Positions 1 through 64,000 of a stretch of 64,000 bases of DNA are shown one piece after another. Within the stretch, counting starts at the first letter, position 1, and each line of letters starts with the position of its first letter. The position numbers were made by a program, and so were the translations under genes. The notes beneath the pieces were generated by a model. The model was not told the DNA's origin. It was given only the letters and a program-made list of their open reading frames with translations, and did not search any database. The DNA is from Zestosphaera sp. (GTDB lineage: Archaea; Thermoproteota; Thermoprotei_A; Sulfolobales; NBVN01). The stretch lies in NCBI GenBank assembly GCA_038843015.1, contig JAWBSH010000004.1, forward strand, positions 62,001 to 126,000, written 5' to 3'.

Positions 1-400
1 CTCTAATTCTTTGGTAATTAATCATTGTTTCTTGAAAACCAAAAAGCATGTAGCTTAGTCCTACACCTACTACAGCACCTGTAATACTGTGTGTAGTCGA
101 TATTGGGGCACCAATTAACGTAGCTATAGTTATCCACAGAAAAGCTGATGCTGAAGCAGAGATTGCTCCTATGATCTCGATGTTTGACACTATCCCTTTA
201 CCAAGAGTCTTCATAACCATATAACCCTGCAGTAAAGCACCTAGCAACTGGAAAATCAGGAAAAGAATGAATGCTTGTCTAAACTTAAGTGTGCCGGAGC
301 CGACGAGGACGCTAGTAGAGTTAGCCATATCGTTAGCTCCTATAGACCAGGCCAGGCATGCGGCAGTAGTAAGGCCTATAAAGAGCAGCAAATCATTCAA
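1..400 (-). CDS. Inorganic phosphate transporter, PiT family (3' part missing)
   Basis: Read on the minus strand from a TTG at 400, this open frame runs off the left edge of the window, so only about 133 N-terminal residues are present. It carries the two signatures of PiT permeases: GANDMANS near residue 23, and APISTTHSITGAVVG further on, the conserved repeat that binds phosphate and the coupling cation. Hydrophobic membrane helices lie between them. The family imports inorganic phosphate with a cation across the cytoplasmic membrane. The frame is closed upstream by a TAA and holds no ATG or GTG before the TTG, so TTG is the likely start although its ribosome site is weak. Family assignment is strong; substrate specificity is inferred. 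Confidence 0.87.
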   Translation of the reverse strand, partial: MNDLLLFIGLTTAACLAWSIGANDMANSTSVLVGSGTLKFRQAFILFLIFQLLGALLQGYMVMKTLGKGIVSNIEIIGAISASASAFLWITIATLIGAPISTTHSITGAVVGVGLSYMLFGFQETMINYQRIR

Positions 401-499
401 GCTAGCCCTACAAAAATTACGAGAGAGGCAAAATAAGTTGTTAAGTTAATTATTAAAGCTAATATAGCAAGTCGAGTAATCGTATTAGGGGACCGCAAA

Positions 500-1495
500 A
501 TGCTGAGACTTCACATGAATGAATCACCATACCCTCCTTCAAAGACTTCACTTGAGTACATCAATAAATACAGTAATCTCCTGAACTTATATCACGTTGA
601 GCAATTATATGAAGAGCTACTCAACGAGTTAAGCAGTTATGCAGGCATTGACGAGAAGTTTATTGAGGTGTTCGCTGGTTCATCACCGATACTAGCCATC
701 ATGCTGACTTACGCCAAGATTACTGACTCAGGACTCATATTAACTCATCCAACATTTCACGTCATGTACAACCTAGTAGATAATTATAGTATCCGACACG
801 CTTACGTAGAGTTAAGCAAGGAAGACTTTACTTTAGACATAAGTAGGCTTATAGAAGTATCTGAGGGGCACGTAGTCTACTTAATAAACCCTAACAACCC
901 TACAAGCAATATTCTCCTAGAAGACCCTGAAGTACTGAAGAAGGTTGCTAAGAGAGCTAAGACGGTCTTCATAGATGAAGCTTACTACGAGTTTTCTGGG
1001 CTGACATTCAAAGACTTAGTCATGGAATATGATAATGTGGTGATCATAAGAACAGTCTCTAAAGCGTTTAGCTTAGCTGGAGCTAGGTTCGGGTACATAA
1101 TCACTAGTGAGAAGATGAAGAAGGTTTTAAATAGCCTCAGAGTAGGATATGAGGTACCCATAACTACTCAAGCCGCAGCGTTAGGGGCGCTTAGAGACCC
1201 TTATTACATGAAAGAAGTAGTTAGTAAGATTATTGAGACTAGAGAGGGGGTCAAGAAAGCACTTATTGATGCAGGCATAAAGGTCGTAGAGAGCAGAACT
1301 AACTTTCTTTTCATTGATTTAGGCAAGCCTTGCAGAAAATATTGGGAGCTTCTTAAGAAGGATGGAATTCTGACCTTGTGTCTAGAAAACATAGAAAGAC
1401 TTAAAGAATTTGGGAGTTGCTTCAGAGTCACTGTAGGCAGACCTGAAGAAATGAACTTATTCATTAAGAAATTGCTGGAGATCCTCAGTAGTTAA
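500..1495 (+). CDS. hisC: HisC-like pyridoxal-phosphate aminotransferase
   Basis: This is a 331-residue fold-type I aminotransferase. The N-terminal MNESPYPP is the histidinol-phosphate aminotransferase start motif. NPNNPT at 130-135, Asp159 in FIDEAYYEF, the Schiff-base lysine Lys188 in TVSKAF and Arg196 in GARFGY are all present. The family transfers an amino group between glutamate and imidazole-acetol phosphate in histidine synthesis. No other his genes are nearby, and the related threonine-phosphate decarboxylase CobD and aromatic aminotransferases share these motifs, so the substrate is not fixed by sequence alone. It follows the divergent phosphate transporter by about 100 bases and ends convergent with the MFS gene. 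Length is slightly shorter than typical HisC (about 350). Confidence 0.8.
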   Translation: MLRLHMNESPYPPSKTSLEYINKYSNLLNLYHVEQLYEELLNELSSYAGIDEKFIEVFAGSSPILAIMLTYAKITDSGLILTHPTFHVMYNLVDNYSIRHAYVELSKEDFTLDISRLIEVSEGHVVYLINPNNPTSNILLEDPEVLKKVAKRAKTVFIDEAYYEFSGLTFKDLVMEYDNVVIIRTVSKAFSLAGARFGYIITSEKMKKVLNSLRVGYEVPITTQAAALGALRDPYYMKEVVSKIIETREGVKKALIDAGIKVVESRTNFLFIDLGKPCRKYWELLKKDGILTLCLENIERLKEFGSCFRVTVGRPEEMNLFIKKLLEILSS

Positions 1496-1519
1496 AATAA
1501 TGCTTGTAAGCTCTCCGGA

Positions 1520-2677
1520 TTATTGGGTTGGTTTCAGAACGTAATTTACTGAGACTAAAAGTATAGATAATGTCGTTGCTATTGTTACTACGTACCCTAA
1601 GAAATCCGTGTCTAAGCCGGGATTCGCCAGCAGAGGCAGCAACATTAGCCCACCTAAAGCGTTAAAGAATATGGTTACGCCAAAACCCGCAGTCATGACT
1701 TCTTTAGGTATTTGTTTCGCTATGTATGTGTTAATAGCTGTGTCTAGGAATGGGTAGAGAGGTATTTGCCAGATGAGTAGAGTTAGTAAGCCTTCAGACT
1801 TAACGAGCGCCCAGTAAACAAGCATGTATGCCAGTGTTGTCATAGAGAAGAGCGTTAACGGGTTGTACTTATCTGTTAGCCTTCCTGCGGCTATTCTTGC
1901 AGGAATAGAAAGGAGAGCTGTGAAACCCCCGTAAACAATTCCGAATAGTAGGTACTCTAACCACTCAGAGGAAGTATCTAAGATATTCTCAAGTTCTAGA
2001 CTTAGCTTAGAAGGCGCTACAACATAAAGCAACTCTCTAGAGAACACTGTAAGTGAGAGAGCCAACAAAACTATTAAGAACCTCCTAAGACCCCAGTCTG
2101 AAGTACTTGACTCGCTTACTTTGAGCTCGGCCTGAGTAGTCTCCTTAGGGAAGAACACGATGAATATCAAGTATGTTAAGAAATAAGTGACTGCTATGAT
2201 TATGAAGAGTCCTTCAGGACCTACGATACTGTAAAAGAGCCCCATAATAGAGGACCCCAAACTATACCCTACTCCAGTCCCTACAGTAAAGTAGCTGTAC
2301 GCTCTGCCGGGACTAATACTAGAACTGCTAAAAACTGTCGTAAGTATTGAAGGCCATGAGAGAGCCCAAGAAAGAGCAGAGAAACTCAAGATTATAGAAA
2401 GAGTTAATGGTTCCTGACTACTTAAAGCTAGCAAGAAAGGAATAGTACCGCTAATACCTAGCAAAACCAAGTTTTTATCTCCTACATGCTTAACCAGCTT
2501 ACCTGCCACCACAGCAAATAACGTAAACCCCCACTCAAGACCTGTGATAAGCATTATCGCTTGAAGACCACCACCTAATTCAACACCTATGTAACGCCTA
2601 GTGAAAGAGAAGTAAAGCCCCCAAGTAAGACTACTTAAGATAGCTCCTAAAGAATACATCATCCTCCAGGTACTCAA
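1520..2677 (-). CDS. MFS transporter
   Basis: This 385-residue protein is almost wholly hydrophobic, with about twelve predicted membrane helices and a charged central loop (KETTQAELKVSESS). That is the usual two-bundle layout of the Major Facilitator Superfamily. The loop between helices 8 and 9 reads ARIAAGRLTDKYN, a match to the conserved MFS G-R-x-x-D-R/K loop motif. It should be a cytoplasmic membrane carrier; nothing in the sequence or neighbours gives the substrate. It is transcribed alone, convergent with the HisC-like gene and divergent from feoB. The 160 bases upstream of its start are very A+T rich and must hold both promoters. Confidence 0.8.
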   Translation of the reverse strand: MSTWRMMYSLGAILSSLTWGLYFSFTRRYIGVELGGGLQAIMLITGLEWGFTLFAVVAGKLVKHVGDKNLVLLGISGTIPFLLALSSQEPLTLSIILSFSALSWALSWPSILTTVFSSSSISPGRAYSYFTVGTGVGYSLGSSIMGLFYSIVGPEGLFIIIAVTYFLTYLIFIVFFPKETTQAELKVSESSTSDWGLRRFLIVLLALSLTVFSRELLYVVAPSKLSLELENILDTSSEWLEYLLFGIVYGGFTALLSIPARIAAGRLTDKYNPLTLFSMTTLAYMLVYWALVKSEGLLTLLIWQIPLYPFLDTAINTYIAKQIPKEVMTAGFGVTIFFNALGGLMLLPLLANPGLDTDFLGYVVTIATTLSILLVSVNYVLKPTQ

Positions 2678-2836
2678 ACCTTTACCCGCAGTACTCGAAG
2701 TTAAAGTCAGTGCTTAACACACCTCATTACATAGTAAGAATAAAAAATTTAATTAAAATTTAATAATTGTTGTGTGTTCCTTTCATGAAATTTAGATTAG
2801 TCTAACATTTATTAAGTTTTTAAAGAATTTCTCAGG

Positions 2837-4942
2837 GTGTGTGAGTTGAGGAAATTTGGAGATAAGATATGCGACTATGTAGTAGCTGTTGTCGGACAGC
2901 CCTCTGTCGGCAAGTCAACGTTTTTTACGCAAGTTACTGGCGAGCTAGTTCGCGTGGCTAATTGGCCTGGCACTACAGTAGAGCAAAAAGTCGGGATAGT
3001 TGCTTTTGAGGGTAAGGTTTTGTGCTTAGTTGATTTGCCAGGTATTTACGGCTTATCTCCTACGTCGCTCGAGGAAAAAATAACTAAGAATTTCTTAATT
3101 TCTAGTGATTGGGATGTTATTTTAGTTTTAACAGATTCATTGATTCCTGAGAGATCTATTTATCTACCAATACAGATTGGTGAAATGACTAACAAGTTAG
3201 TGATAGCTTTGACTAAGTGGGACGCGACACATAAGGCAGGTCTACACATAGATACAGAGAAGCTTAGTTCTAGATTAGGCTTCCCAGTAATCCCTATTTC
3301 GTCGATTACTGGTGAAGGAATTAGAGAGGTTCTAAGTACTCTAGTTGGTGTAGCTGAAGGCAGAGTTAAGAGCAGTCCACTCAAAATTGATTACGGCTTA
3401 CTCGATAGCTATGTGAATGAGTTAATGGGACTCATCGATGACCGCGTGATAGGCAAATTACCTAAGAGGTTTGTAGCTCTCAGACTTTTAGAAGGAGATC
3501 AAGATGTAGTTAATATAATTAGGGATAGACCAGACATTATAGAAAAAAGTGAAAAGTTGCGAGAGGAATTCAGGAAAGCTACTGAGAGAACACCTGAAGA
3601 ACTAGCTATCCTAGAGAGATATGAGTACGCGTCAAAGATAGTTAGAGAAACTGTAGTTAGAGTAAAAGTGAGACCGCGTATTACAGCCTTAATCGATAAA
3701 ATTTACTTACATTCGTTGTTGGGTCCTCTGACCTCGGTCTTAACTATATTCGCTACGTTTGCTGCGGCCTTTACGTTGAATACAGGCTTTCCTCTCACGT
3801 ATTTCCTCAGATACTTAGGTTTTGAGGCTGTAGCCAGCATATTAGAGACTTACAGCCTATCAGGATTGCTCGAAAGTACCTTTGTTCTTATAGGTGAAGC
3901 CGCTCGGGCAATGTTAGCAGACCTAAGCAAAGAACTAGCCTCTTTAGTAGCTGACGGCATATTAGGGGGTCTTGGTGCTGTATTGAGTTTCCTGCCTTTA
4001 ATATTACTTGTCTCGATGTTTCTCTCAATACTTGAGGATAGTGGTTTGGGTCCTAGAATGGTTGCTTCCCTACACAATTTCTTCAAGTTTTTTGGATTGT
4101 CTGGAAGAGCCCTATACCCGCTAGTCATAGGGTTTGGCTGTAACGTTCCGGCAGTCTATCAGTCTAGGATCTCCGTAGACGAAGCTGAAAGACGTGAAGT
4201 AATAGCCTCAGCACCATTCATAATATGTCAAGCAAGACTAATTGTTCTGCTTTACTTTACTAGGGTGTTATTCCCTGGTGATGTATTTATTCAAGCATTC
4301 GCGATGGCAGTACTCTATATTCTGTCAATAATTCTATATCTGCTTACAGCTAAGTTAGTAAGGTTTTTAAGTAACGTTAAAGAGTCTCCAGAACTAATTA
4401 TGGAGTTGCCTATGATACATAGGCCGAGCCTTAAAGTTATTTGGTGGAGTTCTTGGAGCAACGCTAAACATTTTCTCTATAAAGCAGGCCTAATAATTTT
4501 CACTCTCTCAATGCTTAGCTGGGTGCTACTATCTTATGGACCTACAGGATATGTTAGCTCGCCGGAAAGTTCTTATGGCGCTATAGCAGGTTCTTATTTA
4601 GGTCGGGTTCTCGAGATATTGTACGGTGTAAAGAACGAGAATTCCTGGATGGTAGGTTACGCATTAGTTTATGGGTTCATAGCTAAAGAAGGCTTAATAG
4701 CTTCTGTTTCTCAGCTAACCGGATTAGCTGAGGAGGAAGCGTTAAAGTCTTTAGGTCTTGACATTGCTCAGGGGGTCTCATTATTGGTGTTCATGATGTT
4801 TTACGTTCCTTGCTTAGCTACAGTAGCTACTATATATAGAGAAAGTAAAAGTTTAAGATTCACTCTAGGCGTGACAGCATATTTAGTTTTAATCGCCTTA
4901 ATTGTCTCGTTGATGACCTACCGGATACTACTTATTGTGTGA
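2837..4942 (+). CDS. feoB: Ferrous iron transporter FeoB
   Basis: This 701-residue protein has an N-terminal G domain followed by a polytopic membrane domain. G1 is GQPSVGKS (20-27), the G2 threonine lies in PGTT (44-47), G3 is DLPG (66-69) and G5 is SSITGEG (155-161). The G4 position reads TKWD (126-129) instead of the usual NKxD. The membrane part holds two gate repeats, with GFGCNVPAV and YVPCLATVAT as the conserved pore motifs. The family imports Fe2+ across the cytoplasmic membrane. No feoA gene is adjacent. The GTG at 2837 is the first start, but the TTG at 2846 has a better placed GGTG site, so the start could be there. The ZIP gene follows 28 bases downstream, suggesting a metal-uptake operon. 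Confidence 0.93.
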   Translation: MCELRKFGDKICDYVVAVVGQPSVGKSTFFTQVTGELVRVANWPGTTVEQKVGIVAFEGKVLCLVDLPGIYGLSPTSLEEKITKNFLISSDWDVILVLTDSLIPERSIYLPIQIGEMTNKLVIALTKWDATHKAGLHIDTEKLSSRLGFPVIPISSITGEGIREVLSTLVGVAEGRVKSSPLKIDYGLLDSYVNELMGLIDDRVIGKLPKRFVALRLLEGDQDVVNIIRDRPDIIEKSEKLREEFRKATERTPEELAILERYEYASKIVRETVVRVKVRPRITALIDKIYLHSLLGPLTSVLTIFATFAAAFTLNTGFPLTYFLRYLGFEAVASILETYSLSGLLESTFVLIGEAARAMLADLSKELASLVADGILGGLGAVLSFLPLILLVSMFLSILEDSGLGPRMVASLHNFFKFFGLSGRALYPLVIGFGCNVPAVYQSRISVDEAERREVIASAPFIICQARLIVLLYFTRVLFPGDVFIQAFAMAVLYILSIILYLLTAKLVRFLSNVKESPELIMELPMIHRPSLKVIWWSSWSNAKHFLYKAGLIIFTLSMLSWVLLSYGPTGYVSSPESSYGAIAGSYLGRVLEILYGVKNENSWMVGYALVYGFIAKEGLIASVSQLTGLAEEEALKSLGLDIAQGVSLLVFMMFYVPCLATVATIYRESKSLRFTLGVTAYLVLIALIVSLMTYRILLIV

Positions 4943-4970
4943 ATCAAACTCCTATTAGAGGTGTTAGGAT

Positions 4971-5738
4971 GTGTTCGGCGGGTTTCTCGAGAACTTAATT
5001 GTGAGGGCTTTACTACTTGGATTAATTCCTGCTTCCCTAACCTCTTTGGGCGGGATTATAGGACTTATTGGTGTTAAGGGCTCTGAAAAACACTTAGACA
5101 TAGGTTTAGGATTTAGTGCCGGAATCATGGTAGTAGCTTCTTTTACTAGTCTTTTACTGCCTGCTGTTGAGTTAGGCGGAGCCTCCTTAGTCACACTAGG
5201 TTTTTTAGCTGGTGTAGGGCTCGTGGTTGTACTAGACAAAAGCATACCGCACGAACACTTACTGAAAGGTTATGAGGGTCCTTCACACTTGAAGTCCAGG
5301 ATGAGGCGTGTATGGCTTATGGTAATGGCTATCTTAATACATAATCTGCCTGAGGGCTTGGCTGTAGGTAGCTCGTCTGGAATTAGCTTCCCAGCAGGAC
5401 TTGCGATGGCTTTAGCCATAGGAGTTCAAGACATACCAGAAGGTTTTGCAGTTTCTTTCCCGATAGCTATAGCTGGAAAGAGTAAGAAGAGGGCTTTAGG
5501 GATTTCAGTATTGAGTGGCTTGAGTGAAACTCTAATGGCAGTAATAGCTGCATTATTGTCTTCTACGTCAGAAAGCTTACTAGTTTTTACATTATCACTT
5601 GCCGGCGGGTCAATGATTTACATAGTCAGTCATGAAGTAATTCCGGAAACACACAGACACGGACATGAGTGGCTCTCTACGCTTGGGTTTCTTTCAGGTT
5701 TCATAACGATGTTATGGTTAGACACGATGCTAAGTTAA
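4971..5738 (+). CDS. ZIP family divalent metal transporter
   Basis: This 255-residue membrane protein has the metal-site motifs of the ZIP family (GufA/ZupT branch): HNLPEG at 124-129, QDIPEG at 153-158 and HEVIPE at 221-226. A histidine-rich patch (HRHGHE) follows the last motif. Such proteins import zinc, iron or manganese. The GTG start at 4971 sits 8 bases after a GAGGTG site; an ATG two bases earlier is in a different frame that closes after nine codons, so GTG is the right start. It follows feoB closely on the same strand, which supports co-transcription of two metal importers. Confidence 0.9.
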   Translation: MFGGFLENLIVRALLLGLIPASLTSLGGIIGLIGVKGSEKHLDIGLGFSAGIMVVASFTSLLLPAVELGGASLVTLGFLAGVGLVVVLDKSIPHEHLLKGYEGPSHLKSRMRRVWLMVMAILIHNLPEGLAVGSSSGISFPAGLAMALAIGVQDIPEGFAVSFPIAIAGKSKKRALGISVLSGLSETLMAVIAALLSSTSESLLVFTLSLAGGSMIYIVSHEVIPETHRHGHEWLSTLGFLSGFITMLWLDTMLS

Positions 5739-5948
5739 CATTAGCATAGAATACCTACAATTTCAAGTCTTAAGCACTCGACTAAATCGTTTCCTGCTCT
5801 AAGTTATCTCGATCCAGAGCAGTCTGCTACGAATTCCTCCGCGAACTTCCGTGAGTCTTGGAAACCCTAACTGAAAATAACTTGGGTGTAGATTTGATTT
5901 AGTGTTTCATTTTTAACTTTATTACTGAGACGGCATTTTATGAATTGA
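5739..5948. other. Intergenic stretch with a conserved RNA-like block
   Basis: There is no convincing gene here. Bases 5834-5871 match, at roughly 85 percent by eye, the reverse strand of 16061-16100. The shared core reads CGAACT, CCGT, AGTCT and GGAAACCCT with short variable bases between. A perfect AGC/GCT hairpin (around 5817-5828) lies just before the block. Such conservation between two non-coding sites 10 kb apart suggests a small RNA or a repeated regulatory element rather than a protein. The last part of the region is A+T rich and likely carries the promoter of the amidohydrolase. Confidence 0.4.
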
Positions 5949-7541
5949 GTGATCTGTTTGAGAGGATGTTTTGCGTTAATTAATGGTAAGATATACCTCT
6001 CGTATGAGCCGTTAAGAACTTCTGAATCTTTAGTGGTGGCTGGTGACAGAGTCGTTTTTGCAGGTAGCAAGTCAAGTACTTTACTGATTAGTGAGTTGCT
6101 TGAATGTGATTTAATTGATTTAGAAGGTAAGGTAGTCTTGCCCGGCTTTGTAGATGCTCACGTACACCTAGATGGGATTGGGATGTACTTGAATACTATT
6201 GATTTGAGAGATGTTAGAAGCATCAAAGAACTTAAAGATAGAGTTAAGAAGTCTGTTAGAAACGCTACTTCATGGGTTTTCGGGCATGGATGGGACCAAG
6301 AACTCTTTATGGAGGGTAGATGGCCCACGCGCTGGGACCTAGACGAGGTAGTTAGTGATAAGCCCGCATTATTAACTCGCGTTTGCGGGCATGCTGCAGT
6401 ATTAAACACTAAGGCTATGGAGATCACGGGACTCATAAGTAGTGACTCACCCCACGTATTGAGAAATGAGAGAGGGGAAGCAACAGGGGTTGTTAAGGAA
6501 GAAGCTCTTGAGGTAGCTAAAAGAAAATTCAGAGAATCTTTGACACTAGAAGACCATAAGAAATTTTTAGAAGATGCTATCAAGTATGCAGCCTCTTTCG
6601 GGGTGACTACGGTAGGCTTCGTAAGTGTTGATGATGTAGCACTCAGAGTGCTTGGAGAACTCAGAAATGAGGGCAAGTTATCAGTTAGAGTTAGAGCTTA
6701 TCTTAATCCAGGTAAAAATAATGAAATCTTACTAGCTCTCAAGAAATTAGGGATAAGAAGTGGATTCGGAGATGACTATCTAAAAATACGTGGTATTAAA
6801 ATGTTTGTTGACGGATCTTTAGGAGCTAGGACAGCATGGCTTACGGAACCTTATAATGATGCGCCAGCCACGCGCGGCTCTCAACTCATAGACGAGAAAA
6901 CTCTTGAGAAGTTAGTTTGCGAGGTTCATGATGCAGGTCTTCAATTAGCCATACACGCTATAGGGGATGCGGCTATAGACTTAGTCTTACAGGCGTACTC
7001 AAAAATTCGAGATTTGCATGAGTTTAGGCACAGGATCGAACACGCGTCTGTGGTAAGACCCGACCAGATTAGTAAGGTCGGGGGGTTGGGTATCCCTTTA
7101 GTTATTCAGCCGCATTTTGTCGTAACAGATTGGTGGGTGCTTAAAAGACTCGGTGAATCGAGGGCTACTTGGGTTTATCCTTTCAAGACTCTAATTAGGT
7201 CAGGAATTCGGTTGGGAGTTAGCACAGATTCTCCTGTAGAGCCCTTAAACCCTTGGGAGACTGTCTATGCTGCTATAACGAGAGGCGAGTATGAGGGCAT
7301 AGATCTCTTTAAGTATACTCCTCACGAGAAACTATCACTTACTGAGGTCTTAAGTTCATATACTCAGGGCTCAGCCTACGTTCTAGGAGAAGAAAACAAT
7401 ATAGGAACTCTGGAGGCAGGCAAGTTCGCTGACTTCATAGTAGTAGATAAAGATCCTTATGCCGTAGACGAGAAGACGTTACGGGAAATCAAGGTCCTAG
7501 CAACTTACGTCGGTGGTGTAAAGGTATACGAACGTGCTTGA
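5949..7541 (+). CDS. Amidohydrolase, YtcJ-like (COG1574 type)
   Basis: This 530-residue metal-dependent hydrolase has the amidohydrolase layout. A short beta domain is followed by the barrel with HVH at 71-73, a long insert with FGHGWDQ, then AIHAIGDAA and RIEHASVV supplying further metal ligands. STDSPVEP supplies the catalytic aspartate, and a C-terminal beta segment (GTLEAGKFADFIVVDKDP) closes the fold. The family cleaves C-N bonds of amides or cyclic imides; substrates of this branch are largely unknown. The GTG at 5949 lacks a clear ribosome site and the TTG at 5958 is possible; the conserved part begins at ALINGK (residues 9-14). It ends convergent with the mannosyl-3-phosphoglycerate genes. 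Confidence 0.85.
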   Translation: MICLRGCFALINGKIYLSYEPLRTSESLVVAGDRVVFAGSKSSTLLISELLECDLIDLEGKVVLPGFVDAHVHLDGIGMYLNTIDLRDVRSIKELKDRVKKSVRNATSWVFGHGWDQELFMEGRWPTRWDLDEVVSDKPALLTRVCGHAAVLNTKAMEITGLISSDSPHVLRNERGEATGVVKEEALEVAKRKFRESLTLEDHKKFLEDAIKYAASFGVTTVGFVSVDDVALRVLGELRNEGKLSVRVRAYLNPGKNNEILLALKKLGIRSGFGDDYLKIRGIKMFVDGSLGARTAWLTEPYNDAPATRGSQLIDEKTLEKLVCEVHDAGLQLAIHAIGDAAIDLVLQAYSKIRDLHEFRHRIEHASVVRPDQISKVGGLGIPLVIQPHFVVTDWWVLKRLGESRATWVYPFKTLIRSGIRLGVSTDSPVEPLNPWETVYAAITRGEYEGIDLFKYTPHEKLSLTEVLSSYTQGSAYVLGEENNIGTLEAGKFADFIVVDKDPYAVDEKTLREIKVLATYVGGVKVYERA

Positions 7542-7582
7542 TTGACCCTTGCTTCACGCCCTGAGGGAGTGAGGGCTTTCAG
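7542..7582 (-). repeat. Dispersed TnpB-type end element, degenerate copy (RE1)
   Basis: Read on the minus strand the sequence starts CTGAAAGCCCTCAC, passes CTCAGGGCGTGA and ends AAGGGTCAA. This is a drifted version of the 35-base hairpin repeat seen at 62434-62468. The TCAC/GTGA arms still pair. It lies exactly between two convergent genes and may now act as a terminator for both. Confidence 0.5.
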
Positions 7583-7584
7583 TA

Positions 7585-8454
7585 TTAAAGATATATTCCT
7601 GCAATTCTTAAAGCACGCTTCACCGCACTAATCCATGAATAAGGAGGTCTTCCTGGACCTCTTATATAGTAGGCATTTTTAAACCACTCTACCTTATTTT
7701 CAGATATTATAACTGGTATATCGGAATTGCTCAGTATTCCTTCATCAGCTGGGTTATCGCCTACTCCTATAATTGGTGTTTCCCGACCTACGGTGTTAAT
7801 TAGTTTCAGAAGAGAACGCACTGCTATGTCTTTATTCACCTCTAGTAAGTGCACTGCTCTCCTAGTCTGGATTATCTTGAGATTTGTGTTCTTGACTGCT
7901 GAAGTTATGAAGTCTCTGCACGGGGCGTGCTGAGTTATGAAGACCTCACTATAGGACCTCTTCTGAGATAACTTAACTAAGTCTGTGGGTATTCCTAGAA
8001 TTTCTGAAATGCTATCTGGTCTTGCTTTGGTTAGTCTTAAGGCTTTTTCAAGACAGTTAGAGTTTTTCTCTATGTGTGTTAGTAGTTCTTCGTAAAGGCT
8101 TATGTTGTTACATAGTTCTAATACATCATAATCTTTGAATGAGTATCTAGTGCTCCACTTCAGGAAACCACTAACAGCATGTATGGCACAGCCCCCCTCA
8201 ATAATGTACGCTGTGAAGCTATAGTTTAGTCTACTCATCAACTCTTTAATCTCGACAAACGTCTTAAAGGTTACCGGTATAACCTCAATTCCTAAGATCC
8301 TTAACTTACTTAAGAAATTTTTTAATTCTCCTACAGAACCTTCCTGGGTTATAGGCAACATAGTATCGTCTATGTCTGTAATTATTATTGCCTTGCCACT
8401 AAGTCTAAAATCCGTGTGCAATCGAGACATCACTCCTTGACAGTATCTCATCAA
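7585..8454 (-). CDS. mpgP: Mannosyl-3-phosphoglycerate phosphatase (HAD family)
   Basis: This HAD-superfamily phosphatase has motif I D-I-D-D-T (Asp27 nucleophile, Asp29), motif II in VIPVTFKT and the distal acidic motif GVGDNPAD near residue 245. The Cof-type cap contains EGGCAIHA. Its product removes phosphate from mannosyl-3-phosphoglycerate to give mannosylglycerate, a compatible solute of hyperthermophiles. The specific call rests on the gene for the synthase, which overlaps its 5' end by 50 bases. The frame opens at 8454, but a GGAGTG motif sits before inner starts (ATG at 8430 and TTG at 8421), so the real start may be there, which would shorten the overlap. Length (289, or about 280 from an inner start) is near the family norm. 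Confidence 0.85.
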   Translation of the reverse strand: MMRYCQGVMSRLHTDFRLSGKAIIITDIDDTMLPITQEGSVGELKNFLSKLRILGIEVIPVTFKTFVEIKELMSRLNYSFTAYIIEGGCAIHAVSGFLKWSTRYSFKDYDVLELCNNISLYEELLTHIEKNSNCLEKALRLTKARPDSISEILGIPTDLVKLSQKRSYSEVFITQHAPCRDFITSAVKNTNLKIIQTRRAVHLLEVNKDIAVRSLLKLINTVGRETPIIGVGDNPADEGILSNSDIPVIISENKVEWFKNAYYIRGPGRPPYSWISAVKRALRIAGIYL

Positions 8455-9580
8455 GAAATTTTCTTGCGTTTATTTTTGGGTACTCATAAGTTTTGGGTTT
8501 AGGCGGTTCTTCTTCGTACGAGAATTCTCTCAATATCCTGAGTATTGAGTTTTTAATATATTGGTCTGCTAGCCTAGAGTGATATATAACTCCTAGGCTT
8601 TCTGCCAGCATTTCTAAGATATGTAGTTCTCCTTTCTGTACGTGGAGATGCGGATTCCTAGACTCTACCTGTAGTATGTCTATGGTGTTTGGTAAAGCAC
8701 TGCACAAGCCTTCTCTCAAACCGATGTAACAAGTCTCGAGCAGGTGTACTAGCTCATATGTCTCTATAGCGTATTTCGAAGCAAAGCCCAGTATTTTTGC
8801 TAATTCTATACTCATAGCGTGTTCACCGCTATTACTGGTTTTTATTATGTCTGTCTCGAATTTTCTCCCTTTCGAGAGAGCGTTATTGAGCACGCTACTT
8901 ACTACGGCAGATACGCGCCCCCATCGCCTCAGAAGGAATTCTTCTCCGTACCAGCCTTTAAACCCCCACGAAATACGCACCATCTTATAGGGCGACCTAC
9001 TCATTGCTAGGGCTGTGTAATAGATTAGTGAATACTCGAGTACAGCGCCGGGGATGTAAATATCGCTGTCTACGTATCCAACATACTTAGAGTTAATACC
9101 TTCAGCGGCTAGAGTACCTATTAAGAGACCCTCGCCCTTACCATCCCTAACCAGTCCTTCAGACTCGTCTATCAGGTCAGGAACTTCACTCTTGAGTAAT
9201 TCCGCTATGAGTGGGTCTTTCTGATGTAACACTATTACAGACCTCCCTGATAGTTGGTGAATATTCTTAGCTATGTCGACTTCATTAGAGTAGACGTCAA
9301 GAGGCTTGGTTGAAGAATTAGAAACCACGATGAGAGGAGAGTGTAGGGGAACAGCACGGAGAACACCCTCTAAAACTAGGGGGTCCTCGTCTTTGACAGG
9401 AACAACTATAGCTGTTGATTCGGCAATCCTAGTTAAGTTCTCAGAAGTTAAGCCGAATGCGCCGTGCCTTTTCTCAAAGTCAATACCGTAGAGAGAGACC
9501 GTTCTAGTAACATCATATATTCTGACAGCTCCGTACGTCTCAAACTTAAACGGATACCTAATAAGCAACCTAACCCCCAC
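8405..9580 (-). CDS. mpgS: Mannosyl-3-phosphoglycerate synthase (GT55)
   Basis: This 391-residue glycosyltransferase transfers mannose from GDP-mannose to 3-phosphoglycerate, the first step of mannosylglycerate synthesis. Recognisable parts are the N-terminal RYPFKFETYGAVRIYDV stretch, a nucleotide-binding VVPVKDEDP segment, the donor-site loop GKGEGLLIGTLAAEG and the YVGYVDSDIYIPG acceptor/metal motif with D-S-D. The late part (EILSRSDVSIAHGF) overlaps the phosphatase gene, so the two form an operon read synthase first. The product is cytoplasmic and serves thermal and osmotic protection. The promoter should lie in the A+T-rich 9590-9720 region shared with the divergent ABC importer. Confidence 0.88.
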   Translation of the reverse strand: MGVRLLIRYPFKFETYGAVRIYDVTRTVSLYGIDFEKRHGAFGLTSENLTRIAESTAIVVPVKDEDPLVLEGVLRAVPLHSPLIVVSNSSTKPLDVYSNEVDIAKNIHQLSGRSVIVLHQKDPLIAELLKSEVPDLIDESEGLVRDGKGEGLLIGTLAAEGINSKYVGYVDSDIYIPGAVLEYSLIYYTALAMSRSPYKMVRISWGFKGWYGEEFLLRRWGRVSAVVSSVLNNALSKGRKFETDIIKTSNSGEHAMSIELAKILGFASKYAIETYELVHLLETCYIGLREGLCSALPNTIDILQVESRNPHLHVQKGELHILEMLAESLGVIYHSRLADQYIKNSILRILREFSYEEEPPKPKTYEYPKINARKFLDEILSRSDVSIAHGF

Positions 9581-9695
9581 ATACTATCGGGTGTACAGAA
9601 TTTAAAATTTTGTGTAACACTCAGAATAAGGGAGGGTTTACTCTTCTTTTTATTTACGACCACATTCATCTGAGTTATGACGTGTAATGGGTAAT

Positions 9696-9703
9696 ATTTA
9701 TAA
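9696..9703 (+). promoter_or_regulatory. TATA box before the liv-type importer operon
   Basis: ATTTATAA followed by GGGGG lies 37 to 44 bases before the TTG start at 9740. This leaves room for a transcript start near 9725 and the GGTGAT ribosome site at 9731. It fits the archaeal box A consensus. Confidence 0.5.
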
Positions 9704-9739
9704 GGGGGAAATCCTAGTTTTCTTATATGTGGTGATACT

Positions 9740-10627
9740 TTGGTAACGGCTGAATACGTCCTATTCGCAACTGTTACTGGAATCATGTTAGGAACTTTTT
9801 ACGGGCTAGCTACGGTCGGTCTCAGTTTTACTTTCGGGATCTTAAAAATTCTTAATAGCGGTCATGGGAGTTTAGTGATGATTGGGGCTTACATTAGTTA
9901 CTGGGGTTTCGCGTTGTTTGGACTCTCTCCACTGATCTCGGCTCTCCTAGCTTTCGCCGTAGGGTTCTTGATTGGATTAATACTGTATCAAGGTCTTATA
10001 TCACGCGTACTTGGCGGCCCCGAATTAATCTCGCTAGTCATAATGTTTGCTTTCGGCATTTTCTTGCAGGAAATAGCTAAGTTTTCTTGGGGGGCCTCAC
10101 CAAGAGGGTTTACGTTGGGTTTAGGGAGTGTCAACATATTCGGTTATGAGTATCCCTTAACACGCGTTATTGGAGGTGTGATTAGTGCGGCAATAGTTTT
10201 AGTACTTTATGTTTTCTTATTTAGGACTAAATCTGGAAACGCTATTAGGAGCGTCGTAGAAGACCCTGAAGGGGCTGCGTTATGTGGGGTTAACGTGAGC
10301 AGAGTTTACGCACTGAGTCTAGCTATAGCGCTCGGGTTGACTGTTGCTAGTGGAGCCTTATCAACCCTGTTTGTTTCAGGTGGTATAGAGCCTTATATGG
10401 GTGACCTCTACACTACTAGAGCTTTTGCGATAGCTGTTTTGGGAGGTCTTACGTCACCTTTCGGTTCTTTCTTAGCGGGTCTGCTTTTCGGCGTTTTCGA
10501 GAACCTCTCTTACATGACGCTGTCACTAGCTAATGTTGGGAATCCTTTCTCTATGACAAGATTCCTGACGTTCGCGATGATATTATTAGTGCTCCTAATA
10601 AGACCTCAAGGACTTTTGAAGAGGTGA
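9740..10627 (+). CDS. livH: Branched-chain amino acid ABC permease, LivH type
   Basis: This 295-residue polytopic permease begins with LATVGLSFTFGILKILNSGHGSL, broken only by membrane residues, which is the LivH N-terminal hallmark (GLNLIFGVLxxxNFAHG in relatives). VVEDPEGAALCGVNVSRVYALS is the cytoplasmic coupling loop that docks on the ATPase, and GGLTSPFGSFLAG is the conserved end motif. With LivM it forms the membrane channel of a hydrophobic amino acid or amide importer. The TTG start at 9740 follows GGTGAT by three bases, which decides it. Its end overlaps the start of livM by four bases (GTGA). Confidence 0.9.
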   Translation: MVTAEYVLFATVTGIMLGTFYGLATVGLSFTFGILKILNSGHGSLVMIGAYISYWGFALFGLSPLISALLAFAVGFLIGLILYQGLISRVLGGPELISLVIMFAFGIFLQEIAKFSWGASPRGFTLGLGSVNIFGYEYPLTRVIGGVISAAIVLVLYVFLFRTKSGNAIRSVVEDPEGAALCGVNVSRVYALSLAIALGLTVASGALSTLFVSGGIEPYMGDLYTTRAFAIAVLGGLTSPFGSFLAGLLFGVFENLSYMTLSLANVGNPFSMTRFLTFAMILLVLLIRPQGLLKR

Positions 10628-11631
10628 GGGTAGTGAATCTTAGAGTTCACAGGTCTTTACTCCTCTTACTACTACTCTCGGTTACGCTACTTTTTATCAG
10701 GGCCATAATTCCAGAGACTAGGCAGATCATATCGATATTATTTTTCTACATAGCACTTAGTGAAGTCTTCAACTTATTCACAGGCTTGACTCTCTACGTC
10801 TGTTTTGGTTACGTGGCTTTCGTCGCTTTAGGCATGTACGGCGGTGGAGCAACTATAAAGTATCTACTCTCAGCTCCTAATCCCCCACACCTAGGAGTAG
10901 TTCTTGTTTGCAGTTTTGCTGTAGCAGGGGCGCTCGCGTTAGTCCTGGCCTTAGCAGTTGGGTGGATAAGTATAAGGTTGAAGGGCGCGTACTTCGCTAT
11001 AGCAACTATAGGTCTTAACGAAGGACTTAAGAATTTAATAGAAGGAACTGGGATCTGGGGTGGTAGTAGCGGTCTCATAATAGCTAGTGACTTAATACAG
11101 GCTTACAACTACGAAACATTTATCTTCGTTACTACAGACCTTGCTGATTACCTTATCTTCGCAGTATATGTCGTTACGATAATGTGCATATACTTAGTAG
11201 TCAGGTCTAGGCTAGGTTATGGCTTGGCTGCTTTAAGAGAAGACGAGGAAGCAGCGAACGTTATGGGCGTAAACGTGGTGGGGTATAAGCTTGTCGTTTT
11301 CGTGATTAGCGCTACGCTCGCCGGTATGTTAGGAGCTGCTAAGATGATTAGAGATGTTGCTATATATCCTCCACAGGCGTTCGCAGTCTCCTACACTGTT
11401 GAGGCTATAGTGATATCAATGCTTGGTGGCTTAGGCACAGTCACAGGACCTGTAGTAGGTGGTTTAGTGTATGGTGTCCTAAAGTACATGCTCACAGTAA
11501 GTTTTCCAGGACTTCAACTACTAGCTTTAGCTCCGGCTCTCATGGTAATGTGTGTTGTGTTCCCCTACGGCGTGGTTGGATGGCTTAAGAGGAAGTTTAG
11601 GGGGAGTACAGTTGAGTCACTACTCATGTAG
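10624..11631 (+). CDS. livM: Branched-chain amino acid ABC permease, LivM type
   Basis: This 335-residue polytopic permease is the partner of LivH. It shows the LivM signatures LFTGLTLYVCFGYVAFVALG near the N terminus, GAYFAIATIGLNEGLKNL in the middle, and the ATPase-coupling loop LREDEEAANVMGVNVVGYKL. GGLGTVTGPVVGG is the usual distal motif. The first start is a GTG at 10624 overlapping the livH stop; the GTG at 10633 has a better spaced GAGGTGAG site and is a likely alternative. Six bases separate its stop from the next frame, so the operon is tight. Confidence 0.9.
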   Translation: MRVVNLRVHRSLLLLLLLSVTLLFIRAIIPETRQIISILFFYIALSEVFNLFTGLTLYVCFGYVAFVALGMYGGGATIKYLLSAPNPPHLGVVLVCSFAVAGALALVLALAVGWISIRLKGAYFAIATIGLNEGLKNLIEGTGIWGGSSGLIIASDLIQAYNYETFIFVTTDLADYLIFAVYVVTIMCIYLVVRSRLGYGLAALREDEEAANVMGVNVVGYKLVVFVISATLAGMLGAAKMIRDVAIYPPQAFAVSYTVEAIVISMLGGLGTVTGPVVGGLVYGVLKYMLTVSFPGLQLLALAPALMVMCVVFPYGVVGWLKRKFRGSTVESLLM

Positions 11632-11651
11632 TAAGTTTGGGGATGAGAGAA

Positions 11652-12389
11652 ATGAGTAGAAAAGAATTATTGAGACTCGTGAATGTCTCAAAGAGTTTCG
11701 GCGGTATCAAAGCACTTAATAACGTTAGCTTGACTATCGCGGAGGGTGAGAAGCTAGCTATAATAGGTCCTAACGGTGCCGGCAAAACAACACTCTTCAA
11801 CGCAATAAGCGGCGTTTTTGGCTTAGATTCTGGAAAGATATTCTATCTAGGCAAGGACATCACTAAATTACCGCCATTCAAGAGGAAGTATATCGGTATA
11901 TCTAGAGCTTTCCAGATACCAAGACCCTTCGCTGGAATGACTGTCTTAGATAACGTTGTTGTCGGAGCATTATTCTCTAAAGACATAAAGAGCATTAAGG
12001 AAGCTAGAGATAGAGCTGAGGAGATCCTATCTCTGGTTGGTTTACATAGCAAGAGAGACGAGCTGGCTCTGAACCTGACATCACCTGAGAAGAAGTTATT
12101 AGAGCTAGCTAGAGCTTTAGCTCCCAGACCAAAGCTATTACTACTTGACGAGATAGTGGCTGGAATCCCACCAGCAGAAGTTGATAAGATAATGAGCTTA
12201 GTTGTTAAGATCTCAGAGCAAGAGAATATATCTGTAGTGGCGCTGGTAGAACACGTCATGAGGGTGTTAAAGTATGTTGAAAGAGCCGTTTTCCTGCATG
12301 AAGGTCGAGTGATGATGGATGACACTCCAGACAAGGTTCTTAATAGTGAAGTAGTGAGAGACATATATTTGGGGAAGGTGTATGAGTGA
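11652..12389 (+). CDS. livG: ABC transporter ATPase, LivG type
   Basis: This is a cytoplasmic ATPase of about 245 residues powering the LivHM channel. Walker A is GPNGAGKTT (about residues 39-47 from this start), the Q-loop lies in SRAFQIPRPF, Walker B is LLLLDE, and the switch histidine lies in ALVEHVM. LivG proteins have a relaxed signature; here it reads NLTSPEKK instead of LSGGQ, and the residue after the catalytic Glu is Ile rather than Pro. The frame opens at a TTG at 11637, but GGGGATGA at 11640-11647 places the ribosome site for the ATG at 11652, chosen here. Its end overlaps livF by eight bases. Confidence 0.9.
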   Translation: MSRKELLRLVNVSKSFGGIKALNNVSLTIAEGEKLAIIGPNGAGKTTLFNAISGVFGLDSGKIFYLGKDITKLPPFKRKYIGISRAFQIPRPFAGMTVLDNVVVGALFSKDIKSIKEARDRAEEILSLVGLHSKRDELALNLTSPEKKLLELARALAPRPKLLLLDEIVAGIPPAEVDKIMSLVVKISEQENISVVALVEHVMRVLKYVERAVFLHEGRVMMDDTPDKVLNSEVVRDIYLGKVYE

Positions 12390-13104
12390 GGTAATCCTCA
12401 AAGCAGAAAACATTGAAGCTGGGTATAAAGGAGTTCAAGTGCTTTGGGGTACTACTGTAAACGTCAATAAAAATGAGATAGTCGCGGTATTGGGTCCTAA
12501 CGGTGCCGGCAAAACAACACTCCTCAAATCAATCATAGGTCTTCTAAAGATTTGGGGAGGGTCTATAAAACTCTTGAATGAGGAGATATCTAGACTTCCA
12601 ATACACGAGAGAGTAAAGAGAGGGATTGCGTTAGTACCTGAAGGAAGGAAGTTATTTCCTAATATGACTGTCGAAGAGAACTTGATCATGGGTGCTTACC
12701 TCTACAACATCAAGAGAAATAAGGAGATACAAAATATTATTGAGATAGTCTATAGTTTATTTCCTATCTTAAAAGAAAGACGTACTCAGAAAGCCGGAAC
12801 GCTAAGTGGCGGGCAACAACAAATGCTCGCTATAGGGAGAGCCTTGATGACAAACCCGAAAATATTGTTGTTAGATGAACCGACGTTAGGGCTCTCACCT
12901 AAGCTTGCTAACGAGGTGCTTGAAACAGTTATTAAGCTCCGTAAAGAGCTCGGCATTTCAGTCTTGCTAGTAGAGGAGAAAGTCTTACTTGCTACGCGTG
13001 TGGCAGACAGGATATACTTAATAAATCAGGGGAGGATCGAACACGAGGTGCTAAAGAGCGACTTCGAGAGAGATGAGCTACTGTATAAGTATTTAGGTCT
13101 CTAA
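12382..13104 (+). CDS. livF: ABC transporter ATPase, LivF type
   Basis: This 240-residue ATPase is the second motor subunit of the importer. It has Walker A GPNGAGKTT near residue 33, the LivF-specific ALVPEGRKLFPNMTVEENL around the Q-loop, a canonical LSGGQQQ signature and Walker B LLLDEPTLGLSP. The nucleotide sequence around Walker A (CCTAACGGTGCCGGCAAAAC) is identical to the livG copy. This shared stretch may reflect codon preference or gene conversion. It starts inside the end of livG and is followed 60 bases later by the binding protein. Confidence 0.92.
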   Translation: MSEVILKAENIEAGYKGVQVLWGTTVNVNKNEIVAVLGPNGAGKTTLLKSIIGLLKIWGGSIKLLNEEISRLPIHERVKRGIALVPEGRKLFPNMTVEENLIMGAYLYNIKRNKEIQNIIEIVYSLFPILKERRTQKAGTLSGGQQQMLAIGRALMTNPKILLLDEPTLGLSPKLANEVLETVIKLRKELGISVLLVEEKVLLATRVADRIYLINQGRIEHEVLKSDFERDELLYKYLGL

Positions 13105-13175
13105 CACTCGAGATTTTCAAGACGTCTCAATCAAGTTTATTAACCCCAGGATTCTTATTCTTATTGTGGTGTTCC

Positions 13176-14483
13176 ATGGCTTTGAAACCAACAGTAATTA
13201 TAGCACTAATACTTGTTGTCGTAGTAGTTGCGGGATTGCTCTACTGGTACTTTGTCATGATGCCTTCCACACCAACTACGGAAATACCTGACAAGATAAC
13301 GGTCGGTTTGACTTTAGGGCTTTCGGGAGCATACTCTTACGCTTCACATCAGGGTCTCTGGGGTATTCAAGCAGCTATTAAGTGGGTTAATGATGTTTAT
13401 GGTGGTATTAAGATAGGTAATAAGGCTGTGAAGATAGAGTTGAAGTATTATGATGATCAATCTAATAAAGAGCTTGTATCAAGTCTTTATGAGCAATTAA
13501 TTAACGTTGATAAGGTAGACTTCTTGCTAGGTCCTTACGGGTCTCCCTTAGTGATGGTTGCGGCTCCCGTAGCTGCCAGATACAATAAGACTATGATTAA
13601 CTGGATGGGCACGGGTGACGTAATACATGAGCAAGGCTATAAGAATCTAGTAATGGTTTCAACACACTCTAGCTATCAGATGAGGTCCGCAATAAATATG
13701 ATTAAAACTTTAGATCCCAACGCCACGATAGCAGTGATATTCAAGGAAGATGAGCATAATAGGTACTTAGCTAGGGGGGCTCTCGATGAAGCCCGAAAAC
13801 TTGGCTTAAGTGTAGTGTTTAATAAGTCTTATCCAATAGATATTAGAGACTTTACCCCAATATTCACAGAGATGGCTGCGAAAAAACCTGATGTGATCAT
13901 TATATGTCCTCACGAAGCCGACGGCATACTAGCTGCTCAGCAACTCGCCGAACTCAACATAAACGCTAAGCTCATGATCATGGGTTTCGTCCCCAGTCTC
14001 AAATCATTTAGAGACGCTCTAGGTAACTTAGCTGAGGGATGGGCAGGAACTAATCAGTGGACGTATGGTGCCTCTTACACTCCTGATGACGCTCAGGCTT
14101 TAGGGTATGAGTGGTTCGGACCTACTGAGGATAAGTTCCTTGAACTATATAATCAAGTAGCTGATCCAGGCCAGTTCCCATCAGAACATGCTGGTGCTGG
14201 CGCTGCTGCGATACTAGTCTTAGCTAGAGCTATAGAGAAAGCACAGAGTCTCGATCAGAGCGCTGTCAGGAGCGCGCTAAACACTATGAAGCTAGCTACT
14301 TTCTATGGGCTCTATCAGATAGACCCGATTACCGGAAAGCAAATAGCTCATATCGAAATACTATCTCAGTGGCAGGGAGGCAAATTTGTGGCTATATGGC
14401 CTCCGGAAATCGCTACATCGCAACCAGTTTACCCCATACCCACGTGGGATGAAAAGAGACAAGGTGCGCAAGCACTCCCATAA
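13176..14483 (+). CDS. livK: ABC importer substrate-binding protein, LivK type
   Basis: This extracellular binding protein of about 435 residues has a single N-terminal membrane anchor (IIALILVVVVVAGLLYWYF), then a threonine/proline linker and a type I periplasmic-binding fold. IPDKITVGLTLGLSGAYSYA is the first strand and loop, YYDDQSNKE the conserved 'DDQ' segment and GPYGSPLVMVAAPVAARYN the ligand-hinge segment. There is no lipobox cysteine, so anchoring by the uncleaved helix is likely. GTGGTG before the ATG at 13176 selects that start over an upstream TTG at 13164. Clustered with LivHMGF, it captures a hydrophobic amino acid, amide or similar solute; the ligand cannot be read from sequence. 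Confidence 0.88.
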   Translation: MALKPTVIIALILVVVVVAGLLYWYFVMMPSTPTTEIPDKITVGLTLGLSGAYSYASHQGLWGIQAAIKWVNDVYGGIKIGNKAVKIELKYYDDQSNKELVSSLYEQLINVDKVDFLLGPYGSPLVMVAAPVAARYNKTMINWMGTGDVIHEQGYKNLVMVSTHSSYQMRSAINMIKTLDPNATIAVIFKEDEHNRYLARGALDEARKLGLSVVFNKSYPIDIRDFTPIFTEMAAKKPDVIIICPHEADGILAAQQLAELNINAKLMIMGFVPSLKSFRDALGNLAEGWAGTNQWTYGASYTPDDAQALGYEWFGPTEDKFLELYNQVADPGQFPSEHAGAGAAAILVLARAIEKAQSLDQSAVRSALNTMKLATFYGLYQIDPITGKQIAHIEILSQWQGGKFVAIWPPEIATSQPVYPIPTWDEKRQGAQALP

Positions 14484-14517
14484 AAATATTAGAAGAAACT
14501 AACCAAGAATATTAATA

Positions 14518-14541
14518 AAATTTATTTTTTATTTTTTCTGC
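14518..14541 (+). terminator. T-rich terminator after the liv-type operon
   Basis: Several runs of four to six T (TTTATTTTTTATTTTTTCTGC) follow the binding-protein gene by about 35 bases. Archaeal RNA polymerase stops at such T tracts without needing a hairpin. The tract also separates the operon from the tRNA gene on the other strand. Confidence 0.5.
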
Positions 14542-14601
14542 TTAAACAGTAAGCAATACTTACTTAGTATTCTTAACAAGAGTAATTGAACGGTTAGCTT
14601 G

Positions 14602-14695
14602 TGGAGCCGGGGGCGGGATTCGAACCCGCGAGATAACGGGTATCGACTACTGAACCACTGCAGCCCGCCGCCTTAGACCGCTCGGCCACCCCGGC
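14602..14695 (-). tRNA. tRNA-Cys (GCA) with a 16-base intron
   Basis: On the minus strand the acceptor arms GCCGGGG and CCCCGGC pair fully, the discriminator is U73 (a cysteine identity base) and CCA is encoded (14602-14604). The D arm reads GCCGAGCGGTCTAAGGC and the T arm GCGGG-TTCGAAT-CCCGC. The anticodon stem GCGGG/CCCGT is interrupted after G37: the loop is CT-GCA-G, then about 16 bases (14642-14657), then A38. The intron can fold as a four-pair GGTT/AGTC helix with a CAGT loop between short bulges, close to the bulge-helix-bulge splicing motif. The exact splice bonds could shift by a base. Anticodon GCA and U73 rule out Leu or Ser despite the long-looking D arm. Confidence 0.88.
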
Positions 14696-14783
14696 CAATT
14701 AAGTAGTGATTACCAAAAATTTAAATTTTGATGATAGTTTGTGTGAAGCAGTATTTAAGACTAGGTAACGTATTCTTAACTGA

Positions 14784-15377
14784 ATGTATAATGAGGTGTG
14801 TGTATTGCCTTATAGTGTTGGCTGTTTAGCCGAGGTTTTGAAGAGGCTTGACGCCGGAGGCATTAAGGGGGTTATTATCGGTAGCACAGTGTATGCTCTA
14901 AGACTAGAGTTGAGGGAGCTAGAAGATGATGTAGACTTATTCACTACGACTCTTTCTCCAGTATTCGATGAAGATATTGTTTTTAAGGTGGCTGAAAAAA
15001 TTGGTTGTCAAGTAGGTAGTACTGAGTGGGGCACTCCTAGTCTTGAGTGTGCTTTGAGCAGTGAGTGCGTTGTGTTGGTAGAGTTGTACGAGAATATACA
15101 TGACTTCTACGTGCCCCCTGAAATGCTGGAGGAAGCTGAAACCTTGAAACTCGGGGAAGTTGAGGTGAGAGTACTCAAGATTGAAGACTACATAATACTT
15201 AAAGCAAGAGCTGGCAGAGAACAAGATATGGAGACGTTAAGCTATATTAGCGACCTCATTAAAAGTAAAGACTTAAAAGTAGATTTCAAGATCTTAAGTG
15301 AGAGACTGAATTTATTTGATGAAGACGAACAAAAACTAATTATGCGGAGGCTCAACACCGTAAGCATAAAGATTTAA
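14784..15377 (+). CDS. Nucleotidyltransferase-like protein (DUF6036/AbiEii-like)
   Basis: This 197-residue protein opens with a nucleotidyltransferase-like core. VIIGSTVYALRLELRELEDDVDLF matches the pattern G-S-x(n)-D-x-D that holds the two metal-binding acids, though the second motif is loose. A later KIEDYIILKARAGREQDMETL stretch matches the helical segment typical of the DUF6036/AbiEii-type nucleotidyltransferases. Such proteins transfer nucleotides to RNA or protein and occur alone or as toxins; no antitoxin-like partner is adjacent. The ATG at 14784 is the first start, but GAGGTG at 14793 favours the TTG at 14805. Function is not known. Confidence 0.6.
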   Translation: MYNEVCVLPYSVGCLAEVLKRLDAGGIKGVIIGSTVYALRLELRELEDDVDLFTTTLSPVFDEDIVFKVAEKIGCQVGSTEWGTPSLECALSSECVVLVELYENIHDFYVPPEMLEEAETLKLGEVEVRVLKIEDYIILKARAGREQDMETLSYISDLIKSKDLKVDFKILSERLNLFDEDEQKLIMRRLNTVSIKI

Positions 15378-15411
15378 CTTACGATTAAGCTTCCTTAATC
15401 ATCAATCTAAG

Positions 15412-15579
15412 CTACTTTCTAACACCTATTTTCTTCTTCTTAGGTCTTAGAGACTTACTCCTGCACCTTCTGCACTTAGTAGCTCCCGGAGGGTTTAGTG
15501 CGCCACATCTCCTGCAGACGAGTTTATTAAGTACTCTCGCCTCAACGATCTTCATTGCTTCAGGGTCTGTTATCGGCAT
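15412..15579 (-). CDS. rpl40e: 50S ribosomal protein L40e
   Basis: This 55-residue basic protein is encoded on the minus strand. It carries the zinc ribbon of L40e: C22-x2-C25 (VCRRCGA) and C36-x2-C39 (KCRRCRS), followed by the lysine-rich tail SLRPKKKK and a short C terminus. The start [16 protein letters not shown] is typical for the archaeal protein. GGTG lies six bases before the ATG at 15579. It is a component of the large ribosomal subunit and, unlike the eukaryotic homologue, is not fused to ubiquitin. It is convergent with the nucleotidyltransferase-like gene. Confidence 0.93.
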
Positions 15580-15687
15580 CTTGACACCTTAATAGATTCT
15601 TTAAACAAGACTTAAAAAGCGTTAACACGACTCTCAGTGAGCGAAGCCTCTAGCGTTCTAATCAGAAGACATGACTGTCTGCGTGTT

Positions 15688-15884
15688 ACTTAGTTTTTGG
15701 TTTTTCGGTTGTTTGGGTTATTTCCGCGGGTTTCAGGAATCGACATATTAAGGTATATAAATAACTGAGTTTTTAGTGACTGGGATCCGGCAACTCCCTG
15801 GAGCCGTAAGCGGGGAGAACGGGGACAAACAGGTGGGATGAACCCGTGTCCAGAAAAACCAAAACAACCAAAATAACTAAAATA
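15688..15884 (+). ncRNA. Candidate structured small RNA A between T-rich and A-rich arms
   Basis: A T/G-rich arm (15688-15723) and a complementary A/C-rich arm (15853-15884) enclose a G+C-rich core at 15782-15852 that stands out from its A+T-rich surroundings. In the core, CTCCCTG (15794-15800) pairs with CGGGGAG (15811-15817) over a 10-base loop GAGCCGTAAG. GGAC (15823-15826) and GTCC (15848-15851) close a second domain with an inner GGG/CCC hairpin. A TATA box sits inside the arms at the right distance for a start near 15782. No protein frame fits. This resembles neither SRP nor RNase P RNA and lacks clean C/D boxes. Boundaries are inferred. Confidence 0.5.
15754..15761 (+). promoter_or_regulatory. 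TATA box of candidate small RNA A
   Basis: TATATAAA lies 25 bases before the point where sequence switches from A+T-rich to G+C-rich (about 15782). This is the expected distance from box A to a transcript start. The whole upstream module, including a T-rich stretch, recurs at 18127-18202. Confidence 0.5.
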
Positions 15885-15916
15885 GCATAGCTAATGGGCA
15901 CGGGCAACCACTAAAA

Positions 15917-15950
15917 CTGACTTCCCCACTCTTTAAAGCGAGGCTTTCAA
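15917..15950 (-). repeat. Dispersed TnpB-type end element (RE2)
   Basis: On the minus strand it reads TTGAAAGCCTCGCTTTAAAG then AGTGGGGAAGTCAG, matching the family consensus over its whole length with a shortened GGAGG run. CTCGCTTT and AAAGAGTG pair in part, giving the hairpin. It lies just downstream of candidate RNA A on the opposite strand. Confidence 0.55.
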
Positions 15951-16004
15951 ACACAGTTTAAGTTTAGTTTAATAATTATGTACGGGATTTCTTTAAGAGG
16001 GTTG

Positions 16005-16148
16005 GGTGGTTGTTTCTTTTTGGTTTTTTCTAGGGTTTGTGAAAATTGTGAATGTGGTGGTTCAGGGTTTCCGAGACTTACGGCAGTTCGTGGGGAAGGG
16101 CTCAGGGATACCTTGATTAATCACCACAGAGAAACAAACAAAAACCTC
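16005..16148 (-). ncRNA. Candidate structured small RNA C with conserved 38-base block
   Basis: T-rich and A-rich arms (16005-16034 and 16130-16148 on the plus strand) flank a core closed by GTGGTG (16054-16059) and CACCAC (16122-16127). Inside, an 11-base helix (16062-16072 with 16106-16116) has ten pairs, G-T wobbles included. Read on the minus strand, 16061-16100 shares a block with 5834-5871 (CGAACT, CCGT, AGTCT, GGAAACCCT). The minus strand is therefore the more likely sense. It lies directly after the NusA-like gene on that strand, so it could be a separate RNA or a structured 3' end of that message. A 77-codon plus-strand frame over it shows no protein character. Confidence 0.45.
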
Positions 16149-16166
16149 AAGATAAGAAGCGATCTG

Positions 16167-16685
16167 TTAGTCGGCTCTTATCCTAACAACGTTGCCTGTT
16201 ATCTGAGTTAAGAGATCCTCTATGATTTCTCTCCTCTTGAATGGAAGGTTCCTTAACTCGAACCTAGGTACTCTAACTACGTACTCTACTGTTCCGTCAG
16301 GCAACCATATAGTATTGACGCTAGTTATCCGAGCGGGAAAAACTAGTTGCTTCACGATTTCTTTCAGGTCTCTCGTGTTAGTTACTATTTTGGTTTTGAC
16401 TTTCAGTCTCTCACTTAATATCCAGCTCAGTTTATTCAGCGATCTAGGGTCTGGCGTGTTGTTCTTAGTGTCTTGCAGTATAACTACTAGAGCTCCTTCA
16501 CCCATTACGCTACGCACATATTCCATGTCTTTCAGAAACTTGAAATCGGTGAGTTCCTCTAAATCGAGTAGCTCTCTCATTACGTCTACCTCATACTCTC
16601 TTACGGAACCTCCTCTAACTATAGACTGACATCTAGGACACAACACCCCGGTCTTCACACACAGCACATCTAGCGGGATCCTCAA
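16167..16685 (-). CDS. NusA-like zinc-finger/KH RNA-binding protein
   Basis: This 172-residue archaeal protein starts MRIPLDVLCVKTGVLCPRCQ, a form of the N-terminal motif (I-P-x-x-x-x-C-x-K-T-G-x-L-C-x-x-C) of archaeal NusA-like proteins, with three cysteines for zinc. The middle is a mixed alpha/beta domain, and the C-terminal half (ARITSVNTIWLPDGTVEYVV ... IEDLLTQITGNVVRI) has KH-like character. Such proteins bind RNA and are thought to act in transcription elongation or ribosome-linked steps; the exact role is not established. It is followed on its own strand by candidate RNA C. Confidence 0.7.
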   Translation of the reverse strand: MRIPLDVLCVKTGVLCPRCQSIVRGGSVREYEVDVMRELLDLEELTDFKFLKDMEYVRSVMGEGALVVILQDTKNNTPDPRSLNKLSWILSERLKVKTKIVTNTRDLKEIVKQLVFPARITSVNTIWLPDGTVEYVVRVPRFELRNLPFKRREIIEDLLTQITGNVVRIRAD

Positions 16686-16764
16686 CTTTTCTCAGCACTC
16701 CCAAATCCTTCTGACTAATTCATTAATAAATCAGATAAATCCTATTTAAATAAGTTTTTTATAA

Positions 16765-16836
16765 CTGAAAGCCTTGTCTTTTGGAGCGGGGATGTCATAC
16801 TGACCTCCTCCCAGCCCTAAAGTGCGAGGCTTTCAG
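16765..16836. repeat. Tail-to-tail pair of TnpB-type end elements (RE3a/RE3b)
   Basis: A plus-strand copy (16765-16797, CTGAAAGCCTTGTC ... GGGGATGTCA) meets a minus-strand copy (16801-16836, minus strand CTGAAAGCCTCGCA ... GGAGGAGGTCA) with three bases between. Their outer CTGAAAGCC/GGCTTTCAG ends are perfectly complementary, so the whole 72 bases is an imperfect palindrome. It lies between divergent genes for the NusA-like protein and the tRNA thiolase. In an intact element the sequence after the tail would be the guide, so each copy would have the other as its guide. Confidence 0.6.
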
Positions 16837-16954
16837 AAGCGGTAAGGATGCTACTCTATGTTCTAGGCTTAGTGTCCCTGTCTTGCGTAGTTTGAGCGAG
16901 TTGTTGGAGAAGAGCTTAATAACTCGCAACACCACCTGAAGTTGGTACTCTCTA

Positions 16955-17944
16955 ATGAAGTGTGTTGTGTGTGGTTTGCGCGATGCCGTAGTGATGCAGA
17001 GGCATACTGGGAGAGTCTTATGCAGAGATTGCTTCATAAAAGACGTAATATCTAGAGTCGAGAGAGAAATTAAGAAGTTCCACATGTTCTCAGACAATGA
17101 CCGATTATTAATTGCGGCATCAGGCGGTAAAGACAGTTACGTACTCCTAGACATAATTCTCAGATTACATGACCCCTCCAAGATAGGTGTAGTAACTATT
17201 GTTGAAGGAATAGAAGGTTATAATAGGCTAGAAGACGTCGAAAAAGTTAGAAGATTAGCTAACGTAAACGGCGTTGACGTTATAGTCTTGACTCTGAAAG
17301 ATTACGTGGGCTATAACTTGACAGAACTAGTTAGTTTAGGGTTCAATAAAGACATTAGGGTAAGTCCCTGTACCTTCTGTGGCGTGCTTAGGAGGAAAGC
17401 AATTAATGAGGTAGCTAGAGACTTAGGATTTACTAAGGTCTTGACGGCCCACAATTTAGACGATGAAGCACAGACGATCATCCTGAATATTCTTAGAGGC
17501 GATCTTTTCAGGCTTGTTCAGATATTGCCAAACGGTCCCATGTTGAGTAAGCTTTTCGTACGTAAAGTAAAGCCACTAAGAAAAATATATGAGGAGGAGG
17601 TAGCTATCTACGCACACTTAATAGATTATGAGTTCCAGACAACAGACTGCCCCTACCTCAGGTATTTTCCCTCACTCAGAGCTAAGATTAGGGAATACTT
17701 GTATAAGCTTGAGAAGGAAAAGCCTGGCGCACTACTCAACTTGATAGAGAGGATAGACGCGATATTAGCTAAGCACGTAAGTCGTTACGTGAATTACCCT
17801 GAACTACCGAGATGCGCTATATGTGGTGAGCCAACAGCATACGGAAGAAATTACTGCATGGCCTGCGAACTACTCACCATATTAGGAGTAAGCAAGCCGT
17901 CTTACAATAGAAGTAGTTACTTAAGATTCTCTCCTAGAAGTTAG
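16955..17944 (+). CDS. ttuA: tRNA 2-thiolation enzyme, TtuA/NcsA family
   Basis: This 329-residue ATP-pyrophosphatase has the PP-loop SGGKDS at 56-61. An N-terminal zinc finger (C3, C6, C23, C26) and a C-terminal one (CAICGEPT ... YCMAC) frame the enzyme core. The core has a CTFCG motif and a later TDCPY cysteine that together can hold an Fe-S cluster. The family activates uridine in tRNA with ATP and inserts sulfur from a ubiquitin-like thiocarboxylate protein. TtuA thiolates position 54, important in thermophiles; the related NcsA acts on U34, and sequence alone does not fully separate them. The MoaD-like protein at 24078 could be a sulfur donor, though its neighbour points elsewhere. The ATG at 16955 has no obvious ribosome site. 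Confidence 0.82.
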   Translation: MKCVVCGLRDAVVMQRHTGRVLCRDCFIKDVISRVEREIKKFHMFSDNDRLLIAASGGKDSYVLLDIILRLHDPSKIGVVTIVEGIEGYNRLEDVEKVRRLANVNGVDVIVLTLKDYVGYNLTELVSLGFNKDIRVSPCTFCGVLRRKAINEVARDLGFTKVLTAHNLDDEAQTIILNILRGDLFRLVQILPNGPMLSKLFVRKVKPLRKIYEEEVAIYAHLIDYEFQTTDCPYLRYFPSLRAKIREYLYKLEKEKPGALLNLIERIDAILAKHVSRYVNYPELPRCAICGEPTAYGRNYCMACELLTILGVSKPSYNRSSYLRFSPRS

Positions 17945-18306
17945 GAGTTGCGGAATTAGAATCAATATCTGACAAAGCAGATAACATTTCAAAAAGTCTG
18001 GCGGTAAAATTTTGACGCCTAAACCTGTCTTTGCTTAAAGACTTAATGAGAATCACGATAATGTCTGTTGATTAGATTTCTGCAAGTTTTATTTGAGCAT
18101 AGTCTTCGCAGGGAGGATTGTCTGAGGTTATTTTGTTTTTGGTTTTCTAGTTGTTTGGGATTGTTTCTATGGATTCCAAGAATTAATTACCTAGTATATA
18201 AAATGATTAAGTTTAAGTGTTTGGATAGTTCGAAGTCTATGAGCTGATGAGTTGTCGACGAGAGACAAGGCTCTGTAAACCACTGCTAAGATAAGCTCAG
18301 CTTGCT
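17945..18306 (+). other. Intergenic region with promoter module shared with RNA A (candidate RNA B)
   Basis: Bases 18127-18202 repeat, with drift, the T-rich arm and TATA module of 15688-15761 (shared GGTTTT, GTTGTTTGGG and TATATAAA). A transcript would start near 18223. From there GAGC (18242) and GCTC pair around an inner TTGTC/GACAA helix with a GACGAGA loop, so a short structured RNA is possible. No A-rich second arm is present. A TGATGA is visible but no matching CTGA box, so a C/D RNA is not supported. The first 180 bases show nothing recognisable beyond A+T-rich sequence. Confidence 0.35.
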
Positions 18307-19947
18307 TTACTTTCTCAGAGCGTCAAGCACTAAATTTCTTAGATTCAGTGTTTTTTCACTGAATAATTCTTTACTCATGTACTCGACGTTGCTAGGTATT
18401 CTAGGTTTAAACTCCATCTTAGCAAGTATATTTTTCTCTATATCTACCTCAGGAGCAATCTCAATTAATTCTATTCCGTCTTTTCCTAGCCTGAATACGG
18501 CTCTTTCCGTCACGAAAAGAATTTTCTGTCCTTTTTCGACGCCGTAACTTCCATTATATACTACCTTGTAGACTCTTTCAACAAACTTGCTTATGTCGCC
18601 GTCTTTGATTATCTTTAACGCATTTTCTGAGACTTCTATTTTTCTTTCGCCAGCTGTAAATTCTCCGGCGAAGTATAAGTTGGGGGCTCCGAACGCTATG
18701 ACTGGGAATCCGCCGGCACCAGGCATTCTTCCAGGAAGGAAAGCAGGATTTACATTACCTGACTTGTCTACTTGCATGAATCCTAAAGATGCAGCATCTA
18801 TTATTCCGCCCTCATAATTAGTGAACATGTCTGCCATAGGCACTACTGCGAAGTATCCTCTAGATGCTCCGAAGTCTGAGCCTGTTAAAGCTACTCCACC
18901 AAAGGGGCCTGACTCAACTGTTGTGTATATAAACTCGTCAATGCCTTCTTCAGCAATGACTGAGGCTACGTCAGCAGGTATTCCTATACCTAGATTCACT
19001 AATACCGGTCTCCCGAGAGAAGCTACTAGAGAAGCTAATTCTAGAGCTACTCTCCTAGCTATGACTTTCCTAACACCTAGTTGTAAGGCAGAAGACCTCA
19101 GTGATTTCTCGGGTGGTATTATCTCACCAGATATTGTGGGGTCATACAAGATAGTGTCTGTCTGCCCGTGAGACTCTAGCGATTCAGGAGCTACTACTAC
19201 GTAGTCTACTAGTGGTGCAGGTATATGAACGCTTCTAGGACTTATAGAACCAACTCTAGCTACCCTCTTAACTTGAGCTATGGTTAGTCCTTTCTCAGGA
19301 TATGCTTTAACAGATTGAGCTATTGCTAACACGTTAAGTAACGCGCCCTCATGCTCCATAGATATATTACCTGCTTCATCTGCGGTGGTGCCGCGTATTA
19401 GCGCAACATTAGGTTTGGGACACCTATACAGTAGGTATTCTTCGTTATCTATAGCAATCAAGTCTACCCTGCAAGTCTTTCTCTCCTCAGCTAACTTATT
19501 TACTAGACCACCGCCGTATCTAGGGTCAAACATGCTACCTAGACCCACCTTAGTAAGAACTCCTGGTCTACCAGCAGCTACCTCTCTAAACCAATGCGAA
19601 GTTATACCTATAGGCCAGTTATACCCCTCAATAACGTTTTCTTCTACTAGTCTAGCAATGCTAGGGACCCAACCATAAAAAGGTATTAAGACTCCTCTTA
19701 AGAAATCATAGTCTTTATTCTCAATTATTTTCCTCCCAACAAGGTCTAAGCCCTTGCCTGGAGTTCCAGGACATGTCTCCGCAATGATAAATAAGTTTCT
19801 CGGATGACCATAGGTCAAGTACGTCTCATAAAGCTTACTTATTAAATACGCCGGTGTAGCGATCATGTTAAAACCTGACACAGCAATAACCGAGCCGTCT
19901 CGCACACGACGCAAGACTTCCTCAGGTTTAACAATTTTATTAAACAC
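18307..19947 (-). CDS. Acyl-CoA:carboxylate CoA-transferase (YdiF/PCT type)
   Basis: This 546-residue class I CoA transferase has its alpha- and beta-type halves fused, as in YdiF or propionate CoA-transferase. VNLGIGIPADVA (317-328) is the glycine-rich beta-half motif. Glu345 in YTTVESGPFGG is the expected catalytic glutamate that forms the acyl-enzyme. The N-terminal half carries DGSVIAVSGFNM. It moves CoA between acyl-CoA and a free carboxylate such as acetate, with no ATP cost. It is the most downstream gene of a leftward group with the semialdehyde dehydrogenase and aminotransferase, separated by about 96 bases and with A+T-rich sequence between, so it may have its own promoter. Confidence 0.85.
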   Translation of the reverse strand: MFNKIVKPEEVLRRVRDGSVIAVSGFNMIATPAYLISKLYETYLTYGHPRNLFIIAETCPGTPGKGLDLVGRKIIENKDYDFLRGVLIPFYGWVPSIARLVEENVIEGYNWPIGITSHWFREVAAGRPGVLTKVGLGSMFDPRYGGGLVNKLAEERKTCRVDLIAIDNEEYLLYRCPKPNVALIRGTTADEAGNISMEHEGALLNVLAIAQSVKAYPEKGLTIAQVKRVARVGSISPRSVHIPAPLVDYVVVAPESLESHGQTDTILYDPTISGEIIPPEKSLRSSALQLGVRKVIARRVALELASLVASLGRPVLVNLGIGIPADVASVIAEEGIDEFIYTTVESGPFGGVALTGSDFGASRGYFAVVPMADMFTNYEGGIIDAASLGFMQVDKSGNVNPAFLPGRMPGAGGFPVIAFGAPNLYFAGEFTAGERKIEVSENALKIIKDGDISKFVERVYKVVYNGSYGVEKGQKILFVTERAVFRLGKDGIELIEIAPEVDIEKNILAKMEFKPRIPSNVEYMSKELFSEKTLNLRNLVLDALRK

Positions 19948-20043
19948 ACAATCACCTATGAGGTATCATTAACTTAGCTTATAAAGAAAGCTAAGAGAAA
20001 TCTGAACAGGAATCAAAAACACGTAATTAACTTAGATTAAGAC

Positions 20044-21525
20044 TTACCACCATCTCATTATGGCTATCTTTCTGTCTGTGAAGAAGTCTACTACGTCCAT
20101 TTGTGGGTGGTGACTTCCAAGACCTGCTAGTCTTTTACCGCCGAAGGGGAACCAACCTACTGGTGCAGCTATACCTACGTTTACGCCTACATTCCCGACA
20201 TAAACGTTGTGTGTAAATTCTCTAGCCCACCTACCGCTTCTGGTGTATATAGCTGCTGAATGGTGGTATTTGTTGTTATTTATCCATTCAATAGCTTCGT
20301 CGAGGTTCTTAGCTCTTAGTAGGTTAGCTACTGGACCAAATATCTCTTCACGAGCTATCTTCATGTCCGGTGTCACTTCTTCAAGTATTGTGGGCCCTAT
20401 GTAGAAGCCGTTCGGGTATTCAGGGTTCTTATATTCTCTTCCATCTAAGACTAACTTAGCTCCTTCACTCAAGCCTATCTCAATCCATTTGATTACATTC
20501 TCTCTGTACTTCTTGCTCGCCATGGGACCCATATCTGACGTTTCATCGAGTCCATAACCTATCTTGATCTTCTTAGCTAGCTCCACGAACGCGTTCTTAA
20601 ACTTATTGTAGAAGTTGTCATCACCTACTATGACTATGTTTTGTATAGCTAGGCATCTCTGACCTGTATTGCCGAATTTAGAATCTCTAAGGTTATGCAC
20701 CGTTCTCTCAAGGTCTGCATCAGGCATGACTACGGCGTAGTTTGAGGCACTACCACCGCCTAGGAATCTCTTACCGTGTTTCGCGGACAATTCATAAAGT
20801 CTTAACGCTGCGGAGCTAGTCCCTACGAATGCGGTGCCTTCAACCTTTGGGTGGGTCACCATATACTCTCCTATCTCGTGATCAGTATACACGATGTTGA
20901 GGACGCCGGGTGGGAGTGCCTCAGCTAGTACTTCAAGAGTTACCATAAGAGGTAGTGGTGTAGTCCCACTAGCTTTAACTACTAACGTATCTCCTAGGGC
21001 GAGTGCGTAGGGTATGAACCAGAACGGTATCATTATAGGGAAGTTATAAGGACTTACTATAGTGAAGACTCCTAGAGGCTCTCTTATGAGTATTTCATCA
21101 ATCCCTCTAGCGATTTCTTGCTGGTACTCGCCCTTAGCCAGAGAATAAGCTACAGATATAGCTGCTTCAACATTCTCTATGCTTCTCCTTAAATCACCAC
21201 GCGACTCTCTAATGATTTTGCCGTGGTTCTGTGTGTTTACTCGAGCAAGCATCTCTTTATTTTCTTCCATCAAATACTTCATCTTAAAGATATACTGTAA
21301 TCTGTCGGGGACAGGCATCCTGCTCCAAGACTTGAAAGCCTCGTAAGCAGCCTCAATAGCCGCGTCAACCTCCTCCTTAGTAGCTAAAGGCATCTCAGCT
21401 ATGACTTCACCTTTTCCCGGGTCGTACACTGACACATATCTGTCGGTTGATGACTCAACCCACCTACCATTTATGAATAACTTCATCTTACCGTAGTTTG
21501 TTTTAGGAGGTTGTAGAAGACTCAC
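20044..21525 (-). CDS. CoA-acylating (methyl)malonate-semialdehyde dehydrogenase
   Basis: This 493-residue aldehyde dehydrogenase has Asn161 (SPYNFP), Lys184 (VVKASG) and the catalytic Cys291 in GNTGQRCLA. The last is close to the GxxGQRC form of methylmalonate-semialdehyde dehydrogenase. The general-base glutamate that precedes L-G-G in hydrolytic enzymes is Phe here (KRFLGGGSAS), as expected for an enzyme that releases the acyl group to CoA instead of water. Likely reaction: malonate- or methylmalonate-semialdehyde plus NAD and CoA to acetyl- or propionyl-CoA and CO2. The GTG start overlaps the aminotransferase stop by four bases with GAGGTGAG upstream, so both are translated together. Confidence 0.88.
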   Translation of the reverse strand: MSLLQPPKTNYGKMKLFINGRWVESSTDRYVSVYDPGKGEVIAEMPLATKEEVDAAIEAAYEAFKSWSRMPVPDRLQYIFKMKYLMEENKEMLARVNTQNHGKIIRESRGDLRRSIENVEAAISVAYSLAKGEYQQEIARGIDEILIREPLGVFTIVSPYNFPIMIPFWFIPYALALGDTLVVKASGTTPLPLMVTLEVLAEALPPGVLNIVYTDHEIGEYMVTHPKVEGTAFVGTSSAALRLYELSAKHGKRFLGGGSASNYAVVMPDADLERTVHNLRDSKFGNTGQRCLAIQNIVIVGDDNFYNKFKNAFVELAKKIKIGYGLDETSDMGPMASKKYRENVIKWIEIGLSEGAKLVLDGREYKNPEYPNGFYIGPTILEEVTPDMKIAREEIFGPVANLLRAKNLDEAIEWINNNKYHHSAAIYTRSGRWAREFTHNVYVGNVGVNVGIAAPVGWFPFGGKRLAGLGSHHPQMDVVDFFTDRKIAIMRWW

Positions 21526-22844
21526 TTTTGTCTCACCTCACTCTCTACCTCTCTCAAGGACTCTTCTAAAATGTCCAGACCTCTATTTAGTAGTTCCTCC
21601 TCAATAGTTAACGGCGGGTGAAGTCTCACTACGTTCAGAACTAAGCCTGCACGTAGAAGTAGTAAGCCTTTTTCTCTGGCCTTATTAATGACTTTTGAAG
21701 CTTCTTCTATAGCCGGTTCTTTAGTCTTACGATCTTTAACTAACTCTATGGCTAGCATCATTCCTAAACCTCTTACGTCTCCTATGAGCTCGTATTTTTC
21801 ATGCATTTCTTCGAGTCTCTTCTTCATTATTTGACCTAGTCTCTCAGCCCTCTCAACTAGCTTATCTCTCTGTATTATCTCTATTACTTTAAGAGCTACG
21901 GCGCAAGATACCGGGTTTCCACCGTAGGTGCCTCCAAAGCTTCCTGTATATGTTTTCTCCATAATTTCCTTCTTACCAATGATAGCTGAGAGTGGTAGAC
22001 CGTTTGCTATGGCTTTAGCTGTGATCATTATGTCAGGTTCGATGCCGAAGTGTTCTACTGCCCACATCTTCCCTGTTCTAGCCCAGCCTGACTGAACCTC
22101 ATCATCTATCAATAGTATTCCGTTCTCGTCAAGGAATTTTCTAAGTTCTTTGACGTAATCTGTTGGAGGCACTACAAAGCCTCCTTCCCCCTGAATCATC
22201 TCCATAATGAAGGCAGCTATTCTTTCTGGAGGTATTCTAGCGTATATGAACCACTTCCTGATGTAGTCTAAGCATGCTAAACTACAATGCGGGTACTCGT
22301 GCCTGAATGGACACCTATAACAGTACGGGTAGGGGACGAACTCAACTCCCGGCATCATAGGCTCTAACCCAACCTTGTAAGGCTTGTACTTACCTGTAGC
22401 CGCTAACGCAAACCCGTAAGTACCTCTACCGTGGAAGGAATTCTCGTAAGAGACTACTACGGTTTTACCAGTTACTTGTCTAGCAATCTTTATAGCGTTC
22501 TCAGTTGCTTCAGAACCGCTATTCTGTAGTAGCACCTGCTTCTCTGAAGTTCCGGGAGCTATCTTAGCTAGCCTCTCAGCAAGCTCCACGTAGGGTTTAT
22601 AATTAGCAACCATAAAACAAATATGCCATAACTTCCTCAACTGCTCCTCAGCAACTTTAATTAATTCCGGGTTAGCATGCCCTAGAGAAGTCACGCCTAT
22701 ACCGCAAGTGAAGTCTAGGTACTCCCTACCGTTAACGTCATAAAGTAACGCGTTCTGCCCTCTCTCGATAGTTATTGGATGATATATCGCGGCACCTTTC
22801 ATGACGTATTTGTTACGTAGGTCTAGGTAAGGATCTAACTGCAT
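21522..22844 (-). CDS. Class III (omega-type) aminotransferase, GabT-like
   Basis: This 440-residue PLP enzyme has NSGSEAT at 108-114, Asp248 in DDEVQSG and the Schiff-base Lys277 in TAKAIANG. It uses the omega-amino group of substrates such as 4-aminobutyrate, beta-alanine or ornithine. An insert carries four cysteines, C175-x2-C178-x8-C187-x3-C191 (YCYRCPF ... HCSLACL), possibly a metal or disulfide site. The group of GabT-like enzymes in archaea shares this insert. Translational coupling to the CoA-acylating dehydrogenase points to beta-alanine or 3-aminoisobutyrate catabolism, but 4-aminobutyrate is not excluded. GGTGGT lies before the ATG at 22844. Confidence 0.88.
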   Translation of the reverse strand: MQLDPYLDLRNKYVMKGAAIYHPITIERGQNALLYDVNGREYLDFTCGIGVTSLGHANPELIKVAEEQLRKLWHICFMVANYKPYVELAERLAKIAPGTSEKQVLLQNSGSEATENAIKIARQVTGKTVVVSYENSFHGRGTYGFALAATGKYKPYKVGLEPMMPGVEFVPYPYCYRCPFRHEYPHCSLACLDYIRKWFIYARIPPERIAAFIMEMIQGEGGFVVPPTDYVKELRKFLDENGILLIDDEVQSGWARTGKMWAVEHFGIEPDIMITAKAIANGLPLSAIIGKKEIMEKTYTGSFGGTYGGNPVSCAVALKVIEIIQRDKLVERAERLGQIMKKRLEEMHEKYELIGDVRGLGMMLAIELVKDRKTKEPAIEEASKVINKAREKGLLLLRAGLVLNVVRLHPPLTIEEELLNRGLDILEESLREVESEVRQK

Positions 22845-23150
22845 AATTTACCACCAGGAAACATAATTTTTAAACATTAATATTTCTAGAAAATGACTAA
22901 ATCAAACTTATATTAAAAGACGCGACCTATGCATTAGATGAAGTCTAACCGTAAATGAATATTAAGGCTCTATTAATTAAATTAAAAAGAAACTCTATCA
23001 ACATAGAAATATGCATTTTTAGCACGAACTTAAATCAAGTAAAAGTCAAGATTATAACATTACAGGATTTCATAAATTTTTGACTTTTAAATACTGAATA
23101 GCGTCCACGGAAGTCATAGGTTTAAGCAGGAGGTCTTGAGTGTAGATTAT
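22845..23150. other. A+T-rich intergenic region upstream of the aminotransferase
   Basis: This 306-base stretch has no gene. TTTAAAAATT near 22866-22875 is a likely TATA box for the leftward aminotransferase-dehydrogenase operon, about 25 bases before the ATG. The rest is very A+T rich and is a reasonable place for sites of the neighbouring Lrp-type regulator. I could not define a clear palindromic operator. Confidence 0.4.
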
Positions 23151-23615
23151 CTATATGTTTAATTTAAAGTCTTCCTTAATGACCTTAGCTATAACCATAG
23201 TAGAGGATCTTTCGATAAATTGTGAGTTAATCAATGATTCAAGAAATTCCATGTATTTTTCTTTACAGGGAAACTTACCTATGACTACAAAATCTGTTTC
23301 GCCGAGTACGTAATATATGGCTTGTATGTAGGGATTCTTACTAAGAAATTTTCCTATCTCTTCGTGATATTTAGGACCATACCTCCCTCTAACGAGTATA
23401 ATCACGAGATACTCAAAACCTAACTTCTCGCTATCTAGAATAGCGTTATATCCTTTAATCACGCCGAGTTCTTCTAGCTTTCTTACTCTGTAGTAAACGG
23501 TTGATTTAGGAATATTTAATTTGTTAGCTAAGTCTCTAATGCGTATCTTTGGATTTTCTTGAATACATCGTAGTATCTTTAGGCTGATCTCATCCAACTT
23601 CTCATCTTTATTCAC
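23151..23615 (-). CDS. Lrp/AsnC family transcriptional regulator
   Basis: This 154-residue protein has an N-terminal winged helix-turn-helix (LDEISLKILRCIQENPKIRIRDLANKLNIPKSTVYYRVRKLEELGVI, interrupted by no gaps) and a C-terminal RAM ligand-binding domain (EYLVIILVRGRYGPK ... GETDFVVIG). Lrp proteins form octamers, sense amino acids and regulate amino acid metabolism. It lies just upstream of, and on the same strand as, the aminotransferase operon, so control of that operon by an amino acid effector is the likely job. The first codon is the ATG at 23615. Confidence 0.9.
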   Translation of the reverse strand: MNKDEKLDEISLKILRCIQENPKIRIRDLANKLNIPKSTVYYRVRKLEELGVIKGYNAILDSEKLGFEYLVIILVRGRYGPKYHEEIGKFLSKNPYIQAIYYVLGETDFVVIGKFPCKEKYMEFLESLINSQFIERSSTMVIAKVIKEDFKLNI

Positions 23616-23811
23616 TTTACTCGTTGTCTAACCCCCTATGATATTATTTTCTAAACTTAAAAAATGTCCAGTAGTATCTAACCGTAACAAAAACTATTAT
23701 ACCTAAAGCAAACCTAGAGCTCTTTAGAATAAGTTTAAAATTCTAATTTGGTTCATAGAGATTAAATTCAAATAAGTCAATTTACGCAACGATAGGAATT
23801 ATCAGTGCTGT

Positions 23812-24018
23812 TTAAGGCAAAGCGTTGTATAGTTCGTCTTGCCTGTAGACGCTATTGGTGGGAGCAGGGATTAGGTTCTTATATCTTTTCACGTTGATTA
23901 GTGTATTGCCTCGTCTTTTATTCTCCCGTATTAATCTTGAGGTTACACCAGCCTTACGAGTATTCATGAGGATCTTGGTGCCCGCATCTAGTATTTCTCG
24001 CGGGTTTTCAACTCTCAT
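23812..24018 (-). CDS. Small basic protein, possibly leaderless
   Basis: This frame of 68 residues begins MRVENPREILDAGTKILMNT and is rich in Arg, Lys and Asn. I do not recognise the family. Support for reality is the TATA box TTTATATT (minus strand, around 24040-24047) centred about 25 bases before the ATG at 24018, as expected for a leaderless archaeal message. The overlapping 65-codon plus-strand frame has no such signal and looks like a shadow. Its strongly charged middle (RLIRENKRRGN) would suit nucleic-acid or ribosome binding, but that is a guess. Confidence 0.45.
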   Translation of the reverse strand: MRVENPREILDAGTKILMNTRKAGVTSRLIRENKRRGNTLINVKRYKNLIPAPTNSVYRQDELYNALP

Positions 24019-24077
24019 CAAAGTAGTTCAACAACCACAATATAAAGCCTGAAAGCAATTTTGTAAGGTTTTAAAGA

Positions 24078-24362
24078 CTAACCACCGTGCAGGGGTGGTA
24101 GCATATCTATTACATCACCATCTCTTACTAGAGCTTTGTCGCCGCCTAAAAACATTATATGTCTCCCGTTAACCAATATACTAACGCCTTTCACTTCAAC
24201 TTTTTCCTCGTTAACCTTAATATAATTACTTAAGTGCGGGTACTCTTTCAGAATTTCTTTGATTAAGTCTAAGAATGAGATCTCATTAGAGCTTATGTTA
24301 AGCTCTAATTTTTCTCTGGCAAGTTCTCTGAGCATTCCGTAAAAACGCACTATTACAGCCAT
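24078..24362 (-). CDS. MoaD/ThiS-like ubiquitin-fold sulfur carrier
   Basis: This 94-residue protein has the MoaD pattern. It opens with MAVIVRFYGMLREL, continues VKGVSILVNGRHI and ends DGDVIDMLPPLHGG. The C-terminal Gly-Gly is the site of adenylation and thiocarboxylation. Such carriers supply sulfur for the molybdopterin or tungstopterin dithiolene. It follows the aldehyde:ferredoxin oxidoreductase gene by 36 bases on the same strand, the usual place for a MoaD that serves the tungsten cofactor of that enzyme. It could also feed tRNA thiolation. Confidence 0.85.
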   Translation of the reverse strand: MAVIVRFYGMLRELAREKLELNISSNEISFLDLIKEILKEYPHLSNYIKVNEEKVEVKGVSILVNGRHIMFLGGDKALVRDGDVIDMLPPLHGG

Positions 24363-24398
24363 AGTGTTTCCCAGTTACTTGATTTTCCGTTTAAAAAA

Positions 24399-26186
24399 TT
24401 AAATGATTTCTAGTAATCCTAGTCTGCCTAAAGTCTCTTTAAGTGGGATTCCGTCGTGATCCCATCCTCTTTTGCTGTAGTAAGTGTCAAGCATTTTCTC
24501 AAAGTCTTCTCTAGTTATTACCCACCCTGTGTCTCCTCTAGGTTCGTGGAATCTGGGCGGTAGTGAGTCGTCTTTTCTTCTGACCCCTTCTCTAACGTTG
24601 AAGAGTCTTGATAAGTTGTAGATTCTCTCGCCTAGTTTGAGGAAGCTCTCCTCATCATAGCTAAACCCGAGAGTATTGAGCATCTTTATGTAGATTTTGA
24701 TCATCTCGTCCGGCGGCCTCACAGAATTTCCTGGTATGTTATCACACGCGATTAGAGACCATAAAGCCGCGTTCCTGTCTTGGAGGTACTTGGTTAAGTT
24801 GACGAGGTCTTCTAGAGTTAGCTTAGATGTTAGCTCGGCAGCAACAGTCCAGGCCCTCAAGTGGTCTCCGCCCCTGTCGGCTGTTGCGTATGCGAGCGCC
24901 ATGCCTACAACTCCTCTCGGGTCGTATGCAGGTATCTCTAACTGCTTGATGTGTACTGCGTACTCTTCAGCGTTAAGTACTCTAGATGCTCTAGCCAAGC
25001 CCTCAGCAAGTATGTTTCCTACACCTCTCCTATACGCTATGTCGTGCACGAGCTTCAAGTAACCTTCTAAATCACCCCAAGAAATCGCGTAGTCTTTTAA
25101 GAGTCCCCGCTCAGTTAGTTCCATAAGAAAAGCCGCTATATTGCCTGTAGTTATTGTATCCATTCCTAAAGCGTTCAGTGTAGTGTTTATTTGCGCTAAC
25201 GCTTTACGACTAATTATCATTAAGTTAGAGCCATTCATAGCTACTGTCTCATACTCTATTCTCTCGGTTGAGGAACTATTCTCTACTACGGTAGTCCCGC
25301 ACTTGAGGGGGCATGTAGGACATGTTATTCTATTGACTGTGATCCTGCCCCACGCATCATCAGCTAACTCTTCCCACTTTTCGTGAGACCCTGCTTGAAA
25401 GTTCTTAACGGGTAGTATTTTTGCTTCAGCAGACACTCTAAATACTGGTAAGTTGCCACCAACACCTATTCCCGGCACTACGTCCTCCTGAAGTATCTTC
25501 AAGTATCTGCTAATCAAATCTTTTTGTAAGTTCTTGTCTACGCCTTTAGCTAATTCATCAGGTTTTAGCCAACCCTTCAGCACAATAGCTTTCAAGTTCT
25601 TAGAACCCATGACTGCGCCGAGTCCTCCACGCCCAGCTACTCCTGGTCTAGTGACTGGGTTCTTCTTCATGTCTATAGTGACGTTCGCAAACCTCACTAG
25701 GTTTTCTCCTGCAGGACCTATCGTGAGTACTGAGTAGTCTCTAAAGACTTCACCAACTTCATAAGTAGTCTTGCCCCTAAGAGACTCACATTCAATTAGC
25801 TTCTTCTCTTCTTTAGTTATTTTTAGACATTTCATCTTATCACTCTTACCTTCTACAACTACTCCTATGTAGCCAGCTCTCCTCAACTCAATAGAGAAAG
25901 AACCGCCAGCATTGCTGTCACAGTATAAACCTGTTAGGGGGGACTTAGAAGCGACGATAGTCCTAGTGAATGTTGGGTAAATGAATGCTAGAGGACCTCC
26001 AAACACATAAAGCTTATTCTCGGGTGAGAATGAATCAACACCTGGCTTAATCTCCTTATACATTAAGTAGGTTGCTAACCCCTTACCACCGACAAACCTT
26101 TCAACAATAGAATCAGACAGTTCTTCTTCTTCAATCCTGTCACTAGATAAATCAACACGTAATATGGTCTGTCCTGAGTAAATCAT
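24399..26186 (-). CDS. Tungsten-containing aldehyde:ferredoxin oxidoreductase
   Basis: This 595-residue enzyme of the AOR family oxidises aldehydes to carboxylic acids and passes electrons to ferredoxin. The N-terminal domain has GGKGLATYLMYKEI and the pterin-binding SPLTGLYCDSNAGG region. CPTCPLKCGT (about 288-297) supplies three cysteine ligands of the 4Fe-4S cluster, with a later cysteine near ALWSLIACDN as the fourth. PAYDPRG and ADRGGDHLRA are the second pterin site. Length is typical. It is read with the downstream MoaD-like gene. In the context of amino acid catabolism it may detoxify or use aldehydes; the exact aldehyde is unknown. GGTGTG precedes the ATG. Confidence 0.92.
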   Translation of the reverse strand: MIYSGQTILRVDLSSDRIEEEELSDSIVERFVGGKGLATYLMYKEIKPGVDSFSPENKLYVFGGPLAFIYPTFTRTIVASKSPLTGLYCDSNAGGSFSIELRRAGYIGVVVEGKSDKMKCLKITKEEKKLIECESLRGKTTYEVGEVFRDYSVLTIGPAGENLVRFANVTIDMKKNPVTRPGVAGRGGLGAVMGSKNLKAIVLKGWLKPDELAKGVDKNLQKDLISRYLKILQEDVVPGIGVGGNLPVFRVSAEAKILPVKNFQAGSHEKWEELADDAWGRITVNRITCPTCPLKCGTTVVENSSSTERIEYETVAMNGSNLMIISRKALAQINTTLNALGMDTITTGNIAAFLMELTERGLLKDYAISWGDLEGYLKLVHDIAYRRGVGNILAEGLARASRVLNAEEYAVHIKQLEIPAYDPRGVVGMALAYATADRGGDHLRAWTVAAELTSKLTLEDLVNLTKYLQDRNAALWSLIACDNIPGNSVRPPDEMIKIYIKMLNTLGFSYDEESFLKLGERIYNLSRLFNVREGVRRKDDSLPPRFHEPRGDTGWVITREDFEKMLDTYYSKRGWDHDGIPLKETLGRLGLLEII

Positions 26187-26429
26187 AGATTACACACCAT
26201 AATCTTAATATATTGAGAAGTATTTTAATGTAGCCGATGATCTAAGAGAACAATGATTTAATAAAAATGACTAGCAATTCATGAAAAGAACTCATTAACT
26301 TGAAAATCTGCTTTTGTCTAGAATGCACTCTCATATGAGTGTTTGTTTAGGCTGTTTGTCTTATGTTCAAAAAAGATATTAAATAAAGTTAAAAACGTTT
26401 TAATATTAACTTATAGTAAGGCGTTCGTT

Positions 26430-26738
26430 ATGACTCATCATAATGAGTCAAGCACCCCGCCTGACGTAGACGCCATACCGGCTAGTTTAATGCGTTGGGA
26501 GTACTTATTAATCGCTTACTTAGTATTTGCTAGCTTCTTAGTTTGGTACGTATCCGAGAATTTACTTGTCTGGGAGCCTGAGGAAAGTATTTGGGGGTTG
26601 CCGAAACCCATTGCTGGTGCTTTAATGATAGCTATAACCTGGATTATCCTAAACTTCTTGCTCTTTGCTACATACTATGTAGCAATTACAAAGAGAATTA
26701 AGAACACATATGTTGGAACGGTGGTGAGGAAAGAGTGA
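26430..26738 (+). CDS. YhdT-like (DUF997) small membrane subunit
   Basis: The conserved part is about 102 residues starting at the ATG at 26430, beginning MTHHNESSTPPD. An in-frame opening further upstream at 26343 covers what looks like promoter DNA. Two membrane helices (LLIAYLVFASFLVWYV and AGALMIAITWIILNFLLFATYYVAI) are joined by a short loop with WEPEE. Small proteins of this kind sit before PanF-type sodium symporters in bacteria and archaea. A TATA-like CTTATAGT about 20 bases upstream suggests a leaderless or nearly leaderless start. The stop overlaps the symporter start (GTGA). Confidence 0.7.
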   Translation: MTHHNESSTPPDVDAIPASLMRWEYLLIAYLVFASFLVWYVSENLLVWEPEESIWGLPKPIAGALMIAITWIILNFLLFATYYVAITKRIKNTYVGTVVRKE

Positions 26739-28237
26739 ACATATCTCCCTGGTCTTTAGTAGTGTTATCAACTCTCGTAGTATTCTTCGCCTTCACATTA
26801 ATAGTAGGTTATGTGGGAGCTAAGAGAACTAAGAAGGGACTCCACGAATTCTACGTGGCTGGCGGTACGTTGTCGGCCATAACAGTTATGTTCACCTATA
26901 TGGCGACCTACATGGAAGCATGGGAGTTTGTAGGCATGCCTACAGTAATAGTTAGTGAAGGTTTTGAGTGGTGGGTCATAGAAATGATATTTTACTTAAG
27001 TTTCGTTGCTCTCTTCTATCTTGTGGGTCTTAGGATATACAAGCTAGGCAAGCTACACAAGTATGTAACACCTACTGACGTGATAGTCCACAGAGTTGGA
27101 GGGTTTGAGAGGTTGTTAAGGATACTCATAGCTTTAATGATACTATACGCTACGATAATCTATATAGGCATGATATACATACCGGCGGCCGGAGTTCTCT
27201 CGGCCGCTACAGGGGGTGAGATATCCTATCATACGTTCTTAGCTCTCTACGTTATCTTTATAGTCATCTACATAAGTGCTGGCGGCATGAGAGCTGTAGC
27301 TTACGCGGACATCATGGCTGGAGTGACTTTCATAGTTGCTTTTCTAGCAATGGTTTACGCTACTTATACCTTCTGGGGAGGCTTCGATAAGTTAGCTTGG
27401 ACAGCATATACATCAGACATAGGGTCAGAGATATTTCAGAAAACTCAACCCTTCCAGTACTTCTGGACTATGCTTATATTCTACGGGATTTCCTGGCTCT
27501 TCATACCCCACTTAGTAGTTAGGTTTTTCGCGGCGAAGGATTACAAAGGCGTTATAGTTGGTGGTATGGGTTCTAACGCCGGATTCTTCTTAGGTGCTTT
27601 CGTGTCGCCTCTACTACTAGGGCTTAGCTTAGCTGCCTACTACGGCGCTAACCTACCTGAGGTAGAAGTAGTAGAAGGCTATGTTCCCATGCTATTTATG
27701 GAGCTCTTCGGTATGGGGCCTCTGTTAGTGCTTCTTCTACTAGGTCTCATAGCTATAACTAGGTCTACTATTGATTCTATGTTACTCTTGGTTTCGTCGA
27801 TTGTTGATGTGGACTTGATCGAGAGGGGGATAGGCATTAAGGTACCTGAACGTGGTAGGAGACTAGTATCTACTCTAGTCATAATAGGTGTCGCGATACT
27901 TAGTGTTATAGTAGCTCTAGCTCCTGAAGCGCCGATGGTCATAATAGGATTTGAGCTGTGCTGGCCTGCTTACTCAGTCATCGCATGGCCTACAATAATA
28001 ATGATATTCTGGCGTAGAGCTAACAAGTACGGAGGCTTCGCAAGCTACTTAGCAGGATTTATATCGTTACTGCTCTTTACTTACGTCATATGGCCTGAAG
28101 CACCTCACAACCCGTTTGGTGTGTGGGAGGGAACTTTACCAACACTAATAGCTATAGCAACGCTAATAATAGTATCTCTAGCAACGCCGCCCCCGCCAGA
28201 AGAATTCATTAAAGAGTATTACGGTATAAAGAAGTAG
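26735..28237 (+). CDS. Sodium:solute symporter (SSS family, PanF-like)
   Basis: This 500-residue protein has about thirteen membrane helices and the SSS layout. Conserved pieces are GYVGAKRTKKGLHEFYVAGG near the N terminus, a central ISAGGMRAVAYADIMAG (the family's G-G-M-x-A-V-x-x-T/A-D signature), and HLVVRFFAAKD. It imports an organic solute with sodium. Together with the YhdT-like subunit it resembles the pantothenate permease pair, and the downstream class III aminotransferase suggests a pantothenate relative such as beta-alanine or another beta-amino acid as cargo. That last step is inference. The GTG start is preceded by GGTGAGG. Confidence 0.87.
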   Translation: MNISPWSLVVLSTLVVFFAFTLIVGYVGAKRTKKGLHEFYVAGGTLSAITVMFTYMATYMEAWEFVGMPTVIVSEGFEWWVIEMIFYLSFVALFYLVGLRIYKLGKLHKYVTPTDVIVHRVGGFERLLRILIALMILYATIIYIGMIYIPAAGVLSAATGGEISYHTFLALYVIFIVIYISAGGMRAVAYADIMAGVTFIVAFLAMVYATYTFWGGFDKLAWTAYTSDIGSEIFQKTQPFQYFWTMLIFYGISWLFIPHLVVRFFAAKDYKGVIVGGMGSNAGFFLGAFVSPLLLGLSLAAYYGANLPEVEVVEGYVPMLFMELFGMGPLLVLLLLGLIAITRSTIDSMLLLVSSIVDVDLIERGIGIKVPERGRRLVSTLVIIGVAILSVIVALAPEAPMVIIGFELCWPAYSVIAWPTIIMIFWRRANKYGGFASYLAGFISLLLFTYVIWPEAPHNPFGVWEGTLPTLIAIATLIIVSLATPPPPEEFIKEYYGIKK

Positions 28238-28361
28238 AGTTTTTTCTTCTTAACTTACTCAATTTAACTATTATTTCAGTAAGTCAAGTTGTAGTATGTC
28301 CAATTTAGATAAAGCATAGATTTATTTTTTGGTCATGTATTATGAGTATTGGTGTTAACTC

Positions 28362-29753
28362 TTGTCTGGATTAAGAACTTTGACGGAAGCTTACAGAGAA
28401 CTATATTCTAGAAAAACAAGTAAGTCTAGAGAGTTATGGCTTAAGCTATCAAGTCTTGCACCACACGGCGTTCACAGTAATTGGAGAATTTTTGACCCAC
28501 ACCCACTAATGGTTTCTAGGGCGCGTGGCTCCAGAATCTGGGATGTTGACGGGAATGAATACATAGATTTTAATATGGGTTTCGGAGCTCTAGTAGTCGG
28601 TCATGCCAACCCAGCGTTACTTGAGAAAGTAAAGCAGAAACTAGATGATGGCACTATATACGGTCATGAAACAGAACTTAGTTATAAGTTGAGTGAAGCC
28701 TTAACACGTAGGTACGGCTATGAAATGGTCAGGTTCTCAAACACGGGTTCTGAAGCAACACTCTTGGCTATAAGGCTTGCTAGAGTAGTTACTGGAAGGT
28801 CAAAAATACTGAAGTTTGAGGGGCATTACCACGGCACACACGAGCTCTTAATGGTTGGAGTTAAGCCTGACTTAAGACACGCAGGACATCCTAAAAGACC
28901 CAGGTCAGTCCCTACCGGATATCCATACAACGTCGTTCCAAAAGAATTAGCGGAGAATGTCGTTGTTGCTCCGTGGAACGATGCTGAAGCGACAGAACAA
29001 ATAATGAGGGCTTACGGGAATGAAATAGCAGCTATAATTATGGAGCCTGTAGCCATGAATATGGGTGTTGTTCCAGGAAAGAAAGATTTTGTAGCTTTCC
29101 TGAGGAAGTTAGCTGATGAATATAATTGCCTCTTAATATTCGATGAAGTAAAGACTTCAGGCATGTGGTATAGAGGAGCTCAAGACTACTTCGGAGTTAA
29201 AGCTGATATAATCACTGTAGCTAAAGCACTTGGCGGAGGATTCCCGTTCTCAGCAGTCTTAACTAGAAAAGATATAATGGAGTTAGTAGGACCTCGTAAA
29301 GTACCTCATGGTGGAACCTTCAATGCCAACCCGTTATCTGTTTACGCAACCTACGTAACGATCACCGAACTCCTCACAGAGTCTAACCTAGCATACACGC
29401 ACAAGTTGAGTGAGGAGTTAGCTAAGGGCTACAGAGACTTAATACAAGATAAGGGGCTAGAAGCACACGTAGTTCAGATTGCTAATAAGGGCACAATATA
29501 CTTTGCTAAAGAAGAGATAAACACGTGGAGAGACTTCGTAACTAAGGTTAATTGGGGTCTCTGGTATGTGTGGACGCTGGGTATGGTAATAAACGGCATA
29601 ATACCTCAGCCTATGGCCGTAGACGAGCAGTGGACTATATCAATAATGCACACGAAAGAAGACTTACAGAAAGCTCTAGAGACAGCTGACAGAGTCATGA
29701 GCGACATTAAAGGAAAATTAGTAGAGTCGTTAGCCATAGAAGAAGCTATCTAA
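28362..29753 (+). CDS. Class III aminotransferase, GSA-aminomutase-like
   Basis: This 463-residue PLP enzyme resembles glutamate-1-semialdehyde aminomutase and beta-amino acid transaminases. SNTGSEAT (126-133), Asp261 in FDEVKT and Schiff-base Lys288 in TVAKALGGG are present, with HGGTFNANPL near the active site. HemL proteins usually carry a D-E-V-x-T-G-F-R motif; here it is DEVKTSGMWYRG, so a heme-pathway role is unlikely. No other heme genes are near. Linked to the symporter by 124 bases on the same strand, it is better read as a catabolic transaminase for the imported amino acid. The TTG start follows a GGTG site. Confidence 0.8.
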   Translation: MSGLRTLTEAYRELYSRKTSKSRELWLKLSSLAPHGVHSNWRIFDPHPLMVSRARGSRIWDVDGNEYIDFNMGFGALVVGHANPALLEKVKQKLDDGTIYGHETELSYKLSEALTRRYGYEMVRFSNTGSEATLLAIRLARVVTGRSKILKFEGHYHGTHELLMVGVKPDLRHAGHPKRPRSVPTGYPYNVVPKELAENVVVAPWNDAEATEQIMRAYGNEIAAIIMEPVAMNMGVVPGKKDFVAFLRKLADEYNCLLIFDEVKTSGMWYRGAQDYFGVKADIITVAKALGGGFPFSAVLTRKDIMELVGPRKVPHGGTFNANPLSVYATYVTITELLTESNLAYTHKLSEELAKGYRDLIQDKGLEAHVVQIANKGTIYFAKEEINTWRDFVTKVNWGLWYVWTLGMVINGIIPQPMAVDEQWTISIMHTKEDLQKALETADRVMSDIKGKLVESLAIEEAI

Positions 29754-29801
29754 TATTCGAAATTGAAAAACAAAATTCTGTTTTTAAAACGTGCTGAGTT
29801 T

Positions 29802-30098
29802 TTACCTGAGACGAAACTCTACTAGCATGATATGAGGTTTTTCATTTCTTACAGTAATCTTTACCTCAAGAGCCTCATAGTATTTATCTGTTATTACCTC
29901 TATCGAGTGTCTACTTAAACTAGGTATTTTCAGGTTGCTAGACTTGTAAACTGTTTCTCTACTAGGAAGTCCTGCTACTTCAAAATCTACCATAACATCA
30001 TACGTGCACGCGTTAATGATTTCTAGAGGTATGTGCTCCTGATCTACAGTATCAAACCATGGAGTCCCTCTTGAAACTTGAATACATTCGCGACTCAT
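29802..30098 (-). CDS. Hypothetical beta-rich protein
   Basis: The frame opens at 30149, but the ATG at 30098 (MSRECIQVSRGTPWF) sits about 25 bases after TTTAAAAAT and gives a clean leaderless start, so the product is taken as 98 residues. It lacks membrane helices. The pattern of alternating hydrophobic strands (DVMVDFEVAG, ALEVKITVRN, IMLVEFRLR) suggests an immunoglobulin-like fold. I do not recognise the family. It stands alone, convergent with the aminotransferase gene. Confidence 0.55.
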   Translation of the reverse strand: MSRECIQVSRGTPWFDTVDQEHIPLEIINACTYDVMVDFEVAGLPSRETVYKSSNLKIPSLSRHSIEVITDKYYEALEVKITVRNEKPHIMLVEFRLR

Positions 30099-30149
30099 AA
30101 TCTTTCTCCAAGTGCCTAATATTTTTAAAAAGCTATAAAGCGTTATCAT

Positions 30150-30524
30150 CGGCGTCTAGTCCTTAGTCCATCGTCTAGCTATGAAATAAAGCTGAAATGC
30201 TGAGATAATGTCATGAGATCGTTTGTAGAGGGACTTCTATTCAAGGTGTTGACTGCGATGTTTTTAAGGAAATAATTTATTATGATGTAATCGTTAATGA
30301 TTTTGGTTTTTCTCTCCCTGATGTTAGTTAACCTAAAAACAAACGAATATTTGGGTCAGACAGAATCTGCGTGTTAAGGTTTTTCTGAACAAGTGTACTA
30401 TTGATGAGAATTCTAATTAAAAGGAGCTTAGAATCGATAAGGCTGAACAGTGAAGCGGTTTATATAAGGTGAGATGTTATCAGTCGTAATGGGGGGCCAA
30501 GTCCTTTAGTATTTTATATGTCTT
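30150..30524. other. Intergenic region with weak RNA-like features
   Basis: There is no protein-sized gene. A short T-rich arm (GGTTTTTCTCT, around 30305) faces an A-rich AAAAACAAAC (30337) with only about 20 bases between, a miniature of the boxed RNA islands. ATTCTAA/TTAGAAT (about 30408-30432) forms a perfect seven-pair hairpin. GTTTATATAAGG near 30457 is a good TATA box, followed by GGTGAG and an 11-codon frame at about 30475-30510. Whether anything is transcribed from it is unknown. Confidence 0.3.
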
Positions 30525-30983
30525 CTATTCGTCCGGTTCTTTAATATAGTCGGTTAACGTTTTCATGAGTCCTAATTCTGCTAGAACACCGTTAATTCCT
30601 GGAGCTTTCTCTATGTCTTCTTTACTTACCTTATACGTCTTGCGTTCTTTAATTCCTTCTTTTGATACTTTAATAAATTTCCATTCTTTGTGAGGTATCT
30701 TGACTGCTATGTATGGTATTCCGCCAGCTCTCTCTGCGAAGTCTATTAATTTCTTGACCTGGTTTAGCTCAATGTATAGTCCTGAGGGCTTAGCTCTAGA
30801 CTTGACCTCGAAGACTGCGACCTTGCCTTTCATTATAGCTACTACGTCAGGGTATTCCGCTTTCCTTATTCTAGCACCGCTAGCAGGAGCTCTCATTACT
30901 GCAAACCCTAACCTCCATAAAGTATGAACTAATTCTCTCTCAGCTCTATAACCTTTAGATCTGCTCTTAACTACTCTCACCAC
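30525..30983 (-). CDS. hjc: Holliday junction resolvase Hjc
   Basis: This 152-residue archaeal resolvase has the nuclease motifs of Hjc. The early glutamate is in KGYRAERELV, the ASGARIRKAEYPDVVA stretch holds the catalytic Asp, and VAVFEVKSRA supplies the E-x-K. It works as a dimer that cuts four-way DNA junctions in recombination and fork restart. Two GTG codons (30983 and 30980) open the frame; either could be the start. It is divergent from the stomatin gene, with 68 bases between them. Confidence 0.92.
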   Translation of the reverse strand: MVRVVKSRSKGYRAERELVHTLWRLGFAVMRAPASGARIRKAEYPDVVAIMKGKVAVFEVKSRAKPSGLYIELNQVKKLIDFAERAGGIPYIAVKIPHKEWKFIKVSKEGIKERKTYKVSKEDIEKAPGINGVLAELGLMKTLTDYIKEPDE

Positions 30984-31051
30984 CTTAGTTTAACTCCATA
31001 AACACTGACTTAAATATTTTGTAACGAATAAGTAATTGAGGTGCGGAGTTA

Positions 31052-31840
31052 ATGCCTATAGGACTAACAGAGATTGTGTTAATTCTTGTTGTGCTAATAA
31101 TAGTTATACCCCTACTAAACGCTAGCATAAAAATTATTAGAGAGTATGAGAGAGCTGTAGTTTTCAGGCTGGGAAGACTCGTAGGAGCTAAAGGTCCTGG
31201 ACTAATACTGATCATACCATTCGTGGATAACTTAATGAAAGTTGACTTAAGAGTAGTAACAGTCGATGTTCCTAAACAAGAGATAATAACTAGAGATAAC
31301 GTGAGTGTTAAGGTTGATGCAGTAATATATTATAGAGCTGTTGACCCAATAGCTGCAATAACTAAAGTCAGTAACTACCACTACTCAATAATGATGTTGG
31401 GTCAGACAGTCTTGAGAGACGTGATAGGTCAGGTAGACTTAGATGACTTACTTCAGAAGAGAGACGAGCTGAATAAGAGGATACAAGACATAATAGACGA
31501 GACAGCCATGTCTTGGGGTATTAAAGTGACTGCAGTAACGCTCAAGTCTGTAGAACTGCCTGAGGAGCTCATGAGAGCCATGGCTAAACAAGCCGAGGCA
31601 GAAAGGTGGAGGAGAGCTAGAATAATAGAAGCGGAAGGTGAGAGACAAGCTTCCGCGGTACTGGTTGAGGCAGCCTCTATGTATGAGCAACACCCTACGG
31701 CACTCCGGTTAAGAGAGCTTCAGACCATGATAGAAATAGCTAGAGAAAAAGCGTTGGTAGTAATTACGGAAACCGGAGCTACAGACGTGGGCAAGACTGT
31801 AGCAATGTATAAAGCGCTTAGAGAAAGAGAAGAGCGGTGA
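31052..31840 (+). CDS. Stomatin/prohibitin (SPFH) family membrane protein
   Basis: This 262-residue protein has an N-terminal membrane helix (IVLILVVLIIVIPLL), then the SPFH domain with EYERAVVFRLGR, the VVTVDVPKQEIITRDNVSVKVDAVIYYR core (read in pieces) and a C-terminal coiled coil rich in EAEGERQA. Stomatins assemble into membrane microdomain scaffolds. The gene for its NfeD-type protease follows after eight bases. In Pyrococcus the NfeD protease cleaves the stomatin tail, and the same pairing is expected here. Confidence 0.93.
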   Translation: MPIGLTEIVLILVVLIIVIPLLNASIKIIREYERAVVFRLGRLVGAKGPGLILIIPFVDNLMKVDLRVVTVDVPKQEIITRDNVSVKVDAVIYYRAVDPIAAITKVSNYHYSIMMLGQTVLRDVIGQVDLDDLLQKRDELNKRIQDIIDETAMSWGIKVTAVTLKSVELPEELMRAMAKQAEAERWRRARIIEAEGERQASAVLVEAASMYEQHPTALRLRELQTMIEIAREKALVVITETGATDVGKTVAMYKALREREER

Positions 31841-31848
31841 GTTAGGAG

Positions 31849-33216
31849 GTGCTAACGACTAAAAACGAAGTTCTTCGTGTTTTTGCTCAAATAACTATTA
31901 TTCTAACCTTATTAGTGCTTGCGACCCCGTCACATACTGTAGGGACTTCTGACCCCTTAAGCTTTCAAGCGTCTGGAGTGATCACTAGAGCAGTAGTTGT
32001 TGAGATAAAGCCTCCGTGGGACGTGATAGATAGTGGGGTTAAGGAGTGCTTCTTAGACGCTTTAAGTAAGGCCGAGAGCGAGGGTAAAGCACTCATATAC
32101 CTGGTCGATAGTTATGGAGGATACCTAGACGCCGCTTACACTATTGGAGATGCTGTGAGTAACTCGAAAATACCTACAGTAGCTTACGTCAGCGGTGGTA
32201 AGGCATTGAGTGCTGGAACAATGATAATACTCCCAGCCAATATAGTAGCGCTACATCCTTCAGCTATTATTGGAGCTATGCAGCCAGTAATGATAAACCC
32301 TGTTACAGGAGAGCTTCAGTTCGTTAATGAATCAAAGATAATAAATCCTGTCGTTGAGAAGGCCTTGAGTTACGCAAGGCTTAGAGGGAGGAATGAGACT
32401 TTAGTGAAAGACTTCGTAGTTAAAGCCACTACCGTGAATGCTGAAAAAGCTGTTTCTTACCGTGTTGCAGACATGATAGTACAAGACCTTCCGACTTTAC
32501 TAAGGTCTCTATACGGCTATGAGGTTTCGGTCTCGGGTAGAGTAGTCAGGTTAGAGATTGATGAGTCAGGTCTAGAGTTTTATGCTTGTAGCGTTAGGTC
32601 AAGGTTATTATCATTGCTTGAGAACTCTACAATACTCAACGTGTTGCTCACGATAGGGCTCTTAGGAACTATATTTGCTCTATTGAGTGGCAGAATAACG
32701 GTACTTCCACTCACCCTCCTTTTCCTACTCCTCGGGCTGATTGGTAGCGGTCTTAACCCTAATCTTGTCTCGTTGTTCCTGATAGTCTTAGGTGGCACGC
32801 TACTAGCTATAGAGTTGTTTGTTTTGCCGGGCTTCGGGATAGTAGGGATAAGTGGGGTAATCCTCCTCGCTTTCGGTTTCGCTCTCCTGCCTACGTATCT
32901 GCCCAGTGGTTTAGTCCCTTCTGAAGAATACTTGAATGCTTTAAGAGCGTTCATAGTAGGTACCTCAGTGATACTGGGGGGTTTCTTCGGCATACTAATG
33001 TTTAAAGTCATAAAAGTCAGGAGGAAGAAGCCTTATGAATTCTTGCCTACTGGTAAGGTAGGTAAGGCGATCGACGACTTAAGTCCTGGAAAACCAGGCT
33101 TCGTGATCGTTGAGGGCGAGTACTGGAAGGCAGTCTCAGATGAGGAGATACCTAAGGGTAGTGAAGTAGTTGTGGTAAGCGTTGAAGGCGCAATACTTAG
33201 AGTTAAAAGGAAATGA
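31849..33216 (+). CDS. NfeD-family membrane-bound serine protease
   Basis: This 455-residue protein has a signal-like helix (ITIILTLLVLA), a ClpP-like protease domain, four or more membrane helices, and a C-terminal OB-fold NfeD domain (GKVGKAIDDLSPGKPGFVIVEGEYWKAVS in pieces). ALSAGTMI holds the serine nucleophile, and a lysine further on would complete the Ser-Lys pair. IGAMQPV matches the conserved post-catalytic loop. It cleaves the hydrophobic tail of its stomatin partner and works at the outer face of the membrane. The first start is a GTG at 31849 right behind GGAG, so spacing is tight and the true start is uncertain by a few codons. Confidence 0.9.
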   Translation: MLTTKNEVLRVFAQITIILTLLVLATPSHTVGTSDPLSFQASGVITRAVVVEIKPPWDVIDSGVKECFLDALSKAESEGKALIYLVDSYGGYLDAAYTIGDAVSNSKIPTVAYVSGGKALSAGTMIILPANIVALHPSAIIGAMQPVMINPVTGELQFVNESKIINPVVEKALSYARLRGRNETLVKDFVVKATTVNAEKAVSYRVADMIVQDLPTLLRSLYGYEVSVSGRVVRLEIDESGLEFYACSVRSRLLSLLENSTILNVLLTIGLLGTIFALLSGRITVLPLTLLFLLLGLIGSGLNPNLVSLFLIVLGGTLLAIELFVLPGFGIVGISGVILLAFGFALLPTYLPSGLVPSEEYLNALRAFIVGTSVILGGFFGILMFKVIKVRRKKPYEFLPTGKVGKAIDDLSPGKPGFVIVEGEYWKAVSDEEIPKGSEVVVVSVEGAILRVKRK

Positions 33217-33263
33217 GTCGTTGTTTAAGCGAGCTTTATTTAAGTTTCTAAGCAATATTTTAG

Positions 33264-34433
33264 ATGAGAGTAATGAGTAGCGTTTCGGGAGTAGCTGATC
33301 TGCCCTTACACGGGGGTCACGTGCCTACATGGCTTGCTAAGCTGATGCTTAAGTTATCTAAGGCTATATTAGAGGTTCTGCTGATAGAGTTTGATAGTGA
33401 AGAAGTCTTAAGAAGGTTTTCAAACCCCCTCTGGTTTCAGGCATTCAATAACGTCATAGGAATGGACTGGGATAGTAGTGGCTCAACGACCGTGACTACA
33501 GCCATGGTTAAGACAGCTCTTGAGGAAATAAGTGGTGAAGTTAGGGTTGCCGGAGGTAAGGGACTTATTTCCAGGAAAACTCCAGAAGAGATAATTAAGT
33601 ATAGTGACGAGATAGGATTAAGTAGTGCTTCATCTAACGAGTTAGTTAAGGTGTCTAGACTTGCAGCCAAAACAGACTCAGTTCTTCTTCAAGACGGTTT
33701 TACCCTATACCACCACGCAGTACTCTTTGATAAGAAGGGTAATTGGGTGGTTATACAGCAGGGAATGAATGTAGACATGAAGATTGCTAGGAGATACCAC
33801 CTAGCTTGGTTCATGTCTAGAGACCCGACACTAGAATCTCATTCAGGAGTAGTTTCAGACATTACTACTAAGCCGCTAAACTTAACTACTAGCGACTCGG
33901 TAGCGTCTAGGAAAATCTTAGTAGACTTAGCTAGTGAGAATCCTAAGAAGATAGTGAATGAGCTTAAGATAGTCAACACATACCTTAAAGGACTTAAGAC
34001 GCTTACAGGCCTTAAGCCTCCTAGACCAATAATGATTAACGTACCTTACTACAGGCCGGTAAGTATAGACTCAAGAATCTTGGGGAAACTGAATAAGGCG
34101 TACGAGCTAAGGCCTAAGGACCTACATGAATTTCTGTTAATTGAGGGTCTAGGTGCCGAGGTGATCAGAGCTCTATCACTTATTTCTGAGCTAATCTATA
34201 GGGAACCCCCACCATTAAGAGATATAGTGACGCACAGTTACTCACCTTTTAAATACGCTTACGCTATAGGAGGGAAAGACGGAGTGCCATATCCAATAAA
34301 GAGAGAGGTTGCTGAGACCGTCATTAGGGAGTTAAGCAGGTTAGTAGATGAGGCAAAGCTTGAGGGAAGAGAAAAGCTAATTGCGTTGAGAGCTCTTAAG
34401 AAATTAGCTCCTGAAGACGTTAGCAATATTTAA
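33264..34433 (+). CDS. DUF763 family protein
   Basis: This 389-residue protein starts GVADLPLHGGHVPTWL, the hallmark of DUF763 (COG1415), and continues with NNVIGMDWDSSGSTT and WVVIQQGMN. The family is found in archaea and some bacteria and has no firmly established function; the domain looks nuclease- or nucleic-acid-related in some annotations, which I cannot confirm from motifs. The protein is soluble. It stands behind the stomatin/NfeD pair with 47 bases between, and a TATA-like TATTTAAG precedes it, so it may have its own promoter. Confidence 0.8.
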   Translation: MRVMSSVSGVADLPLHGGHVPTWLAKLMLKLSKAILEVLLIEFDSEEVLRRFSNPLWFQAFNNVIGMDWDSSGSTTVTTAMVKTALEEISGEVRVAGGKGLISRKTPEEIIKYSDEIGLSSASSNELVKVSRLAAKTDSVLLQDGFTLYHHAVLFDKKGNWVVIQQGMNVDMKIARRYHLAWFMSRDPTLESHSGVVSDITTKPLNLTTSDSVASRKILVDLASENPKKIVNELKIVNTYLKGLKTLTGLKPPRPIMINVPYYRPVSIDSRILGKLNKAYELRPKDLHEFLLIEGLGAEVIRALSLISELIYREPPPLRDIVTHSYSPFKYAYAIGGKDGVPYPIKREVAETVIRELSRLVDEAKLEGREKLIALRALKKLAPEDVSNI

Positions 34434-34518
34434 CTATGTGTTTTTCTGCCCTGCCGAGTTCTTCGAATTTATGTTAAAATTTTTAAGTATACAAAGAAAA
34501 TCGCTTAAGGTGACCTAA

Positions 34519-34953
34519 TTGAGGAAGACATACATGATTGCCGCGATAATTTTGATCTTTATACTGTTTCTAGCACTACTCTATTTCTACGTAACGAGTA
34601 AACGACATCAAGAGCCCTTAGGATGGTTATTCACTATAGATGTTAATGGAGAGAAATTTAAGGTGGTAGTAAAAAACTCTTTCGTGGCTGAGGAATTAAG
34701 GAAGATATTAAGAGGCGAGAGATTCGGGATAGTCATTGGCGAGCTTAGGAGAGGTGATGGAGGCTTTAATAAACCATGGAGCTGGCACTTAGACCCTGAT
34801 ACCGTGGAGGTGGCTGACGCAACAATAGAATTATGCGACGGTATGCCGTCATTTGTAGAGAGCGAGCTGGAATACTGGCTTAACGTGGTTAAGCGTTATT
34901 GCCCCTGGAACACTAAGGTGATTGCTGAAGAGCCTTGGTATGGCAGTTCTTGA
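34519..34953 (+). CDS. Membrane-anchored BP74-like domain protein
   Basis: This 144-residue protein has an N-terminal membrane anchor (IAAIILIFILFLALLYFYV) and an exported domain. The domain begins GWLFTIDVNGEKF and carries NKPWSWHLDP, EVADATIELCDG and YCPWNTKV. This spaced set (F-x-F, W-S-x-H-L-D-P, A-I-E-x-C-D, C-P-W) resembles the BP74-like family first seen in a Dictyostelium cell-adhesion regulator and common in bacteria. No enzyme activity is known to me for it. The two cysteines could form a disulfide outside the cell. The TTG start follows GGTGAC. Confidence 0.6.
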   Translation: MRKTYMIAAIILIFILFLALLYFYVTSKRHQEPLGWLFTIDVNGEKFKVVVKNSFVAEELRKILRGERFGIVIGELRRGDGGFNKPWSWHLDPDTVEVADATIELCDGMPSFVESELEYWLNVVKRYCPWNTKVIAEEPWYGSS

Positions 34954-35022
34954 GGCTGAACTTAAGCACTAGTTATTGCATCTCTTATATAGCGCCTGCT
35001 ATGATATATTAGGGTACCGAGA

Positions 35023-36042
35023 TTGGTGCTAGGCGAGTTAGTAAAGTGTGCTTCAGGCACGTTTAAGGGTTTACCATATAGAATTACTCATATAATGCCT
35101 GGAGTCATCGGCGGCTACGGCAACCCTAAGAGTATCCAGTTAAGTACTTCTGTTGATAACAGACTAGATGTGTCTTATCTCTCTATCTTACTCAGAGGCG
35201 AGGACTTAAGACCTAAGTCTTTTCCTTGGAGAGTCTCCGTTAACTCTGTAAATATCACTAGGGAGTTCAAACCTCAAGCATTAGTTAGTTTAGAGGGGGT
35301 AGTGTACGCACTTCAAGTCTTTGATGTCTCTCGAATAGTTAAAGAGGCTGGGAAATACTTGCTCAAGCTCTCTGCAGAGACTTCCAAGACGATAGAGGTA
35401 CTTTCCGTTAGCTTAGTCGGTGTGGAGCAGTCTCAATATGCGGAAATAGTGATGGATTATTACTCGGGTGTTTTAACCTTAAAGAAGGGTGAGGAGTATA
35501 CTTTTGTTCATCCTCGTGAAGGTCTCGAATTAGGGGTTGAGATAGTTGCTGAAGTTCCTTCTAGAACTTCTGAAGTAGTCATAGCCTGTGGTGAGGAAGC
35601 CGTAATTAGTCAGTTAATAGGGGTTTCTGAGATCTCTTTAAAGAGATTTCAAGCATCTCAAGAATTTAAGTGCTCCGTATCGTTAAGTAAGAGCAACACT
35701 CCTAAACCACTAGTTTTAAGTGACTTACTCGTTTACAGGCCCCTCACACCGGCACCTCAAGTCTCTCTTGAAGCATCCCTAATTAGCAATAAAGAAATTC
35801 GTGTTTTAGTGAAAAATGAAGGGTCTTCAAGACTAAGTAAGGCTCTAATAGTAGCCTTAAGTGAGGGTAAGACGCTTTCCAGAAATGAGTTGAGAGACTT
35901 AAATATTGGAGAAACTATAGAAGTAAAACTAGCTTCCCCCGAGGACTTAATCGGCAAGGAGATCTACATTAGGTTAATATACTCTGATATCTGGGGTCAA
36001 AATATTAAGACTATTAAGCTCAAGACCCCAAATCCACTATAG
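35023..36042 (+). CDS. Hypothetical protein, beta-sandwich rich
   Basis: This 339-residue protein has no clear membrane helix or signal. The last third (PQVSLEASLISNKEIRVLVKNEG in pieces) looks like an immunoglobulin-like or CARDB-type domain. The first part contains PYRITHIMPGVIGGYGNPK, and repeated strand pairs run through the middle. I do not recognise a family. The start is a TTG at 35023 or the GTG at 35026. A TATA box (CTTATATA, about 34984) is placed for a short leader. It follows the BP74-like gene, so both could be surface-related, but this one lacks an export signal. Confidence 0.6.
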   Translation: MVLGELVKCASGTFKGLPYRITHIMPGVIGGYGNPKSIQLSTSVDNRLDVSYLSILLRGEDLRPKSFPWRVSVNSVNITREFKPQALVSLEGVVYALQVFDVSRIVKEAGKYLLKLSAETSKTIEVLSVSLVGVEQSQYAEIVMDYYSGVLTLKKGEEYTFVHPREGLELGVEIVAEVPSRTSEVVIACGEEAVISQLIGVSEISLKRFQASQEFKCSVSLSKSNTPKPLVLSDLLVYRPLTPAPQVSLEASLISNKEIRVLVKNEGSSRLSKALIVALSEGKTLSRNELRDLNIGETIEVKLASPEDLIGKEIYIRLIYSDIWGQNIKTIKLKTPNPL

Positions 36043-36248
36043 CTGAAAGCCTACTCTTTAATGCGAGGATAGTAGCTTACGAGATCCCTAGCGAACTATT
36101 TCTCTAATAGCAAGACTTGTTTCTAATGTTCTCAAGCTCGTGGAGGGTGCAGATAAGCACGAGCTAAACCATAGTAAGGGAGAACGAGCCTAGGTCAATA
36201 AGCCATCTAGACGAGAATTCCTGTTTTAGAGGTAAGGAAGATGTCAGG
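36043..36248 (+). repeat. Partial TnpB-type end element (RE4) and gene-free DNA
   Basis: CTGAAAGCCTACTCTTTAAT then GCGAGG at 36043-36068 matches the first part of the dispersed hairpin element; the GGAGGAGGTCAG tail is missing. The following 180 bases between two convergent genes hold no convincing frame or RNA. The repeat lies right behind the stop of the hypothetical gene. Confidence 0.4.
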
Positions 36249-37151
36249 TTATAAGAAGAACAGCCTGTATAAAAGGTCTGTAGCAAAAGCCATCGTTCCC
36301 GTAAATATAGCTAGCTTGAGCACGCTTCTTAATTTTGATGCGAGTGACTCTGGATTACCGACTCTTCCGAGTTTAATCGTATTGATCGCTGAGTAAATTA
36401 ATAGAGCATCAGTTGCTAGAGCTAGTGCTAGGTATAGGTAGCCATATCCAGTCAAAAAAGGAATCAACGAAATACCTACTATGAGTAACTGAAGTGTGAG
36501 AGCAATGATGGAAGATTTAGAAACTCCTATGACGCGAGGTAGAGACTTTACGTTTCTCACTTCATCAGCCCTAATGTCCTCAATAGTCTTGATTATTTCT
36601 CTAGCTAGAAGTAGGGTGAAAGCATAGATTGCGGGCATTAGCGAGAACCTGACGAGACTTAAGTCATTAAGGAGTTCTGACGGGGTGAGTGCTCCTAAGA
36701 TTATAGTGAACGCACCCTCGAGAGACACGATAACGTTACCTACAAACCCTAACTCCTTAATCTTGTAAGAGTATAAAACAACTAGTAGAGTATTAACTAA
36801 CACGAAGACAGCTGTGTAAGGACCTACAGTCAGGGATGGAGTGACGCCAACTATTATTAAGGTGAGGGTCAAGTAGATAGCTTCTTTAGGCGTCACCCTA
36901 CCAGAAGGTATCGGTCTGTAAGGCTTGTTTATTTTATCCACTTCTATGTCAAAGTAGTCGTTAACTACGTATCCAGCACTCGATACTAGACCTACAGCTA
37001 GTAATGGGATTATTAAAGAAGTGTTTGCAAGTGTATTAACCTCGACTCTCACAGTTAGCCACCCTATGAGTGTAGTTAGTAGCGCAGCAATCACGTTATG
37101 CATTCTCATGAGTTCTAAGTACGCCTTAAGCTTGATCTTAAAGCTCATCAA
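36249..37151 (-). CDS. UbiA prenyltransferase, digeranylgeranylglyceryl phosphate synthase
   Basis: This 300-residue membrane prenyltransferase has the two Asp-rich sites of the UbiA family: NDYFDIEVDKINKPYRPIPSG (N-D-x-x-D-x-x-x-D), and EDIRADEVRNVKSLPRV near residue 192. The archaeal branch adds the second geranylgeranyl chain to geranylgeranylglyceryl phosphate, making the archaeal lipid core. It is the last gene of a leftward set (dCTP deaminase family, HhH-GPD-like, wHTH) and its start overlaps the wHTH gene by 14 bases. A geranylgeranyl reductase lies 3 kb away. Heme or quinone prenylation is less likely given the PYRPIPSGRVT motif. Confidence 0.87.
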   Translation of the reverse strand: MMSFKIKLKAYLELMRMHNVIAALLTTLIGWLTVRVEVNTLANTSLIIPLLAVGLVSSAGYVVNDYFDIEVDKINKPYRPIPSGRVTPKEAIYLTLTLIIVGVTPSLTVGPYTAVFVLVNTLLVVLYSYKIKELGFVGNVIVSLEGAFTIILGALTPSELLNDLSLVRFSLMPAIYAFTLLLAREIIKTIEDIRADEVRNVKSLPRVIGVSKSSIIALTLQLLIVGISLIPFLTGYGYLYLALALATDALLIYSAINTIKLGRVGNPESLASKLRSVLKLAIFTGTMAFATDLLYRLFFL

Positions 37152-37407
37152 CTCTTATCCCAGCCTCCTTAAGAGCGTTTAGGAATGACTTAGATATACT
37201 GTAGCATCCTTGACCCCTAATCAGTATTCCCAATTCAACAAGTTTTGTTATGGTTTTGCCCGGCTCTCTTACCTTATGTAGTGCTTGCAGTTCTTTCAGC
37301 GCTAGTAATTCACCTACAGACTTATTAATACAGAAGTATTTGAGTGTCTTGCGCTGGTCTTCATTAAGAGACCTGATTAGTTTCCTTACATCACCCCACT
37401 CACTCAT
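37138..37407 (-). CDS. Small winged-helix DNA-binding-like protein
   Basis: This 89-residue soluble protein has a helical pattern with SVGELLALKELQALHKVREPGKTITKLVELGILIRG (in pieces), which looks like a winged helix with a recognition helix and short wing (GQGCYSISKSF). It is short and basic enough to bind DNA. It lies 10 bases after the HhH-GPD-like gene and overlaps the prenyltransferase gene, so it belongs to that operon. The specific family is not recognised. Confidence 0.65.
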   Translation of the reverse strand: MSEWGDVRKLIRSLNEDQRKTLKYFCINKSVGELLALKELQALHKVREPGKTITKLVELGILIRGQGCYSISKSFLNALKEAGIRVDEL

Positions 37408-37417
37408 TTACGTCCCC

Positions 37418-38407
37418 TCAGTAGTAGTAGGTGTCAACGTAGTGGTGTTCTACTACTTCTTCAGGGTCTTCTCTGCTAGGACAAACTTTCAGGAAGGGGC
37501 ACTCGCCGCTACTAATGCAGGCTGGCTTATCTCTAGTACACACTTTTCTACCAAAATACCATAGAAAATCATCCAGTATGAAGGGGTCTAAATAAGTTAT
37601 TCTTGACAACATCTTATAGGCCGACCTCACTACTAGCCTTAACATCACATCCTCGGACCATGTGAAAGTTTCCCTCATCTTGATTTTCTTGAGAAGGTCT
37701 TCTTCAGGCGTCACTAAGCCCAACCTGAGAGCAACTCTAGTTAAGTGGTTGTCTACCGGGACTTCCTTATTCCACACGTCAATCACGCTTACCAAGCCTC
37801 GTCTCTCCACAAACTTGACGAACAAATATGTCTTCTTCTCTACGGGGTCTGAGTAAGCCTTGAACCTCTTCATTAAGTATGTGATTCCTTGGGGACGACT
37901 CTTCAAGTAGCCGCCAGACATATTAACTAGCTTAGTAACAGACCCTTCAAACCACTTAATCAGTCCTCTGCCTAAGTCTCTCAAGAGGTCTGCACGTACC
38001 TCAGGGTCCCAGACAGATACTTCATTTACTCCTTTGATACTTAGCCACTCACTCACTTCATTACTGCTGATCTTAGCCATCCTTTCTGGTGAAAAGAAGC
38101 TAGGGTCTTCTGCGAACTTCTTTGATCCTAGCTTATAGAGTAAGTCTGCGCCGTGGTAAAGTCTTGAATCCACGTAGGCTTCATATGGTTTATCTCTGCT
38201 GGTCCTATGATCTATGGCTACCATAAATATGAAATACCTCAGCACGTCCTCGAGTTCTGCGTTCTTAGGTGGATAATATTCGGTGTTTGTAAAGTCATCT
38301 CTTGGTAGTGAGTTTGCTGCTTCTCTTAAGTATGGAGCTACTGAACTTATCGAGTATTCACGCAGACTTACTTTCTTGAATGAATAGTTTATTACTTCCG
38401 CACTCAA
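37418..38407 (-). CDS. HhH-GPD-like DNA glycosylase-type protein with Fe-S loop
   Basis: This 329-residue protein contains VDNHLTRVALRLGLV, which matches the D-x-H-x-x-R-x-x-x-R-L-G-L stretch of endonuclease III-like glycosylases. The C terminus has C-x6-C-x5-C-x5-C (CTRDKPAC ... CPFLKVC), close to their 4Fe-4S cluster loop. The long N-terminal part does not match the common enzymes. It may be a base-excision enzyme or a related tRNA/nucleoside salvage protein; the helix-hairpin-helix itself is hard to see by eye. It is coupled to the dCTP deaminase family gene by a four-base overlap, which fits a DNA-integrity theme. Confidence 0.6.
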   Translation of the reverse strand: MSAEVINYSFKKVSLREYSISSVAPYLREAANSLPRDDFTNTEYYPPKNAELEDVLRYFIFMVAIDHRTSRDKPYEAYVDSRLYHGADLLYKLGSKKFAEDPSFFSPERMAKISSNEVSEWLSIKGVNEVSVWDPEVRADLLRDLGRGLIKWFEGSVTKLVNMSGGYLKSRPQGITYLMKRFKAYSDPVEKKTYLFVKFVERRGLVSVIDVWNKEVPVDNHLTRVALRLGLVTPEEDLLKKIKMRETFTWSEDVMLRLVVRSAYKMLSRITYLDPFILDDFLWYFGRKVCTRDKPACISSGECPFLKVCPSREDPEEVVEHHYVDTYYY

Positions 38408-38898
38408 AGATTCTCACCCTTATAAAAACCCTCATAAGTTTTCTCTACAGCTTTATTAAGCCTAAAGAAAATTAGCTGAACTACTCTAGCACCAACACCT
38501 AAATTAATGCCGTGAGGATTCATTACATGCATTAGAGCCTCGCCACGACCTACATAGCCTGGATCCCACACAGTACAGGAGACTAAAACACCAGATCTGA
38601 GTAGTGAGGAGCGAGGGAAACACAGAGCTAAGACGTCTCGAGGTAACTCAACTATCTCAGCAAACCTTATCTTGTAGACTCCTGGGTCTAGACTCCAGTA
38701 TCCGTTCTCAGGCAGAACTTCCTCAACTTCAGGAAGTTTTCTCTCATTAAAACCTAAGACTCCGGCACTCCTAAACTTAAATACTTGAGACACTCTTAAG
38801 TCGATGCCTGCAGGCTGCAACTGAGTATTAGTATCTAGCAAGTCTCTCACATACTTGAGAATCTCATGACCTGTTATCAGCGTCTCAACCACCAACAA
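38404..38898 (-). CDS. dcd: dCTP deaminase / dUTPase family protein
   Basis: This 164-residue protein has the Dcd-type fold markers. LQPAGIDLRVSQVF is the first conserved motif, LCFPRSSLLRSGV the phosphate-binding serine/arginine motif, and VWDPGYVGRGEALMHVMNP the D-x-G-Y-x-G-x-x-x-x-x-x-x-x-N motif with its catalytic Glu. It converts dCTP to dUTP or hydrolyses dUTP, keeping uracil out of DNA. Relatives are homotrimers. It is the first gene of the leftward dcd-glycosylase-wHTH-prenyltransferase set. GGTGG lies before the start. Confidence 0.85.
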   Translation of the reverse strand: MLVVETLITGHEILKYVRDLLDTNTQLQPAGIDLRVSQVFKFRSAGVLGFNERKLPEVEEVLPENGYWSLDPGVYKIRFAEIVELPRDVLALCFPRSSLLRSGVLVSCTVWDPGYVGRGEALMHVMNPHGINLGVGARVVQLIFFRLNKAVEKTYEGFYKGENL

Positions 38899-39052
38899 AC
38901 CTTTAGTGCAAGGTTTTTATATACTCTCATGACTTAATACCGCGCAAAATAAAATTATTAAAAAATCTTATTATAAAAACTCAATGTATGTCGAGGGATT
39001 TAATGTAATTGTTTATATTAACACATTAGGGGGAGGATTATAGGGGGTAAAA

Positions 39053-39059
39053 TTTATAA
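39053..39059 (+). promoter_or_regulatory. TATA box before the AdoMet decarboxylase-like gene
   Basis: TTTATAA sits 42 bases before the ATG at 39095, with G-rich GGGGGTGTG as ribosome site near 39083. This gives a leader of about 15 bases. G-rich runs upstream (around 39030-39048) are unusual but unexplained. Confidence 0.5.
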
Positions 39060-39094
39060 GACATTCACTGAATTTATTGTAGGGGGTGTGAAGG

Positions 39095-39484
39095 ATGGGA
39101 CTTGAGTTATTGACGCATATAGGTGGAAAAAATATTAAAACTAAGGTTTATGGGAGGCATGTATATGGCAGTCTCTACGAGTGTGATTCAGAACTCCTCT
39201 CAGACCCAGAATTTCTTAAGAAAGTAGTTATTGAAGCTGCTCACGTGGGTAATATGACGCTCTTAGACGTCAGAACGTGGTATATGGGTCCTGGGGTCAG
39301 CGTAGTAGCTATAATACTAGAATCACACATATCTATCCACACATGGCCTGAGTATTCTTTCGCGACAGTAGATGTTTACTCATGCGGCAAACACACAGAC
39401 CCGCTAAGGTCATTTGAGTATATAGTGAGAGCTTTAAGAGCAAGAAGATACGAGTTTAATATGATTGACAGGTCATTAACGTGA
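39095..39484 (+). CDS. speD: S-adenosylmethionine decarboxylase family proenzyme
   Basis: This 129-residue pyruvoyl-dependent decarboxylase has the self-cleavage site LESHIS, with Ser77 expected to become the pyruvoyl group. The following [18 protein letters not shown] holds the conserved His and Cys97. It makes decarboxylated AdoMet for polyamine synthesis. In Crenarchaeota a paralogue with the same motifs is an arginine decarboxylase, and the residues I can see do not separate the two. Either role serves the long or branched polyamines of thermophiles. It is monocistronic by appearance. Confidence 0.87.
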
Positions 39485-39773
39485 TTCACGCTTCTCTCCT
39501 CAAGTGAGATAAGAGGGAGGATAGGCTTTAATCGCTAGCTTAGATTATCTCTACTCTTAACAAGAAGTGAAACTTAAGGGAGGCCCCCGATAATTTACGA
39601 TTGAAGTCTTGTCTTTTAGGGCGGGTTAGGGCGTCAAGTCGGTAGAGTTGTTCTTAAGTGAGTTCTGGCTATTGCTTGATTTTTAAGATAAGTGGAGTTA
39701 GCTCTTGTCACGCGTTGGAATGTCTAAAACCCAAAAATCATCTGTAGTTGCTAGTATTTAATGGTGGAGTAAT
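39485..39773 (+). repeat. Gene-free DNA with degenerate TnpB-type end element (RE5)
   Basis: TGAAGTCTTGTCTTTTAGGG then CGGGTTAGGGCGTCAAG at about 39602-39637 is a drifted copy of the dispersed hairpin element. A CTCTCCTC ... AGAGGGAG near 39494-39520 may be a weak terminator hairpin after the decarboxylase gene. Nothing else is recognisable in these 289 bases. Confidence 0.4.
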
Positions 39774-40886
39774 ATGAGTTTAGAGAAGGTCTCAGTTGTT
39801 GGTGCTGGTCTCGGCGGCTTATTGACTTCTTACGTTCTACTTGAGAGAGGCTTTAACATAGAGTTACTTGAAGAACACGAATCAATTGGTTTGCCAAGAC
39901 ATTGTAGTGGTCTCGTCAGCGACTACGTCATAAGTTTTCTCGGGGGACTCGTTAAAGAGTATGTCATCAACAGATTTAATGAATACTCTGTTAAGATAGT
40001 CGAGGACGGTGAGGTTCGCGAGGCTCTTACACTTAGATTCAGGAAACCAGTATATTTAGTTGATAGAGTAGGACTTGAGAAAGGCTTGTGTGACGTAGTC
40101 ACTAGCTTGGGGGGCAAGGTAAGTACAAAGACTATAGTCACTGAGGTAGACTTAAGCAAAAATTTCTTAGTAACTAATAGGGGGTTACGTCACTACGATT
40201 TAGTAGTTATTAGTGAAGGCGCTACTAGAAGGCTTGTTAGACCACTTAATTTATGCCGTGTGAGTAAGTACTTGATAGGACCTCAAGCATTCCTGTCGGT
40301 TAGTGAAAGTCCTGAAACAGTCGAGGTTATCGTCACTCCCCTCCTCGGTTCAGAAGGGTTCGGATGGGTTATTCCAGTAAGCGAAAAACACGTGATTTTA
40401 GGTCTAGCAACGACTTCTAAGAAGGCTAGCTTACTACTTAGGTATCTAGCTAAGAGAGTCTTTAAACCACTATCAAGTTATAAAATCGAGAACTTCTTCG
40501 GCGGTTTAATACCTGCAGACAGGCCTTGTGAGAAAATTGTCGGTGAGAATTATTTACTGGTAGGTGATGCAGCGTCAATCACTAAGCCCGTGAGTAGAGG
40601 AGGTATCTACTCCTTAATTGAGGAGGTAACAGTTTTAAGAGATTCTCTAAGTAGAGGCTCATTAACTCAAGACTTGATAATAAGTAAATACAAGAGACTA
40701 CTGAGATTTCTTAAGATTCAACACCTGATCTATGAGACTATCTTAAGTATTGGAGGATACTATAAGTTAGTCAAGTCTCTTACCGAATTTGAGTTGAGAG
40801 AAGTTAAGATACTCGATTATGACAAGCTAGTAACTGACCCTGTTATGTCAGTTTTATTAGCCTTATCAGCAAGTATTAGTAGGTGA
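39774..40886 (+). CDS. Geranylgeranyl reductase family flavoprotein
   Basis: This 370-residue FAD enzyme begins with the dinucleotide motif VVGAGLGGLLTSYVLLERG and the HCSGLVS segment of geranylgeranyl reductases. EGFGWVIPV and the second FAD motif NYLLVGDAASITKPVSRGGI follow. The family saturates the double bonds of the archaeal lipid chains. The digeranylgeranylglyceryl phosphate synthase at 36249 is the preceding step. Its stop overlaps the frame of the YbjQ-like gene, so the two are likely co-transcribed with TruD. Confidence 0.85.
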   Translation: MSLEKVSVVGAGLGGLLTSYVLLERGFNIELLEEHESIGLPRHCSGLVSDYVISFLGGLVKEYVINRFNEYSVKIVEDGEVREALTLRFRKPVYLVDRVGLEKGLCDVVTSLGGKVSTKTIVTEVDLSKNFLVTNRGLRHYDLVVISEGATRRLVRPLNLCRVSKYLIGPQAFLSVSESPETVEVIVTPLLGSEGFGWVIPVSEKHVILGLATTSKKASLLLRYLAKRVFKPLSSYKIENFFGGLIPADRPCEKIVGENYLLVGDAASITKPVSRGGIYSLIEEVTVLRDSLSRGSLTQDLIISKYKRLLRFLKIQHLIYETILSIGGYYKLVKSLTEFELREVKILDYDKLVTDPVMSVLLALSASISR

Positions 40887-40891
40887 GTGTA

Positions 40892-41227
40892 TTGAGTGAT
40901 AAGGAGATTATCGTCACGACACTGGAGTTCCTTCCAGGCTATAAGATCAAGAAAGTTCTTGGGATAGTTAGCGGGAGTACTGTTAGAGCAAGGAATCTAG
41001 GGAGAGATATTGTTGCAGCATTCAGGAACTTAGCTGGCGGCGAGATAGTAGAATATACTGAGCTTTTAGCTAATTCAAGAAATGAAGCGCTGTCCAGGAT
41101 GATTGAGAAAGCTAAAGCTCTCGGAGCTAATGCGGTCTTGGGAGTTAGGTTTGCTACCTCCTCAATAATGAGTGGTGCTGCAGAGATAGTTGCTTATGGA
41201 ACTGCAGTAGTGGTAGAGCCTGAGTAA
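40892..41227 (+). CDS. YbjQ family (UPF0145) protein
   Basis: This protein of about 111 residues has the YbjQ pattern: IIVTTLEFLPGYKIKKVLGIVSG (in pieces), RNLGRDIVAAFRNLAGGEIVEY and ALGANAVLGVRFATS. The family forms pentamers and is sometimes called heavy-metal-binding, without solid function. The frame can start at a GTG at 40883, but GGTG sits six bases before the TTG at 40892, chosen here. It is coupled to the reductase upstream. Confidence 0.85.
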   Translation: MSDKEIIVTTLEFLPGYKIKKVLGIVSGSTVRARNLGRDIVAAFRNLAGGEIVEYTELLANSRNEALSRMIEKAKALGANAVLGVRFATSSIMSGAAEIVAYGTAVVVEPE

Positions 41228-41263
41228 AGTAGAGCTTTCTTACTAGTCTCAAGGTAAGTTTAT

Positions 41264-42469
41264 ATGATTATTTCGAAGTCTAGTAACTATCTAGATGTAT
41301 TAGTAGGCATGCTAGTTTTTAGTAGGCCTGAGCTAAGACTAAACGAGAGAGTTAAGTTCTCGAAAAAGAGTGACTCGTTCAAAGTATATGAGGTGGGCGT
41401 TGACGGCATTCAAGCAAGACCCCTAAGCATAGTAAATGAAGACCTAGTTTGTATTGAATCCGAGATTCTAAGGTATGTCATGTGTAAAGAGGACATGCCA
41501 ACGCCCGACACGGTAAAGATAGTTTCAAGAGTTTTAGGTGTTAGAGCTTCTTACGCAGGAATCAAAGATGCTGAAGGTCTTACGTGCCAGTTCATCACTA
41601 TTAAGTGCCGTCCTGGCATGGAGCTCAGGAAATTTTATGAGTTTCTCGACGGCAAGATAACCCTATTTTTCCAAGGCTTTACCAACTCTATGTTGAGGAG
41701 GGGTCACCTAGAAGGTAATTATTTTGAGGTTTTACTAGAAGACGTGAGTAGAGAAGATCTGAAGATACTAGAGGAGTTGAGGGAGTTACATGATAAGATC
41801 ACTTTCTTGAACTACTACGGCTACCAGAGATTTGGTGTTAGGAGACCTGCAACACACTTAGTCGGTAAAGCACTCCTCGAAAATGATTTCGAGAAAGCGC
41901 TGAACTTAATAGTGGGTAATCCGTTCCCTACAGAATCTCAGAGGGTTATTGAGGCTAGGAAGTCTTACGAAAAGGGCGACCTGAGAGAGGCTTTGAGACT
42001 CTTTCCGAGAAGCTTTAGCGTTGAGAGGTCTTTGATTAGAGGATTATTGAGGGGCATGAATACTCGGGATGTCTTGAATTTAATTGATGAGTGGCTTATA
42101 AGGATGTATGTTGAGGCTTACCAATCATACTTATTTAACTTAGCTTTAAGCAAGCTCGTTACCCAGTTAGGAGATGTTGACACGCTAGCACGTAAATGTG
42201 ATGTGATCCCGTTGCCCAGACCTAACTTAAGTTTAGTTGACGAATGCACACGCGAGTCTGTTAAGGCTGTAGAAGAAGAGCTCAAGTTCATTGACGCTAG
42301 AAGCAAGTACGTTAAGTATTTAAGTAAGTCGAGTCGTGAAGTAGTCTTCACGCTACGGGACTTCAAATACGAAGAAATCGGTAGTAAGGCACTGCTCAAG
42401 TTCTTCTTGAAGCCCTCAACTTACGCTACAGTCTTTCTGCGCGAGTTACTCGGCTCTCCCCCTACGTGA
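41264..42469 (+). CDS. truD: tRNA pseudouridine synthase TruD
   Basis: This 401-residue protein has the TruD hallmark YAGIKDAEGLTCQ with the catalytic Asp102. FFQGFTNSMLRRGHLEGN and FLNYYGYQRFGVRRPATHLVGKALL (in pieces) are further family motifs. It isomerises uridine 13 of certain tRNAs. The insertion domain between residues 200 and 300 is present. Read with ggr and ybjQ. ATG at 41264; GGTAAG is a weak ribosome site. Confidence 0.92.
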   Translation: MIISKSSNYLDVLVGMLVFSRPELRLNERVKFSKKSDSFKVYEVGVDGIQARPLSIVNEDLVCIESEILRYVMCKEDMPTPDTVKIVSRVLGVRASYAGIKDAEGLTCQFITIKCRPGMELRKFYEFLDGKITLFFQGFTNSMLRRGHLEGNYFEVLLEDVSREDLKILEELRELHDKITFLNYYGYQRFGVRRPATHLVGKALLENDFEKALNLIVGNPFPTESQRVIEARKSYEKGDLREALRLFPRSFSVERSLIRGLLRGMNTRDVLNLIDEWLIRMYVEAYQSYLFNLALSKLVTQLGDVDTLARKCDVIPLPRPNLSLVDECTRESVKAVEEELKFIDARSKYVKYLSKSSREVVFTLRDFKYEEIGSKALLKFFLKPSTYATVFLRELLGSPPT

Positions 42470-42561
42470 TTCTAGCAGTTCTGTTAATGAGTTCTACTCC
42501 TTAAATTTTGCGTAACAGCACTTATAACCTGTGCCGCTATTAATGAAAGAGGTTTAGTGTG

Positions 42562-42903
42562 ATGTCATTTACGCTTGCTGACCTCAGGAACAGGATAGTG
42601 AGTCACTTGAGAAACTACGGCTTCAGTATCTTTACTTCTGCAGAGTATCAAATCGTTAGCAGGTTACTTACTTCTTTAGGTATTCATAGAGACTTAACTA
42701 TTAAGAAGATCCCTAACTCTCAATACTACCTACTAGAAATTGATAAGAGAACTTTCATAACTGAATGTAGAAACTTAGCTAGGAGGAATGAAGCGACAAA
42801 CATAAATATCTTAGTTAGCTGTGTCGAGAGTAAAAGTTCTGAGGCTCTAAACAAAGTGATAGAGAAGCTAACTCAAGCTACTAACAGTTCTCCCCCGCCA
42901 TAA
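42562..42903 (+). CDS. Hypothetical protein
   Basis: This soluble protein of about 113 residues begins MSFTLADLRNRIVSHLRNYG. A helical N-terminal half (EYQIVSRLLTSLGI) and a strand-helix-strand second half (YLLEIDKRTFITECRN, ATNINILVSCVE) are visible. I do not recognise a family. The frame also opens with a GTG one codon earlier. A TATA-like TTATAACC lies about 40 bases upstream. It lies between truD and candidate RNA D. Confidence 0.55.
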   Translation: MSFTLADLRNRIVSHLRNYGFSIFTSAEYQIVSRLLTSLGIHRDLTIKKIPNSQYYLLEIDKRTFITECRNLARRNEATNINILVSCVESKSSEALNKVIEKLTQATNSSPPP

Positions 42904-42956
42904 GTAATAATTAAGTTTTTCTTTCTGAGGTTTTTTCTCGGTAGATGGCTGTTCAC

Positions 42957-43111
42957 GAGTTTTCGTTGTTCTTTGTGTTTAGCTTCTTAACGGCCTCCTC
43001 AGAGCCCCTAACCACAGAGGCTCCCGCGCAGTCGCCCGCGATTCATTACCTTACGGGACGAGGAGACTACAAAACCAATAAACAATCACAAAACATAAAG
43101 CAAGGAAAACA
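42957..43111 (-). ncRNA. Candidate structured small RNA D between T-rich and A-rich arms
   Basis: A T-rich arm (42957-42980) pairs well with an A-rich arm (43070-43111), enclosing a strikingly G+C-rich core (42991-43066). Read on the minus strand, CTCCTC (43065-43060) pairs with GAGGAG (43000-42995). Inside lie one hairpin with CCCG/CGGG and another with GAGCCTC/GGGGCTC over an eight-base loop. The core thus looks like a three-way junction. The loop region reads CCCGTAAGG, sharing CCGTAAG with RNAs A and C. A 60-codon plus-strand frame covers the site but has no protein character. Sense is inferred from the shared orientation of CCGTAAG. Confidence 0.5.
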
Positions 43112-43268
43112 GCCCCCCATGTTTTAATTTGTTGGTTTCTCAGGATTAGTAGCTCGTACCCTGATAGAGTTACTGCTTACTGATTCTAGCGTACTTAATC
43201 AACTACTAAAACTTATTAAGCTATACCCGACCATAAAAAGCGAGACTTCACGGATGTGAGGGTCGTTA

Positions 43269-43628
43269 ATGGGCTACAGGTATAAGCAGGTAGTACTTGT
43301 TCGCACAGACATAAATATGAGTAAAGGTAAGTTAGCTGTTCAGGTAGCTCACGCTTCAGTGTCCGCACTTATGGAGGCACTAAAGTATAAGAGAGAGTGG
43401 GTTGAGGAATGGCTTGAAGAAGGACAGAAGAAAGTAGTTCTCAAAGTATCTAACTTGAGAGAGTTAATGAGTTTTTACGAGGAAGCTAGAAAGTTTGGTC
43501 TTCCGGCATCCCTCATAACTGACGCGGGATTGACTGAGCTTCCTGAAGGCACTATTACTGCAGTAGGTATAGGTCCTGCTCCTGAGGAGCTGGTAGATAA
43601 GATAACAGGGTCTCTTAAACTACTTTGA
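43269..43628 (+). CDS. pth2: Peptidyl-tRNA hydrolase, Pth2 type
   Basis: This 119-residue protein has the Pth2 signature VVLVRTDINMSKGKLAVQVAHASV (in pieces), the VVLKVSNLRELM middle and the end motif SLITDAGLTELPEGTITAVGIGP. The enzyme releases stalled peptidyl-tRNA by cutting the ester bond. Length and motifs are canonical. The ATG at 43269 follows GAGGGTCGTTA. It heads a rightward run leading to the RFC genes. Confidence 0.95.
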   Translation: MGYRYKQVVLVRTDINMSKGKLAVQVAHASVSALMEALKYKREWVEEWLEEGQKKVVLKVSNLRELMSFYEEARKFGLPASLITDAGLTELPEGTITAVGIGPAPEELVDKITGSLKLL

Positions 43629-43662
43629 GTACGCGAGTTCAGCCCCCTCGAGTTTATTACGG

Positions 43663-43697
43663 CTGAAAATAGCTTTCTAGGGTGTAGGAGAGGTCAG
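43663..43697 (+). repeat. Degenerate TnpB-type end element (RE6)
   Basis: CTGAAAATAGCTTTCTAGGG then TGTAGGAGAGGTCAG matches the consensus at both ends (CTGAAA; GGAG-AGGTCAG) with a drifted hairpin. It lies 35 bases after pth2. Confidence 0.45.
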
Positions 43698-43738
43698 ATT
43701 AATTAAGGTGCTACACAACACTTTAAACGGGTGATGAT

Positions 43739-44011
43739 TTGGAGTCTATAGTTATTCATTACGAGAAAGACCGTGTTAAGGTTTCTATCTATGATTCAGT
43801 AGGTAAGTTAGTTAATTTCAGAGAGTTTTCAGGTGGGCGTAGAATTACCTTAGATTTCAGTAATGTTGAGGAAGTCAGGGTCACTCCATATAGCTTTGCT
43901 GAGGGCTTGATGGTAACCCTTAAGGGTGTTAAGGAGTTTAAAGTTTTAGAGGCTGAGGAGGTTGAGGAAGTCTCTGGAGTTGAGGGTGGAGAGATCGAGG
44001 AGCAAGAGTGA
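43739..44011 (+). CDS. Hypothetical acidic-tail protein
   Basis: This 90-residue protein is beta-rich at first (SIVIHYEKDRVKVSIYDS, GRRITLDFSNVEEVRVTP) and ends in a strongly acidic tail (EEVEEVSGVEGGEIEEQE). The TTG start follows GGGTGATGAT. I do not recognise the family. Its end overlaps the next frame, so the pair is probably co-translated. Confidence 0.55.
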   Translation: MESIVIHYEKDRVKVSIYDSVGKLVNFREFSGGRRITLDFSNVEEVRVTPYSFAEGLMVTLKGVKEFKVLEAEEVEEVSGVEGGEIEEQE

Positions 44012-44384
44012 CCAACACAAGAGAACCACACTCTACGTAGTCCTCAATAAAGACTGCGAGAAAGTAAGTTACGAGATAGTAGAGAAGACTACTACCGCAC
44101 CCACCTATTCTGTAGGCTCGGCAGAGATTCACAAAGTGTTAGTTCCAGAAGACTCTTTCGTTATTCAGGCTTCCTTTACACTCAACATTAAGAAAAGAGT
44201 GATTGGTGAGGTTCTAATACTTGACTCTAGTGGTAGGTTACTCTGCAGAGCGGTTTATAGGAAGCTTAAGGTTAGAGTAACTTACGGTGGTAACTCGCTT
44301 ACGATGAAGTTACTTAAATGCTTGTTTGACTCGCTAAAACTAATAGTTAAGAAGTATAAGGTTCTCCAGATAGCTAAGACCTAA
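43986..44384 (+). CDS. Hypothetical basic protein
   Basis: This protein of about 132 residues is rich in Lys and Arg, with beta-type strands (TLYVVLNKDCEKVSYEIVE, EVLILDSSGRLLCRAVY) and a basic C terminus. The frame opens at a TTG at 43962; the GTG at 43986 with an upstream GGAG is preferred. Its basic charge complements the acidic tail of the preceding protein, which might mean they bind each other; that is inference only. Family not recognised. Confidence 0.5.
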   Translation: MERSRSKSDQHKRTTLYVVLNKDCEKVSYEIVEKTTTAPTYSVGSAEIHKVLVPEDSFVIQASFTLNIKKRVIGEVLILDSSGRLLCRAVYRKLKVRVTYGGNSLTMKLLKCLFDSLKLIVKKYKVLQIAKT

Positions 44385-44497
44385 TAACTCTCCTAGTTAA
44401 CAACTCTAACTCATTTTGGTTTTTATTTATAAGCCTTAACACATTAGTTATATTGTGTGAGTATATGTTTGTGTGTTCGGGTAGGATGGTGGAATGA

Positions 44498-44785
44498 ATG
44501 ACTAAATACAGAAATTATTCTGACCCATATTCAGTCAACGTCCAGCGCTTCAGCATATACTACGACAAAAACATTAAGACTAAGACGCCGCAGATAGGTG
44601 ACGAGTTGATAGTTAAGATTGTTGAGGTCGACGAGGAAGGCAGGGGTGTCGGGTATTATAACGACTTTAAGGTCATTATACCTAGAGCGGTCTTAGGAGA
44701 GAAGGTAAGAGTAGCGGTAAAGAAAATAGATAATAAAGTACTCCATGCTTCAGTGATTGAGAGGTTTGGTGTCTCAAGGAAATAA
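44498..44785 (+). CDS. TRAM domain RNA-binding protein
   Basis: This 95-residue protein ends in a TRAM domain: IGDELIVKIVEVDEEGRGVG, FKVIIPRAVLGEKVRVAV and a final VIERFGVSR. TRAM proteins in archaea act as RNA chaperones, and stand-alone ones are abundant. The N-terminal NYSDPYSVNVQRFSIYYDK is an extension of unknown role. Upstream DNA shows TTTATAAG (near 44427) as TATA box. It precedes the RFC operon by about 100 bases. Confidence 0.85.
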   Translation: MTKYRNYSDPYSVNVQRFSIYYDKNIKTKTPQIGDELIVKIVEVDEEGRGVGYYNDFKVIIPRAVLGEKVRVAVKKIDNKVLHASVIERFGVSRK

Positions 44786-44884
44786 CTTGGTTTGTGAGAA
44801 CGTCTTATGCGGTACTTAAGAGGTTCTTGGTGGTTGATAATGTTATAAATTCTACGCTCATAGTTATTTATTGGGTGCTTGGTT

Positions 44885-45904
44885 TTGAGCGAGGAAGAGG
44901 CAAGTAGGATCCTGGCTGAACTGTTATGGACTGAGAAGTACAGACCTAAAACACTAGATGAGGTAGTAAATCAAGAAGAGGTTGTTATTAGGTTAAAGCA
45001 ATTTATTAAAGAGAAGAATACGCCGCACCTACTCTTTGCAGGACCTCCGGGTACTGGGAAGACTACGGTAGCTCACGCCTTCGCTCACGACTTATACGGG
45101 GGTGACTACAGGCTCTACCTACTAGAGCTAAACGCCTCGGATGAGAGAGGAATTGACGTGATAAGAACTAAGGTTAAGGAGTTTGCTAGGACTAAAACAC
45201 CGGGTAACGTGCCTTTTAAACTAATACTCCTGGATGAATCAGATAACATGACTGCTGACGCACAGCAAGCTCTTAGGAGGCTTATGGAGATGTATGTTGT
45301 TGCTACTAGATTCATTTTGATAGCCAACTACCCAAGCAAGATAATAGAGCCTATACAGTCTAGATGCGCTATCTTCAGGTTCGTTCCTTTGAGTAGAGAG
45401 GACGTCGTAGGCAGGCTTTCATGGATTTGCGAAAGAGAAGGTGTTAAGTGTAATCAGGACGCACTAAACACGATATACGACTTGAGCGAGGGTGATATGA
45501 GGAAAGCTATAAACATACTCCAAACTGCCGCCGCCTTAGGTGAGGTGAGTGTGTCAAACGTTTATAAGGTCGTTGGTCTGGCTCACCCGAAGGAGATTAG
45601 AGAAATGATTAAGACAGCATTAAACGGGGACTTCATTAAAGCTAGGAGCACGCTTAGGTCTCTGATGGTGACGTACGGGCTTTCAGGAATAGACATAATA
45701 AAGCAAATACATAGGGAGATAACATCCTCAGATATTGACTTGCCTGAGGAGGTGAAGGTAGAACTTGCTGACTACGTGGGAGAGATCCAGTTTAGGCTTG
45801 TTGAGGGTGCTGATGAGGAGATACAGCTTGACGCTCTCTTAGCTAGGCTAGCCGTCCTGGGAAAGAAAGTGGTGGGGGTAGCTCCTAAACGTGTCAGTAA
45901 GTAA
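44885..45904 (+). CDS. rfcS: Replication factor C small subunit
   Basis: This AAA+ clamp-loader subunit of about 339 residues has the RFC box LWTEKYRPKTLDEVVNQ, Walker A GPPGTGKTT (about 53-61), Walker B LLDESDN and the SRC motif with its arginine finger (PIQSRCAIFRF). It forms the heteropentamer with RfcL that loads PCNA onto primed DNA. The frame opens at a TTG at 44879; the TTG at 44885 is better spaced from GGGTG and is used here. The gene overlaps rfcL by 14 bases, and no intein is present. Confidence 0.95.
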   Translation: MSEEEASRILAELLWTEKYRPKTLDEVVNQEEVVIRLKQFIKEKNTPHLLFAGPPGTGKTTVAHAFAHDLYGGDYRLYLLELNASDERGIDVIRTKVKEFARTKTPGNVPFKLILLDESDNMTADAQQALRRLMEMYVVATRFILIANYPSKIIEPIQSRCAIFRFVPLSREDVVGRLSWICEREGVKCNQDALNTIYDLSEGDMRKAINILQTAAALGEVSVSNVYKVVGLAHPKEIREMIKTALNGDFIKARSTLRSLMVTYGLSGIDIIKQIHREITSSDIDLPEEVKVELADYVGEIQFRLVEGADEEIQLDALLARLAVLGKKVVGVAPKRVSK

Positions 45905-47312
45905 AGTTCCATGGGTAATAAAGTACCGGCCTAAAAAGCTAAGTGAGTTCGTTAATCAGGGAGAAGCAGTCGAGAAGATCAAGACGTGGATTAAAGGATG
46001 GCTTGCAGGAAAGCCTGAGAAGAAGGCTGCACTATTTTACGGGCCGCCAGGTTCTGGCAAGACATCAATAGTTGAAGCTCTGTGCAGGGAGTACGGCTTT
46101 CAACTTGTCGAGATGAACGCTAGCGACTATAGGAGAGAGCAGGATATTGAGAGAGTGGCTAAGCTGGCTAGCGTCCAGAGAGGCCTCTTCGCTGGGAGGA
46201 GAATCATACTATTAGACGAGATCGACGGCTTAGCACTCGCCGGAGGAGCTGATGCAGGAGCTATAGAAGCTATCTTAGAACTGATTGAAACTACTAAGAA
46301 TCCCGTAATTATGACGGCCAATAATCCTTGGGACCTGGCTTTCAGACCCCTCAGAGACCATTCAGTTATGATAGAGTTTAAGAGACTCAGTAAAGGCGAC
46401 GTGCTTGAAGTTCTTCGGAGGATATGTGTGGCTGAGAAGCTCTCGTGTGATGAGAAAGCACTGGATTTCATTGCGGAGAAATCTGAAGGAGATTTGAGGT
46501 CAGCTATAAACGACTTAGAAGCTGTTGCTGAGGGGGGTGGTAAAATTACTGAAGAGATCGCTAAGCAACTCCTCAGAGCTAGAGACAGGGTCTTAGATCC
46601 TTTTGAGGTTGTTCGAAAGATTTTCTGGTCTAAGTATGTTTGGCAAGCCAAACTCAACGCAACCCAGACAGACTTAGACCCCGACACTCTAATGGAGTGG
46701 ATAAATGAGAACCTTCCTAGACAGATAACAGACCCTGAGGATTTATGGAGAGCTTACGAGGCTCTAGCAAGAGCTGACGTTTATAGGGGGCGCATCGTGA
46801 GGAGCGGGTCTTGGGATTTACTAGCTTACGCTATAGAGTTAATGACTGCAGGTGTTGCCTTATCTCCTAAGAATGACCCTAAGGCTAAGTTTAGGTGGGT
46901 TAAGTATCAATTCCCGGACAGAATAAGGTTAATGTCTCAAACTAAGGAAGTTAGAGCTTTAAGAGACAGTATAGCGGGCATTATAGGTGAGCACATACAC
47001 GCTTCTAGAGCTAAGGTATTGAAAGACGTACTACCATATATCAAGATAATTTTTGAGAACAACGTTGAGGAAGCTGCCAAAATAGCTATTTCTCTAAACC
47101 TGACTGACCCGATGATTAAGTACCTCTCACAGAATAAGGGAGACGAGATAATCGCTAGAGTTAGGGAGTTAAGGAAAGCTATAAGAGCTGAAGCTAAGAG
47201 AGCAGGGTCAAAAAGAGAAGACGCCCAGAAAAACAATAAGAAGAGTGAGGAAGTCAAGAAGCAGCAGACTAAGAGTGGGTTAGACTCTTTCGTTAAGAAG
47301 ACGAAGCTCTAG
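45891..47312 (+). CDS. rfcL: Replication factor C large subunit
   Basis: This 473-residue protein has Walker A GPPGSGKTS (51-59), Walker B LLDEIDG and the RFC-type start VPWVIKYRPKKLSEFVNQ. The C-terminal collar domain is followed by a lysine-rich linker and a final GLDSFVKKTKL, which resembles a PCNA-interacting (PIP) box with the first Gln replaced. It is the single large subunit of the clamp loader. The GTG start lies within the end of rfcS, so the two are coupled. It ends four bases inside the convergent wHTH gene. Confidence 0.95.
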   Translation: MSVSKVPWVIKYRPKKLSEFVNQGEAVEKIKTWIKGWLAGKPEKKAALFYGPPGSGKTSIVEALCREYGFQLVEMNASDYRREQDIERVAKLASVQRGLFAGRRIILLDEIDGLALAGGADAGAIEAILELIETTKNPVIMTANNPWDLAFRPLRDHSVMIEFKRLSKGDVLEVLRRICVAEKLSCDEKALDFIAEKSEGDLRSAINDLEAVAEGGGKITEEIAKQLLRARDRVLDPFEVVRKIFWSKYVWQAKLNATQTDLDPDTLMEWINENLPRQITDPEDLWRAYEALARADVYRGRIVRSGSWDLLAYAIELMTAGVALSPKNDPKAKFRWVKYQFPDRIRLMSQTKEVRALRDSIAGIIGEHIHASRAKVLKDVLPYIKIIFENNVEEAAKIAISLNLTDPMIKYLSQNKGDEIIARVRELRKAIRAEAKRAGSKREDAQKNNKKSEEVKKQQTKSGLDSFVKKTKL

Positions 47313-47572
47313 AAAAAATTGAAAAACTCTTCAAGCCTTCTGACCTTCGGGTTGAGCCAGTTAGGTCTCAGGAGCCTTAGCCTACCTACCCTGAGCTCTT
47401 CAATAAGACCTACACTAACTAAGTAGTTAACATGCTTGCGCACAGTCTTGTAATTGAGTTTAGTCTCTCTGATTATCTGATTAATATTTACCTCACCTCT
47501 CTCCAGAACGACTCTCAGTACTTTAACTCTGGCTTTACTAGAAAGTATCTCTTCTAACCGAGAACTCATCAC
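47309..47572 (-). CDS. Winged-helix transcriptional regulator (ArsR-like)
   Basis: This 87-residue protein has a clear winged helix: SSKARVKVLRVVLERGEVNINQIIRETKLNYKTVRKHVNYLVSVGLIEELR (in pieces). The HTH centres on IIRETKLNYKTVRKHV and the wing on the following strand pair. It is encoded right after cdc6 with a four-base overlap (ATGA), so it may regulate or assist the initiator gene. The target is unknown. Confidence 0.8.
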   Translation of the reverse strand: MMSSRLEEILSSKARVKVLRVVLERGEVNINQIIRETKLNYKTVRKHVNYLVSVGLIEELRVGRLRLLRPNWLNPKVRRLEEFFNFF

Positions 47573-48816
47573 CCAACCCTCAACTGCTTTATCACGGCAT
47601 CAAGCTTCTGTAACGCGGCTCCTAGAGGGGCTACTCCAAAGCCTACGTAAGTACTTCTACCTCTTCTGCCTTTAACTGAAGTCTTAGTTATTATTATTCC
47701 TCTCTGCTTTAAATCCATTATGTAAGTGTAGAGTTGTGTGTGCTTCCTAGGCTCCTCACCCAACTCTTTACATATTTTATCGTAGGTAGCTTCAACCATG
47801 CTCATAGGCACGTAGTCTAATCCTGACTCTTTCAGAGCATGTAAGGCTGCTTTAAGGACTAGTATTTCGTGGAGGTTTAGGTAGTGTAGGTTATCTAGCA
47901 AATCAACTAAAGCCGGATACTCTTGAGCTATGACTTGCCTCACGTGATCTATCGTTACTCGGTTAGCTCTACCTTCAGCAAGGTCTTTATCAGCTAGTTT
48001 TCCTGCGGCATGCAATACTGCGAGAGCTTTTCTCGCGTTTCCGTCCCCGCCTGTGTCATACCCGCTCATCTTAGATATGTAGTCTATTACCTCCTCACCT
48101 ACTACTCCCTGATGAAAGGCCGTGTCAACCCGGTCTTTCAATATCGTATAAAGTTCTGAAGCTCTGTAAGGCTCAAAGGAAACTAAATTTTTCATTAAGT
48201 AGCTTCCAGTCACGCTGTCGACTCGAGACCACACGTTTGCTGGCGACCCCCTAGCAATGAATATTAAGTTGACTCTCTTTACATCTTCTTGCATGACGTC
48301 ATACATCCTGACTATTGCGTGCCTGTCTTCAGGAGGTGCTGTATTAAGAAAATACTCGAACTCGTCTAGGGCTAGTATCAAGTACATGTTTTCCCTACTC
48401 AACAACTTCAGAAAGACTGATAGTAACTCATTAGAGGAGATCCCTCTGTCAGGTATGTGTAGGCATAGAGAATCTTTAGCTTCTCTGATAATTCCTACTA
48501 AGTTCTTAGACTTAGAACAATTCACGTGGACATATCTTAACTTAATACCTCTATTCTCGGCAACTCTGGAAATTTCCCGGCCAAAAACTATCGAAGTAAG
48601 TGTTTTTCCAGTTCCTACAGGCCCTGCAAGCAAGACCTTAACGCTACTCGTTCCCGGCTTGAGAACAACAGGCTTAAACAACTCTACCAACTGCTTAAGT
48701 TGCTTGTCTCTATGCCTAATCACTGGAGGTATAAACTCAGGATATAAGACAGACTCATCAACGAATACTGAGGGCCTCCTAATTTCACTTTCGATTAACT
48801 CATGTAACTCATTCAT
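47569..48816 (-). CDS. cdc6: Orc1/Cdc6 replication initiator
   Basis: This 415-residue AAA+ protein has Walker A AGPVGTGKTLTS near residue 66, Walker B LALDEFEYF, sensor 1 NLIFIARGSP and the C-terminal winged helix (HALKESGLDYVPMSMVEATYDKICKELG in pieces). It recognises origin repeats and loads the MCM helicase. Length and motifs fit Crenarchaeota. The 79 bases upstream carry a CTATATAAGG-type TATA on the plus strand but no evident origin recognition repeats, so the origin is probably not right here. Confidence 0.93.
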   Translation of the reverse strand: MNELHELIESEIRRPSVFVDESVLYPEFIPPVIRHRDKQLKQLVELFKPVVLKPGTSSVKVLLAGPVGTGKTLTSIVFGREISRVAENRGIKLRYVHVNCSKSKNLVGIIREAKDSLCLHIPDRGISSNELLSVFLKLLSRENMYLILALDEFEYFLNTAPPEDRHAIVRMYDVMQEDVKRVNLIFIARGSPANVWSRVDSVTGSYLMKNLVSFEPYRASELYTILKDRVDTAFHQGVVGEEVIDYISKMSGYDTGGDGNARKALAVLHAAGKLADKDLAEGRANRVTIDHVRQVIAQEYPALVDLLDNLHYLNLHEILVLKAALHALKESGLDYVPMSMVEATYDKICKELGEEPRKHTQLYTYIMDLKQRGIIITKTSVKGRRGRSTYVGFGVAPLGAALQKLDAVIKQLRVG

Positions 48817-48895
48817 ACTTTCACTTAACCTACTAAATATTTTGTTAACCCTCTATATAAGGCAGGGCTGGAGAGACACCACTCAAAAATATCAG

Positions 48896-49642
48896 TTAAA
48901 TCTTAGTGAGTGCCTCTAAGATCATCTTGGCTATATCAATTACTCTCTCCCTCAAGTATTCAGCAGAAGCATAACCTAAGTCCTCAACAAGAGAGTTGCT
49001 TATGACGAGAACACACGCTGTCTTAACTCCCCGCATTAACGATACTGCAAAGAGGCCGGCGCACTCCATCTCAACAGCTACTAAACCTCTTGAAGACCAC
49101 TTCTTAGCAAACACAGGGTCTTCAGCGTAGAAGGCATCACTGCTGAAGACAGGTCCTAAAACGTATTTTATTTTTCTCTCCTCGGCTACCTCAACGATCC
49201 TCCTGAGTAGCGTGAAGTCAGGGGTTGAGGGACAACAAACGTCCTCACCGTAGTACTGCCGGAAAACGCCTCCAGGATAATACGCGGCCCCCGTAGGTAT
49301 GACTACGTCACCTATTCTTAAGCCACTAGCCAAAGCTCCCGCAGTACCTAACCTAACGAAGTACTTACCCCCATAAGCTATGAGTTCCTCCAGAACTATT
49401 AGGGCTGAGGGCATCCCAACACCGTGTGTAGCTATAGTTACTGGAAATCCATTGTAGTAACCCGTGTACGTGAGAAAACCTCTACTCTCATTAACTAACT
49501 TCACGTCATTCAGTAACTCAGATAAATACTTAACTCTAGCAGGATCGCCAGCTATTAAAACTCTCTCAGCCACCCAACCCTCACGGATCTTCAGGTGTAC
49601 AGGGACTATCTTCCTGCTAGTGACTTCACTCAAGACAACCAC
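48896..49642 (-). CDS. Purine/uridine nucleoside phosphorylase family
   Basis: This 248-residue protein has the NP-I family motifs: AGDPARVKYLSELL (phosphate binding), THGVGMPSALIVLEEL, RLGTAGALASGLRIGDVV and the nucleoside-site VAVEMECAGLF. It cleaves a nucleoside with phosphate to give base and sugar-1-phosphate; archaeal relatives act on inosine, guanosine, uridine or methylthioadenosine. The substrate is not clear from sequence. The divergent neighbour is a class II aldolase, which suggests that the sugar phosphate may be degraded onward. Confidence 0.87.
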   Translation of the reverse strand: MVVLSEVTSRKIVPVHLKIREGWVAERVLIAGDPARVKYLSELLNDVKLVNESRGFLTYTGYYNGFPVTIATHGVGMPSALIVLEELIAYGGKYFVRLGTAGALASGLRIGDVVIPTGAAYYPGGVFRQYYGEDVCCPSTPDFTLLRRIVEVAEERKIKYVLGPVFSSDAFYAEDPVFAKKWSSRGLVAVEMECAGLFAVSLMRGVKTACVLVISNSLVEDLGYASAEYLRERVIDIAKMILEALTKI

Positions 49643-49707
49643 CGATTACGTATACTCGCACACGCTTTTAACTTATGTAGAGTGTGTGTAATGTGGGTGT
49701 TAAGTAA

Positions 49708-50355
49708 TTGTATGAAGAGTTAAAGAAAGAGATCATTGATGTTTTAAAGTTTATGGAGGATAAAGGCCTGAATCACGGCAGGTCTGGCAATGTTAGTGTC
49801 AGGGTTAAGGGAGTGAATCATGTCTTAATAACTCCTAGTGGCTTACCGAAAGCCCGTTTATCTACTGAAGACATCGTAGTTGTTTCTATAAGTGGTGAGG
49901 TCATCGAGGGTGCTCGAAAACCAACTGTTGAGTTACCCCTACACACGGCGATTTACAGGAAGTATGATTACTTTAACGCAGTAATCCACGCACACCCGAT
50001 ATACGTCACCACGCTAGCAATAGCTCGCGAGCCTCTTCCGCCAGTAGTTGAGGAGGCAGTTCTTTACGTTGGCGGTGAAGTAAGGGTTGCTGAGTACGCG
50101 CCATTTGGTAGTAGAGAATTGGCTGAGAACGTAGTTAGGGCTCTTGAAGACAGGACTGCTGTTATTCTTCCTAATCATGGTGTAGTAACGTGTGGTAGGA
50201 GTCTTGAAGAAGCTCTTGAAGTCTTGGTTCTTATTGAGAGGTTGGCGCAATCATATATTTTGAGCAGAATACTTGGCAAGACAACTAAGCCACCTGATGA
50301 GGTAGTTGACTACTTAAGTAAGTTGTTTAGTAAGAGGATACTAGGTCTTGAGTAG
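49708..50355 (+). CDS. Class II aldolase/adducin family protein
   Basis: This 215-residue zinc aldolase has the N-terminal NHGRSGNVSVRV (substrate phosphate loop), HAHPIYVTTLA with two zinc histidines, and LPNHGVVTCG with the third. Relatives include fuculose-1-phosphate aldolase and methylthioribulose-1-phosphate dehydratase or aldolase, which split or dehydrate sugar phosphates. The TTG start sits behind GGGTGTTAAG. The divergent nucleoside phosphorylase could supply its substrate through a sugar-1-phosphate isomerase encoded elsewhere. Confidence 0.85.
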   Translation: MYEELKKEIIDVLKFMEDKGLNHGRSGNVSVRVKGVNHVLITPSGLPKARLSTEDIVVVSISGEVIEGARKPTVELPLHTAIYRKYDYFNAVIHAHPIYVTTLAIAREPLPPVVEEAVLYVGGEVRVAEYAPFGSRELAENVVRALEDRTAVILPNHGVVTCGRSLEEALEVLVLIERLAQSYILSRILGKTTKPPDEVVDYLSKLFSKRILGLE

Positions 50356-50510
50356 AGTTCTTAATTACGAGCAACACTTATAATTCTCTAACTGCTTTAA
50401 TCGTTAGTAGTGCTAGTCGTCAGTGGTTACCATGGTTCCCTTAAGGAAATGTTTAGAAGTCTTGAATCCAAGTCTTGAAAGATGCTTAGTATGTATAAGG
50501 TGGTGGTTAG

Positions 50511-51251
50511 ATGGTTAGAAAGATAGGTTTCTTCTTTGACTACGATGGTGTCTTAGCGCCAATAACTTCTAGCCCGAGTGGCGGGACTCCTGACCCCGCA
50601 TTAACGAACATTATTAAAGACTTGAGTTCTGAACATGCTGTAGCCGTTGTTAGCGGAAGAGACTGCAGATACCTGCTTGAGAGGATGCCTGGGTTAAGTG
50701 GTTACGCGTGCGTTTACGGGCTTGAGATTATTGCCGGAGGTTACGTGGTAGTTGATGAGGAAGCTTACTTGGGTGTGAAGCCTGAATATATTAAAGAACT
50801 GGCTAAGGAAATCACTGAGAAGTTTAGTGATAAGATAGGAATTATAGTTGGAAAGACATTGCAGGAAGTGCCTTTAGGGATGAGTATCTACTGGTTACTC
50901 AATAACGAGAGACCGAGAGAGATAGAGTATATTAGTGAGAAAGCTAAAAGCAAAGGGCTCGTAGTCTATGACATTATGAGGTGGGGCGACTACGCCGAGT
51001 TCATGGACATACACGTAGCTAAAAGGAGTAAAGACGAAGCAGTAAGAATACTTAAGACACTACTTAATGTCAGTAAGGTTATATACTTCGGAGACGGCTA
51101 CAGTGACATACCAGCTTTCAAAGAAGCCGACGTGAGAATTTTCGTAAGGCATAAACACAATAACGACTTAAAGATAGAAGCAGACTACGTCGTAAGCTCG
51201 GGCGAGTTAGCTGAGTGGCTAGTTAAGCATGCAAGAAAGTTAGCGATTTAA
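50511..51251 (+). CDS. HAD phosphatase, trehalose-phosphatase-like
   Basis: This 246-residue HAD protein opens FFFDYDGVLAPITSSPSGG, matching the trehalose-6-phosphate phosphatase type motif D10-x-D12-G-x-L-A-P-I. The usual Thr after Gly is Val here. AVVSGRDCRYLLERM is motif II with the cap following, and VIYFGDGYSDIPAF gives the distal acids. It should dephosphorylate a sugar or glycoside phosphate. No trehalose synthase is adjacent; the two glycosyltransferases are 0.3 kb away on the other strand. ATG at 50511 behind GGTGGT. Confidence 0.82.
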   Translation: MVRKIGFFFDYDGVLAPITSSPSGGTPDPALTNIIKDLSSEHAVAVVSGRDCRYLLERMPGLSGYACVYGLEIIAGGYVVVDEEAYLGVKPEYIKELAKEITEKFSDKIGIIVGKTLQEVPLGMSIYWLLNNERPREIEYISEKAKSKGLVVYDIMRWGDYAEFMDIHVAKRSKDEAVRILKTLLNVSKVIYFGDGYSDIPAFKEADVRIFVRHKHNNDLKIEADYVVSSGELAEWLVKHARKLAI

Positions 51252-51562
51252 GAACTTAAACCTGCAACAGCGACGCACGTACTAATTAGCTAGGCTTTCC
51301 CGCTTCTCCAACACTCTATTTTTTAGCATAAGTTCACCTCACTTTTCCCTGTTCGTGAGTTCGCCGAACCTGGAATCAGTTGAGATAAAGATGTTGATTA
51401 AGTATCAAACTATGTCGCCTGAATACTGTTGACTTCAGCGTTGATGATCGGCAACAAATTTAAATTAAAGGAATCGCTTGATTAAACTAGGTTATGTCTC
51501 TAGTATAGTATTATTTTTAATTTGTGGTGAAGGTTTAGGGTCTCCCACTTACGTTTCTCTGA
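51252..51562. other. Gene-free intergenic region
   Basis: This is a 311-base region between two convergent genes. GGCTTTCCCGCTTCTCC near 51286 vaguely resembles the start of the dispersed hairpin element on the minus strand but is too short to call. CGTGAGTTCG ... CGAAC near 51353-51376 can form a small hairpin. Nothing else is seen. Confidence 0.3.
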
Positions 51563-52504
51563 TTATAGTGATTGAGTCCTGCTATATATTTTTAGAATTT
51601 CCTCTACAATCTTGTGTGGGTGGTGATTATTGATGAGATACGTATATTCTGCTTCCCAGAGTTTTTCATCGGCTTTAATTATTGCTTCAGCAATTTCTTC
51701 TTCTGTCTGTATGTCTTTTATAGGGAATTCATGATACTCGCTATACTGTGATGACACGTAAGTTATCACGGGTCTGCCACACGCTATTCCCTCAAGCGAT
51801 ACTAGCCCTAAAGAACCTAGCTTAAATCTATCAATCACTACGTCTGCACTCCAGTAGTATTGATTCATCATTTCGTGAGGGACTTTAGGTAGTACTCGCA
51901 CTCTTAAACCTAGGTTTCGAGCTAGAGCCAGGGTCTTGTCAAAGTCACGTCCATGTGATATGATATAGACATCAACAAGGTCTTTCACTCTACTTAAAGC
52001 CTTAATAGCTATGTCAGTGCCCTTGACATCCCAGTTAGAATCGCTCGCAATAAGAACTCTCTTCTTCTCATCCTCTCTCCTTATGGGCTTTGGATAAAAA
52101 ATACTTAAATCAACGGGGTTAGGGACATACTGAGCGTCCTCCCTAAACTTCTTAGCTATCTGAAGTATATCAGGAGTACTCACGATTACGTAATCGCACA
52201 TTGTCAAATCTGCTCTGACGACCCTACCCCACACAGGGTGGTGAAGAGTAGACCTTAAGTCACTGCCATGTGCGTGACACACTAGCGGCTTCTTACCAAA
52301 TAACCAGGCAATGAACGCGTCCTGAAGGAGGTAGTGAACGTGATAAACATCGCCTCTGTAAAGTGGTATCTTTAAGGCTAGCCCAATAGACTTCTCAAGA
52401 AGCCCTCTGCCACGCTTTACATGAACTTTAGTGAAAGACTCTGGCATATATTTAAGTAGAGTCTCACCAACAAACGCGCAGTCATTAATCATGACAACCT
52501 TCAT
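51563..52504 (-). CDS. Glycosyltransferase family 4 (GT-B)
   Basis: This 313-residue GT-B enzyme has the N-terminal acceptor domain with VYHVHYLLQDAFIAWLF and VCHAHGSDLR, and the C-terminal donor domain with VLIASDSNWDVKGTDIAIKAL and SLGLVSLEGIACGRPVITY. The last is the conserved E-x7-E region binding the sugar nucleotide, with the first Glu replaced. It should transfer a hexose to a lipid or glycan on the cytoplasmic side. It is paired with the GT2 gene 54 bases upstream on the same strand, so the two probably act on one glycan. Confidence 0.82.
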   Translation of the reverse strand: MKVVMINDCAFVGETLLKYMPESFTKVHVKRGRGLLEKSIGLALKIPLYRGDVYHVHYLLQDAFIAWLFGKKPLVCHAHGSDLRSTLHHPVWGRVVRADLTMCDYVIVSTPDILQIAKKFREDAQYVPNPVDLSIFYPKPIRREDEKKRVLIASDSNWDVKGTDIAIKALSRVKDLVDVYIISHGRDFDKTLALARNLGLRVRVLPKVPHEMMNQYYWSADVVIDRFKLGSLGLVSLEGIACGRPVITYVSSQYSEYHEFPIKDIQTEEEIAEAIIKADEKLWEAEYTYLINNHHPHKIVEEILKIYSRTQSL

Positions 52505-52558
52505 TTAAAGACATACCCAATACACATAATAACTAAAACTTAATAACTTAGGCAAACA

Positions 52559-53650
52559 CTAATAAACCTGTCGTTGTTGCGGTAGTGCATGTTTACTTAA
52601 TGAGCGAGTGAACTCGCGGTAAGCCGTCGGGAGATTAAGGATTAGCAGTGCCGAATATAACTCAAACTTAATCCTATTTCTTATACTGCCGAATATTTCG
52701 TAGCCTCTCAGTTTTTTATATATTGCATAACCTAATATGCTTGATAGACGTGCCGTGAGTGCAGCAATAAATAGACTCATGCTTACGAAAACTAATACAG
52801 GTAGTAAGAAGAGAGTTGCGAGTAGTAAGGTGTTAATAAGGTGCCTAGTAACTCCTTTGAAGATTTCCTTACGTGAGAGTCTCAATGTTTTGTCTTCTGT
52901 CCACGCTATCAACCGTGCTGCTGCCTTTTTCTTCATACACCTCAAATATTTTTTGAATGAAGCTATCCAGTAGATGTCACCCTGCTCACCTTTAAGGTTT
53001 AAATCATATGTATAGGGGGATATGCTCTTCAAAGGGGTGTAGCCTCTGCTGAAAGCTTCAAAAGCATAGAAGAAATCTTCAGACGTGTCTAAGTCCTCGT
53101 CAAATTTTTGCTGCATGACTAGCCCCTTAGGTATTATTGTGAAACCCATACTTATCTTAAATGACGGGATTAAGTCATTAGAGGTTATCGTAATTTCTTT
53201 TGGCTTAAGTTCGTTAATAAACGTTTGGAGCTCTTCAACATCTCTAAAATACTTAAAAGTTGTTGAGAGATATACTAGTGAGTTATTTTCTTTAGATATC
53301 TGCGTGAGTACTTTAAAAGCGTTAGTTGCCGTAACTATAGTATCTGAATCTACGAATAATATGTAGTCTACATCTACTTGAAGAAGTTTCTCAAGACACA
53401 CGTTCCTAGCCTGAGGTATGTTAGTATCTCTAGCCACTAAGACTTCAAACTTCAGACCCGGATAATCCCTAAAAACACTATACACAATCTCAAGACTATT
53501 ATCGGAGCTACCGCCATCAACAATTAAATAAAAAACCTTATCTTTAGGATAATCTTCCATTAAGAGAAACTTAAGAACGTGACCAATAGTTAACGCCGAA
53601 TTAAACGTCAGGATACAGACACCTAGCTTCGGAAAGCTGTCTTGATGCAT
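52559..53650 (-). CDS. Glycosyltransferase family 2 with C-terminal membrane helices
   Basis: This 363-residue protein has a GT-A catalytic domain: VCILTFNSALTIGHVL, VDGGSSDNSLEIV and ILFVDSDTIV, the D-x-D metal motif. A long C-terminal part has two hydrophobic segments (LINTLLLATLFLLPVLVFVSMSLFIAAL region) that should anchor it in the membrane. Family 2 enzymes of this type add sugars to lipid-linked glycans or make polysaccharide. It is transcribed with the GT4 gene and ends before it. Confidence 0.82.
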   Translation of the reverse strand: MHQDSFPKLGVCILTFNSALTIGHVLKFLLMEDYPKDKVFYLIVDGGSSDNSLEIVYSVFRDYPGLKFEVLVARDTNIPQARNVCLEKLLQVDVDYILFVDSDTIVTATNAFKVLTQISKENNSLVYLSTTFKYFRDVEELQTFINELKPKEITITSNDLIPSFKISMGFTIIPKGLVMQQKFDEDLDTSEDFFYAFEAFSRGYTPLKSISPYTYDLNLKGEQGDIYWIASFKKYLRCMKKKAAARLIAWTEDKTLRLSRKEIFKGVTRHLINTLLLATLFLLPVLVFVSMSLFIAALTARLSSILGYAIYKKLRGYEIFGSIRNRIKFELYSALLILNLPTAYREFTRSLSKHALPQQRQVY

Positions 53651-53757
53651 TAGTCTTAACCAATATTATGAATTAGGAGAGATATATAATTAATATTTAA
53701 TAGATACTTAAATGGCTCTAACTCATTATGTTGTTTGAAGCTCTAGGAGGTAATGAC

Positions 53758-55122
53758 ATGGAGGAAGCTGACATAATATTGTATGGCAGGTACGTAGCAA
53801 CCTTAGATCGAGCTAGTCGAGTAATTTCTAGAGGTGCTGTAGTAGTTAGAGATGGTGTAATTGTTGATGTAGGTGTTGAGGAGGACATACGCGGCAAGTA
53901 TGAGGCGAAGGAAGTAATTGAGAGAAGAAATCATATAGTGATTCCAGGCTTAGTAGATTGTCATACTCACACACAGCAATATCTGCTTAGGTCCGCCATA
54001 AATGATTGGATGCTTCAGTTGCCTCCTGTCTGGACAAAGATTTTAGTTCCTTTCGAGAAGATAATGGGTGAAGATCTAGCAAGACTCTCAAGCAAGGCTA
54101 GCATAATTAATATGTTAAGGAATGGGATTACTTACTTTGTTGAGGCCGGCGCTCCATATCCAGAGATTTTGGCTGAGGAGGTTCTCGCTTCCGGGATCAA
54201 TGGTGTGGTCACGTATGCTACATATGACATCGCAGAAGAAAAAGTTGCAGAACCTAAAGAAGTGCTTGAGAGGGTTGAGAGACTCTATAGAGAATACGGT
54301 AATCGCGGAGGAAATCTTCGTGTGTGGGTTAGTTTAAGGCAGGTTATGATGGTTTCTGAGGAGTTAATGAACGACGTGATTGAGCTCGGCGGTAGGCATG
54401 GCTTAGGGCTTACACTCCATCTAGGTGAGTATCAGGGGGAGGTAGACTATACGCTCGCTAAATACGGCTTAAGACCCCTAGAATACGTAGTTAAGCGGGG
54501 GGTCGAGAGAATCAATCCTATTATTATAGCTCACGGCGTCTATTTCTCACCGAAGGAAGTGCGCGTCCTTAGAGACTATGGGTTCGGGCTGTGCTGGTGT
54601 CCCTCAGTTGATTCGTGGCTTATGGGCATGCACTGGATCGGACTCACTGACGTGGAAGATCTTAAGTTAGGGATTGGAAGTGACGGAGGTGTTTGGGGCA
54701 GGATAGACTTACTACATGAAGCTAAGGTCGCTAAAGCCTTAGGCAAGGCACTAAGCACTTCCGTCGCGTACTTCAAGGCAGGACTAGACTCAAACACATT
54801 ACTCAAGATGTTGACGGGCTCTACAGGATCTTTAGTAGGCGAGAAGATTGGAAGACTTGAGAGAGGTTATGCGGCAGACATAGTAGTGCTAGACACTAAA
54901 GAAATTAAGAACCTGCCCGTACACAACCCCGTAGACGCTGTAATAAATTATCTTGAAGGAGATAGCGTTACGGACGTAATAATTAGTGGGAAGCTAGTAG
55001 TCGAGAATAAGGAAGTCAAGACATTAGAAGAAGAGAAAGTCTTAAAAGAATTGCTAGACCGAGAAGAAGAAATAAAAGAAAAGTTTACGGAGCTAGCAAA
55101 ACAACTTAAAACCATGTCGTAA
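53758..55122 (+). CDS. Amidohydrolase, cytosine/SAH deaminase type (COG0402)
   Basis: This metal-dependent hydrolase of about 454 residues has VIPGLVDCHTHTQQ (H-x-H), LTLHLGEYQGEVD, IIAHGVYFSP and LGIGSDGGVW, the metal and catalytic residues of the deaminase branch (SsnA/TrzN/SAH deaminase). It likely deaminates a purine-like or pterin-like ring. GGAGGTAATGAC directly before the ATG at 53758 fixes the start; an in-frame ATG 30 bases upstream has no ribosome site. It is monocistronic, with a strongly A+T-rich promoter region. Confidence 0.87.
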   Translation: MEEADIILYGRYVATLDRASRVISRGAVVVRDGVIVDVGVEEDIRGKYEAKEVIERRNHIVIPGLVDCHTHTQQYLLRSAINDWMLQLPPVWTKILVPFEKIMGEDLARLSSKASIINMLRNGITYFVEAGAPYPEILAEEVLASGINGVVTYATYDIAEEKVAEPKEVLERVERLYREYGNRGGNLRVWVSLRQVMMVSEELMNDVIELGGRHGLGLTLHLGEYQGEVDYTLAKYGLRPLEYVVKRGVERINPIIIAHGVYFSPKEVRVLRDYGFGLCWCPSVDSWLMGMHWIGLTDVEDLKLGIGSDGGVWGRIDLLHEAKVAKALGKALSTSVAYFKAGLDSNTLLKMLTGSTGSLVGEKIGRLERGYAADIVVLDTKEIKNLPVHNPVDAVINYLEGDSVTDVIISGKLVVENKEVKTLEEEKVLKELLDREEEIKEKFTELAKQLKTMS

Positions 55123-55132
55123 TGTAATATCT

Positions 55133-55166
55133 CTGAAAGCCTCATTCTTTCATAAGTTGACCCCTC
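55133..55166 (+). repeat. Partial TnpB-type end element (RE7)
   Basis: CTGAAAGCCTCATTCTTTCA is followed by TAAGTTGACCCCTC, matching the first half of the consensus only. The hairpin is degraded. It lies 10 bases behind the deaminase stop codon. Confidence 0.35.
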
Positions 55167-55273
55167 GAGTATACTTTTGAGGAATTTCATTAGTTTAGTT
55201 ATTTAGATGATTGTGTGAATACACACCTAACGAGAGGCTCTCTGAATTCAAGTTAGGTTATAACAGTTAAGTT

Positions 55274-55552
55274 TTAGATTAACCCATAGTCTCTTAATAG
55301 AGACCTTAACTTTCTCAATTCTTCTAGGAGCTCTACACCCTCAGGAGTTAGGACTAGCATCGTAGAACCTTTGCGTTCGTTTGAGGGGATACTCTCTACA
55401 AGTCCACGCGCTATTAACTCATCCAGTATTTTCTTTAATCTATCATACGATAGATTCGCTTTAGTTGAGAGCCATGTAGGATTTATTCCGCTCTCAGAAC
55501 TAACTATTTCTAGTACTTCTAAGATTATCTCTAGCTTGTTTCGTTTCTTCAT
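55274..55552 (-). CDS. Winged-helix DNA-binding protein
   Basis: This 92-residue protein is rich in Lys and Glu with a winged helix in the middle: INPTWLSTKANLSYDRLKKILDELIARGLVES (in pieces), then a wing with TMLVLTPEGVELLEEL. It resembles the COG3432 type of archaeal regulators. It overlaps the upstream membrane protein gene by four bases, so it belongs to the leftward cassette of exported or membrane proteins at 55.2-57.1 kb and may regulate it. Confidence 0.75.
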   Translation of the reverse strand: MKKRNKLEIILEVLEIVSSESGINPTWLSTKANLSYDRLKKILDELIARGLVESIPSNERKGSTMLVLTPEGVELLEELRKLRSLLRDYGLI

Positions 55553-56115
55553 GGCTTAATGACCTTACTCAAGTGGTATGTTGCGAATACTAGCGTTGCT
55601 GAAGCTTTCAATAATTCGGAAGTTATGAGTAGATGTATGCCTAGTTGTGACAGCATTAGCAAACTACTTAAGCCTCTGAGGAAGTACGTGAGGGAGAGTA
55701 CGATTAAGTAGCTTCTTAAGTACTTCCCACTAACGAGGAGAGAAACTGTCATGGATATTGTGAATGCCAGTAAGTCAGAGAAAGACACTAGTAGTAGGGG
55801 AGGCATGATAGCAAAAGCCTCCTCTTTACTTGCACACAACATAAAAAACAACATCACGAGAAAAGCTGCTGAAGCAGTTGAGGAAGATAATGTGTATAAA
55901 GTTAGAGAAATCTTAGGGTCTTCAAGAATGTTTGAGGTTGCTGAAGCTGCTTGACTGAGTGCGAGCAACATAAATGAGGCTGAGAAAAAACCAAGAAACT
56001 TAACACCTGTCCTTAGGTATGACTTCAAGAAGACAGTAGATATGTATGAGAAGAGAGCAAGACACGCAATATTCAGTACGAGTAACATAAGCTGATAGAG
56101 GTCCATGAAGAACAT
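55549..56115 (-). CDS. Hypothetical membrane protein
   Basis: This 188-residue protein has about six membrane helices throughout (LMLLVLNIACLALFSYI, LGFFSASFMLLALSQAA and others). The serine/alanine-rich character resembles archaeal sensory or signal-related membrane domains, but no known family is recognised. It is encoded between a membrane-anchored protein gene and the wHTH gene, all on the minus strand and touching or nearly touching. Confidence 0.65.
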   Translation of the reverse strand: MFFMDLYQLMLLVLNIACLALFSYISTVFLKSYLRTGVKFLGFFSASFMLLALSQAASATSNILEDPKISLTLYTLSSSTASAAFLVMLFFMLCASKEEAFAIMPPLLLVSFSDLLAFTISMTVSLLVSGKYLRSYLIVLSLTYFLRGLSSLLMLSQLGIHLLITSELLKASATLVFATYHLSKVIKP

Positions 56116-56118
56116 CCC

Positions 56119-56586
56119 CTAAGATCTTTTCATTGTGAAATATGTCTGGTTAGTTAACCGTACCTCAATAATTACCCCTATCGTGCCCTTATGTGTCTCG
56201 AAAACTTCTACCACGAGCGTGACATTGCCACTCGCAATCATGGGTCTCAGGCTATCGCCTGAAACCACTTTATTGCTTGCTTTATCTACGTAGTATGGTA
56301 GCAACATGAGAAAAACCCGCTTGTTTTTCTCTGGCCAGTAAGCATAGATACTGCTATCGACTCTCCGTATGTTCGATTCAGAAACGTAATCCCTGCCACG
56401 ATGCAGACCATAACCCATAGAGCCTATGAGGAATGGTGGTGGCTTGACAGGCAAGTCAGAGAGTACCTTTTCTAATCCCGCCTCACTACCTCCTGTATCC
56501 GGGTACGTAGAGTATACTAAGAGTGGAGGCGTAAGTATTATCAAAACACCCAACACAAGTAAAGCAATCTCAGACTTACTTAGCAA
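56119..56586 (-). CDS. Hypothetical membrane-anchored exported protein
   Basis: This 155-residue protein has an N-terminal hydrophobic segment (IALLVLGVLIILTPPLLVY) that should anchor an outside domain. The rest is beta-rich (VDSSIYAYWPEKNKRVFLMLLPYY, NVTLVVEVFETHKGTIGVIIEVRLT). No family is recognised. It ends three bases before the next gene, so it is co-transcribed with the membrane protein and the wHTH regulator. Confidence 0.65.
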   Translation of the reverse strand: MLSKSEIALLVLGVLIILTPPLLVYSTYPDTGGSEAGLEKVLSDLPVKPPPFLIGSMGYGLHRGRDYVSESNIRRVDSSIYAYWPEKNKRVFLMLLPYYVDKASNKVVSGDSLRPMIASGNVTLVVEVFETHKGTIGVIIEVRLTNQTYFTMKRS

Positions 56587-56649
56587 CTTTACACACCTTC
56601 CTAAACCTAAAAATCAAGAGAGTTTTAGAGTCTAAAAACGTGGTTATTC

Positions 56650-57141
56650 TTACTTGTTTGTAGATTCACACACGCATTCACATTGAGGAGTGCCTACTAA
56701 GTGATACGAGATTAGCTTTACTGTATTACCAGAAATGTCGACTAAGTATGTGTAGACTGCAGTCCCGTTTGTTAATACAGCTATGGATTGAGTAGCTCTT
56801 AAGATTACCTCACCATTAGCATCTACATACGCTCTTATTAATGGGTTGACTACCTTCAGGCTGAAGCCTTGACTTAGTAATTGTGAGGTCTCTGAATTAG
56901 ATTCTAGTACACTCATTACTGTTGAATTATATTCTGAGCTTACCTCAATTGCCGGAATTCGTAGAACTCCGCGCTTGTGAGGAGTCCAAGGCATTCCAGG
57001 AGTCACTGACTGAATATTAGTTGTTGTATTATTGTTTGAGTCTTGAGCGTAAGCAGATATTACGTAGCCTGCTCCCACAGCAATTATCACCGCAATCACT
57101 GTCGCCATCACAGTAGCTTTCTTCAAGCCCATATACATCAC
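56650..57141 (-). CDS. Hypothetical secreted protein
   Basis: This 163-residue protein has a signal-like helix (ATVMATVIAVIIAVGAGYVI) followed by an asparagine/threonine-rich linker (QDSNNNTTTNIQ) and a beta-type domain ending in a C-E-C-V-C-E cysteine cluster (PQCECVCESTNK). The N-glycosylation sequons in the linker suggest surface exposure. The family is not recognised. It heads the leftward four-gene cassette; the promoter lies in the 57142-57190 A+T-rich stretch. Confidence 0.6.
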   Translation of the reverse strand: MMYMGLKKATVMATVIAVIIAVGAGYVISAYAQDSNNNTTTNIQSVTPGMPWTPHKRGVLRIPAIEVSSEYNSTVMSVLESNSETSQLLSQGFSLKVVNPLIRAYVDANGEVILRATQSIAVLTNGTAVYTYLVDISGNTVKLISYHLVGTPQCECVCESTNK

Positions 57142-57210
57142 CGTGAGTAGAGGGCCAAAATAAATTTAAAAGGATAACTCTCAAAAAGAGAGTCTCTCAG
57201 AGAGAATTTA

Positions 57211-57326
57211 CACGGGGTAGGGGTAAAGCGCCTGAGACCGGGCGCGGAGCTAAACCCAGCGAAAGCCGGGAATGTAGCTCCAAACCTCCCCAGAACCCTC
57301 GCACTTTAGGGCGGAGAGGAGGTCAG
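57211..57326 (+). ncRNA. Orphan omega-RNA-like scaffold (RE8, full length)
   Basis: This G+C-rich island folds cleanly. GGGG-U-AGG (57214-57221) pairs with CCTCCCC (57285-57291) and encloses two hairpins. One is GCGCC (57228-57232)/GGCGC (57241-57245). The other is GGAGCTA (57246-57252)/TAGCTCC (57275-57281), with an inner CCC-GC helix capped by a GAAA tetraloop (57261-57264). It is followed by the dispersed element's own hairpin (57298-57316) and the tail GGAGGTCAG ending at 57326. This layout, scaffold plus 3' hairpin plus GGAGG tail, is what the guide RNAs of IS200/IS605 TnpB nucleases look like. No tnpB gene is present. The next 20 bases (57327-57346) would be its guide. Confidence 0.6.
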
Positions 57327-57519
57327 TCGCTAACTCTTCAACGACTCTCTTTAGTGTTTCTTCCTCTGCGCTAGCTACTTCTTAGGCTCATCTACTTGTC
57401 TGCAAGACCTTTAAGACCTTCTCTGATTTTCTTGAGTATGAAGAGTATAGGGTACTATATCGTCTAAAAAGTGTGTTCGCGTGTAATGTGTATGGTTTTT
57501 AAGCTATGCTTTTAACTCC
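57327..57519. other. Flank after the omega-RNA-like element
   Basis: On the minus strand a short open segment (AEEETLKRVVEELATD and on) runs through this flank into the element but has no start codon, so it looks like the remnant of a gene end interrupted by the insertion. No intact gene is seen. Confidence 0.3.
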
Positions 57520-57852
57520 CTAAAATAGAAGTAAAAGCACGACTAAATGTATTGTAAAGATTGTCAAAGCTAAGATTGTGATGTGAGGCCATTTTAAAAT
57601 TTTGTCTAAAGGCTTAAATTCTCGCTCTAATTCGCTCAGCACTCTTCGTTTAAGATCCTTTATAAGCTCCTCAGGAAGAGATCCTGCTGGCGCTTCCCTT
57701 AGGATAGGGTTTCCAGAATCATCTTTACTTAGTTGAAATGAATATGGACCGTAAAACTTAATCCTGCTTATTCTCTTAACACTAAATATTATAACTAGAA
57801 GCACCACTATCGTATTAATTAGGGATATAGCAAGAGCCTCGGTTAACTCCAC
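57520..57852 (-). CDS. Hypothetical small membrane protein
   Basis: This 110-residue protein has a membrane helix at each end (ISLINTIVVLLVIIFSV and ITILALTIFTIHLVVLLLLF) with a soluble, charged middle (KFYGPYSFQLSKDDSGNP, ELEREFKPLDKI). The two-helix hairpin-like layout with a cytoplasmic centre recurs in many archaeal accessory regions without known function. The family is not recognised. Confidence 0.55.
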   Translation of the reverse strand: MELTEALAISLINTIVVLLVIIFSVKRISRIKFYGPYSFQLSKDDSGNPILREAPAGSLPEELIKDLKRRVLSELEREFKPLDKILKWPHITILALTIFTIHLVVLLLLF

Positions 57853-58478
57853 GCATATCCCCTAAGCTTAAGTTTTGATCTAGGCTTAAAAACTTTGTGT
57901 TGAAACATGGCCCAACAAAGTCGAGGAATTAGAAATGAGGGAAGTAGTTACGATTATTAGCTTGTGATAGGAATACACTGTGACCTCAAACAGCGATCTA
58001 ACAATGTTTTTCTAACTATATCTCTGTTACGTTGCCTTCTCTGACGGGTTGTCATAGGTTTAATTAACTAGGGAAGACATTAAAGTAGTTGGCTGTGACG
58101 GATTTTACAGAACATTAAGCTCTTTCCCACTCTCGTATCTTGTAGTTATTAACGTGCTGAACCCGTGTTCGCTAAGGAGTTTAGTAAATCCCGAGTGATT
58201 GTCAACTAGTATTAAGACCTTAACCTCGACGACCTTCTCTTTAACCAAGGGAAATCACCCCCTAATCAAACACGTAGATTTAATTCTAGAATACTTTTAA
58301 TGCTGAACCTTTCAAGACATGTGTTGGCTAACCCTCCTGGCTTCCTCTTCGCTCTGAAGGACGAGACTCTGGCGCAATTCTTAGATAATGGACTACTGTA
58401 TTTTAAGCGTCATCGTGCGTAAAGAGGCGTCTAATAACGCTTTTAGTTTTATGTTCATAAACTATAGTTTGGTGTAGT
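57853..58478. other. Gene-poor 0.6-kb stretch of decayed sequence
   Basis: This is 626 bases with no intact gene. The only recognised content is the metallo-beta-lactamase N-terminal fragment on the minus strand at 58105-58248. The flanking parts have interrupted frames and shifting base composition. The stretch lies beside the orphan omega-RNA-like element and may be the scar of past insertions and deletions. Confidence 0.45.
58105..58248 (-). pseudogene. Truncated metallo-beta-lactamase fold N terminus
   Basis: A TTG at 58248 behind a GGTGAT site opens a 47-codon frame. Its VLILVDNHSGFTKLLSEHGFSTLI (in pieces) matches the N-terminal strand-loop of COG1237-type metallo-beta-lactamase proteins (V-x-x-L-V-D-N, L-x-S-E-H-G-F-S-x-L-I). 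It then stops at 58105-58107, before the FDTG and H-x-H-x-D-H metal motifs. No continuation was found in the next 200 bases in any frame. It is therefore a truncated gene, unless the short peptide is made and used. Confidence 0.6.
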
Positions 58479-58700
58479 GTGTTGAGAGTTTTAACTTTCT
58501 CGTGGGTAATTCTAGTAGGTACTCAAACAGCATGTGTGAGTAACTACGTAGATAATGTAGTGAGGGAGGTTACAGGAGAGTTAAGCGTGCTGGACGTGTC
58601 TAGACTCCTTGTAGACGTCTCTCTTGACTTGAGATTCTATAGAAGCGTGACTCTAGAGTGTAAGGTTAGATCAATCCAGAAAACTCAAAGAAATAACTAG
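58479..58700 (+). CDS. Possible small protein
   Basis: A 73-residue frame starts at a TTG behind GGTGTAGTG, with a TATA-like AACTATAG about 20 bases upstream. The N terminus is hydrophobic (LTFSWVILVGTQ) and the middle is rich in Val, Leu and Ser. No family is recognised. It ends 28 bases before the epimerase gene. It could be real or spurious; the upstream signals tip it slightly to real. Confidence 0.35.
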   Translation: MLRVLTFSWVILVGTQTACVSNYVDNVVREVTGELSVLDVSRLLVDVSLDLRFYRSVTLECKVRSIQKTQRNN

Positions 58701-58727
58701 TGAGTAGAGTTTACTTGAGGGGGGCTA

Positions 58728-59663
58728 GTGAAGGTTTTGATTACTGGTGGTGCGGGGTTCATAGGTCATAACCTAGCGCTTCATCTAATTAGGAGAGGAT
58801 ATGATGTTGTAGTAGTTGATTCTATGGAGAGGTCGAATGATTATGCCTTGAGGAGGCTTAAAAAGTTCGGAGTACCTGTTGTTGAAGGTGACGTGAGGAG
58901 ATTTAGTAGTTACAGTAACTTTGACGTAGTGGTTCATGCTGCTGCTTACGTGAGTGTTGAAGAGTCTGTTAGAGAGCCTATCAAGTATCTAGAGAACAAC
59001 GTCTTGGGCACTGCTAAGGTTGGCTATGAGTGTGGGAAGAAGGGTATAAAGCTAGTATACTTAAGCTCGGCAGCAGTCTACGGAGAGCCGCAGAAGCTAC
59101 CTATCGGTGAAGACCACCCCACAAGACCTAAATCACCTTACGGACTGAGCAAACTTCAAGGAGAAGAGATACTGAGAAATTTCGCCACAGTCTATAGTCT
59201 TAAGTACGTGACTTTAAGATTATTTAATGTTTATGGACCCGGACAGAACTCCTCATACGCTGGCGTCATAACTAGTTTCATTCAAAGAGCTTTGAATAGT
59301 GAGCCATTAATTATTTACGGCGACGGGGAACAGACAAGAGACTTCGTATATGTTGGGGACGTAGCTGAAGTAATCGAGTTCTTGATCAAAGAAGAAGTGT
59401 TTGATAACGAGACCTACAATGTTGGTTCAGGACAACCCACAACAATTAAAGAGCTTGCTAAGACAGTCATGAAGTTAGTTAATAAGGATTTACCGTTAAT
59501 ACATGAACCACCAAGACCTGGAGATATAAGACACAGCGTAGCTGATATAAGCAAGATAATGAAGCTCGCTAGAATCAAGCCAACACCTATTGAGGAAGGA
59601 CTTGAGAAGACCTTAAGTGAGTTGAGAACTGACTGTTCTTGCCTGACCTCCTCCCTGCCCTAA
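58728..59663 (+). CDS. NAD-dependent sugar-nucleotide epimerase, GalE-like
   Basis: This 311-residue short-chain dehydrogenase-like enzyme has GGAGFIGHN (7-15) for NAD binding, the Y138-x3-K142 catalytic pair in SPYGLSKLQGE, and GDGEQTRDFVYVGDVAE for the sugar nucleotide. It likely converts UDP-glucose to UDP-galactose or a related pair for glycans. The GTG start follows GAGGGGGG. The last six codons and the stop (LTSSLP-stop) lie within the dispersed element at 59643, so the natural C terminus was probably replaced or trimmed by that insertion. Confidence 0.88.
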   Translation: MKVLITGGAGFIGHNLALHLIRRGYDVVVVDSMERSNDYALRRLKKFGVPVVEGDVRRFSSYSNFDVVVHAAAYVSVEESVREPIKYLENNVLGTAKVGYECGKKGIKLVYLSSAAVYGEPQKLPIGEDHPTRPKSPYGLSKLQGEEILRNFATVYSLKYVTLRLFNVYGPGQNSSYAGVITSFIQRALNSEPLIIYGDGEQTRDFVYVGDVAEVIEFLIKEEVFDNETYNVGSGQPTTIKELAKTVMKLVNKDLPLIHEPPRPGDIRHSVADISKIMKLARIKPTPIEEGLEKTLSELRTDCSCLTSSLP

Positions 59664-59678
59664 AGGATGAAGTTTCAA
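59643..59678 (-). repeat. Dispersed TnpB-type end element inside epimerase 3' end (RE9)
   Basis: On the minus strand it reads TTGAAACTTCATCCTTTAGGG then CAGGGAGGAGGTCAG, a good copy of the tail with a drifted hairpin. Its plus strand encodes the end and TAA stop of the epimerase gene. The guide position (after GGTCAG) would be the antisense of the epimerase gene's 3' end. Confidence 0.6.
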
Positions 59679-59742
59679 CCATAATAAATTGGAGGGAGCT
59701 TAAGTATTTTTAAAGAGTTCTAACTGCAGACTTAGAGGGGTG

Positions 59743-60307
59743 ATGAAAGTTTAAATATGTCGGATTTGCGGCACACTCAGGAGATGTTAGTGGAGAACTG
59801 ATTTCAAGAACTTCAAGAATTATTAGGGGGTTACGCGATTGTTGCGGTGTTGATGATTTAGTCTTAGTTGTCGGTGGTTATTGGGGTCTCATGAAGGAGG
59901 TCGTTGACTCGGCTCTCGAGCTTGGTTTCAAAGTCCTCATAATACCTCCTATAGACCAGGAAGAGGTTCCGTTTCCTGACGAAGCGATAGTAGTTAGAAC
60001 GGGAACCTCCTACAGAATCAGGTCAGTATTCTTAGTCAGGACTTCAGACGTCCTGATAGTTCTTGGCGGTGGTGCTGGATGTATTCAGGAGTTAATAACT
60101 GCGTACACGGAGGGGAAGCCTTCTTACGTCTTAGTCAATACTGGGATGCCTACAGACATAGTTGAGAGTATGCCTGAATATATAGACCATAGGAAGCTAG
60201 CTCCTATAATGAAGTACCGTGACGAAAACACGCTACTTAGAGACTTATGTAATCACTTAAAAACCAGCAAAACAACGAGTACTAAATACGCCGTACGTGT
60301 AGGGTAA
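59743..60307 (+). CDS. SLOG/LOG-like nucleotide-binding protein with apparent start-proximal frameshift
   Basis: The well-conserved part runs from 59747 in one frame: KYVGFAAHSGDVSGELISR, LVLVVGGYWGLMKEVVDSAL, VLGGGAGCIQELITAY and a C terminus at 60307. This is the SLOG (TIGR00725-type, lysine-decarboxylase-like) fold with its GG-x-GG nucleotide loop. No start codon exists in that frame before the ATG at 59891, which would drop the first strand. An ATG at 59743 behind GAGGGGTG is one base out of frame: ATGAAAGTTTAA stops at once, while removing one A gives an intact start. This is either a sequencing error, a fresh mutation or a frameshift during translation. Confidence 0.65.
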
Positions 60308-60428
60308 GCAGTTACGAGGTGTCTAAGCATATTAGAGAAGATAGAGAGGTTTAGACATAAAATCTGGAACGAGTACTATTAAGAAGCTGAAGAACTTACT
60401 AAATAGAAATTCTTCAGGTAGTTAAGTA
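60308..60428 (+). pseudogene. Decayed short frame
   Basis: In the 120 bases after the SLOG gene a frame can be read as ILEKIERFRHKIWNEYY, a stop, then EAEELTK and a stop. It has no start codon in place, so it looks like the broken remains of a small helical protein. Its boundaries are uncertain. A TATA or ribosome site for the next gene is not obvious. Confidence 0.3.
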
Positions 60429-60926
60429 ATGCCTTTCACTCCACTACACTTAGGTCCTCCACTAATCTTAGGCTACCTACTTAGGCGCCATATTCACTGG
60501 CCCACACTAATAATCACTTCAGTATTAGTAGACTTAGAACCCCTGACAATTCTTCTGCTTAACTTAAATACTTACCCTGTTCACGGATACCTACATACGT
60601 TCGCTTCAGCAGTTCTTCTCGGGTCTTTAGTTGGTTTAGTCGTGTGGTTGTTTAGAAAATATTTCAACCACTTATTTAGCTTATTTGTACTTACGACGAG
60701 GGACTCCTCGCTAAGTAGCTATATGGTAGCAGGATTTAGTGGTTGGTTTATTCATGTATTGATTGACTCGCCGCTGTATTCAGACATAAGACCACTCTAC
60801 CCGTTAAATATAAACCCTCTTTACTGCCCGTACGTAAGTGATGCGATAATTAAGTCATGTCTCTACTTAACTCTCATAGGTGTTGTTATCTACCTACTAC
60901 ATTTCTACAAGACTTACTTAAGATAG
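60429..60926 (+). CDS. Membrane-bound hydrolase-like protein (DUF4184/YdjM type)
   Basis: This 165-residue protein has four to five membrane helices. It begins MPFTPLHLGPPLILGYLLRR, the histidine-bearing start of the YdjM/DUF4184 group, and continues with DLEPLTILLLN, PVHGYLHTFAS and FIHVLIDSPLY. The spaced H, D, H residues suggest a metal site in the membrane, which gives the family its hydrolase label; no activity is firmly known. It stands alone on the plus strand. Confidence 0.75.
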   Translation: MPFTPLHLGPPLILGYLLRRHIHWPTLIITSVLVDLEPLTILLLNLNTYPVHGYLHTFASAVLLGSLVGLVVWLFRKYFNHLFSLFVLTTRDSSLSSYMVAGFSGWFIHVLIDSPLYSDIRPLYPLNINPLYCPYVSDAIIKSCLYLTLIGVVIYLLHFYKTYLR

Positions 60927-61099
60927 TGGATGACCTACAGAATTGGAATTTCTGTTTAGACGTTTCTATACGTAGTTTTCTTTTAGTCTACTAACTCTAC
61001 CGACGCAATAACCTACTGTTTCTGAAGTTATTCAGTGAACTTTACTTGATCTATCATATTTAAAAACTTTGTAGCTGTTATTATAGTCAAGGTGTTAAT

Positions 61100-62311
61100 A
61101 TGAGGAAGCTTCTAGTTTGTTTAGCTATAGTGTTTGTCTTAATTTCCGTGCTTATCCCAACGTTTGCTGAGGCTCGTCCAGCAAGTATTAGACTCATTAT
61201 TGGTGTTAATTTAAGTAGTAATTACTTACGTGCTAAGTCAGTTATTGAGAGCCTTGGTTCTGTAGTGCTTGAGATTCCTGAAATAAGCGCGTTAGTTACT
61301 GAAGCTCCTCCCCACTTACTAGGATATTTAAAGTCTCTCTCGTTCGTTAAGTATGTTGAGGAAGACAAGCCTATCAAAACATCTACTGAGGTTCAGTGGA
61401 ATGTGGGATTAGTTGAAGCGCCTGAAGTTTGGGCTCTAAATACTACTTACGGCGACGCCGCCTACGGATATCAAACAAGCATCAGGGTTGCTGTAGTAGA
61501 TACTGGAATAAGCTATACTCACACAGATCTTTACGGTTCTATAGACTGGTGTGTCGTCTCTTTAAGAAACACTAAGACGTTCTATAAAGGAACTAATTTG
61601 AAAAACTGCAATGATCAAAACGGTCACGGAACACACGTAGCTGGAATAATAGCCGCTAGATTGAACGGCTTCGGCGTAGCCGGAGTTGCACCGAAAGTAG
61701 TCCTATACGCTGTAAGAGTTCTTGACGCCAGCGGTGGTGGTTACGTGAGTGACGTAGCTAAGGGGATAGTAGAAGCTACTAAGGGACCTGACAACACTCC
61801 AGGCACGAGTGACGATGCTGACGTGATCTCAATGTCTCTCGGGGGACCTCACTCTCAGACACTTTATGATGCGATACTCTATGCGTACAGCTACAACGTA
61901 GTTCTAGTTGCTGCCGCAGGGAACGAGGGTGCCTCAACACCTTCATGCCCGGCCTGCTACAGTGAAGTCATAGCTGTAGGGGCCATAGACCAAAACTTAA
62001 GCGTCCCGAGCTGGAGTAACAAGAACCCAGATCTTGTGGCCCCGGGAGTAAACATACTCTCTACATGGCCTAGAAACAGGTACGTATATTTAAGCGGAAC
62101 CAGTATGTCATGCCCACACGTCTCAGCAATTGTAGCTCTAATGCAAGCAATAAGGATTGCTGACGGGAAAGGTAAGCTAACACCAACGCAGGTGAAGGAA
62201 ATCCTAACAACAACTGCCATAGACTTAGGGACTGCTGGATATGACGAAACCTACGGCTATGGATTAGTAAACGCGGTTGCCTCAGTTAATGAGGCATTAA
62301 ACACTCCTTAA
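61100..62311 (+). CDS. Subtilisin-like serine protease (S8), secreted
   Basis: This 403-residue protease has a signal peptide (LLVCLAIVFVLISVLIPTFAEA), an I9-type propeptide (about 28-95) and an S8 catalytic domain. Asp134 in AVVDTGISYTHTD, His176 in NGHGTHVAG and Ser335 in SGTSMSCPH form the triad, with oxyanion Asn275 in AAAGNEG. The propeptide should be removed by self-cleavage outside the cell. A pair of cysteines (PSCPAC) near 283-286 and others could make disulfides that add heat stability. ATG at 61100 behind AAGGTG. Confidence 0.95.
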   Translation: MRKLLVCLAIVFVLISVLIPTFAEARPASIRLIIGVNLSSNYLRAKSVIESLGSVVLEIPEISALVTEAPPHLLGYLKSLSFVKYVEEDKPIKTSTEVQWNVGLVEAPEVWALNTTYGDAAYGYQTSIRVAVVDTGISYTHTDLYGSIDWCVVSLRNTKTFYKGTNLKNCNDQNGHGTHVAGIIAARLNGFGVAGVAPKVVLYAVRVLDASGGGYVSDVAKGIVEATKGPDNTPGTSDDADVISMSLGGPHSQTLYDAILYAYSYNVVLVAAAGNEGASTPSCPACYSEVIAVGAIDQNLSVPSWSNKNPDLVAPGVNILSTWPRNRYVYLSGTSMSCPHVSAIVALMQAIRIADGKGKLTPTQVKEILTTTAIDLGTAGYDETYGYGLVNAVASVNEALNTP

Positions 62312-62433
62312 GTAAAGCTATTTGAGGACTTACACCTCTATAGGTTCCTCTCTTCACGCCCGCTTTTATCAAAGTCATTATCGAACGAGGCTCTCTGTAG
62401 CCACGCTTTCTCAGCATAATGGTATTACATATT

Positions 62434-62468
62434 TGAAAGCCTGCCCTTCAGGGCGGGGAGGAGGTCAG
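62434..62468 (+). repeat. Dispersed TnpB-type end element, best-conserved copy (RE10)
   Basis: TGAAAGCCTGCCCTTCAGGG then CGGGGAGGAGGTCAG is the reference copy of the family. GCCCTTCAGGGC is a perfect inner hairpin, extended by CCTGC/CGGGG-type pairs, followed by GGAGGAGGTCAG. It matches the right-end structure of IS200/IS605-type TnpB elements and the 3' end of their guide RNA. No tnpB gene is near. The following 20 bases (62469-62488) hold no recognisable gene. Confidence 0.65.
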
Positions 62469-62660
62469 TTCTTCAGAGCTGTCGGCGAGGAGCAACTCAC
62501 AGAGCTTTGTCCTTGCTAAAGGTTCGTCAGATCATCGACTCCAGAAAATATTTGTTGTTGGTTGTAAAATTTCTGTTCTGAGGGACTAAGTCTTTAGTTC
62601 AGTAATTGATTTTAATTTTTGTAGAGATAATCACATTGGTAGCGGTAAAGGTGTTGTGTA

Positions 62661-63407
62661 GTGAGTGAACGAGCCGTCGTTGTAGAGAATCTCGTCAAGG
62701 TTTATGGAAGGGACTCTATAGGCGTTGATAAAGTGTCTTTTATAGTCAATAGTGGAGAGATCTACGCGCTGGTCGGCCCTAATGGGAGTGGTAAGACTAC
62801 TACTTTGAGAATCATATCTACTCTGATTAAGCCTACCTACGGCAGTGTTTACGTGTTTGGGGTAGATGTTGTGAGGGAGCCTCTGCGTGTTAGGTCTATG
62901 ATAAATTATCTGCCTGAAGAAGCTGGTGCTTACCGTGACTTAACAGGTCTTGATTTCATGAAGTTTATGCTCTCGCTGAGGTTTAGTAGTAGGGAGTTAG
63001 GAGATGCGATAGAAGAGGCCGTCAAGATAGCTGATTTAGGCAATTATTTAAGAAAGCCTGTCAGAACGTACAGTAAGGGCATGAAGCGAATACTCGCGGT
63101 CAGTACGGTCTTGGCTTCAAGACCTAAGCTACTCATACTTGATGAGCCGACAACAGGTCTTGACGTCGAGAGAAGTCTTTACGTGAGAGACATGATTAGG
63201 AAGTATAATGAGCATTATGGAATCACGGTGCTTCTAAGCAGTCACAACATGCTGGAAGTAGAGTACTTAAGTCACAGGGTGGGAGTACTTTATAAGGGGA
63301 GATTAATCGCTGAAGGAGCACCAGAACAACTGAAGAAATCTCTGGGTGCTGTGAATTTAGAGGAGGCCTTCATGAAATTGAAAATGGGGCGGGGCGTCGC
63401 TGAGTGA
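62661..63407 (+). CDS. ABC-2 type exporter ATPase
   Basis: This 248-residue ATPase has Walker A GPNGSGKTTT (39-48), the Q-loop YLPEEAGAYRDLTG, signature YSKGMKRILAV and Walker B LLILDEPTTGLD. It matches NatA/CcmA-type exporters, which move sodium, drugs or lipids with a membrane partner. The GTG start follows a GGTGTTGTGTA site. The permease gene begins inside its stop (TGATG). Confidence 0.92.
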   Translation: MSERAVVVENLVKVYGRDSIGVDKVSFIVNSGEIYALVGPNGSGKTTTLRIISTLIKPTYGSVYVFGVDVVREPLRVRSMINYLPEEAGAYRDLTGLDFMKFMLSLRFSSRELGDAIEEAVKIADLGNYLRKPVRTYSKGMKRILAVSTVLASRPKLLILDEPTTGLDVERSLYVRDMIRKYNEHYGITVLLSSHNMLEVEYLSHRVGVLYKGRLIAEGAPEQLKKSLGAVNLEEAFMKLKMGRGVAE

Positions 63408-64000
63408 TGATTGCACAACTAATTAAAAGAGAAGTAAAGGCCTTCATCAAGAATCCTGGTTTCATAATAGGAATTATACTAATGATAAGCTTTTACGGAA
63501 TATTAGGCAACATCGTTGGTAGTGCTACAAAGTCGGCAGTTGAGGAAGTCATGGAATCAAGCGTTGGATTAGTTTTGGGAGAAGATACTAAGCTCGTTAG
63601 AGAGCTGATCAAGTTACTCAATACTACTATGGGAGGTAGAGTCCGCGTTTATAGCTCGCTAGACGAGGCTATCTCAGAGACTGGGGTCGGCATACTGATA
63701 CCTGCAGGCTTTACTGAAAACGCTACCTCACTCGATAAGCCTGTTGTTTTAGGGGGTGGCGTTAGAGTAACTACTTTTTCATTAACGGGTGCTCAAGCTA
63801 GGGCAGGCTTACTAACTACAGTCTCAAACACCATAGAGAGACTACTGCCTCTAGCTATAAGCGCTACTTATAACGTAAGTCTACAACCCCAGAAGCCTGT
63901 TTTAGTAAGTGGTAATATATCATTTTATGATAAGAAAATAAGCCAGGAAGAGTTTCTCGCGATCACTGCTCTCATATCATTCACTCCGCTCTTCATCAGC
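63407..64000 (+). CDS. ABC-2 type exporter permease (3' part missing)
   Basis: The ATG at 63407 overlaps the ATPase stop. At least 198 residues are open to the window end. It begins MIAQLIKREVKAFIKNPGFI with a first membrane helix (IIGIILMISFYGILG), then a long outside domain (ESSVGLVLGEDTKLVREL, GILIPAGFTENAT) as in the ABC-2 family with an extended loop between helices 1 and 2. The rest of the membrane part lies beyond the edge. With the ATPase it forms an exporter of unknown cargo. Confidence 0.85.
   Translation, partial: MIAQLIKREVKAFIKNPGFIIGIILMISFYGILGNIVGSATKSAVEEVMESSVGLVLGEDTKLVRELIKLLNTTMGGRVRVYSSLDEAISETGVGILIPAGFTENATSLDKPVVLGGGVRVTTFSLTGAQARAGLLTTVSNTIERLLPLAISATYNVSLQPQKPVLVSGNISFYDKKISQEEFLAITALISFTPLFIS

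Follow-up and report, generated by a model that had tools for sequence, protein, structure and literature searches.

A decayed guide-only mobile element in Zestosphaera and a TnpB lineage whose guide RNA is probably a separate, divergent gene

What kind of genetic unit is the G+C-rich island at 15688-15884 of a 64,000-nucleotide stretch of Zestosphaera sp. DNA, referred to here as the window? A preliminary description read it as an insulated, free-standing small-RNA gene, in which complementary T-rich and A-rich arms enclose a TATA box and a core of two stable helical domains. Several of these parts are present: a TATA-type box, TATATAAA, lies before the core at 15754-15761, the core (15782-15852) has a G+C content of 63% compared to about 42% for the window, and only 2 of 500 mononucleotide-shuffled arm pairs are as complementary as the real ones. 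The two stable helical domains did not hold up, as the core folds with a z-score of -0.32 and 70 of 200 shuffles fold equally well. I hold with good confidence that the island is a decayed guide-only copy from a TnpB lineage whose omegaRNA is most likely a separate divergent gene.

The island turned out to be repeated. A DNA search of its own genome returned 12 matching pieces, most of the copies being longer, and R1, a covariance model of the full RNA core, found 14 places at E<=1, three of them within the window. The second window copy (18117 to ~18290-18310, + strand; 34.7 bits with R1 at 18231-18311) is missing its 3' part and continues into the 3' end of a gene (18307-19947). The third copy is weak (62421-62543, - strand; 17.2 bits), represents the 5' part of the RNA and abuts an ordinary IS605-type end hairpin, an arrangement that would result if one TnpB element had inserted into another. 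Elsewhere in the genome, copy L002 (positions 1-150, at a contig start) and copy L003 have a common left flank and different right flanks, due to either a segmental duplication or recombination between copies.

The genes flanking the island, 15412-15579 and 16167-16685 (both - strand), also lie next to each other in each of the four further genomes from the genus; the left one probably encodes ribosomal protein L40e, judged by eye from its four-cysteine zinc ribbon. The gap between them measures about 530 nt in the window, ~300 nt in G003, ~220 nt in G001, ~49 nt in G004 and 16 nt in G002. Since two sister species have these genes almost contiguous, the window copy is an insertion, and what had been taken for a free-standing gene is a mobile element missing from the same site in those species. 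Another dispersed repeat, apparently unrelated and likewise with T-rich and A-rich ends, lies at about 15986-16162; a 261-base query over it gave nine pieces in the same genome, three of them 150-172 bases long with 90-92% identity.

Aligning the other copies enabled the ends of this guide-only, internally deleted element to be placed at 15676 and 15911 (+ strand, in RNA orientation), which is larger than the unit first delimited. The T-rich end (15676-15735, +) corresponds to the tnpB-3'-side end of the parent element: in locus L026, the same end adjoins the antisense 3' end, encoding the C-terminus, of a tnpB remnant. An insulating role of the arms found no support, given that they are not conserved; the T-rich arm recurs beside the remnant in L026, and the A-rich arm is the loop of a terminal hairpin that has only a few bases in the compact relative L036. 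The putative RNA promoter (15754-15761, +) takes the form GGTATATAA in most aligned copies. GAC at 15673-15675 (+) borders the T-rich end in the same place in most copies and, by analogy with the YGCC of the Sulfolobaceae-type copies described below, might be guessed to be the target motif (TAM) of the window subfamily.

The RNA scaffold (15782-15911, +) lacks ~80 nt after GGGA (15782-15785) when compared with L003-L007 and L015, namely the first hairpin and the 5' half of the central hairpin, and R1 scores it at 25.9 bits while full copies reach 137-155 bits. Its 3' module (15832-15911, +) comprises GGTGGGATGAA, a stem (15843-15851/15896-15904), an A-rich loop (15852-15895) and CAACCAC, and recurs in L030 and L036 as well as in the L154 RNA, which is canonically placed. 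The RNA part of the element terminates in GGGCACGGGCAACCAC. If the copy were active, its guide would be taken from the adjoining flank at 15912-15931 (+; the length of ~20 nt is assumed), extrapolating from TnpB systems as described in the available part of PMC8612924.

The absence of the ~80-nt block relative to longer copies marks the window copy as an internal deletion derivative, and this loss is the likely reason why its core is no more stable than expected by chance. Folding from the core to the element end gave z -1.42, the compact full-length relative L036 was much more stable than chance (z -5.6), and the long copy L005 from the same genome was only mildly below chance (z -1.2). The missing block belongs between positions 102 and 109 of the query, and L002 lacks it too, with an identical junction and different outer flanks, so the deleted form itself either spread or was copied via recombination. 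With its scaffold shortened in this way, the window copy is probably dead. Ordinary IS605-type end hairpins, recognised by what I take to be their motif, CTGACTTCC...GAGGCTTTC, occur in the window at 15917-15950 and 16795-16840. The former sits directly 3' of the RNA end, and L004 has one in the same position; two element copies thus abut IS605-type ends.

Protein-coding relatives connect these short copies to a larger transposon. A full-length copy searched against 214 genomes of the order had matches in 13, and locus L030 (G116) displays the parent layout: the RNA at 534-662 (-), a promoter region, an open reading frame resembling ribbon-helix-helix (RHH) proteins at 713-862, a nuclease gene at 927-1820 and an element end near 1925 (ends placed by eye). 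The order of the full element is one end, an outward gene for the putative guide RNA, a shared promoter region, an RHH- or AbrB-like protein, a TnpB-like RuvC nuclease and the other end. L023 is an intermediate that retains the RNA, the RHH-like frame and two pieces of tnpB. The window-type copies are multicopy and without coding capacity; they share their RNA end with L030, and their T-rich end is the one found beside the tnpB remnants of L026. Lists of open frames showed no Y1 transposase (TnpA) within the L030 element or the stretches covered for other full elements. The host genome contains no intact nuclease of this TnpB clade, a C-terminal remnant of one that adjoins an RNA copy (L085/L087), one intact Y1 transposase, and ordinary TnpB at three places above the cut-off of NCBIfam model TIGR01766.

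A Pfam search did not recognise the clade nuclease. With the NCBIfam models, the L030 product scored 46.4 bits against TIGR01766 (TnpB-related, cut-off 32), L068 was also above this cut-off, and L088 scored 71.9 bits against TIGR01765 (cut-off 47.25). D216, E280 and D347 (L088 numbering) are invariant in all 25 aligned proteins (the L030 product and 24 relatives) and are read here as the putative RuvC triad. Sequence-profile searches of the PDB gave only marginal Cas12/TnpB matches (best E 0.002). A predicted structure of the L088 nuclease (pLDDT 87) retrieved Cas12f first (8j12, E 7e-9), followed by Cas12k, Cas12g and IscB, with unrelated chains among the weaker matches. The nuclease is TnpB/Cas12f-like and a probable RNA-guided DNA cutter.

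By eye, the small gene before tnpB looks RHH-like in L105, L106, L030 and L023 and AbrB-like in L044, L066 and L088, the RHH assignment having weak Pfam matches (E 0.04-0.5); the two types alternate between subgroups as if the regulator had been swapped. A CRISPR array of eight DR25 repeats lies ~0.5 kb from a full element in G212 (L095, 3498-3970). Viral contigs gave 11 pattern matches, with no nuclease relative among them.

The structure of the RNA and its strand were assessed from alignments of the family. Alignment A1 was built without the deleted copies L001/L002, the truncated copies L004 and L009/L014, and the divergent or shortened L016, L017, L027, L033 and L037. Alignment A3 holds 35 R1 matches, including two doubtful rows (L015 on the minus strand and L031 at 345-447). 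In A3, which is itself fitted to R1, 87% of cells are paired and the covariation score is 0.465, compared to 0.06-0.11 for slid controls. RNAalifold on A3 recovered the same central hairpin, and 13 of its 17 pairs showed double changes. At two neighbouring pairs, U-G is the combination in 23 and 31 of the 35 rows, which fits an RNA transcribed from this strand and does not fit the opposite one.

Of 14 Sulfolobaceae-type loci, 11 match Rfam family RF02814 (Sso133) above the gathering score; it is the central hairpin that matches, on the predicted strand. The Sso families of Rfam derive from RNA screens in S. solfataricus; no paper treating Sso133 as a small RNA was found in the literature searched. 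Rfam searches of the window and of copies of its type found only a tRNA at threshold and no Sso133 in the window. HgcC matches at 17-19 bits were dismissed, since by eye they fell on ordinary IS605-type end hairpins. The proposal of a small-RNA gene hence survives in part: a structured RNA on the + strand, as the covarying and U-G pairs of the family and the Sso133 matches of its Sulfolobaceae members argue, with an internal archaeal-type promoter, is retained, while its insulated and free-standing nature is not.

The RNA and the nuclease gene travel together. At E<=1e-20, 58 out of 211 genomes in the order carry tnpB genes of this clade. Among 30 fetched tnpB loci, one of which (L043) is an R1 training sequence, 23 have an R1 match upstream and divergent at E<=10, 16 of them at E<=0.01; R1 found no RNA in that position in the other seven even at E<=10, and three further matches lie outside it. 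A scan of named genomes yielded 80 loci of the clade, an overlapping set that again includes a training locus (L150) and in which many loci lie on short bins. These loci include Metallosphaera yellowstonensis, Zestosphaera, Caldivirga, Vulcanisaeta and Thermocladium, and reach Bathy-, Nezha-, Baldr- and Odinarchaeota, Thermococcus and Methanosarcinales bins. At E<=1, R1 matched 39 of the 80, with the RNA upstream and on the opposite strand in 36 of these, and had no match in 41. The RNA is present in 26 of the 211 genomes; clade tnpB was found in 18 of these 26 and in 40 of the remaining 185 (Fisher p 2e-6, kinship among genomes being ignored). Eight genomes, including the host and G018, have the RNA and no tnpB of the clade.

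A single locus, L154, has the standard layout, with tnpB at 2920-4092 and the RNA directly behind it on the same strand (R1 match 4119-4254, 30.2 bits, E 1.4e-5 in 448 kb). The end module of this RNA consists of AGGTGGGATGAA, a hairpin with changed letters and CGACCACCT, and the RNA folds with z -5.3. Its protein clusters with those of L148 and L030 (support 0.985, midpoint rooting), within the clade that carries the divergent RNA, which argues that the position of the RNA has moved within the clade.

The ten Sulfolobaceae-type copies were informative about where the element stops. Homology ends at the RNA end, which reads GGGGTCGGAC in eight copies and a variant of it in L092 and L093; in the same eight the other element end lies next to GGCR, which copies of the L092/L093 type lack. 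L090 and L107 were excluded from this analysis because no RNA end is visible in their upstream part. G197 carries an empty site for L091, with a flank that is 100% identical and fixes the RNA-end boundary within three bases. The other L091 flank is rearranged and absent from that site, so the empty site settles one side only. Five Sulfolobaceae-type copies were tried for restoration of interrupted genes: a cut of the form A|..|GGC rejoins open frames in L096 (HEPN-like) and L098 (amidase-like), both by eye, and the other three show no such frame and look intergenic. In the subfamily of the window copy, no convincing frame restoration was seen among 18 copies, and no empty site was found. The flanks of 10 full copies showed no consistent repeat that would represent a target-site duplication.

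In RNA direction, YGCC precedes the element, and the sequence into which the RNA would read is the one found after YGCC at the empty site. This arrangement is that of TAM and guide in TnpB, as presented in the accessible portion of PMC8612924. At the DNA level, the end of the predicted scaffold is the end of the transposon, from which it follows that the RNA would read into flanking DNA in the way TnpB omegaRNAs do.

A mechanism can be proposed on this basis. In many loci there is a TATA-centred palindrome between the RNA and the small gene (for example CTACAGAAGTGCTTATAAGCTTTTCTGTAG in L044), ~400 nt ahead of the tnpB reference point; it is not clear in others such as L043, L056 and L068. This palindrome may be a shared promoter firing in both directions and, at the same time, the operator for the small DNA-binding protein, which would probably control it. 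The guide RNA would be transcribed from its own promoter towards the nearer transposon end, the scaffold stopping at the terminus and the adjoining flank serving as the guide. Made apart from the nuclease, the RNA would load onto it and direct it to the empty donor site left after excision, whose short motif and flank would form the target; cutting there would favour restoration of the element. Short derivatives could have retained the ends, the promoter and the RNA, lost the genes for the proteins and spread through mobilisation in trans. A tentative extension, which I consider possible and on balance doubtful, is that the guide RNA is an independently mobile unit, so that the flank of each insertion is a new guide and one TnpB loads the set in trans; for such guide-only elements, G018 gave 12 matching places and G000 gave 14.

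Other explanations of the same structure were weighed against this reading. The conserved hairpin could be a transposon-end DNA hairpin recognised by a Y1 transposase in trans, with no function as RNA. A terminal hairpin at the element end is indeed what IS200/IS605 ends look like, and the host has one intact Y1 transposase that might act on it. However, two adjacent conserved U-G pairs suit an RNA and not a DNA hairpin, conservation extends far past an end and takes in the TATA box, and the Sulfolobaceae members are an Rfam small RNA, which together make this explanation quite unlikely. The idea of an insulated, free-standing host small-RNA gene fares worse still and appears extremely improbable: while it accounts for the TATA box, the G+C-rich core and the complementary arms, it is at odds with a multicopy unit that is absent from the site in sister species, with arms that are not conserved and with a window core that is no more stable than shuffles.

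It is also conceivable that the RNA regulates the element, as an antisense RNA or riboregulator of tnpB, and has no part in guiding. Its divergent orientation next to the shared promoter region would fit, and antisense RNAs of transposons are known in Sulfolobus, according to the available text of PMC12817955. Against this, the RNA has no overlap with the tnpB frame, its end coincides with the element end, and in L154 it lies behind tnpB on the same strand, where an antisense role would make no sense. Regulation is consequently rated as quite unlikely, and a guide RNA encoded apart from its nuclease is the reading carried forward.

How does such a system compare with those already described? 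The closest are the IS200/IS605 TnpB elements with their reRNA or omegaRNA (ISDra2, PMC8612924; SisTnpB1, PMC10640517), which, in the portions of these papers available, combine a RuvC nuclease in a small transposon, a structured RNA scaffold that ends at the element end, and, beside the opposite end, a motif that in the empty site stands before the would-be guide target. All three features recur here, the motif being seen in the Sulfolobaceae-type copies. In contrast, the RNA of those elements is the same-strand tail of tnpB, and here it is a separate, divergent upstream gene with its own promoter region; no zinc finger was seen by eye in the nuclease either, and a gene for a small DNA-binding protein stands in place of tnpA. 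In known TnpB systems, the guide RNA is cut from the tail of the nuclease's own mRNA, as stated in the accessible part of PMC10278001. With its likely guide RNA upstream and divergent instead of behind tnpB, the lineage is best classed as a variant of the TnpB-omegaRNA (OMEGA) systems and not as a plain member. No account of a divergent guide-gene layout was found in the literature searched, and one may be in print elsewhere.

Prokaryotic MITEs resemble the window-type copies in being short, multicopy and gene-less and in sharing their ends with a larger element. They differ in that the copies described here keep a promoter and a structured RNA and not the ends alone, and in that the related full elements lack a consistent target-site duplication. 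The Rfam model of Sso133 (RF02814) is 73 nt long, a length exceeded by the present RNA, which continues to the transposon end and occurs in many other archaea; the comparison offers a candidate function for this orphan Sulfolobus small RNA. Cas12f and other type V effectors have the nearest predicted fold and likewise keep guide and effector in separate genes, though the nuclease here is a compact protein of ~360 aa, the element holds no CRISPR array and the guide RNA would be the transposon end. The clade is a divergent family of compact nucleases from thermophiles, for which a scaffold and a target motif are predicted. If the proposed reading is true, guide and nuclease are two genes with a shared, probably regulated promoter, similar to the split between CRISPR effector and guide, and would form a natural intermediate for asking how Cas12-type enzymes came to rely on guides that are produced elsewhere. 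Were the guide in addition mobile by itself, the element would be a transposon-borne analogue of that split.

Follow-up and report, generated by a model that had tools for sequence, protein, structure and literature searches.

A probable 5'-truncated, tnpB-less right end of an IS605-type transposon, and its solo relatives, in a Zestosphaera genome

In the transposon IS608, cleavage at the left end takes place after TTAC, AAAG lies at the foot of the left hairpin, and the tetranucleotide at the right end is TCAA.

Transposons of the IS200/IS605 group are excised by TnpA as single-stranded DNA, between a left target site and a right-end tetranucleotide. A second protein, TnpB, is guided by a right-end RNA together with flanking DNA. 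It cuts the emptied site, and the repair that follows restores the element (PMC8612924, PMC10278001). The guide RNAs, called omega RNAs or reRNAs and exemplified by those of ISDra2 and the haloarchaeal sotRNAs, overlap the 3' end of tnpB in the sense direction, end at the right end of the transposon, and use the flanking DNA as guide (PMC8612924, PMC12558985).

Transposase-free derivatives of IS605-type elements have been described in Haloquadratum as PATEs, in work that predates the knowledge of omega RNA (PMC3119063). They are core-deleted elements with near-terminal palindromes, some of them 52 bp long. Another archaeal RNA with a partial connection to transposons is HgcC. Thermococcus kodakarensis has three HgcC RNAs whose start lies within a transposase gene, and two that are not linked to transposase genes (PMC4247193). 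The function of HgcC was still called unresolved in 2017 (PMC5732400). A literature search, mostly of papers available without subscription, found none that treats both HgcC and TnpB.

The locus considered here lies in a window of 64,000 nucleotides, which is the whole stretch of DNA analysed and corresponds to C4:62001-126000 in the 1.55 Mb draft genome (20 contigs) of Zestosphaera sp. An earlier note on the window had described a G+C-rich island at 57211-57326 and its fold, and both are confirmed. The island has 62.9% G+C, against 41.9% for the window, a value matched among 116-nt windows only by the tRNA-Leu stretch at about 14580-14706. Its minimum free energy fold consists of a closing helix (GGGG.AGG/CCUCCCC), two inner hairpins, one with a GAAA tetraloop, and a 3' hairpin with a GGAGG tail. 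The stability of this fold corresponds to z = -2.9, and none of 200 shuffled sequences was as good. The note was also correct that the window holds neither tnpB nor tnpA: no match to PF07282 or PF01797 was found within C4:62001-126000.

Matches to the scaffold occur in the host genome as 23 copies or pieces. Most of them span window positions 57209 or 57213 to 57326 and then stop, and therefore base 57326, the G of TCAG, is a boundary. It is the right end of the transposon (...GGAGGAGGTCAG), and TCAG forms the final four bases of nearly all scaffold copies. Past this base the sequence is different in every host copy, so that the end of the scaffold coincides with the transposon right end and is followed by a variable guide position, as in an omega RNA. 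The conserved unit begins at 57212, directly 3' of TTTAC. Of the limits first proposed, the right one at 57326 therefore stands, and the left one moves from 57211 to 57212. The features of the locus are listed in window coordinates.

57207 to 57211, plus strand: TTTAC, insertion target and presumed TnpB transposon-adjacent motif, to the left of the window copy; solo copies and the tnpA-bearing copy likewise have TTAC or TTTAC before their left end.
57212 to 57326, plus strand: truncated right end and omega-RNA scaffold, 115 bp, scoring 118.8 bits with model R1.
57214 to 57309, plus strand: in-frame remnant of the TnpB C-terminus, GVGVKRLRPGAELNPAKAGNVAPNLPRTLAL and stop.
57214 to 57223, plus strand: GGGGTAGGGG, right arm of the family's 5' hairpin (A), whose left arm (CCCCGAGCCCC elsewhere) is missing; 4 of 8 pairs form in the window copy, against a mean of 7.8 in other copies.
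57228 to 57245, plus strand: hairpin B, with a CG/GC exchange at columns 57:72 (23 versus 20 sequences) and further double changes.
57246 to 57281, plus strand: hairpin C, inner stem and GAAA loop, with double changes at 8 pairs of two stems.
57297 to 57316, plus strand: right-end hairpin D, part of the structure tested for covariation, with 2 mismatches in the window copy.
57318 to 57326, plus strand: tail GGAGGTCAG, a conserved copy boundary; TCAG is the presumed right cleavage tetranucleotide of TnpA and the last scaffold bases before the guide.
57327 to 57346, plus strand: presumed guide position, flanking host DNA TCGCTAACTCTTCAACGACT, from which the sequence is unique to each copy; the guide role is assigned from TnpB biology (PMC8612924).

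An inverted repeat (AGTCG-N12-CGACT, 57323-57347) lies across the right boundary of the element, possibly by chance.

The scaffold is linked to tnpB. Three host copies, on contigs C16, C9, and C12, lie directly 3' of a tnpB 3' fragment on the same strand. In relatives, the scaffold lies 3' of a complete or nearly complete tnpB at about 20 distinct loci, whose named hosts are mainly Desulfurococcales MAGs, together with a Geocrenenecus and an Archaeoglobales MAG. Judged by these relatives, the host is an archaeon of Desulfurococcales type. Two loci of one relative (G047) have the order tnpA-tnpB-scaffold. Where tnpB is of full length in these relatives, its last codons run into the scaffold and the tail ends about 20 nt past its stop codon, so that the family adjoins or overlaps the 3' end of tnpB as omega RNAs do. 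In the window copy itself, the final 31 codons of TnpB remain in frame. Within the order, the covariance model has a match in 84 of the 197 genomes searched and in 39 of 74 genera. Three relatives (G037, G040, and G059) have many short matches that cover only the right-end hairpin and tail (query 135-167); these point to many right ends with divergent scaffolds or to terminal-only copies.

The host has one Y1 tnpA, at C4:154559-154915, with the left end TTTAC followed by AATTTCGAAAGCCTCGCCCTTTAGGGCGGGGATGG...GGTTTATAAG. This end is like that of IS608, with a TTAC cleavage site and AAAG plus hairpin, whereas the right tetranucleotide of the family is TCAG instead of TCAA. The start of a tnpB follows and runs to the contig end at 155121, and no complete cognate tnpB of this family occurs in the host assembly. 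Two further host TnpBs belong to different lineages. One of them adjoins a serine resolvase: at C7:71228-72962 (L030 108-1842) a TnpB-like protein of 435 aa comes after the resolvase, an order of the IS607 type.

Searches of Rfam gave no match at the island at gathering score. HgcC (RF00062) scores 30.3 bits there, with the best alignment over CGCACUUUAGGGCGGAGAGGAGGUCAG, against a curated cut-off of 50; the best relative reaches 43.8, and no tested copy attains the gathering score. HgcC and the window scaffold have the right-end hairpin and the GAGGAGGUCAG tail in common, and differ in that the family copies tested stay below the HgcC gathering score. Relatives linked to tnpB also match the Halobacterium omega RNA sot0042 (RF02656; E 1.4e-9), all below Rfam's cut-off of 88 bits. 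That tnpB-linked copies score with both families but beneath their cut-offs is a point against the interpretation preferred here.

Covariation was examined in a plain MAFFT alignment of 47 copies (A1). The structure tested comprises the 5' hairpin (A), hairpins B and C, the right-end hairpin D, and a CCUCC/GGAGG stem. It has 144 double-change cells, compared with 58.7 in shuffles, and double changes occur at 19 pairs. The family thus has a conserved, covarying secondary structure of the kind expected for an omega RNA, and the window copy is without half of its 5' hairpin. The covariation check that the earlier note had proposed accordingly found strong compensatory change, its check for a link to tnpB was favourable as well, and its omega-RNA reading was right in kind, given the link to tnpB in host and relatives, the covariation, and the likeness, below threshold, to HgcC and sot0042. 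Its closing helix fared differently as a family feature. The helix can form in the window, but the 47 relatives show no double change in it. In 17 of these sequences one of its pairs is broken, because the base concerned covaries within hairpin A instead. What is conserved is the 5' hairpin, whose upstream arm has been lost here.

The preferred interpretation, to which a probability of about 0.8 is given, is that the island is a tnpB-less, 5'-truncated right-end copy of an IS605-type (IS608-like) transposon, a shortened copy that is probably neither mobile nor competent as a guide RNA. As DNA, the hairpin and TCAG tail of an intact right end would be the site recognised and cut by the Y1 transposase TnpA. 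As RNA, such a right end would be the TnpB guide RNA (omega RNA), with host DNA 3' of TCAG as the guide. The window copy differs from the omega RNAs of IS200/IS605 in having no tnpB, no left end, and no complete 5' hairpin. Its 5' hairpin is incomplete because the copy begins directly after TTTAC (57207-57211), the left arm CCCCGAGCCCC being replaced by unrelated sequence that ends in TTTAC. Its covariance score of 118.8 bits compares with 142-166 for the eight best host copies.

Most likely, TTTAC served as the insertion site, and a later deletion removed everything from the left end of the copy to a CTCTAC inside it. TAC micro-homology may have mediated this loss, or TnpA may have taken that CTCTAC for a left site. 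Along with the left-end hairpin and the TATA box, the copy would have lost the left arm of the omega RNA's 5' hairpin, and 115 bp with the other hairpins and the guide position would have remained. The window copy is thus probably a defective solo right end. One point against this is that hairpins B, C, and D are well preserved and stand apart from single mismatches, so any decay would be recent or weak.

An empty site for the window locus (TTTAC joined to TCGCTAACTC) was not found in relatives, so the left boundary is drawn from the end of homology and the micro-homology. Two candidates were rejected. At the G002 locus, only two neighbouring genes are common to both, and at the G018 locus the alignment covers only the sequence from 57371 rightwards. 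There, window 57371-58000 is about 90% identical in nucleotides to L126 1064-1693 (G018 C9), from a genome placed in another genus of the family. The identity breaks off 45 nt to the right of the element, and what G018 carries on the left is a remnant resembling glutamate dehydrogenase. Among relatives, the 16-nt guide is matched exactly only once, in a coding gene of G018 whose surroundings show no other similarity, and this is taken as chance. For the tentative gene interrupted by the element (VASAEEETLKRVVEELA before the junction, SKFSLRDS... after it), no homologue was found.

The earlier note had suggested a guide RNA working in trans, or a domesticated RNA. In its fullest form, the first explanation has the window copy transcribed from a nearby host promoter and loaded into a TnpB from elsewhere, which would cleave the emptied site (TTTAC plus TCGCTAACTCTTCAAC) and so retain the copy. 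In its favour, the copy has kept hairpins B and C, the tail, and the guide position unimpaired, the host has a tnpA, a cognate tnpB begins there before a contig end cuts it off, and a candidate promoter such as TTTAAAA lies at about 57164-57170. However, that TATA-like box is well placed for an opposite-strand gene starting at 57141, the 5' hairpin arm and the element's own promoter are lost, and the assembly holds no complete cognate tnpB. The window copy gives no positive sign of a working trans guide or of a domesticated RNA, considering its missing arm, its reduced score, and its in-frame TnpB remnant, and a trans guide is judged unlikely.

Intact tnpB-less elements of about 210-337 bp occur seven times in the host genome and about 15 times in five relatives. 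They have both IS605 ends and no transposase genes; the window copy, without a left end, falls outside this group. Each consists of a left-end hairpin, usually a TATA-like box, the full omega RNA, and the right end. In the seven host copies (216-222 bp), TTAC or TTTAC is followed by AAAG (or a variant) and a hairpin, and the whole scaffold extends to TCAG; in most of them a TATA-like box, GGTTTATAAG or GGTTTTAAGC, lies between the left hairpin and the scaffold. The relatives' elements are found in G005 (332-337 bp), G011 (210 bp), G113 and G137 (262-265 bp), and G057. In those of G005 (L196-L204), some 110 additional bases separate the TATA-like box from the scaffold and include a conserved inverted repeat, GTGTGGGAGG...CCTCCCACAY.

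The groups differ in length and in fusion point, which argues for several independent core deletions as the source of the solo elements. Within groups, the elements are 72-99% identical while their flanks are at background (43-58%), and therefore the elements moved as units. An intact solo element would need both TnpA and TnpB to act on it in trans.

Two host copies have been reduced to about 42 nt, with nothing left but the fused terminal hairpins. One is in the window:

16800 to 16841, minus strand: 42-nt terminal-only relative, fused left- and right-end hairpins without scaffold, after TTAC (16842-16845), then CGCTTCTGAAAGCCTCGCACTTTAGGGCTGGGAGGAGGTCAG, ending GGAGGTCAG.

Such copies mean that the ends can survive when the RNA is gone. 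That the longer solo copies have kept their scaffold entire suggests that the RNA is under selection. The TnpB reading frame has been lost in many solo copies, yet their helices A and B are still 96.2% and 98.5% paired, and double changes occur at 15 pairs among solo copies alone, in counts from a model-fitted alignment that leans towards the structure. By its covariation, the family fold is selected as RNA, including in solo copies without the frame.

This bears on a second alternative, in which the window copy is no more than relic DNA, a piece of the right end and the tnpB 3' end that survived by chance. Its apparent RNA fold would then go back to the overlap, in the ancestor, between coding sequence, right end, and omega RNA. 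The in-frame TnpB tail and the many truncated pieces across the host genome agree with this alternative, and it departs from the preferred interpretation solely in denying the omega-RNA fold any relevance. It is considered improbable, more so than a working guide, since the covariation extends to frame-less solo copies. Although G+C-rich islands in A+T-rich hyperthermophile genomes are often RNA genes of the host, an unrelated structured host RNA (RNase P, SRP, H/ACA, CRISPR, or riboswitch-like) is refuted by the 23 dispersed copies and the tnpB linkage, and within Rfam only HgcC comes near significance at the island.

Recurrent tnpB-less elements that keep their guide RNA are the wider finding, and are a variant of the haloarchaeal PATEs. 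The 42-nt elements are comparable to the 52-bp PATEs, whereas the complete covarying guide RNA and the usual TATA-like box kept by the solo elements are not described for PATEs. The literature search, again mostly of papers outside subscription, found no description of solo or non-autonomous omega-RNA elements. It is quite possible, though put forward tentatively, that they form a class of mobile guide-RNA elements in Desulfurococcales-type archaea. Such elements, with left end and TATA box, complete omega RNA, and right end, would have arisen by independent deletions in different species, depend on TnpA in trans for their movement, and provide TnpB, likewise in trans, with guides that secure their own retention; the window copy would be a broken member.

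The cognate TnpBs have no glutamate at the usual RuvC-II position (VGYPK). Instead, a glutamate lies six residues before the first zinc-finger cysteine (VNEAYTSSKC), and two RuvC aspartates are kept. This relocated-glutamate arrangement matches that described in PMC10711439. The family TnpBs (L101, L102-L109, and the three host fragments) are of this Ealt, or RuvC-II-rearranged, type, and their RuvC-I motif is DIG, not DPG. An active TnpB with rearranged RuvC-II is known (PMC10278001), and therefore the cognate nuclease may well be active. A reading as TldR-like, nuclease-dead regulators was set aside, because no extra gene is linked and the catalytic residues named above are present.

Taken alone, the window copy has modest importance. 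RNAs resembling HgcC are tied to TnpB by covariation and by the direct adjacency of tnpB, and the omega RNA of this family has a wide distribution across the order (84 of the 197 genomes searched), partly as elements that keep the guide RNA without the nuclease. If the solo elements are expressed, a single TnpB would receive many guides simultaneously. This would bear on the persistence of TnpB systems and on the origin of guides apart from their nuclease, as in CRISPR.
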